Source: a virus. From it: DNA of 22,353 bases. The stretch lies in IMG/VR virus record IMGVR_UViG_3300047667_001315, positions 1 through 22,353 of that record; one strand, given 5' to 3'. Of the stretch, positions 1-22,353 are shown in pieces. The number at the start of each line of letters is the position of its first letter. The stretch's first letter is position 1. The notes below the pieces were generated by a model. That model saw only the letters and a list, made by a program, of their open reading frames with translations, had not been told where the DNA came from and searched no databases. Made by a program: the position numbers and the translations under genes.

Positions 1-95
1 TTTAAATAAACGGTTGACCCTTGTTCATAACAACAGCCATCTCCACAAGTATAGTCCCAGTCATCTATTTTTATATTTATTTGTTTATTATTCAT
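1..95 (-). CDS. Cys-rich phage protein, N-terminal part (cut by window edge)
   Basis: The ATG is at 95-93 and the frame stays open to the left edge, giving 31 residues with no stop. The fragment has a lysine/isoleucine-rich start, then the pattern WDYTCGDGCCYEQG. A CGDGCC cluster next to Trp and Tyr is something I associate with small uncharacterised phage proteins, but I do not know the function. Closely spaced cysteines would suit metal binding or disulfides. Its start overlaps the end of the NUMOD-type gene by 8 nt, as expected for a translationally coupled operon. The C-terminus is outside the window. Confidence 0.65.
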   Translation of the reverse strand, partial: MNNKQINIKIDDWDYTCGDGCCYEQGSTVYL

Positions 96-495
96 GTTTC
101 CAGACTATACCATCACTAGCATTTTTAGTAACTCTTAATCTATTAAATATTGTCTTTCTAGGTATGTTTAATAACTGAGAAGCAATAGCTTCATTTGCAA
201 AACTAGCTAAAAATTCGTTATTTTTATTTTTAAGTATTACTCTTTTTTGTTTATGTTTAATTACAATTTGTTTTTTACTTTTTTCTATTTCAATTATCCC
301 TTCCCTACCTATTCTTTCTAAACAAATATAATTTCCATTAGGCACACTATTATAATTTTTAGTAAAAGGAAATAAAGGTCGTTTACCTTTATCATTAGGA
401 TAATGATGTTTTCTAACTTCACTCATAGAATTCCATTCTTTTATGAATTTTCCATCTAATGTATATTCATATACTTTTATTTCACTTCTTGGCAT
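88..495 (-). CDS. NUMOD1-type DNA-binding protein without nuclease domain
   Basis: A 135-aa protein with two units of the NUMOD1 type, the modular helix-turn-helix segment usually fused to HNH or GIY-YIG homing endonucleases. Unit 1 (about residues 8-35) reads VYEYTLDGKFIKEWNSMSEV. Unit 2 (about 87-133) has the strand pattern NEFLASFANEAIASQLLNIP followed by KTIFNRLR and GIVWKHE, typical of the recognition-helix region. The middle (about 65-86) is very Lys-rich. No HNH, GIY-YIG or LAGLIDADG motif is visible. It may be the DNA-binding remnant of a homing endonuclease or a small regulator. It overlaps the phosphoesterase gene by 14 nt and the next gene by 8 nt, so it is embedded in the operon. 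Confidence 0.8.
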   Translation of the reverse strand: MPRSEIKVYEYTLDGKFIKEWNSMSEVRKHHYPNDKGKRPLFPFTKNYNSVPNGNYICLERIGREGIIEIEKSKKQIVIKHKQKRVILKNKNNEFLASFANEAIASQLLNIPRKTIFNRLRVTKNASDGIVWKHE

Positions 496-1021
496 TTGTT
501 ATTTCATTTATTGTCAATGGTTTGTAATCTAATACTTGAGCATCTACGTTATGATATAATAATCCTTCTCTAGATTTAATTGTTTTTTTACAATCCCAAT
601 AATCTACATACACTTCACTGTATTTTACAGGTTGTGTATGTACGTGAGCGTGTATATTACCTCTAGTAAATGTCAATTCCTGTGGATGTACTGGTGCATG
701 GGTTATCCAGTAACCTTTATAATGCAACATACCTGCTACGGTTTCTACATGTTTTAAAAGCTCTGGAATATCTTTACCCATATCATGATTACCAAGTATT
801 ACTTTTTTACGACCTTGTAACTGGTCAAGCAAATAATAATGTTCTGGTGTTTCCATGGTAATATCGCCTAATATATAAACTAAGTCTTTTTTATGTACTA
901 CCGAATTCCATTGTTTAATTAAGTAGTCATGATATTTATTAATATCATCAAAACCTCTTACATCTCTAACTAAATTAGCATGTCCTAAATGAAGACATCC
1001 TATAAATTTTACATTACTCAT
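482..1021 (-). CDS. Calcineurin-like metallophosphoesterase
   Basis: A 179-aa protein with the ordered motifs of the calcineurin-like phosphoesterase fold: GCLHLGH (residues 8-14), GD (52-53), GNHD (77-80), THAPVHP (107-113) and HAHVH (124-128). These normally bind two metal ions and hydrolyse phosphomono- or diesters; the substrate cannot be told from sequence. The first motif is usually D-x-H, but here Cys9 replaces the Asp while His11 is kept. Cys can still bind metal, so activity may be preserved or retuned. The size fits small phage members of the family. The gene is one nucleotide downstream of the primase-like gene's stop and overlaps the NUMOD-type gene by 14 nt. Confidence 0.9.
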   Translation of the reverse strand: MSNVKFIGCLHLGHANLVRDVRGFDDINKYHDYLIKQWNSVVHKKDLVYILGDITMETPEHYYLLDQLQGRKKVILGNHDMGKDIPELLKHVETVAGMLHYKGYWITHAPVHPQELTFTRGNIHAHVHTQPVKYSEVYVDYWDCKKTIKSREGLLYHNVDAQVLDYKPLTINEITNAKK

Positions 1022-1022
1022 A

Positions 1023-2087
1023 TTATAATTCGTTTAAAAATGTATATAAAAACTCCTCTACATTATTATAACCTTTCATGTGTTGAAAGTCAGACAAGTC
1101 TTTTTGTTCTTCTGGTGTAAATAACATATACATGTCTGGATAAAGACTAAGTAATGTTTCGGTAGCTTTCATTCCAGCCTCGTCATTGTCAAAATTAATT
1201 ACAATACGTTTAAATCGTCTTTGTAAATCTTTAATATACATTTTAGGTATATTAGTGCATTCACCAATAGGTGCTACAGCAGGTAGTTCATGAGTGTCAT
1301 ACACCATAATTTCTTTCATAGATGATGTTATAAAAACAACATCTCCTTTGAGAGGTAATTTATCATAACCCATTAATGGTGATCCTTTTGTGTTTCCTCT
1401 AAACTTATTTGATTTTCTATCAGCCATAGGTCTATACACTTGATGAAAAAGGTTACCTGTTCTAATTAAATTTTCACCAGCTTCTTTAAATTCACATATT
1501 GGATAAGCAATTAATATATCATTTGATCTAGATGTCCATGTTTTTGGATTAGATTTTAAACCAAAATAAAACTTATGTAAAGATTTTATATCAAATTTAT
1601 TTAATGTTGACATACTGATTTCAAAAGTATCGTAATAATCACATATTAATTGAGTAAGTTTATCATATTTTTCTATTTTAAAAATAGTGTCTGGTTTATT
1701 TTTAAGAAAAGAAGTATTAGGTTTTACAATATTATTTTTAGCAACAACTCTTATACTTGTTGGACTGTTAAACGATTTAGGAGCAAGTTCTAACCCCATA
1801 TCTTTATCTATTTTTTCTAGTATCTTGTAAAACTCATTATTATTTAGTTGATAAAAAGATTTTACAAAGTTAAAACAATCTCCACTGTAATGGCCATCAC
1901 TATTGTCTTTAAATATTAGTCTACCAAATTTATTATAATAAAATGTACATCCTTCATTATTATCTTCTCTTAACGGATTAAGCATAAGACCGTTTAATCT
2001 AAAAGTACCTCCTGCAAATTTAATATAAAATGCAAATATTTCTTCTTCTGTTGTTTTTGATAATATTAAAAGTTTTGTTAATACCAT
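1023..2087 (-). CDS. Toprim-domain DNA primase (DnaG-like)
   Basis: The N-terminal part resembles a primase zinc/CHC2-like region: NPLREDNNEGCTFYY, then RLIFKDN and SGDCFNFV. The C-terminal half is a Toprim domain whose metal-binding signature FDNDEAG lies at about residues 299-305. The upstream Toprim position, normally Glu, reads ITSSMKEIM, so the canonical Glu is Ser; T-x-S-x-K-[ED] forms are, as I recall, found in phage primases. I chose the ATG at 2087 (354 aa). A longer frame to 2135 would begin inside the terminator hairpin of the upstream gene (2121-2151) and encode part of its stem; ATG 2108 is a second option. It follows the SSB-like gene and so belongs to the replication block. It is expected to make RNA primers with the DnaB-like helicase. 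Confidence 0.85.
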   Translation of the reverse strand: MVLTKLLILSKTTEEEIFAFYIKFAGGTFRLNGLMLNPLREDNNEGCTFYYNKFGRLIFKDNSDGHYSGDCFNFVKSFYQLNNNEFYKILEKIDKDMGLELAPKSFNSPTSIRVVAKNNIVKPNTSFLKNKPDTIFKIEKYDKLTQLICDYYDTFEISMSTLNKFDIKSLHKFYFGLKSNPKTWTSRSNDILIAYPICEFKEAGENLIRTGNLFHQVYRPMADRKSNKFRGNTKGSPLMGYDKLPLKGDVVFITSSMKEIMVYDTHELPAVAPIGECTNIPKMYIKDLQRRFKRIVINFDNDEAGMKATETLLSLYPDMYMLFTPEEQKDLSDFQHMKGYNNVEEFLYTFLNEL

Positions 2088-2120
2088 TTCTTTTTTTACT
2101 ACATGCATTATTAAAATATT

Positions 2121-2151
2121 AAAAAAGGGAGCCATATAGACTCCCTTTTTA
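2121..2151 (-). terminator. Rho-independent terminator after the SSB-like gene
   Basis: On the minus strand a 10-bp stem, AAAAAGGGAG with CTCCCTTTTT, encloses the loop TCTATATGG and is followed by T residues. It starts 17 nt after the stop of the SSB-like gene. It closely resembles the hairpin at 20740-20770 (same A-tract/G-run stem, loop beginning TC and ending GG), which supports a shared functional design. Read-through would be needed for the downstream primase gene unless that gene has its own promoter. Confidence 0.9.
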
Positions 2152-2168
2152 TTAAAAATGTGTGGATA

Positions 2169-2960
2169 TTAGAAGTATTTTTCTTCTGATGCTTCTTCTC
2201 CTTTTGGAGTATCAATAGTTGTTACATCTTCAGATGGAACAGAAGCATTAGCGTCATACTCTTGAAACTTAAAAGTACTTCCGTAATTTGCTTTAAATTC
2301 TCCGTAATCTTCACCAAGTGCTTTTGCAAATCCATTAGTGCTTGCAATGTGACCTCGGTTTACGAATTTATTATATACAGACTGATAGCCTGCATCGTTT
2401 ACACCAAGTAAAACGTTTACTGTTTTACCTAGTTTTTCCATAATTTCATGCAATTCAGACATATCGCCTTTAAGTAGACCTTCAAAATTGTCTAACTCTA
2501 AATCTACTGATTCACCAGTAGCAGCATTTGTCCATTTTACAAGAAACTCATACAATGCAACTTCACCAACTTTAGCTTCACGAGTTGTTGTATTATCAAA
2601 CCACTCCATTTTAGCGTTTTCTTTTAAGTCTTCTAAAGAAGTAGACCAAGTTGATTGTATTTTTTTATTGATAAACTGAGTATTTCCAGCCTGAGACATG
2701 CGCTTCTCATCTTCTAACCAAAAAGGAAATTTAACAATGCAATCTTTTTCTTCGTTATGAAGAAAGATGTCAAGTCTTACTTTTCTTTTTCCGTTATCGT
2801 TTTCAGACACATATTCTGGTTCTGTTGATACTTCTTTATCGTATATTTTAGATAATTGAGCAGCATTAGGATTAATTGCAATAACTTTCATGTTAGCAAC
2901 TCCTGTATACAACTGCACTCCTTTATTTTCTGATTCTGTATGATTCTTTATAAATCCCAT
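2169..2960 (-). CDS. Probable single-stranded DNA-binding protein
   Basis: A 263-aa protein with VQLYTGVANMKVIAINPNA near the N-terminus (about residues 15-33), then a beta-rich body (VRLDIFLHNEE, IVKFPFWLEDE). The tail after about residue 240 is acidic and ends GEEASEEKYF. A core with a flexible acidic tail closed by an aromatic residue is characteristic of phage and bacterial SSBs, where the tail recruits partners. I recall a similar N-terminal motif from crAss-like phage SSB candidates, but cannot check it here. It sits 4 nt downstream of the Sak4-like ATPase gene, and Sak4 recombinases are usually paired with an SSB. It ends at a strong terminator. Function is inferred from motif, tail and context. 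Confidence 0.75.
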   Translation of the reverse strand: MGFIKNHTESENKGVQLYTGVANMKVIAINPNAAQLSKIYDKEVSTEPEYVSENDNGKRKVRLDIFLHNEEKDCIVKFPFWLEDEKRMSQAGNTQFINKKIQSTWSTSLEDLKENAKMEWFDNTTTREAKVGEVALYEFLVKWTNAATGESVDLELDNFEGLLKGDMSELHEIMEKLGKTVNVLLGVNDAGYQSVYNKFVNRGHIASTNGFAKALGEDYGEFKANYGSTFKFQEYDANASVPSEDVTTIDTPKGEEASEEKYF

Positions 2961-2964
2961 ATGT

Positions 2965-3702
2965 TTATTTTTCTATAAAAATTTCGTTCCAATTTACTTT
3001 AACTTCACCATTTTCTAACCTTTCAGATATTTTGATTTTTTTACCTGACAAATGCTTAGCTCTATTTCCTGCTACAGTATTTTCAGATGGTGAGAAATCA
3101 ATATATCTATCGTTATCTTTGGCGTACATATAACCTATAGCATCTACTTTAGCAGCAGCCATTGAAGCTATTTTACCAGTTAAGTCTACTGACTTCTCTG
3201 TGTATTCTTCCCCTTCTTTGGATAAGAGTTTATCTTTAACATGTCCAATTAAAATGATTGTATCACAATATTTAGCATATGCATCTATAATTCTAAAAAA
3301 TGCGTCTCGTAAATATTGATAACCAGCACCATTTGGTAATTTAGTTACGTTATCTCCTTTCCAATTCTTTCCCATTGGTTCTTGCTTATATAACTGCCCA
3401 GCAAAAGGAAGAACTATCTCTTCTAATACTGTAACTGTGTCAATAGCAATATATTTGTAAGGATTTTTTTTATGAGTTCCTTTATTCTCACTTAATAATT
3501 TTAAAGAAGTTTCTACATCTTTAAATGTTGAAACGTCAATCTTTAATGCATCTACATAATCTGAACCCTCTTCACAATCTATTATTAAACAATCATCTAA
3601 CTGACTCATGATTGTAGTTTTTCCTACTTTAGGTAAACCAAATAATAATAGACGTTTTGGGTCTAATCTTGTAGCTTTTATTTTTTCTGTCGGTAATTCC
3701 AC
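2965..3702 (-). CDS. Sak4-like RecA-fold ATPase (phage recombination)
   Basis: A 245-aa P-loop ATPase. Walker A is GLPKVGKT (residues 22-29), a Walker B-like strand YKYIAIDTVT ends in Asp88, and IILIGHVKDK (about 149-158) matches the later sensor-like strand of the AAA_24/Sak4 family. These small RecA-core proteins help single-strand annealing and recombination in phages, together with the cognate SSB encoded next. The start is taken as the GTG at 3702-3700; no ATG occurs between it and the in-frame TAG at 3717-3715. An AT-rich inverted repeat lies just upstream (3715-3740). Length and motif order suit the family. Confidence 0.85.
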   Translation of the reverse strand: MELPTEKIKATRLDPKRLLLFGLPKVGKTTIMSQLDDCLIIDCEEGSDYVDALKIDVSTFKDVETSLKLLSENKGTHKKNPYKYIAIDTVTVLEEIVLPFAGQLYKQEPMGKNWKGDNVTKLPNGAGYQYLRDAFFRIIDAYAKYCDTIILIGHVKDKLLSKEGEEYTEKSVDLTGKIASMAAAKVDAIGYMYAKDNDRYIDFSPSENTVAGNRAKHLSGKKIKISERLENGEVKVNWNEIFIEK

Positions 3703-3714
3703 GTTCTTAATATT

Positions 3715-3740
3715 CTAAAAATTAATAATTAAATTTTTAG
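3715..3740 (-). other. AT-rich perfect inverted repeat upstream of the Sak4-like gene
   Basis: The minus strand reads CTAAAAATT, then TAATTATT, then AATTTTTAG, a 9-bp perfect stem with an 8-nt loop. It lies in the only gap between the small helical-protein gene and the Sak4-like gene. It has no GC clamp, so it would be a weak terminator. It could be an RNA-processing or stability hairpin, or an operator. Confidence 0.4.
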
Positions 3741-3750
3741 TTCCTCAATA

Positions 3751-3957
3751 CTAGTCTGTACGTAATTCGACAATTACTCTTTTTAAATAATTTGCTTGGT
3801 CTAAACATTCTTCATAAGCATGTTGTAACCAATCTACTAATTCTAAATCATTTCTGTCTAGTGTTACGCCATATTTTTTTATCCCTGTTTGTGAACGTTG
3901 AAGTAAGTCTTCTCTAACTTCTTCAACTATTTTATCTACTGAGGAATTCTCTGGCAT
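3751..3957 (-). CDS. Small helical conserved phage protein, MazG/DUF5664-like
   Basis: A 68-aa protein predicted to be all helical. Visible pattern: VDKIVEEVREDLLQRSQTGIKKYGVTL, shown here only as the heptad-like character, then DWLQHAYEECLDQANYLKR. The R-x-x-x-G-I-K-K-Y-G segment followed by W-L-x-H-A-Y-E-E is widespread in small phage proteins. It resembles MazG-like or DUF5664-type nucleotide-pyrophosphohydrolase helices, but it is too short to assign catalysis. A real Shine-Dalgarno (AAGGAG, 3 nt before the ATG at 3957) supports the start, unusual in this window. It overlaps the 3' end of the DnaB-like gene by 26 nt and ends in TAG, with a TGA one codon further on. Confidence 0.75.
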   Translation of the reverse strand: MPENSSVDKIVEEVREDLLQRSQTGIKKYGVTLDRNDLELVDWLQHAYEECLDQANYLKRVIVELRTD

Positions 3958-5005
3958 ATTCTCCTTTTTTTAATTTGTTATAATTTATTTCATCACCTGT
4001 TGGTAATTCTACCATTAACCCATTTTCTCCAAAAAATTGATAACCTATTGTAAAATCATCAATACCATAAGAGTTTTTAATCACTTTTAAACCTCTAAAT
4101 CTATTATAACCATTACTATTAACAAAATCTAATATATCGTATCCTCCGTAAGTATAAGACTGTAGTTTGTATGGATTCATTAATCCAATAACAACATCTG
4201 CATTCTCATACAAATCAGCACTACCTTTAAAATCTTTAGGTAAAATATCTAAATTTGTATTAACACCTCTGTATGTACTTTCAATTTCTCTATTTAATTG
4301 TGATATATCTATAATAGCAAAACCAAAATAATCTCTTAATTCTCCCATATACTGAGAGTGTAAGTCTAATATTTGTTTATCATTTAACTTTTGCTCTGTT
4401 GTTATCTTTCCTACGTGGTCAGTAACATGTATAAATATTTCATTTGGGTCATTTTGTATATATTTTTTATTATGCTTGTCTACTTGGACTATTTCTCCTT
4501 TAGACTTTGCAAAATCAGAAGCAAAACTTTTAATTTTAGTTGGATGAGCACTTCCATCAATAATAATTATATGTTTTTCCATTTCTTCAAAAAATGGTTC
4601 ATATGATTTTATTAGATTTATCTCCTTTTCTGTTAAATCTCTTAACTTATTAGGCCAACTCATTATAGTAGGTACATCTATTAATATGCCGTGGTCTACA
4701 TGCATTAAATATGCAGTCCATTTAGCTATTTTAAGAGACTTACTACGTTCCATTGACCTGTATATCCAAAAAGGTTTAGTTTTTACTTTGTCGCGGTTCT
4801 TTAACCACCATCTGTAAGGTTCTAACACAAACATTGTGTCAACAATTGCAGTTTTACCTGATCCAGGTAATCCTCCAAATAAATAATACATGTTTTTACC
4901 AAACATTATATTAGAACCTAATTTGCCTTGTCTAAGAGGTAACCATAGTTGTTCCCCATTGATACCTTTTTGCACATCTTCCATGAAATGTGCAAAACTT
5001 GACAT
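3932..5005 (-). CDS. DnaB-like replicative helicase (SF4, RecA-fold)
   Basis: A 357-aa protein with a clear P-loop, GGLPGSGKT (residues 44-52), and later RecA-fold strands: a hydrophobic run ending HIIIIDGS, FIHVTDHVGKI, and FGFAIIDISQLNRE, the last resembling the DnaB H3/H4 region. It lacks the DnaB N-terminal domain and is essentially a helicase core, common for phage replicative helicases. It would unwind DNA at the phage fork, coupled to the Toprim primase. Its ATG shares one nucleotide with the stop of the putative loader gene (TAATG on the minus strand), a translational-coupling arrangement that supports the start. Its 3' end overlaps the next gene by 26 nt. Confidence 0.85.
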   Translation of the reverse strand: MSSFAHFMEDVQKGINGEQLWLPLRQGKLGSNIMFGKNMYYLFGGLPGSGKTAIVDTMFVLEPYRWWLKNRDKVKTKPFWIYRSMERSKSLKIAKWTAYLMHVDHGILIDVPTIMSWPNKLRDLTEKEINLIKSYEPFFEEMEKHIIIIDGSAHPTKIKSFASDFAKSKGEIVQVDKHNKKYIQNDPNEIFIHVTDHVGKITTEQKLNDKQILDLHSQYMGELRDYFGFAIIDISQLNREIESTYRGVNTNLDILPKDFKGSADLYENADVVIGLMNPYKLQSYTYGGYDILDFVNSNGYNRFRGLKVIKNSYGIDDFTIGYQFFGENGLMVELPTGDEINYNKLKKGEYAREFLSR

Positions 5006-5532
5006 TATATATATTTATTATTAGTTTGTATTTTTTTATTTTCTTTTAACGCTTGACATTCAGCTTCTAAAGTAGAACCTTCACTATCATTTATAAATTT
5101 AGCATTCTTTTTTACATATTTCCAGTTATCTGATTCTCTTTGAGTTAAATATCTTTTAGTAGCTTCTGTTACATCTTCTTTTGTGTATTCAGGAAAGTTT
5201 ATTAAAAATCTATTCATGTTGGAAACACATTGTAATGTATTACCTGAAACTCTATAACCATTTGACAACACTTCAGTAGGCCACAATAATAACCATTCTT
5301 TCATCCAACTATTAAAGTTGTTGTTAGAGAATATTTTTATTGCTTTTTCTGTAAGTTGGTCATCTGATATATATCCTGTTTTATGTAAATATAGTAAATC
5401 TTCTTTATCATCCCAAAAAATATCAATGTTTTTTTCAAACATATTTTTAAGAATTATATAACAATTTGGCGTTATTTGAGCTTTCTTGATTTTTTGTAAG
5501 TTTACACTTACAGTGTTTAATTTCTTTTCCAT
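5005..5532 (-). CDS. Putative helicase loader / DnaB partner
   Basis: A 175-aa protein that I do not recognise with certainty. The N-terminal stretch (about residues 20-65) has a hydrophobic helical pattern, ITPNCYIILKNMF, followed by LLYLHKTGYISDDQLTEKA, resembling the winged-helix-like start of phage replication-loader proteins. The middle is Trp-rich (WMKEWLLLWPTE), and the end is charged and flexible. Immediate coupling to the DnaB-like gene (shared TAATG) argues for a helicase-associated role. The first 86 nt overlap a zinc-knuckle ORF (5447-5617) in another frame. An alternative ATG at 5442 (145 aa) would remove the overlap, but it cuts the apparent winged-helix pattern, so I keep 5532. 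Confidence 0.7.
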   Translation of the reverse strand: MEKKLNTVSVNLQKIKKAQITPNCYIILKNMFEKNIDIFWDDKEDLLYLHKTGYISDDQLTEKAIKIFSNNNFNSWMKEWLLLWPTEVLSNGYRVSGNTLQCVSNMNRFLINFPEYTKEDVTEATKRYLTQRESDNWKYVKKNAKFINDSEGSTLEAECQALKENKKIQTNNKYI

Positions 5533-5617
5533 TATAATATTCTCCTGTGTTACAACATTTCATGCATAAGTTTTTTATACCATGTTCCTCTAGTAACATA
5601 TCAATTGTATTTAACAT
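5447..5617 (-). CDS. Small zinc-knuckle protein overlapping the loader gene
   Basis: A 56-aa ORF starting at ATG 5617 and ending in TAA at 5449-5447. It has a four-cysteine signature, CMKCCNTGEYYNG then KHCKCK (about residues 18-39). The pattern C-x-x-C-x-x-T-G-[EK]-[YF]-x-x-G then C-x-C is typical of tiny phage and bacterial zinc-ribbon proteins. It overlaps the upstream gene's stop by 7 nt and the loader gene by 86 nt in a different frame, so part of the zinc-binding half and the whole Lys/Asn-rich tail are dual coding. Chance is possible but the cysteine pattern is hard to dismiss. Function unknown; nucleic-acid binding is the usual guess. Confidence 0.55.
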   Translation of the reverse strand: MLNTIDMLLEEHGIKNLCMKCCNTGEYYNGKEIKHCKCKLTKNQESSNNAKLLYNS

Positions 5618-5796
5618 AATATTCTAGTTGTTAATAAATGTATTACATAATCCGAAACTTCATAACTATAATAATAATTAAAATATTCTTTTAGTTTATT
5701 AACATCTTTACTACATCCAGGATCAGTTTGTTCATAATAATTTTCTAAATCTTCTAAAACGTTTACTAAGTTGTCATATTCCTCTTTTAATCCCAT
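5611..5796 (-). CDS. Small acidic helical protein of unknown function
   Basis: A 61-aa protein, not recognised. The first half is acidic and likely coiled or helical (EEYDNLVNVLEDLENYYEQ); the second half is Tyr-rich (YFNYYYSYEVSDYVIH). It fits exactly between the SF2 helicase gene, whose stop is 4 nt before its ATG, and the zinc-knuckle ORF, which overlaps it by 7 nt. That spacing is the best argument that it is real. Confidence 0.55.
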   Translation of the reverse strand: MGLKEEYDNLVNVLEDLENYYEQTDPGCSKDVNKLKEYFNYYYSYEVSDYVIHLLTTRILC

Positions 5797-5800
5797 TTTT

Positions 5801-6979
5801 TTACTTTTTCATTTTAAGCAAACAATCTTCAACATTAACGCAATAAATAATATTAAAAGTGTCGTCTTGAAACATCAAGTTAAACCATTTTTCTTCTTGT
5901 GTACCTTTTGTAACAAATATAAATACATTTCCTATTTTATCACCGTCTTTACGTAATCTTCCTATTCTTTGTATAAAATCTTTAGTCTTACCATAATAAC
6001 TATGTAAAATAACATTAGCCAATTCATCTAAGTTAACACCTTGTGCTAATTTTTTAAATGAACCAATTACATTTATTACATTTGATTGAAAATCATTTTT
6101 TATTTTTTCATTAACGTTATCTTTATTTCTAGAGCTAACTACATTATCAGTTATTTCTAATAATGCACTTATAGAATTAGCAAATATAATACTTTTTCCT
6201 TTTAAATATTCAATTAATTTTAAAACTTCTTTCTTTTTTGAAGGTAAGTTATACAGAATTTCAGCACGTTTTTTGCTTGATTTTTTCATCATAAACTCAC
6301 TACCTTCTTCAAAATAAAAAGATTGATTAAACATTTTGTTCCAAAATTCATAGTTTTTATACTCTGTTGTTTGAAAAGGTTTTTTTAAACTACCTGCTGT
6401 AATATTCTTAGTTATAGTATCTAACTGATGAGAAATAACATAAACATTAATTTTACGTTGGACATTATCTAATTGAGCATCTTTTACTGTGTATGTGAAA
6501 CATATAGGTGCTACTGAGTCAAGATAATCTCCTTTAGTATAACCATTACTATATAATTTTTCTTTATCTATAGTTGCTGATAGACCAATTATAGCATCAA
6601 AAGTGTTATTATTATAAAACTCAAAATAAGATGGTGTTAAACTGTCATGTATTTCATCAGCAACAACTAAATCATATTTCTCAGACTCTAATTTATAAGC
6701 TGACTGATAAGTTCTATATTCAATTCTGTATCTAGTAAATAAATTAGTTTTATATACTTGATTATACAACTGAATTTGTTTAATTATTTCTTTTTTTCTA
6801 TCAGTAACTTCAAATAAAAATATAATTCTATTGTTGTCTTTCATACTATTTACAGCATGGAGAGCAACAAAGGTTTTACCAGAACCAGTAGACATTTCTA
6901 CAGTTCCTTTTTTACTTTGCGCTTTCCATGCTGAAAAAGCATCTAGACTTATTTCTTCTTTTTTTAAGTCTATTTTCAT
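5801..6979 (-). CDS. SF2 DNA helicase (DEAD/DEAH-like)
   Basis: A 392-aa superfamily 2 helicase. Motif I is STGSGKT (residues 30-36), motif II DEIH (108-111), motif III SAT (134-136) and motif VI QRIGRLRK (337-344). SIIFANS (about 263-269) is motif IV-like and GVNLDEL (314-320) motif V-like. The two RecA-like domains are complete. It resembles UvsW/RecG-like or restriction-helicase-like phage enzymes that remodel forks and recombination intermediates. The ATG lies 4 nt after the stop of the amidotransferase-like gene, so it follows the amidoligase cluster directly although it functions with replication. Confidence 0.9.
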   Translation of the reverse strand: MKIDLKKEEISLDAFSAWKAQSKKGTVEMSTGSGKTFVALHAVNSMKDNNRIIFLFEVTDRKKEIIKQIQLYNQVYKTNLFTRYRIEYRTYQSAYKLESEKYDLVVADEIHDSLTPSYFEFYNNNTFDAIIGLSATIDKEKLYSNGYTKGDYLDSVAPICFTYTVKDAQLDNVQRKINVYVISHQLDTITKNITAGSLKKPFQTTEYKNYEFWNKMFNQSFYFEEGSEFMMKKSSKKRAEILYNLPSKKKEVLKLIEYLKGKSIIFANSISALLEITDNVVSSRNKDNVNEKIKNDFQSNVINVIGSFKKLAQGVNLDELANVILHSYYGKTKDFIQRIGRLRKDGDKIGNVFIFVTKGTQEEKWFNLMFQDDTFNIIYCVNVEDCLLKMKK

Positions 6980-6983
6980 TTTT

Positions 6984-7709
6984 TTAATCCATTACTAAAG
7001 GCATTCTTATTTGTTTATTTTTTGTTTTTCTTTCTTCTTTTTCCCAATAAGGCATATTTTTAAAATTTTCTCCATGTTGGGGACAATTATCTCCAAGATA
7101 GCTAGTATTAGAAAAATATAAACCACTTAATTCATCGAATTCCCATTTACCTAACATACACAAAGGGTTGTTAAACTTTTTATTTATGTTAGGATACATA
7201 ATAGCAACTCTTGATGTTTGAATAAACAATGATATAGAAGAGGTATAGTCTTTTTTATTTAAATATTTAAGAATATTAGCCATATTTATATCTGATAAAA
7301 CATTTTTTACAAAAAGATATGTATCAGAATGATCTTTGTCATAACTATACTTTATAAAAGTACCATTATGTGACATTACTGGTTTCTTTACATACCCTTC
7401 TTCCTGAATTATTTCATCATGTTTATCAGAACACACGTAAGGATGACAATTTTCAACGTTTTTTTTACCAGCAGATACTTTACGTAAATGTATCATTAAT
7501 TCATCACCTGTTGAAGGGCGATGAGATTTAATTGCTAGTATAAAAGATTTTAAATTTAAGTATCCTTTTGAAATGTATATATCTGAATTTGGTTTTTTGA
7601 TAGAAAATCCAAACCCATCTTTGTTTCTTAAAGCATATGACCTAGATATAGATTTATACAGCTCAGAAGTTACTTTAGTACCTCTTTTTTTTACTATAAT
7701 TAAGCACAT
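6984..7709 (-). CDS. Class II (Ntn) glutamine amidotransferase-like protein
   Basis: A 241-aa Ntn-hydrolase of the GATase II fold. Cys2 directly follows Met, giving the nucleophile after Met removal. Other landmarks are DGFGF (31-35), HLRKVSAG (74-81), NCHP (87-90) and HNGTF (114-118). The fold releases ammonia from glutamine for an acceptor enzyme, or hydrolyses or transfers a gamma-glutamyl group. There is no synthetase domain, so it must act alone or with another cluster protein. It is the second class II enzyme here and differs from the 449-aa one, suggesting separate steps. It lies 5 nt downstream of the large amidoligase gene. Confidence 0.85.
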   Translation of the reverse strand: MCLIIVKKRGTKVTSELYKSISRSYALRNKDGFGFSIKKPNSDIYISKGYLNLKSFILAIKSHRPSTGDELMIHLRKVSAGKKNVENCHPYVCSDKHDEIIQEEGYVKKPVMSHNGTFIKYSYDKDHSDTYLFVKNVLSDINMANILKYLNKKDYTSSISLFIQTSRVAIMYPNINKKFNNPLCMLGKWEFDELSGLYFSNTSYLGDNCPQHGENFKNMPYWEKEERKTKNKQIRMPLVMD

Positions 7710-7714
7710 ATATT

Positions 7715-9289
7715 TTAAGTGTTTATTATTTCTCTAGTTCTAGTTGCATTATGTGAAACTTTTTCACTGTATTCTAAAAGTTCATTAGTTTTACCTGCAT
7801 TACCTTTAAACCTATTTTTTCTTTCTTCAAAATAATTAATAATATCTGTATGATTTACTTTAGTTTTACCATAAGTAAACGTTAAAATATCACTAATTGT
7901 TATATCATCTCTTTTAATTATCTCACTACTGTTGTTTTCAACATAGTTAACATAAGCCATACAAAATAACAACCAGTTTTTAATTTTTTTAAAATTCATA
8001 CTAGCACTATGTGGTCTAAATTCTAATGTAAATGGAACACCATTATTTAATCCATCTTTTTTAGGTTCAACATTTCTAGTATTAAAGTTGCAAGTAATAA
8101 GGTTTAACCATTTGTAACGATATAAATTTGCTAAAGGAACATTATGACTGTATCTGTCAGTATATCTGCCTCCAGGATGATTTATAAATCTATTTAAATT
8201 TTCACCTAACTCTCTATTTTTTACATGAGACATATTTGCCATATCTTTAAATAAAGCTTCCCATGCTAAAGCATAGCCATATTTGTCACCATGTTCACTA
8301 ATGTATTTTTTAAAGTCCCATTTTTTTAAAAAACCTGTATAATCATTAGTTCTTCTAGAAGGAGGAAATATTTCAAATATTTCTCTTTCTATTTGTAGTC
8401 CTAGTAAATAAGCATCAATAGTAAACTTTTCATTAAAATTAGCTCCACCTACATGTACATGTATACCACATTGCTTAGTAATGCTACAATATTCATGAAT
8501 TGTTTTAACACAACGATAAAGATTTGCTAATCCAGCATCTCCTTTTAAAACACCTGTTACATATTCACCACCATAAACATTACCATCTTCATCTCTTAAA
8601 GATCCATCATGTACAGCATCTAAGTTTAAAGAATTATGCTTATATTGCCAATCAGGTATTTTTCCTGAAATAGTTTCAATTTCTATACCAAAAGTATAGT
8701 CTAATCCCCCTGTACCAATAGTAGTGGCTGTTGAAACACCTAATTTAATAGCTTCTTTTTTAGTATATGAATCTGAAGAAGATGCAGAAAATTTAGTTTT
8801 TTTATATTGTACTTTATCTTTTTTGTCAGATACACATTCTTTTAATGGTTTTAAATATTCAGTATCTTTTAAACAAATTCCAAATTTTCTTTTAGATGCA
8901 ATAATTAGTGTTTCAAAAAATAATAATTCGTCTTGATTTCTACCAGGAATTAATTTACTAAACTTTTCTTCACCTATCTCACAACAAGCATCATTTCTAT
9001 CTGAAAAAATTAATTCTTTTCCGTCTTTTAAATAAATTTTAATCATGTCATTTTTATGATAATATTTGTTTTTATATTTTATACAGCTTTCTTCATCAAA
9101 TAACACACAACTTGGATATGAATAACCAAAATGGTTTTTTCTCATTATAATTAAAGGTGGGTTATTTTTAGTAGCATCATAGAAGATGCCATCTATAAGG
9201 ACGGCATCTTCTGATGATATTTTTCTACCTAAAGAATCAATTACTTTTGAATTTACTTTTTTTTTATTTTTAGACCTCTTTAGTTTCAT
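7715..9289 (-). CDS. Amidoligase (Amidoligase_2-type, GS-like COOH-NH2 ligase)
   Basis: A 524-aa protein. From about residue 198 it has the glutamine-synthetase-like amidoligase signature: YTFGIEIET (198-206), GGEYVTG (240-246), CGIHVHVGG (274-282), and LEFRPHS near 435 before a helical C-terminus. The acidic and His residues in these motifs bind metal and ATP in the family, which forms amide bonds between carboxylates and amines. The N-terminal 190 residues are separate, with short repeated Tyr-rich strands (LIDGIFYD, KNKYYHKND), perhaps a substrate-binding or carrier domain. It overlaps the upstream GATase gene by 20 nt. Large phage amidoligases of this layout are known (Iyer et al. family); the substrate is unknown. 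Confidence 0.85.
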   Translation of the reverse strand: MKLKRSKNKKKVNSKVIDSLGRKISSEDAVLIDGIFYDATKNNPPLIIMRKNHFGYSYPSCVLFDEESCIKYKNKYYHKNDMIKIYLKDGKELIFSDRNDACCEIGEEKFSKLIPGRNQDELLFFETLIIASKRKFGICLKDTEYLKPLKECVSDKKDKVQYKKTKFSASSSDSYTKKEAIKLGVSTATTIGTGGLDYTFGIEIETISGKIPDWQYKHNSLNLDAVHDGSLRDEDGNVYGGEYVTGVLKGDAGLANLYRCVKTIHEYCSITKQCGIHVHVGGANFNEKFTIDAYLLGLQIEREIFEIFPPSRRTNDYTGFLKKWDFKKYISEHGDKYGYALAWEALFKDMANMSHVKNRELGENLNRFINHPGGRYTDRYSHNVPLANLYRYKWLNLITCNFNTRNVEPKKDGLNNGVPFTLEFRPHSASMNFKKIKNWLLFCMAYVNYVENNSSEIIKRDDITISDILTFTYGKTKVNHTDIINYFEERKNRFKGNAGKTNELLEYSEKVSHNATRTREIINT

Positions 9290-10619
9290 CTATTTCTACT
9301 AATTTTAAAAATTCAGCAACGTCATGTTGTGTGACAACAAGCTCTTCTATAATTTTGTTATTATAGTTTGCATCATTTAAATGATTAATAACTTTTGAAA
9401 CACTAACATTTATATTATTTAGTAATAATCTTATTTCACTTACTGGTAACTCAACAAAACCATCATCTTCTTCATCATCATCTTCTTCTAAGAAATTATT
9501 TTCAAACGCTGGCTTATCGTTCTTCTTAGTTCCCAACAAGCCATTTCTCTTTTTTTCAATAAAATCCCAAAAGCTATTTGCAAAAGAACTATCAATAAAA
9601 ACTCTACGTTTAGTGATTGTTCCTGATAAATAAGTAGTTATTATAATAAATGTATTTAATTTATTATCAAAATAAGTAACAGTAGATACACGATTATCTT
9701 TACCTTTTTCAGTAATGATTTTGTCTTCTTCACCATTTTTATACTTATAAAGTATACCTCTTTTTCCTGGAATTTTTAAAGAACTAACTGGAATTTCATT
9801 TGAAATATCATGATAAAAAAGTGTTGTAGTAGATAATTTTAAATATTCTAAAATATCATCAACCATTTCAGGTACATTCTTGTAGTCTGTAAAATTAGCT
9901 AATGCATTAACTGTACTTATTCTTTTTGGAGAATTTATTAAAACAGTTTCACTTAAAATTTTACCATCTAGAATTTCATAATGTTTATTTACATCAAAAC
10001 TTTTAATGTCAACACAACCAATAGCTGCTAATGGTCCTTTTTCAGAAGAAATATACATTCCATCATCAATATAGCCATAATGCAAAGGACGCTCATAGTT
10101 TCTCCAGATATTTACAATATCTTTTTCATGTCTAGCGTCTCTCCATATTAATGCAGCAGCACCGTCAAAATCTTTAACAATATCTAAAGAGTTTACTTCA
10201 TTAATATAATGAAAGAAAATCTTAGAATCCATGTTAATATTTTTATCATCAAATCCTCTATTAGGAAATGCTTTGTTATAGTTTGATATTAAATATTTAT
10301 GATTTTTTAATGTGCCATTATGAGCACCTATTACATTACCAAATAAGAAAGGGTGAGCATTTTCAATAGTTTTTTCACCTAGGGTTGCTGCTCTAGTATG
10401 ACCAATAAACAAAGATGTTTCAACAGGTTCAAATGTTGGTAACATTTTTTCAGAAACTTCTCCTAATGTTTTTTCTAGTCTATTTTCAAAAACAATTGCT
10501 TTATTTTCATTATAAAAACCAGCAGAGTGCCTACCTCTGGTTTCGTTAGCATAAAATAATAATCTTAGTTTTTCTTTGTTAAACGGTTGTTTACCGCTAT
10601 ATCCTAATAATCCACACAT
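9270..10619 (-). CDS. Class II glutamine amidotransferase (GlmS/PurF-type domain) with C-terminal extension
   Basis: A 449-aa protein with a textbook N-terminal GATase II domain: MCGLLGY (Cys2 nucleophile), RGRHSAG (28-34), HTRAAT (74-79), NAHP (87-90) and AHNGTL (99-104), then DGAAALIW, a conserved Ntn strand. The GATase domain ends near residue 225. The remaining half has no SIS or synthetase domain that I can see; it includes an acidic run (EEDDDEEDD, near 390) and a helical C-terminus. It probably feeds ammonia or processes Gln amide for the ligases nearby. It overlaps the amidoligase gene by 20 nt and lies 3 nt after the stop of the cyclotransferase-like gene. Confidence 0.9.
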   Translation of the reverse strand: MCGLLGYSGKQPFNKEKLRLLFYANETRGRHSAGFYNENKAIVFENRLEKTLGEVSEKMLPTFEPVETSLFIGHTRAATLGEKTIENAHPFLFGNVIGAHNGTLKNHKYLISNYNKAFPNRGFDDKNINMDSKIFFHYINEVNSLDIVKDFDGAAALIWRDARHEKDIVNIWRNYERPLHYGYIDDGMYISSEKGPLAAIGCVDIKSFDVNKHYEILDGKILSETVLINSPKRISTVNALANFTDYKNVPEMVDDILEYLKLSTTTLFYHDISNEIPVSSLKIPGKRGILYKYKNGEEDKIITEKGKDNRVSTVTYFDNKLNTFIIITTYLSGTITKRRVFIDSSFANSFWDFIEKKRNGLLGTKKNDKPAFENNFLEEDDDEEDDGFVELPVSEIRLLLNNINVSVSKVINHLNDANYNNKIIEELVVTQHDVAEFLKLVEIDETKEV

Positions 10620-10622
10620 TTT

Positions 10623-11015
10623 TTATTTTTTTTCTGTAATTGGGTTAACAAAATCACCGTTATAAACAACAGTATTTCCTTGATCTTCATTAAAATATAA
10701 AGCAGCTTCATCAGTATTTCCATTTTCTAGAAGAACTGGTATCACTTCTCTTTTGTACCAACTTCCTTCATGGTTATTAGGATTGTATCCTTCTAATCCG
10801 TCTAAAGAAGATAAACCACTATCATCTACTTGGTATACTTCACCAACTATTTGACTAGTTTCTATATTTTTGTTTACAAACGGAAGACCACTTGTTGTAA
10901 GATGATATTTATTAACTGTTACTGCATTTCCTATAAAAGCAGCATTTATTTGTGTTAACAATCTATGATTACCTTTACTTTTTCGTAAAGTACCATATAC
11001 AAATACTTTATGCAT
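10623..11015 (-). CDS. Gamma-glutamylcyclotransferase-like protein
   Basis: A 130-aa protein of the GGCT/AIG2 fold. YGTLR at 7-11 is the substrate-binding loop, Glu75 in LDGLEGY (71-77) is the expected catalytic residue, and WYKREVIPV (86-94) is the conserved strand. The family releases 5-oxoproline from gamma-glutamyl amines or peptides. With ATP-grasp and amidoligase partners it could cleave, edit or protect a gamma-glutamyl linkage. It overlaps the ATP-grasp gene by 8 nt. The length is normal and all key residues are present. Confidence 0.9.
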   Translation of the reverse strand: MHKVFVYGTLRKSKGNHRLLTQINAAFIGNAVTVNKYHLTTSGLPFVNKNIETSQIVGEVYQVDDSGLSSLDGLEGYNPNNHEGSWYKREVIPVLLENGNTDEAALYFNEDQGNTVVYNGDFVNPITEKK

Positions 11016-11865
11016 ATTCTCTTAATAATTTAGGTAGCATTTCAGCATAAGCTTTTGCTACATGAGTTTCTAATTCTGTTGTGTTTTTTTCACCAAAACT
11101 TGGTGCTGAATTAATTTCAATAATTTTAAAATCAGGATTTTGACGAATGTTATTTTCTCTATCTGTTCCTGATTGAACTCTTACGTCACATGCACCAAAA
11201 TCTAAACCTACAGCATTTAAGGCTTTAACACATTCTTTTACAATATTATTCCAGTTTAGTGGCTTATCAAAATTTTCATTTGATTCTAAATACCAAACAC
11301 AGTTACTATCGTTTTTAAACCATTTTTTATCATCAGGAGTATCAGATTTAATCATTTTTCTACATGTATAAAAACAACCATTTTTATTAACATGTATACG
11401 ATATTCTCTAATACCACTAAAATACTCTTCAAAAATATAATGTGATATGTTTTTAGAGTTAATAAATAATTGTAATTGACTAGCTGTTTTTAGCATTTCC
11501 ATGCCTTTTCCACGAGAACCATTACGTAACTTTGCAATTATAGGGAATGATAGTTCCTCTAAATTGTCAGGTAATTTTGTCCACCATTTACAAGTATTTA
11601 CATTTTCTTTATCAAAACACTCTTTCATTCTAACTTTATTACTAGAGTTTCCAATAGCTTTGATAGAATTTAATTCTACTTTAATTTTTTGACGAGACGT
11701 AAATTTACCCAATTCATACATTTCTTTAGATGTAGTGCTTCCAAATCTAATAATAGATCTAAAAGGATTTAAAGGTAATGCTTTATAAGCAGCTCTTAAC
11801 ACTTTATGTGATGGATGTCTACTTAAAATTATTGGTCTAAATTTTGTAATTATTCTTTTCGACAT
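11008..11865 (-). CDS. ATP-grasp (RimK-like) ligase
   Basis: A 285-aa ATP-grasp enzyme. KLRNGSRGKGM (112-122) is the glycine-rich ATP loop, YIFEEYFSG and REYR (about 143-156) form the central strands, and DFGACDVRV then IIEINSAPSFGE (about 222-259) carry the Mg-binding Glu/Asn at the end. ATP-grasp ligases join a carboxylate to an amine through an acylphosphate, often adding amino acids to peptides. Together with the two amidoligases and amidotransferases it suggests ATP-driven assembly of a short peptide or conjugate. It overlaps both neighbours (16 nt and 8 nt). Confidence 0.9.
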   Translation of the reverse strand: MSKRIITKFRPIILSRHPSHKVLRAAYKALPLNPFRSIIRFGSTTSKEMYELGKFTSRQKIKVELNSIKAIGNSSNKVRMKECFDKENVNTCKWWTKLPDNLEELSFPIIAKLRNGSRGKGMEMLKTASQLQLFINSKNISHYIFEEYFSGIREYRIHVNKNGCFYTCRKMIKSDTPDDKKWFKNDSNCVWYLESNENFDKPLNWNNIVKECVKALNAVGLDFGACDVRVQSGTDRENNIRQNPDFKIIEINSAPSFGEKNTTELETHVAKAYAEMLPKLLREYA

Positions 11866-12671
11866 GTTTTTTTAAAATTTTTAATATTTGAAGTATAAGA
11901 TTTATTACCATCTGTAACTTTTACAAGAAAACTTCCACCACATTGAATAATTTTAGATGTTATATATTCACCACCTACTCTTAAACCTATTACTGATTTG
12001 TCATGCTTTATCATTTTTACAGTATCACCTTCTTTTAAAAGAGGTGATGTAATATCTAATTCATAAAGTTCATCAAAAGGTAAAGTGTAAAGAGTAGAAC
12101 TGTCATTCACAAAACAGTTATCATTTATAAGATGAATAACTTCTTTCTGACTAAATATATATTCTTTATTATAACAAAGACCAAAACATTTATTTTTTTT
12201 ATAAAAACCTATTATATCAATGTTTTTTTTTAATTTAATTTTTTTTCCTATTAAATTTTCATTAATTGTTCCTATTTTGTATAATTTAGGAATAGCTGAT
12301 AGTATTCTTCCTCGACGAGAATAAACCCTATTTTGATAACAATATAAAACATCACCTTTTGAAGTAATATTAATACTATTGTTAATAGCTACTGATTTTT
12401 CTAGATATTCTAAAGAACTGTCATATAATATAATTTCTTCACCATTAAGCAAAGCAGTGCAATTATAGCTTTCGAGATTAAGTTTATTTACTTTAATTTT
12501 TTTTAAAAAAGTTACATACACAAAACCTTTACTATTATAGTACTTATCACTTCTTTTATATGAACCACTAAAAGCATATTCGTCTCCTTCTACTAAAACA
12601 ACTTCCTCAACACCTATTTGATTTAAAACTTCTTTAATTATTTCTGGAGTTATTTGCTCATACTCTAACAT
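11850..12671 (-). CDS. Unknown protein with SH3-like small barrels, amidoligase cluster
   Basis: Starting at ATG 12671 gives 273 aa. The longer open frame to 12785 would run 128 nt inside the upstream ligase gene, whereas this start leaves the 14-nt overlap typical here. No enzyme motif is visible. It is rich in beta-strand patterns with Lys and Tyr. The last 60 residues (LLKEGDTVKMIKHD, then GLRVGGEYIT and FLVKVTDG) resemble a small SH3/KOW-like barrel, similar to the N-terminus of the intron-encoded protein at 17749-18333. Being locked between the COOH-NH2 ligase and ATP-grasp genes, it may be a scaffold, substrate-binding subunit or carrier. That role is inference. Confidence 0.7.
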   Translation of the reverse strand: MLEYEQITPEIIKEVLNQIGVEEVVLVEGDEYAFSGSYKRSDKYYNSKGFVYVTFLKKIKVNKLNLESYNCTALLNGEEIILYDSSLEYLEKSVAINNSINITSKGDVLYCYQNRVYSRRGRILSAIPKLYKIGTINENLIGKKIKLKKNIDIIGFYKKNKCFGLCYNKEYIFSQKEVIHLINDNCFVNDSSTLYTLPFDELYELDITSPLLKEGDTVKMIKHDKSVIGLRVGGEYITSKIIQCGGSFLVKVTDGNKSYTSNIKNFKKTCRKE

Positions 12672-13455
12672 GTTGTAATAATTTAATATTGTTTTCTTTA
12701 CATATATCTTTTGCCATCTCTGCATTATTTGTGTTAATGCAAGTTTGTATTTTTTCAGCAAACTGTTTAATTTCATTCTCTTCATTTACATAATCTATAG
12801 CAAGCATAGTTTGGTTAAAAGCCCATTCCATTAAATCTTCATTTACTAACCAAAAGTTACTTAATGTACGATACTCAAAACCATATTCAGTAAATCTAAA
12901 ACGACCTGCTTTACCATATACACGTTTACGATTTTCATCACTATCCATAATTACAGAAGGTACTCCTAAAAACAAATCCATTGCTTTAACTAAATCTTCT
13001 GTGACTTCTGGTGTGAACTTATTGTAGCTTATATGTATATGACCACCTGCATAACGTCTATTTGCCTCAGGCTCAACAGTTGGATTTTCCATTCTAGACC
13101 ATACATCATTATCTGGTGAACATCCAAACATAGCTCCTTGGTCAGTAGATAACTGTTCTTCAGTAAAAAGTATAGATGGTACAATTGCTATTTCATAACC
13201 TACTCTATTCTTAATAGTTTTTAAACAAAATGAAATTTCTCGTTTAAGTCTTCCAGCATCTCTAACTGGAGGGATATTAAACTCCACCATTACATTATCT
13301 TCTTGTAACGCATGACCATGCTCACTTATTGGAATAGGTTCTTCTTTAGTACCTCCAATCAAACCTTCTGCTGATACAGCATTACCTTTATTATCAACTA
13401 AGAAAACTTCAGGATCTGTACCAAAAGCTATAAACTCAACTTTTTTTTTACTCAT
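12658..13455 (-). CDS. phiEco32-like COOH-NH2 ligase type 2 (amidoligase)
   Basis: A 265-aa protein with the family's motif order: FGTDPEVFLVD (11-21), a first-domain Glu in DNVMVEFNIPP (53-63), GGHIHISYN (137-145) and FEYRTLSNFW (193-202). In this glutamine-synthetase-like family Glu and His residues bind metal and nucleotide, and the Arg-rich strand binds the acceptor. It catalyses ATP-dependent amide formation, probably with an amino acid or amine. The family name comes from phage phiEco32, where it also sits with amidotransferase and ATP-grasp genes. It overlaps the upstream unknown gene by 8 nt. Confidence 0.9.
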   Translation of the reverse strand: MSKKKVEFIAFGTDPEVFLVDNKGNAVSAEGLIGGTKEEPIPISEHGHALQEDNVMVEFNIPPVRDAGRLKREISFCLKTIKNRVGYEIAIVPSILFTEEQLSTDQGAMFGCSPDNDVWSRMENPTVEPEANRRYAGGHIHISYNKFTPEVTEDLVKAMDLFLGVPSVIMDSDENRKRVYGKAGRFRFTEYGFEYRTLSNFWLVNEDLMEWAFNQTMLAIDYVNEENEIKQFAEKIQTCINTNNAEMAKDICKENNIKLLQHVRV

Positions 13456-14128
13456 TATTAATAATTTTATAATTTTTATTATTAAAAGCGACTACACCGC
13501 TATTACTATGACATTCCTCAATATCTCTAATAGATTTCCATGTATCTTTAAAAACAACTCCATCTACTATTTTTAATAAAAGAGGCATCGAATTTCTTAT
13601 ATTAGCATTATCATATTTTTCTTGACTATCTGGCCATTTTTTTAAAAAATTAGATATTGTTGTATTTTCATACTTTAAACCAATTCTACTAAATAACAAA
13701 AAAGAACTTAATAAATATGGTTTTTTAGTCCAAGATTTATTAAACCTAATTAAAAGATGTTTAGTATCATCTGTTACAATAATTGTTGATTTTTTAAAAC
13801 CTAATTTATCTTCAATTTTATTTAAAAAAGATAATAAATTACTAGAATAATTATTCATATCTTCATTAATGTAAGACATTCCTAAATAATACCATAATTT
13901 ATTATGATATTTAGGTATAACTTTCCAAGTAAAACCATATTTAGTAACGGATTCTCCTACTTTTTTTTGGTATTGTCCCCAGAATACATCTTGAAAGTAA
14001 TCTTTACATCTTACTTTTTCAGTAAGAGCGTTACCTTTGTTATCACATAAAACAAGATTAGGTACTGGTGATGAAGTTTTATATGATTCAATAAGTGCTG
14101 AATTATTAGGCAATAAGCATAGATTCAT
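13448..14128 (-). CDS. Unknown conserved-looking protein in the amidoligase cluster
   Basis: A 226-aa protein, not recognised. Visible segments are NLVLCDNKGNALTE near the N-terminus (echoing the VDNKGNAVS strand of the neighbouring COOH-NH2 ligase), WKVIPKYHNKLWYYLG in the middle, HLLIRFNKSW followed by a hydrophobic helix (YLLSSFLLFSRIGL), and a charged C-terminus. The D-N-K-G-N-A-[LV] echo and the R-x-x-x-x-W-x-K-x-P helix could mean a diverged relative or partner of the amidoligases, but no metal-binding motif is intact. Overlaps of 8 nt and 23 nt with flanking enzyme genes make co-translation likely. Confidence 0.7.
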   Translation of the reverse strand: MNLCLLPNNSALIESYKTSSPVPNLVLCDNKGNALTEKVRCKDYFQDVFWGQYQKKVGESVTKYGFTWKVIPKYHNKLWYYLGMSYINEDMNNYSSNLLSFLNKIEDKLGFKKSTIIVTDDTKHLLIRFNKSWTKKPYLLSSFLLFSRIGLKYENTTISNFLKKWPDSQEKYDNANIRNSMPLLLKIVDGVVFKDTWKSIRDIEECHSNSGVVAFNNKNYKIINNE

Positions 14129-14807
14129 AAATTTTCATTTTTTCATTAATAATTTTATTGATTTTACTTACTGTTTCTTTATTAGCCCATGTATATTCAG
14201 GGTGACCTTGTATACACATACAGTTTGTTTTTGGATAAAAAACAATTTCGGGTTCTCTAATTACATCATTTTTATCAGAATAAGTTCTTAAACCAAGTCT
14301 AACATCTATACCGTTTTCTTCCATGTAATAAGTAGACAAAGGAACTTCACTTTGTGCAATAATTTCAAAATCCTCACCTTCTTTTAAATCAAAAAATGGA
14401 TTCATCATTTGATGATGTGTACTTGTCATTAAATGCACTTCTCCATCATTAAATTTAATTTTATGATCTTTACCGTGATTTTCAACATCTTGAATCAACC
14501 TACCACCATTCATTACTGTAAGTAATTGAGCACCTCTACATATACCTATCATAGGTATATTATTAATCATTCCTGTTCGATATGCATTGATATCAACAAG
14601 TTCAGCATTAGGTCCCATTGGTCTAGTTCTGGTATTTTCTAACTGATTATACAATGATGGATTAACATCAGCACCTCCTTGAAAAATAATCAAATCACAA
14701 TCTTCAATTTTATCTGCATGTTCTGTATTTGGTAACCACCCAATAAGTTCTTTTGAAGTATATTTAGTTGTTCTAGGACAAAATACTCTTATTTTTTTAT
14801 TTGACAT
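14106..14807 (-). CDS. Class I glutamine amidotransferase-like / C26 gamma-glutamyl hydrolase
   Basis: A 233-aa protein with the class I GATase / peptidase C26 triad. GICRGAQL (88-95) puts the nucleophile at Cys90, and GHPEY (201-205) supplies His202 and Glu204. GGADVNPSLY (44-53) is typical of the gamma-glutamyl-gamma-aminobutyrate hydrolase (PuuD-like) branch. These enzymes cleave gamma-glutamyl amide bonds or release ammonia from glutamine. With a cyclotransferase-like enzyme also present, the cluster appears able both to make and to break gamma-glutamyl bonds. It overlaps the next gene by 23 nt and the previous one by 19 nt. Confidence 0.88.
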   Translation of the reverse strand: MSNKKIRVFCPRTTKYTSKELIGWLPNTEHADKIEDCDLIIFQGGADVNPSLYNQLENTRTRPMGPNAELVDINAYRTGMINNIPMIGICRGAQLLTVMNGGRLIQDVENHGKDHKIKFNDGEVHLMTSTHHQMMNPFFDLKEGEDFEIIAQSEVPLSTYYMEENGIDVRLGLRTYSDKNDVIREPEIVFYPKTNCMCIQGHPEYTWANKETVSKINKIINEKMKIYESMLIA

Positions 14808-15400
14808 AATAGTTTTTTAATATTTTTAATATTTTTTGTGTCTAATGCTGAAGATATTTTATTTTTAACATCTTCAGGTATTTCATTATTAAATAATGAG
14901 TCTATTTTTTTGTATTTTTTAAAGTTTTTACTATAGTCTTTTAAATAACATTTAGGTATTATAGTATTTTCAAGATAACTTTGATTATTACTGTAATGTG
15001 CTAAAATTAGTTTTTCCCAATTAGTTAATGTTGGAAAATTATATTTTATCCATGTTATTGTAGATAATATTGATTTACGTTTTAACATTAAATAATTTAC
15101 TAAAACTAAAGTTATTTTAAATGATAGTTGAGTATGTTCTTTTTTATAAATATTAACACTAACTCCATCATAAAAACATTTTAAATCTATACTACATAAA
15201 AACGAAACCCATTCTATTGTTATTTTGTCATCAGGTACAATAATTTCAACAACTGTATTTTCATTAGAAACCTCATTGATAGATGGTAATTTCTTTGAAA
15301 AAAAATTATTAATTGTTTTGTTATTGTAATATAAAATAGGCTCTAATAGTAACTCTTTTTTAACTTCATCAAATACAGTAATTACTGATTCTTTTTCCAT
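14789..15400 (-). CDS. Unknown protein, first gene of the amidoligase cluster
   Basis: A 203-aa protein, not recognised. It is Lys/Asn/Ile-rich and mixed alpha/beta: strands such as VVEIIVPDDKITIEW (about 50-64), VSVNIYKKE, then a hydrophobic segment (FKITLVLVNYLML, about 93-105), and a charged helical C-terminus. There is no signal peptide. It follows the hairpin after the polymerase gene and overlaps the C26-like gene by 19 nt, so it appears to open the cluster. Strand-then-helix organisation loosely resembles the unknown protein at 13448-14128; this is only an impression. Confidence 0.65.
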   Translation of the reverse strand: MEKESVITVFDEVKKELLLEPILYYNNKTINNFFSKKLPSINEVSNENTVVEIIVPDDKITIEWVSFLCSIDLKCFYDGVSVNIYKKEHTQLSFKITLVLVNYLMLKRKSILSTITWIKYNFPTLTNWEKLILAHYSNNQSYLENTIIPKCYLKDYSKNFKKYKKIDSLFNNEIPEDVKNKISSALDTKNIKNIKKLLCQIKK

Positions 15401-15414
15401 ATTATTTAAGTAAA

Positions 15415-15446
15415 TTAAGAGAGAGCTTTTAAACTCTCTCTCTTAA
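15415..15446 (-). terminator. Terminator-like hairpin after the DNA polymerase gene
   Basis: On the minus strand TTAAGAGAGAG pairs with CTCTCTCTTAA as an 11-bp stem with a loop of about 10 nt. It begins immediately after the polymerase stop codon (15449-15447) and ends 15 nt before the next ATG. The trailing sequence is only weakly T-rich (TTT), so termination may be partial, or the hairpin may set the mRNA 3' end. Confidence 0.65.
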
Positions 15447-16421
15447 TTAAAATAAAGTTAATTGTTTATTTTCAACAGCATTAATTATTTTCCAGCATTC
15501 TTTAATGTAATACTGCCTATTAATACAATCACTGTATTTATTTGGGTTATTAATATCGTTTAATATTATAACCCCATATCCTGCTTCTATTGCATGTAAA
15601 CGATTATCTTCATGATGTTTATAAAAACCATTACCATTTTTAGAAATTAAGTATCTGTTTGTTTTTTGAAGCTTATTAACACCTTTTACAGTATGTTCTT
15701 CAGCCGTCCAACCTTTAGTAACACTAAAAGCTTTTATAAAATCCCAAGCATCTCCTTTTTCAATTGTTTCGTCAATTGGTATGTTTTTTATAAAATAATT
15801 AAAAACTGATTTACGTACTATTTTCATAGATTGGTCTTTGTGCCAGTCTCTTTCTATCTCAAAGCTACCTTTACATTTTGTATCACCATTCGTATATTCA
15901 GCAATATAATTATTTACATCACGTATTATCATTTTAGAATACTCAGCGTACTCTAGTTCTAAATTAGTAAGTTTTTCCCATGAATTACATATATTAATAA
16001 GTTTATCATAGTATTCTTTTTTAATTTTAACAGTAACACCATCTGTATTGACTTGTAACATTGTCAAGTTAGGTATATTGTCTACCAACTTTTCAGCCAA
16101 CATTGTTAAAAGTAATTGTCCGTTAATAGTTATGTCCATAGTAAATTTAGGATCATACAGAAAACTGTACACATCATTAGATTTACCATAAGCACCATTT
16201 AATGCAATTTTTAATCCATAGTTTTCAGGAGTTCCTTTTGCATGTTTTTTTCTTTCCTCATAAAGGTTTTTATAAACACCACAAAATTTTAATCCTAAAT
16301 GCTTTGGATAAAAGTTATTAGATATTGCTAAGTTAGGATAATAACTTTTTACATCAATATCTACAATTATTTCAGTTTCGGAGTTTTCATAAACCCCAGG
16401 TTTTATACAACCATGTATACC
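15447..16421 (-). CDS. DNA polymerase family B, exon 2 (polymerase domain)
   Basis: Codes for 324 residues from the GGT codon at 16421-16419 to TAA at 15449-15447. It begins GIHGCIKPGVY, then has motif A DIDVKSYYPN, motif B KIALNGAYGKS and motif C VNTDGVTV, in family B order. Motif C has Asn for the first Asp, a form I associate with some phage PolBs. Without splicing this part lacks a proper start: a TAG precedes it, and the first in-frame GTG (16172) would cut off motifs A and B. The C-terminus ends in QLTLF, close to the bacterial beta-clamp-binding pentapeptide. Joined to exon 1 (19109-19957) it gives 607 aa. Confidence 0.85.
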   Translation of the reverse strand, partial: GIHGCIKPGVYENSETEIIVDIDVKSYYPNLAISNNFYPKHLGLKFCGVYKNLYEERKKHAKGTPENYGLKIALNGAYGKSNDVYSFLYDPKFTMDITINGQLLLTMLAEKLVDNIPNLTMLQVNTDGVTVKIKKEYYDKLINICNSWEKLTNLELEYAEYSKMIIRDVNNYIAEYTNGDTKCKGSFEIERDWHKDQSMKIVRKSVFNYFIKNIPIDETIEKGDAWDFIKAFSVTKGWTAEEHTVKGVNKLQKTNRYLISKNGNGFYKHHEDNRLHAIEAGYGVIILNDINNPNKYSDCINRQYYIKECWKIINAVENKQLTLF

Positions 16422-16444
16422 CTACCACACTTAGTCACCTAAGC

Positions 16445-16951
16445 TTATTTAACAAAATTATAATGCATAAACGTTTGTTTATCTGTAGACTCACGACCAT
16501 GTGCTAAGTTTTGGATAATATCAATTGTTTTAAAACCAGCATCTTCAAAAGGTCTAATATATTTATTTGATGTACCATTAGAAGTAATTAGTTTACCATA
16601 GTTATGCTCACCAGGTTTTTCTAGCTCAACTATAACCATTTTTAAAAGTTTAGTAAAGTCATTGTTTTCTATTTTATCATCTTTAGCATATCCATAACCC
16701 ATTCCTGTATAATTATACAAAACACCAATATTACATCCTGATTGAAAATCACTAATACATATTGAACAATTTTTATAATTAAATCTACCATACATTGTCC
16801 AATTATGAAAACCTCTTGTTTCAGAATATTTAGGAGGTGTTTCAGGATCTATAAAGTCAGTATATTTTAATTTACTTGTTTCTTTACTATCACAGACTTC
16901 TTTTTTTACTTCTAAAGGTATTTCTTCACATGCTTTATTTTCTTTTATCAT
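16445..16951 (-). CDS. Intron-encoded protein of unknown function (3' cargo)
   Basis: A 168-aa protein, not recognised. The N-terminus is charged (KENKACEEIPLEVKKEV), followed by an aromatic/Gly-rich middle with Cys residues (FNYKNCSICISDF, YNYTGMGYGYAKDD). The C-terminal half carries LLKMVIVELEKP, then YIRPFEDAGFKTI. The last part has an alpha/beta flavour reminiscent of GNAT acetyltransferases, but without a visible acetyl-CoA loop. The ORF starts 27 nt after the intron P7 3' strand, and its stop abuts the GNRA hairpin before the 3' splice site. It therefore occupies the P9 region exactly and is intron cargo. It has no homing-endonuclease motif. Confidence 0.6.
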   Translation of the reverse strand: MIKENKACEEIPLEVKKEVCDSKETSKLKYTDFIDPETPPKYSETRGFHNWTMYGRFNYKNCSICISDFQSGCNIGVLYNYTGMGYGYAKDDKIENNDFTKLLKMVIVELEKPGEHNYGKLITSNGTSNKYIRPFEDAGFKTIDIIQNLAHGRESTDKQTFMHYNFVK

Positions 16952-16978
16952 ATTATTTTGTTAAATAGTTGTAGTCTG

Positions 16979-17453
16979 GACTGTCTCATCAACCTATTTA
17001 CATCTACATACAGAGTCTTGTTTATAGTTATCACAACCATTAAAACCTTTTCTACATGTATTTATTTTAGGCTGCTCGTTGTCAGTCTCTACGCCGTTTT
17101 GTAATTCTATACTATATTGTATTCTAGCAAGATTTTCACATTCTGTATAAGTAAAAATTTTACTATTTTGATGTAAAGTTCTAGCTGCTATTAATATAAC
17201 ATTATCAATTGACGGCACGGGATTGTCTTTTTCAACTATATACCCACAATGTTTTCTAGCATTACGATAATCAAACTTAACTATCCATCCATCTATTAAG
17301 GCTTTCCATAAGTCTCTAGATTCTACTATTTTTTGTTGTTTCATATTTAATTAATTAAGAGTTTCCCCGTTAGCATATATACCATTATTTTTGATGTATA
17401 CATACCCCTTACGGATTCCGAGTTGTTCAATGCACATTACTGTACAAGGGGGC
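16979..17453 (-). ncRNA. Group I intron catalytic core (P4-P8)
   Basis: Pairings read on the minus strand: IGS G-CCC at 17453-17450; a 10-bp hairpin 17405-17396 with 17382-17373; P4 ACGGG (17370-17366) with CCCGT (17221-17217); P5 TCTT (17360-17357) with AAGA (17229-17226); P6 TGCCGT (17217-17212) with ACGGCG (17097-17092), abutting P4; P7 GACTG (17087-17083) with CAGTC (16983-16979); P8 CAGCCTA (17074-17068) with TAGGTTG (16996-16990). CTAACGGGGAA and GACAATCCCGTG match, from memory, the P and Q elements of the T4 td intron. P3 is not settled; CTCG (17422-17419) with CGAG (17078-17075) is a weak candidate. Loops of P5, P6 and P8 are enlarged and carry an ORF. Confidence 0.75.
16994..17344 (-). 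CDS. ORF threaded through the intron core (uncertain)
   Basis: A 116-codon open frame from ATG 17344 to TAG 16996-16994. It runs through P5, the 3' strand of P4, P6, the 5' strand of P7 and P8, and its stop codon is part of P8. The predicted protein has a plausible start (RDLWKALIDGWIVKFDY), a middle NVILIAARTLHQ, and a Cys-rich tail (NTCRKGFNGCDNYKQ and SVCRCK) that might bind metal. An open frame of this length in AT-rich DNA is unlikely by chance, so it may be real, with the coding sequence using the enlarged loops. Ribosomes on it would disrupt the ribozyme, so translation and splicing would compete. Function unknown. Confidence 0.45.
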   Translation of the reverse strand: MKQQKIVESRDLWKALIDGWIVKFDYRNARKHCGYIVEKDNPVPSIDNVILIAARTLHQNSKIFTYTECENLARIQYSIELQNGVETDNEQPKINTCRKGFNGCDNYKQDSVCRCK

Positions 17454-17459
17454 AGTTTT

Positions 17460-17747
17460 TTAAATACCAAGATAGTTATTTTCATATGAATCTTCACAAA
17501 CTTCACAAAAAGCTTCGCCTGGTAAAAGATAATTACGACGACATCCTGTGCACATGGAAGAACTATTATCTATCCATTTAGGTTTAGTAAAATCATTTAC
17601 GTAACCTATTTTATTTTTTGGTATTTTACTTTGTAAGTCTTTTATCTTACTTTCTATAACATTTTTGATTTCAGATTTAATAAACTTGCTGGAAAGTTTA
17701 TGTTCCAGCAAGTTTATTTCTTTTTTTAAAATGTCTGTACTTTTCAT
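17460..17747 (-). CDS. Intron-encoded small protein with C-terminal zinc ribbon
   Basis: A 95-aa protein. The first 45 residues form a Lys-rich coiled coil (KKEINLLEHKLSSKFIKSE). The C-terminal part has MCTGCRRNYLLPGEAFCEVC, two C-x-x-C pairs 13 residues apart, a clear zinc-ribbon arrangement. Such small proteins usually bind nucleic acids or act as adaptors. It lies within the intron 5' to the core, and its stop codon directly precedes the internal guide sequence. It is separated by 1 nt from the upstream ORF. It could help intron RNA folding, but that is speculation. Confidence 0.65.
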   Translation of the reverse strand: MKSTDILKKEINLLEHKLSSKFIKSEIKNVIESKIKDLQSKIPKNKIGYVNDFTKPKWIDNSSSMCTGCRRNYLLPGEAFCEVCEDSYENNYLGI

Positions 17748-17748
17748 A

Positions 17749-18333
17749 TTAATTTCTTAATGAAGCACCTAACACAACCCACAAAGTAATCTCATTTTTT
17801 GAGCTAGGATTGTGAGAAGTCATTTTTCTTGTAGTTAAATGATCTAATGCATTTTCAACATAAGAATAATTAGTTGAATTAGTATTAGTACTCAATAACC
17901 TAAAAGCACAAGAGTCTTCTTGCTCATGAAGTACTAATACTTCTTTTACAATATATGCAATTACTTCATTTCGAAGATTATCTCTTTCTGGTAAAACTTT
18001 TATTAAATCATCAATTAGTCCTGAAATATTATATGTTTGATGAACACCACAGCTCATTTCTGTGTCTTCAGATAAAGTAATATTTTCTACTGATACTTCT
18101 TCACCATCAACTACAAAAATAATTTGATCTGATATAGAAATAGTTTCAATAATATTATTTGATGTACTTTCATCAGGTACAATAACCTCTTCTTCAAATA
18201 AAAGTTTACTATACTTTTGTGTTTTACCATTATCATTAATGATGGTAAAACGACTATTATTTTCTTCTAAAACCTCATAAGGCTTATCTACTGTTAAAGA
18301 AAATTTCTTCTTGTCTTTACAAATTACATTCAT
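17749..18333 (-). CDS. Intron-encoded protein with N-terminal SH3-like domain
   Basis: A 194-aa protein. The first 55 residues (FSLTVDKPYEVLEENNSRFTI, given partly; then DNGKTQKYS and LFEE) look like a small SH3-like barrel common in phage proteins, with the pattern L-x-x-x-K-x-Y-x-V. The rest is acidic (SISDQIIFVVDGEEVSVE), with helices (LIDDLIKVLPERDNLRNEV and IVKEVLVLHEQE). A similar barrel ends the 273-aa protein in the amidoligase cluster. Function unknown. It overlaps the preceding ORF by 4 nt (ATGA-type coupling) and lies 1 nt before the zinc-ribbon ORF, so the three genes form a mini-operon inside the intron. Confidence 0.6.
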   Translation of the reverse strand: MNVICKDKKKFSLTVDKPYEVLEENNSRFTIINDNGKTQKYSKLLFEEEVIVPDESTSNNIIETISISDQIIFVVDGEEVSVENITLSEDTEMSCGVHQTYNISGLIDDLIKVLPERDNLRNEVIAYIVKEVLVLHEQEDSCAFRLLSTNTNSTNYSYVENALDHLTTRKMTSHNPSSKNEITLWVVLGASLRN

Positions 18334-19094
18334 GCTTGTATTTTTATTTGTTTTTTAATATACCTTTTATTCAAAGGATCTAATATTTTACCTAATTTAG
18401 TGAATTTACCTAAATCGTACAAGTTAGTTCTTTCTTCAATAGAAATTAAATTTAGAAAAGGTGCTTGTAAATTATCATAATGTTTAAAAAATTCTTTATA
18501 ACATTCCCATTCTTTTTTTGTATTTATTGCAAATTTATAATAACTATTATAAAGCATCCCATTTCCAGATACTGTTTTTTCTTTGAACTTAGAATCATTA
18601 AAGTAATCTATAAAAAACTCTTCTGTAATTAAGAAAGGTGCTATGTTTTTATAATTATATCCACCAAGTTGTGCCATGCCATAACTAGGATAAGAGTTTA
18701 TAAATCCTCCATTTAATGAGTAGTCAGGCATTTTTTTACATTGCATTATTAAATATGCGCAAAACAACAAAGACCAGTTTGGTTTTTTGTGTTTTAACTC
18801 GTATATTCTTATAGTACAATCTGTTTCATCTTTAAATTCATCTCTAAGATATCTAAAATAGAGTTGATACATTCCTTTTTTATCACCAAAGATTATTTTA
18901 AAATTTTCATTTTCTTCTACTACATTAGCCTTAAATAAATCCTTAGCTATTTTTAATGAGTATCCTATTTTTGAATAAGTTTTTGGTATTGTTATAATAA
19001 AATCATGTTTATCTCCTCCTCTATTCATAAAATTATCTCCACATCTATTTTCTGTTAAATTATATGTAGAATTAGAATTATTTATTATGTTCAT
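18330..19094 (-). CDS. Intron-encoded protein of unknown function, first ORF
   Basis: A 254-aa protein, not recognised. The ATG at 19094 lies 2 nt after the TAG that ends the unspliced exon 1 frame; an internal ATG at 19028 (RGGDKHDF) is an alternative start. Features: strands with FIITIPKTYSKIGYSLKIAK, KIIFGDKKGMYQLYFRYL, CTIRIYELKHKKP, a hydrophobic segment (WSLLFCAYLIMQC), Gly/Tyr-rich loops (GMAQLGGYNYKN), and a Lys-rich end. There is no homing-nuclease motif. The sequence R-x-Y...K-K-P followed by a hydrophobic helix loosely echoes the unknown protein at 13448-14128. It may have entered with the insertion or been recruited into it. Confidence 0.6.
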   Translation of the reverse strand: MNIINNSNSTYNLTENRCGDNFMNRGGDKHDFIITIPKTYSKIGYSLKIAKDLFKANVVEENENFKIIFGDKKGMYQLYFRYLRDEFKDETDCTIRIYELKHKKPNWSLLFCAYLIMQCKKMPDYSLNGGFINSYPSYGMAQLGGYNYKNIAPFLITEEFFIDYFNDSKFKEKTVSGNGMLYNSYYKFAINTKKEWECYKEFFKHYDNLQAPFLNLISIEERTNLYDLGKFTKLGKILDPLNKRYIKKQIKIQA

Positions 19095-19108
19095 ATCTAA
19101 TTAAGTTT

Positions 19109-19957
19109 ACCCGTTCCAAAATCGTATTTAAAACCTTTATAAATGACACTATCTTTAATAGAGCCTTTTGTTTCTGAAATAATTGTATTTTTTAATTTAT
19201 TCAATAATGTACTAAACTCTTCACTTGCGTATTTAACATATGGAAGAATACAGTCATTAAAATTTATAGTATCTCTATGTGTTCTTAGCTGTTTAAGATC
19301 ATACATAGAAACATTTAATGCTTTAGACATAGAAGAAGCAAATATATCTTCTCCCATTCCCGCATCAGATTTGTTAATAACATCAATATTATACGTTTCA
19401 CTTATATCTTCTCTTAACTTTATAATTTGTTTAGATTCGATAAAAAATTGATACGTTGAATCAACATCATTTTTATTGTATTTTAGTATTTCTGGAATTT
19501 GTTCTTCTTTAATAAAACTTGTATAATGTAATGGCAAGTCTTGTACTTTTTTCCATCTCATAGCAACTTGTAGTTTTTTCAAACTAGTCATTCTTGCTTT
19601 ATTATTAAAGTGCCAAATTCTAAACAAATCAACTTGTTTAATAAGAACGTTTTTCATTTTAATTGCTGGAAATAGTTCTTTTATTATACGTTGTGATTCT
19701 CTGTACAGTTCCTCAACTGAACAATGTTTATGAGTTAGTAAATAATGCAGTAAAGGGTAATCATAATTAATATTATTAAACCCTATTAATACATCACATG
19801 ATTCTAAAAATTTGATATACTCTTTAATATCATTTCTAGATTTGTGTATTACAAACTCTCTGTATTCACCTGTATTTATATTATAAAATATACCAGAGTG
19901 AAAATTTGGAAATTGTTCTAAATCATATACCCATGCATTATCTTTAAATAATGACAT
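19109..19957 (-). CDS. DNA polymerase family B, exon 1 (3'-5' exonuclease domain)
   Basis: Codes for 283 residues from ATG 19957 to the GGT at 19111-19109. Exonuclease motifs are intact: Exo I YDLEQ (Asp12, Glu14), Exo II FNNINYD (Asn62, Asp66) and Exo III YNKND (Tyr160, Asp164). It ends with KYDFGTG, the approach to the conserved GTGG[IL]HG region before polymerase motif A. Unspliced, the frame continues KLN and stops at TAG (19099-19097), giving a 286-aa stand-alone exonuclease. Spliced to exon 2 (15447-16421) it encodes a 607-aa proofreading replicative polymerase. It starts 17 nt after the stop of the small coiled-coil protein gene. Confidence 0.88.
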
Positions 19958-19974
19958 GTTTTATATGTTTAAAT

Positions 19975-20268
19975 TTAAAAGTTAGGAAAAACATTTCCAT
20001 TGGGGTTTTCTATTGGTATACCTTGCATTGCTTCTACAGCGTGTGGCTCGTTACCAATAAAATCTATTCCACCAACTTTATGCCCTAGGGATACTCCTTG
20101 GTTTTCTTTTGATTTTATTTTATAAATTTTATAAAATAATTCTTTTTTATTACTTTTATTTAGAGAATTTATAATAATAGATAATGCAGACTCTTTAAGG
20201 TCTAATTCTCTTTTTTCTTTTTTTATTATTACATCTAAATCTTGTAATAGTTTTATTTCTTTTTCCAT
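19975..20268 (-). CDS. Small protein with N-terminal coiled coil, upstream of polymerase
   Basis: A 97-aa protein, not recognised. Residues 1-55 are a charged helix or coiled coil (LLQDLDVIIKKEKRELDLKE). The C-terminal half is Gly/Pro/Asn-rich with little secondary structure (GVSLGHKVGGIDF, GIPIENPNGNVFPNF). It is the first gene after the leader region and is co-directional with the polymerase, so a replication accessory role is possible but unsupported by any motif. Confidence 0.65.
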   Translation of the reverse strand: MEKEIKLLQDLDVIIKKEKRELDLKESALSIIINSLNKSNKKELFYKIYKIKSKENQGVSLGHKVGGIDFIGNEPHAVEAMQGIPIENPNGNVFPNF

Positions 20269-20284
20269 TTAATAAAAAATTAGG

Positions 20285-20412
20285 GGTAGTAACCAGACTC
20301 GAACTGGTAACCATTTTATAAAAATGTATTTTTACCTGTACCAGAATATTGATTTTTATTTCTTTGTAAACTACTAACTTTACTTACTAAGCTATTTTTC
20401 TTAAATACTACA
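20285..20412 (-). tRNA. tRNA-like element, degenerate, anticodon not assignable
   Basis: The 3' half is convincing: T stem ACCAG (20308-20304) and CTGGT (20296-20292) with loop TTCGAGT. Acceptor-like arms GTAGTA (20411-20406) and TACTAC (20291-20286) pair over 6 bp. A D-like stem TAAG/CTTA (20403-20400 with 20391-20388) has a loop without GG. A hairpin GTAAA/TTTAC (20383-20379 with 20370-20366) has an 8-nt loop in the anticodon-arm position. About 57 nt then separate it from the T arm, far more than a normal variable arm. No CCA is encoded (CCTA follows). It is a decayed tRNA, an unusual long-arm tRNA, or a tRNA mimic. Confidence 0.4.
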
Positions 20413-20619
20413 TACCGTGACCGATTCAATATAAAATTAATAAAATAAAATTAACTTTAAAATTTACTAGTGGCTCGTAAGTAATTATATCTTAAAAAGA
20501 ATAATATTTTTCACGTAAAGTTACTTGTAATATAATATATATTGCAACAAAATGTTACTTTATATCCCGAATTTATAATCATTATAATATAGTAATTAAA
20601 TTATACTACCCATTTAATG
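20413..20619 (-). other. AT-rich leader region without a supported gene
   Basis: With the tRNA-like element this forms the largest gene-free stretch of the window (20269 to about 20619). It holds the promoter candidate at 20514-20548 and otherwise AT-rich sequence with no frame I would defend. It follows the terminator at 20740-20770, so it is the natural place for a fresh transcription start for the polymerase operon. Confidence 0.5.
20514..20548 (-). promoter_or_regulatory. Candidate promoter of the Bacteroidota type
   Basis: On the minus strand TTG (20547-20545) is followed by 21 nt and TAACTTTA (20523-20516). This resembles the Bacteroidota housekeeping promoter TTG-N(19-21)-TAnnTTTG, with one mismatch at the last base. 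It lies between the upstream terminator and the tRNA-like element and coiled-coil gene, where a promoter is needed. In AT-rich DNA such matches occur by chance, so confidence is limited. Confidence 0.4.
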
Positions 20620-20727
20620 TTATCTAATGTTTAGAAAAGAAAAAAATCTTCTTTTCTTTTTTTCTTTACTAGATTTTCTTCCCCATATAGAAGAGTAACT
20701 ATCATAGTAATGTAATTCTCTATTCAT
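20620..20727 (-). CDS. Possible 35-aa basic peptide
   Basis: A short frame starting at ATG 20727 just downstream of the terminator. It reads MNRELHYYDSYSSIWGRK and continues with a very basic, Lys/Arg-rich tail (KEKKKRRFF). The longer open frame to 20802 crosses the terminator hairpin and is not credible. The A-rich tail region also forms a purine/pyrimidine hairpin (AGAAAAGAA with TTCTTTTCT), so coding is doubtful. Confidence 0.25.
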   Translation of the reverse strand: MNRELHYYDSYSSIWGRKSSKEKKKRRFFSFLNIR

Positions 20728-20739
20728 AATATTATTATT

Positions 20740-20770
20740 AAAAAAGGGGACCGTGTTGATCCCCTTTTTA
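20740..20770 (-). terminator. Rho-independent terminator after the accessory gene block
   Basis: On the minus strand AAAAAGGGGA pairs with TCCCCTTTTT over 10 bp, with loop TCAACACG or similar, followed by a T run. It starts 10 nt after the stop of the gene at 20780-21097. It is the same design as the hairpin at 2121-2151. Confidence 0.9.
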
Positions 20771-20779
20771 TTGCAAGTT

Positions 20780-21097
20780 TTAAGCTGACATTGGCTCAGC
20801 ATGTGGTTTTACTAACTCTTTTACATTTTTCATATGACCAAAAAAATGTTCACAAATCAAAATTGATTCTTCAAGAAACTGTTCAATAAGATTTTCTTTT
20901 GCTTCAACAGAAACGAAAGATTCTTTTTTTAAACGTCCTTCAGCAATACGTCGTCCTAACTTTTTATTAAAGTTATCATTTGGACTACAGCGTGATGCTG
21001 CTAATTCTAAATTATCTCCAACAATTTTACCTACTACAGTAAAACGTTGCTCACCCTCTTGGTGAGGTGTTCTAAAAACAAGCATGTCTTTATACAT
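20780..21097 (-). CDS. Conserved-looking small phage protein (SRCS...GRRIAEGRL)
   Basis: Starting at ATG 21097 gives 105 aa. The longer frame to 21241 would overlap most of the upstream lipoprotein gene and add a membrane-like segment read from its other frame, so I reject it. The core is FTVVGKIVGDNLELAASRCS, then NDNFNKKLGRRIAEGRLKK, a basic motif I have seen in small uncharacterised phage proteins. The C-terminus is helical and acidic, ending near HAEPMSA. Function unknown; the Arg/Lys motif suggests nucleic-acid or nucleotide contact. It is followed by a strong terminator. Confidence 0.75.
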   Translation of the reverse strand: MYKDMLVFRTPHQEGEQRFTVVGKIVGDNLELAASRCSPNDNFNKKLGRRIAEGRLKKESFVSVEAKENLIEQFLEESILICEHFFGHMKNVKELVKPHAEPMSA

Positions 21098-21110
21098 ATG
21101 TATATTTAAA

Positions 21111-21380
21111 TTAATTACATTTTGATTCGAAGAGTGAATAAGTACCTTCCATAATTCCAAATGAGGATTCTTCACGAAAAGTATGTATTTGTGGTATGTC
21201 ATTACTATCCATAGGAATAGTACTATACCATAATTGGTCATTTTTCCAAGTAATGTTAGTTACTTTTTGATTACAAGGAACTTCTAATTTAGCTTCTCCA
21301 CCAAATTGTTTAGCTCTTTGATTTTTAGTACACGATGCTAACGCAAGTACACATGCAAATAGCATTAATAGTTTTTTCAT
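21111..21380 (-). CDS. Small phage-encoded lipoprotein
   Basis: An 89-aa protein with a classic type II signal: MKKLLMLFACVLALASC, positive N-terminus, hydrophobic core and lipobox L-A-S-C with Cys17 as lipidation site. The mature part is about 73 residues (TKNQRAKQFGGEAKLEVP, then NITWKNDQLWYSTIPMD, then SSFGIMEGTYSL) and looks like a small beta-sheet domain. It should be anchored in the host envelope. Phage lipoproteins can alter the cell surface or block superinfection, but here that is only inference. The signal style suits a Bacteroidota host. It lies 13 nt before the next gene and ends in TAA. Confidence 0.85.
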   Translation of the reverse strand: MKKLLMLFACVLALASCTKNQRAKQFGGEAKLEVPCNQKVTNITWKNDQLWYSTIPMDSNDIPQIHTFREESSFGIMEGTYSLFESKCN

Positions 21381-21392
21381 AGTAATTGATTT

Positions 21393-21743
21393 TTAATCTG
21401 TAATTTCTTGACATTCTGTAATGTCAAAAGTTTTATAAATATTATTTTCTTTATTACTTATTATTAAATCTATATTTGTTCCATAATATCCATTATTGTA
21501 ACCATGTGCTGGTATTCTTACACAAAGTCCTTTTATTGGATTTAATTGTATACCATAATCTGGTAATTTTGTAAAAAAATTAGGATTATCTAAATCAAAT
21601 TCTAAGCCTTCAAAATCTTTTAATGATAAATCATCTAAAGTTAATTCGTGACTTTCGCAACAATCTTGTTCATGTTCTGAATATAAAATAAAACCATTAT
21701 CAAATGTAATTACATTATCTACTTTTATTACTATTGCTCTCAT
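21393..21743 (-). CDS. Conserved-looking phage protein with DCCE motif (DUF7448-like)
   Basis: A 116-aa protein. ITFDNGFILYSEHEQDCCES (residues 12-31) followed by ELTLDDL and DFEGLEFDL is a pattern I know from small uncharacterised phage proteins. YSEHEQDCCE resembles the DUF7448 signature, an assignment from memory. It is mostly beta-strand with an aromatic, Gly-rich loop (AHGYNNGYYGTN). No catalytic role is known. It lies 12 nt upstream of the lipoprotein gene. Confidence 0.75.
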   Translation of the reverse strand: MRAIVIKVDNVITFDNGFILYSEHEQDCCESHELTLDDLSLKDFEGLEFDLDNPNFFTKLPDYGIQLNPIKGLCVRIPAHGYNNGYYGTNIDLIISNKENNIYKTFDITECQEITD

Positions 21744-21762
21744 AATAATTGATTCATTCCCA

Positions 21763-21969
21763 TTATATGTGGTTTATAAAATTAAGTATTTTAGTTCCAG
21801 TAATTTTATCAGTAAGATGTGAACCATTACATTCATAAATACAAAGTTTATTATTTCTACAAATTACTATTTTTAGTATATTTGATTTTGTAGAACAAAT
21901 AAAAAATTCATTATCTGTTTTTTCTCTTAACCATTTTTCTAATGATTTATAACTTTTAAATTCTTTCAT
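21763..21969 (-). CDS. Small protein of unknown function
   Basis: A 68-aa protein, not recognised. It starts with a charged helix (FKSYKSLEKWLREKTDNE), then two beta-strand segments (FFICSTKSNILKIVICRNNK, LCIYEC) and a helical end. Its position in the run of small accessory genes and normal spacing (19 nt to the next gene) support it being real. Confidence 0.6.
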   Translation of the reverse strand: MKEFKSYKSLEKWLREKTDNEFFICSTKSNILKIVICRNNKLCIYECNGSHLTDKITGTKILNFINHI

Positions 21970-21980
21970 TTGTTAATAAT

Positions 21981-22085
21981 TTAGTCTTCGGAAGATTCAT
22001 TTAGTTTTCCAGAATAATCTTGTTTTTGTAATACTTTAATGAGTATTATTGCTATAATAATTATTATATAGATTAGTGGTGCCAT
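21981..22085 (-). CDS. 34-aa single-pass membrane peptide
   Basis: A short ORF with ATG at 22085 and TAA at 21983-21981. It reads MAPLIYIIIIIAIILIKVL, then a soluble tail QKQDYSGKLNESSED. The first part is one hydrophobic transmembrane helix, the tail is charged and acidic. Size and layout resemble small phage membrane peptides. It fills the gap between the 68-aa gene and the partial HAD-like gene. Confidence 0.55.
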   Translation of the reverse strand: MAPLIYIIIIIAIILIKVLQKQDYSGKLNESSED

Positions 22086-22103
22086 ATGATTTATTTAAAA
22101 ATA

Positions 22104-22353
22104 TTAAGTTTTGTATAAATATAATTTTGTTAATAATTTTGTCATTTCTTTAATACCAGATTTATCATCTATATAGATGTTGAAATAAGGTTTTGTGCAA
22201 TCTCCCCATTTTTGAACAGGTGACATATTAATGAAGTCTGGTTCTAATCCCCATTGTTTCATTATATATGCTTTATAAACTAAAGATTCTTTGTTAGCAA
22301 CAGAAAACAAACATAATGTAATCTTATATTTCTTTTTAATCTTAACTAAAAGC
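22104..22353 (-). CDS. HAD-like phage protein, C-terminal part (cut by window edge)
   Basis: The frame is open to the right edge, giving 82 residues upstream of TAA at 22106-22104; the true start lies outside. It reads a Lys-rich strand (KIKKKYKITLCLFSVANKES), then AYIMKQWGLEPDFINMSP, QKWGDCTKPYFNIYIDDKSG. A strand-turn-helix followed by Y-F-N-x-Y-I-D-D-K-[AS]-G matches the end of HAD-type phosphatase domains, where the Asp pair binds Mg2+. The nucleophile Asp would be in the missing N-terminus, so the enzyme class is tentative. Confidence 0.7.
   Translation of the reverse strand, partial: LLVKIKKKYKITLCLFSVANKESLVYKAYIMKQWGLEPDFINMSPVQKWGDCTKPYFNIYIDDKSGIKEMTKLLTKLYLYKT

Follow-up and report, generated by a model that had tools for sequence, protein, structure and literature searches.

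The window, the whole 22,353-nucleotide stretch of viral DNA analysed, carries a phage DNA polymerase (PolB) gene in two parts, on the minus strand like all other features of the window given here. Exon 1 (19109-19957) has 283 codons, encodes the exonuclease part and ends in FGTG, its last four nucleotides being GGGU. Exon 2 (15447-16421) has 324 codons and a stop, begins with GIHG and has polymerase motif A at codon 21. Exon 1 matches profile positions 50-332 of PHROG 1252 (phage DNA polymerase; E 2.3e-63) and exon 2 matches positions 333-654 (E 2.9e-99); therefore the profile runs unbroken across the join, with neither gap nor overlap. Removal of the 2687 nt between them (19108-16422) joins 19957-19109 to 16421-15450 in a stop-free frame of 607 codons and restores FGTGGIHG. 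This join had been proposed in a preliminary description of the DNA and is correct to the base.

The insertion (16422-19108) has the termini AAACTTAA...GTGTGGTAG. Group II introns have the ends GUGYG...AY, which the AAACU...GUAG found here do not fit. The insertion site is empty in some relatives and filled in others. PolB is uninterrupted at the same FGTG/GIHG codon pair in the loci of ten relatives, and in the closest intronless PolB relative, L008, it is a single 601-aa ORF. Two relatives have insertions at the identical site, of 3850 nt in L002 and 2010 nt in L007.

The boundaries have the features of a group I intron. The final U of exon 1 forms a U-G pair at the 5' splice site, where exon GGGU pairs with the internal guide sequence GCCC (17450-17453) as the helix P1; the corresponding pairings in other introns are CCGU/GCGG and GGCGU/GCGCC. 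The P10 strand ACU (17456-17454) pairs with GGU of exon 2, and the two change together (GGU/ACU in the window, GGA/UCU in L007). By plain count, the P2 hairpin UGUACA-GUAA-UGUGCA (17431-17446) has counterparts of 6-8 bp with differing stems in 11 of 11 introns. At the 3' end (16422-16443) a CUUAG-GUGA-CUAAG hairpin (16443-16430) is followed by the P9 3' strand UGUGGU and a final AG, whose terminal G, together with the P1 U-G pair, is characteristic of group I introns. L002 and L007 have 3'-end hairpins at the same place with other stems, as judged by eye. The exon-final U, the intron-final G, both guide pairings and the GNRA hairpin near the 3' site had all been noted in the preliminary description. 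Absent from it was the distance of the guide from the 5' splice site, 1655 nt. A P1 loop of 1.6-2.2 kb could mean slow splicing or dependence on other factors.

The remaining core helices lie downstream of the guide. The P3 5' strand CUCG (17419-17422) is followed by the P4 5' strand ACGGG (17366-17370), which pairs with CCCGU (17221-17217) and is invariant, so that it shows no covariation. The core element GACAATCCCGTGCCGTCA (17210-17227) contains the P4 3' and P6 5' strands and was used as the family marker. Next are the P6 3' strand (17097-17093) and the P7 5' strand GACUG (17087-17083), then the P3 3' strand CGAG (17078-17075) and the P8 5' strand (17074-17069), and finally the P8 3' strand (16995-16990) and the P7 3' strand CAGUC (16983-16979).

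Pairing was counted in a set of 29 rows gathered by core motifs. P7 is paired in 110 of 110 cells, counted over the 22 rows in which its two strands could be located, with three matched combinations and compensatory changes of UA to CG and AU to GC; for 17 of these rows, 0 of 10000 block shuffles scored as high. In 11 introns the strands of P1 and P3 were chosen by eye, and except in PolB and phage phi14:2 the 5' splice site was partly read from P1, so the counts for these two helices lean toward structure: 44 of 44 cells are paired in each, a score reached in 51 of 20000 shuffles for P1 and in none of 20000 for P3. For P4-P8, counted over 17 introns after leaving out 12 of the 29 rows (two duplicates and ten without all four segments found), 97.5% of 442 cells are paired, versus 27-44% when the strands are slid and 92.8% when shuffled (0 of 500 as high). 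Both-sided changes occur in seven pairs, and the unpaired cells are six in P5 and five in P8. An initial P5 register, with 51 of 68 cells paired, was wrong and was replaced. P4 and P6 show no covariation because both hardly vary. Thus P3 and P7 covary, and the sequences around P4, P6 and P7 are conserved, as in group I introns. Since the L002 and L007 insertions sit at the identical site and paired core strands change together from one related intron to another, the join is beyond chance. With the empty sites and the correct splice-site bases, these results support the preliminary claim that PolB is split by a group I intron of about 2.7 kb.

One result went the other way. A covariance search with the Rfam model Intron_gpI (RF00028) had been proposed, lack of a match counting against an intron, and it gave no match in the window at the gathering score and none in the intron at E up to 5. 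Weak relaxed matches within the intron, those of microRNA models to a hairpin and those of three further families at chance level, were rejected. The group I model also gave no match at gathering or relaxed thresholds in L002 and six family loci, even though L046 has a compact P4-P9 half, or in L007 at the gathering threshold. As these too are missed, we read the negative as that of an insensitive library model. By eye, the conserved core strings ACGGGGAAA, CAAUCCCGUG, GUAGAGACU and AGUCC agree with the Rfam consensus shown for the confirmed L011 intron; ACGGGGAAA is in place in 26 of the 29 rows, GUAGAGACU in all 29 and AGUCC in 27.

The intron holds five ORFs, three between the 5' splice site and the guide, one through the core and one in P9. 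Those in the P1 loop encode 254 aa (18330-19094), 194 aa (17749-18333) and 95 aa (17460-17747). The 254-aa ORF begins 2 nt past the stop of the unspliced exon-1 frame. Two of the three have counterparts in L002: the 254-aa ORF is homologous to B250 of the intron there (E 5e-24, 32% identity), and the 95-aa ORF to B106 (E 1.6e-5). The 116-aa ORF (16994-17344) reads through the core, covering P4/P6 (as DNPVPS), P6/P7 (NGVE) and P3/P8 (EQP), and the 168-aa ORF (16445-16951) lies in the P9 loop. The preliminary description had expected naive annotation to give two broken polymerase fragments separated by unknown genes; the two ORFs are there, and, as it had missed, the intervening genes lie inside the intron.

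Two of the cargo proteins are predicted to have GNAT-like folds. Alignment, structure model and fold comparison suggest an SH3/KOW-like N-terminal and a GNAT-like C-terminal part for the 194-aa protein; residues 59-194 of the model gave a best Z of 9.6, with mostly GNAT rows. The low-confidence model of the 168-aa protein (mean pLDDT 60, from 5 sequences only) gave a best Z of 10.1, with acetyltransferases in all 50 listed rows. The GNAT acyl-CoA loop has the motif R/Q-x-x-G-x-G/A, which was not seen by eye in either alignment. Pfam gave no match for these two proteins, and none of the non-endonuclease cargo ORFs scanned reached a Pfam curated score; the 194-aa family came near DUF6501 in L049 and L007 (22.0 and 21.5 bits, cut-off 23.8). 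PADLOC gave a single weak match, of the 95-aa ORF to DruE (E 0.027), and an identification of the cargo as known defence proteins was rejected. In named phage records the 194-aa family was found in phi14:2 (two records) and, as one partial match, in a Vibrio phage; its link to the introns was examined within 43 records, selected by core motif or PolB exon 1. Neither the 168-aa family nor a 98-aa small-protein family, which the window lacks, matched any named phage record within the limits set.

No homing endonuclease (LAGLIDADG, GIY-YIG, HNH or similar) was recognised by Pfam in the five window ORFs or the four L007 ORFs. The L002 intron has a LAGLIDADG_2 gene (E 8.6e-33) between its P7 and P3 strands. 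When 43 whole records were scanned for LAGLIDADG_2, GIY-YIG and HNH_3, LAGLIDADG_2 was found in three (L002, L055 and L070), each time within 0.4 kb of the marker, so beside the core in 3 of the 29 family records. GIY-YIG was found in nine (seven over the cut-off), nearest to the marker at about 1.6 kb (L045) and 2.3 kb (L055), and HNH_3 in two, both without the marker. The family thus appears usually to lack the DNA-cutting enzyme expected in such introns. The preliminary description had overlooked that the window intron has relatives with which it forms a family, and that its own cargo includes no recognised homing endonuclease.

The family comprises 29 viral stretches, and its host genes, in crAss-like phages, include PolB, DnaB and NrdA. 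The introns contain several genes, and several gene families recur in the ribozyme loops. A protein-only scan with the related 98-aa family found core elements around 15 of 18 loci, some of them near-duplicates, the exceptions being L077, L080 and L090. Four exact marker matches in bacterial genome contigs are chance, since none has the other core elements in place. A cultured crAss-like phage, Cellulophaga phage phi14:2 (NC_021806), has a family intron in DnaB; this assignment was derived here, the annotated DnaB being the second exon only. Walker A is restored when the insert is taken out by joining 13149 to 15766, and the tblastn match of the window DnaB starts at the same position, 15766, as the second exon defined in this way. 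The cargo of this insert is g025-g028, g028 being the 194-aa family gene. Of 35 records searched, 11 have a match to the crAss-like major head protein of phi14:2, including L008 (E 3.3e-96) and six intron-bearing ones, the window being too short for that gene. The phage of the window is probably a relative of crAss-like phages.

The reading that fits best, to which we give a probability of about 0.93, is that a group I intron, from a gene-carrying family unrecognised by Rfam, splits PolB at FGTG|GIHG, and that its splicing would yield the mRNA for the 607-aa polymerase in competition with translation of the cargo. After transcription the RNA would fold into P1-P9, exon-1 GGGU would pair with the guide GCCC with three ORFs looped out between splice site and guide, and two transesterifications would release the intron. 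RNA left unspliced would code for the cargo and for an N-terminal fragment limited to the exonuclease, so that splicing and cargo translation would compete for one transcript. We infer splicing, autocatalysis, and translation and function of the cargo from the sequence.

The Rfam negative and the very large loops would also suit a degenerate intron that has lost splicing, the polymerase gene being dead, or a misassembly. This is very unlikely: the exons on either side of the insertion are under purifying selection (window versus L002, dN/dS 0.14 and 0.12 at dS 0.77 and 0.92), the core is intact, the filled sites of L002 and L007 differ in content, and another contig, L003, repeats the arrangement of the window. 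There is only a slim chance that the two separate ORFs are subunits translated independently and then assembled, because exon 2 has no start before motif A: a TAG stands in frame immediately 5' of it and its earliest possible start is codon 84. The break within a conserved motif, the single ORF of L008 and the group I core also argue against a two-subunit enzyme. Inteins and group II introns, both found in phage replication genes (PMC7886860), have a negligible probability here, as the unspliced exon-1 frame stops at the fourth codon past the junction, which rules against an intein, the five ORFs gave no Hint or reverse-transcriptase match, and the group I elements P1-P10 are present.

The group I intron of the window has known counterparts in phage polymerase genes. 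Cyanophage Pf-WMP3 has a group I intron in its DNA polymerase gene with the endonuclease I-PfoP3I (PMC3428280), and PolB of crAss-like Delta phages has group I introns, crAss-like introns having been found mainly by their endonuclease domains (PMC7886860). Those introns have a homing-endonuclease ORF or were mainly detected through such domains; in the window intron, by contrast, no homing endonuclease is recognised and the five ORFs are of other kinds, spread over several loops. The L002 intron shares with that of the window its site, its core and homologues of four cargo ORFs, but has in addition the LAGLIDADG_2 gene and a fourth P1-loop ORF. The phi14:2 intron has the same core and the same 194-aa cargo family, but in another host gene and with the cargo in another order, that family lying downstream of P7; its guide and splice site are 10 nt apart. 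The core strings of the window presumably resemble those of T4 td. Phage introns of the td type have one endonuclease ORF in one loop, and the ORF overlaps the core. An ORF overlaps the core in the window as well, but the window family has several ORFs, in P1, P5-P8 and P9.

Because the family escapes Rfam and mostly lacks endonuclease domains, essential genes (PolB, DnaB, NrdA) appear to be broken when annotated, as in the record of phi14:2 DnaB. More tentatively, a class of group I introns in crAss-like phages may be a platform for gene cargo, with ribozyme loops hosting dedicated, fast-evolving non-endonuclease proteins of GNAT-like fold that are moved or inherited with the intron, and with polymerase (or helicase, or reductase) made when the RNA is spliced and cargo made when it is translated unspliced. 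As phi14:2 is cultured, it lends itself to direct tests of splicing and of what the cargo does and whether it is expressed. With several gene families in its loops, the intron family widens the usual view, in which such a phage intron consists of a ribozyme and one homing endonuclease.

The window's DNA polymerase (PolB) gene is split by a gap of 2687 nt. Exon 1 (19957-19109, minus strand) matches positions 50-332 of PHROG 1252, phage DNA polymerase, and exon 2 (16421-15447, minus strand) matches positions 333-654. Joined, they give 607 residues free of stops, with FGTGGIHG restored. Because the joined frame is open and PHROG 1252 continues at 332/333, the junction picked in the preliminary description, which removed 19108-16422 as a 2.7-kb group I intron between GTG and GIHG, is exact.

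PolB relatives were collected by exon searches of the viral collection followed by local comparison. The gene is uninterrupted at exactly the same codon pair in ten viral loci (L008, L009, L010, L012, L013, L014, L015, L018, L030 and L043), a count that leaves out loci with PolB gaps elsewhere, with matches ending before the junction or with one part missing. PolB of L008 is one 601-aa ORF, and its gene neighbourhood is similar to the window's. PolB is also contiguous at this codon pair in L049 and L051, both of which have an intron of the family located elsewhere. The same position is filled in L002 (82% identical) by a 3850-nt insertion and in L007 (58 and 64% identical) by a 2010-nt insertion, and both genes join in frame. 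L001, L003 and L006, pieces of a single contig 100% identical to the window arrangement, are no independent evidence. Further PolB gaps at other places in L016, L017, L019, L021, L033 and L034 are possible introns or inteins. In L011 other insertions leave PolB (6946-10904) in at least four pieces, one insertion being an Rfam-confirmed group I intron (8142-8422); that record has two GIY-YIG genes and one ORF that is LAGLIDADG-like by eye.

A TAG directly precedes exon 2 in its frame. The first ATG, GTG or TTG of exon 2 is codon 84, past polymerase motif A at codon 21, and dN/dS between the window and L002 is 0.14 and 0.12 for the two exons. Thus a functional polymerase requires removal of the insert.

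The preliminary description had pointed to a covariance-model search, and Rfam found no group I intron in the window. Comparison of the three same-site introns showed conserved islands with ORFs between them: the guide with P2 and P3; ACGGGGAAAC; GACAATCCCGTGCCGTCA; CGGYGTAGAGACT; and GAGAYAGTCC. By eye, these islands can be matched to blocks P4, P6 and P7 in the Rfam consensus for the confirmed intron of L011 (93.1 bits). Two islands used as search patterns gave further copies, 10 stretches with one and 29 with the other. Of the 29 rows, in which the window represents the contig identical to it, 26 have the P4 element, all 29 have CGGYGTAGAG within 900 nt, and 27 have AGTCC. The core motif, consisting of the P4 3' and P6 5' strands (window 17210-17227, minus strand), is absent from 14 PolB-related records among the 43 whole records compared (G001-G043); with up to 3 mismatches, exactly one copy is found in each of 29 records, though the host genes differ. 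L048 has two guide-P3 segments (389 and 2610) and a single P4 element on the same contig, possibly two consecutive introns.

Helix pairing was scored with the ORFs excised in 17 of the 29 rows, after 2 duplicate rows and 10 lacking one or more of the four segments were dropped; two strands of the L002 row were taken from beyond its LAGLIDADG ORF. Core pairing over these introns is 97.5% of 442 cells vs 92.8% when shuffled (0 of 500 as high), and after sliding only 27-44% of the same cells are paired. Two-sided changes occur in seven core pairs. P4 and P6 are almost invariant and give little information from pairing. P7 is paired in 110/110 cells (22 rows with both strands) through three combinations, GACUG/CAGUC (n=7), GACUA/UAGUC (n=13) and GGCCA/UGGUC (n=2). 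The unpaired cells lie in P5 (6), whose register was changed after a first wrong one, and P8 (5). In the 11 introns with a readable 5' region P1 is paired in 44/44 cells (51 of 20000 shuffles as high), as is P3 over 11 introns (0 of 20000); both counts are biased towards structure, the strands having been chosen by eye and the 5' splice site outside PolB and phage phi14:2 partly read off P1. All 11 introns with a readable 5' region have a P2 hairpin of 6-8 bp. In the window, L002 and L007, a hairpin near the 3' splice site keeps one loop type on differing stems, and P10 varies in step, the exon-2 pairing being GGU/ACU in the window and L002 and GGA/UCU in L007. Judged by its sequence, the PolB insert is a group I intron, though missed by Rfam in the window.

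The family also occupies other genes. In the cultured Cellulophaga phage phi14:2 (Crassvirales; Steigviridae), where g028 is a member of the 194-aa cargo family, removal of 13150-15765 (2616 nt) gives a 369-aa DnaB with Walker A intact (TANSKVGKSQ). The DnaB annotation covers the downstream part only, and a tblastn match of the window DnaB starts at 15766, the same base as the derived second exon. The DnaB intron (L091 3015-5630, equal to NC_021806.1 13150-15765) is unannotated in the record; PolB of this phage is annotated as two joined pieces. First-exon likeness, judged by eye, places an intron at the same DnaB motif in L045, L064, L065 and L069, and the L052 intron interrupts a gene for ribonucleotide reductase (PF02867 in Pfam, E 8.3e-12). 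L052 is a phage contig that also has a tmRNA gene (708-1042, Rfam 68.8 bits). The phi14:2 major head protein has matches in 11 of the 35 records searched out of the 43; six of the 11 have the intron marker and five, L008's among them, lack it. The window is too short for this gene.

The introns differ in the ORFs, or cargo, held in their loops. The distance from splice site to guide is 10 nt in L007, 1655 nt in the window (three ORFs between) and 2211 nt in L002 (four ORFs). The L002 intron has homologues of the window ORFs of 254, 194, 95 and 168 aa. Members of the 194 family sit in the P1 loop of the window and L002 introns; in L007 the position is between the 5' strands of P3 and P4, and in L049, L051 and phi14:2 it is downstream of P7. 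For the 168 family the position is P9, downstream of P7, in the window and in L002; L007 has it between the 5' strands of P3 and P4, and L045 between the two P4 strands. A core-spanning ORF, 116 aa long in the window, has DNPVPS followed by NGVE or HGVE in a single frame; L002, L007, L045, L048, L049, L050, L051 and L052 have it too. The 95-aa ORF of the window contains a 16-bp perfect inverted repeat (17679-17718, minus strand; -24.2 kcal/mol over 76 nt, z -8.7); its L002 homologue has an unrelated 12-bp repeat (3616-3653, z -6.5), the codons not matching by eye.

The five ORFs of the window intron and the four of the L007 intron gave no recognised endonuclease domain. The L002 intron encodes a LAGLIDADG_2 protein (E 8.6e-33), its gene lying between the P7 and P3 strands. 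LAGLIDADG_2 is present in three of the 43 whole records (L002, L055, L070), beside the marker each time, and no GIY-YIG or HNH_3 was found within 1.5 kb of a marker.

The 194-family profile, built from members of the same records, matches 12 of the 43, and none of the 14 without the core motif. Nine of the ten long matches, one being the window's identical twin, are within about 1 kb of the motif and the tenth is about 5 kb off; two short N-terminal matches are 2.9 and 6.8 kb away. A 98-aa family absent from the window, collected by protein alone, gave 18 loci, 15 with core elements around the gene; in 13 of these the gene lies 22-68 nt downstream of the P4 element. The family of the 174-aa ORF of L002 is not intron-bound, since relatives also occur several kb from any visible core.

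The 194-aa and 168-aa cargo are predicted to have a GNAT-like fold. In the 194-aa model (10 sequences, pLDDT 87.7, pTM 0.63) the N-terminal part is SH3/KOW-like (4iim, Z 7.5 across 50 residues) and another part is GNAT-like (5o7o, Z 9.6 across 117 residues). Confidence is lower for the model of the 168-aa protein (5 sequences, pLDDT 60.1), and every one of its 50 listed matches is an acetyltransferase (best Z 10.1). The term acetyltransferase is avoided because Foldseek gave nothing at E 0.001 or better for the cargo models and the acyl-CoA loop typical of such enzymes cannot be seen. For the 194, 254 and 168 cargo, window vs L002, dS is 0.76-1.0, exon-like, and dN/dS 0.55-0.84, rough values at 37-40% identity.

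Delta and Zeta crAss-like phages are reported to have introns in PolB and in further genes, identified mainly via endonuclease domains (PMC7886860, PMC10136315, PMC12386605), and a group I intron with an HNH endonuclease is reported in a cyanophage polymerase gene (PMC3428280). Among the open-licence papers listed by full-text searches, none has a title or opening abstract lines on group I introns whose cargo is GNAT-like or consists of several non-endonuclease genes. The polymerase intron of the preliminary description is right and precise; as a polymerase intron it adds a member to a known kind, and it is set apart by its cargo-bearing, endonuclease-poor family.

The unspliced exon-1 frame of the window ends with a TAG two bases ahead of the 254-aa ORF start, and in L002 the corresponding stop and cargo start overlap (ATGA). 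Given this adjacency or overlap, unspliced RNA would yield an exonuclease-only fragment and coupled cargo and spliced RNA the polymerase, so that splicing may decide between the two. As a guess, the cargo may have a fast-evolving accessory role, for example against host defence; another guess is a role in splicing.
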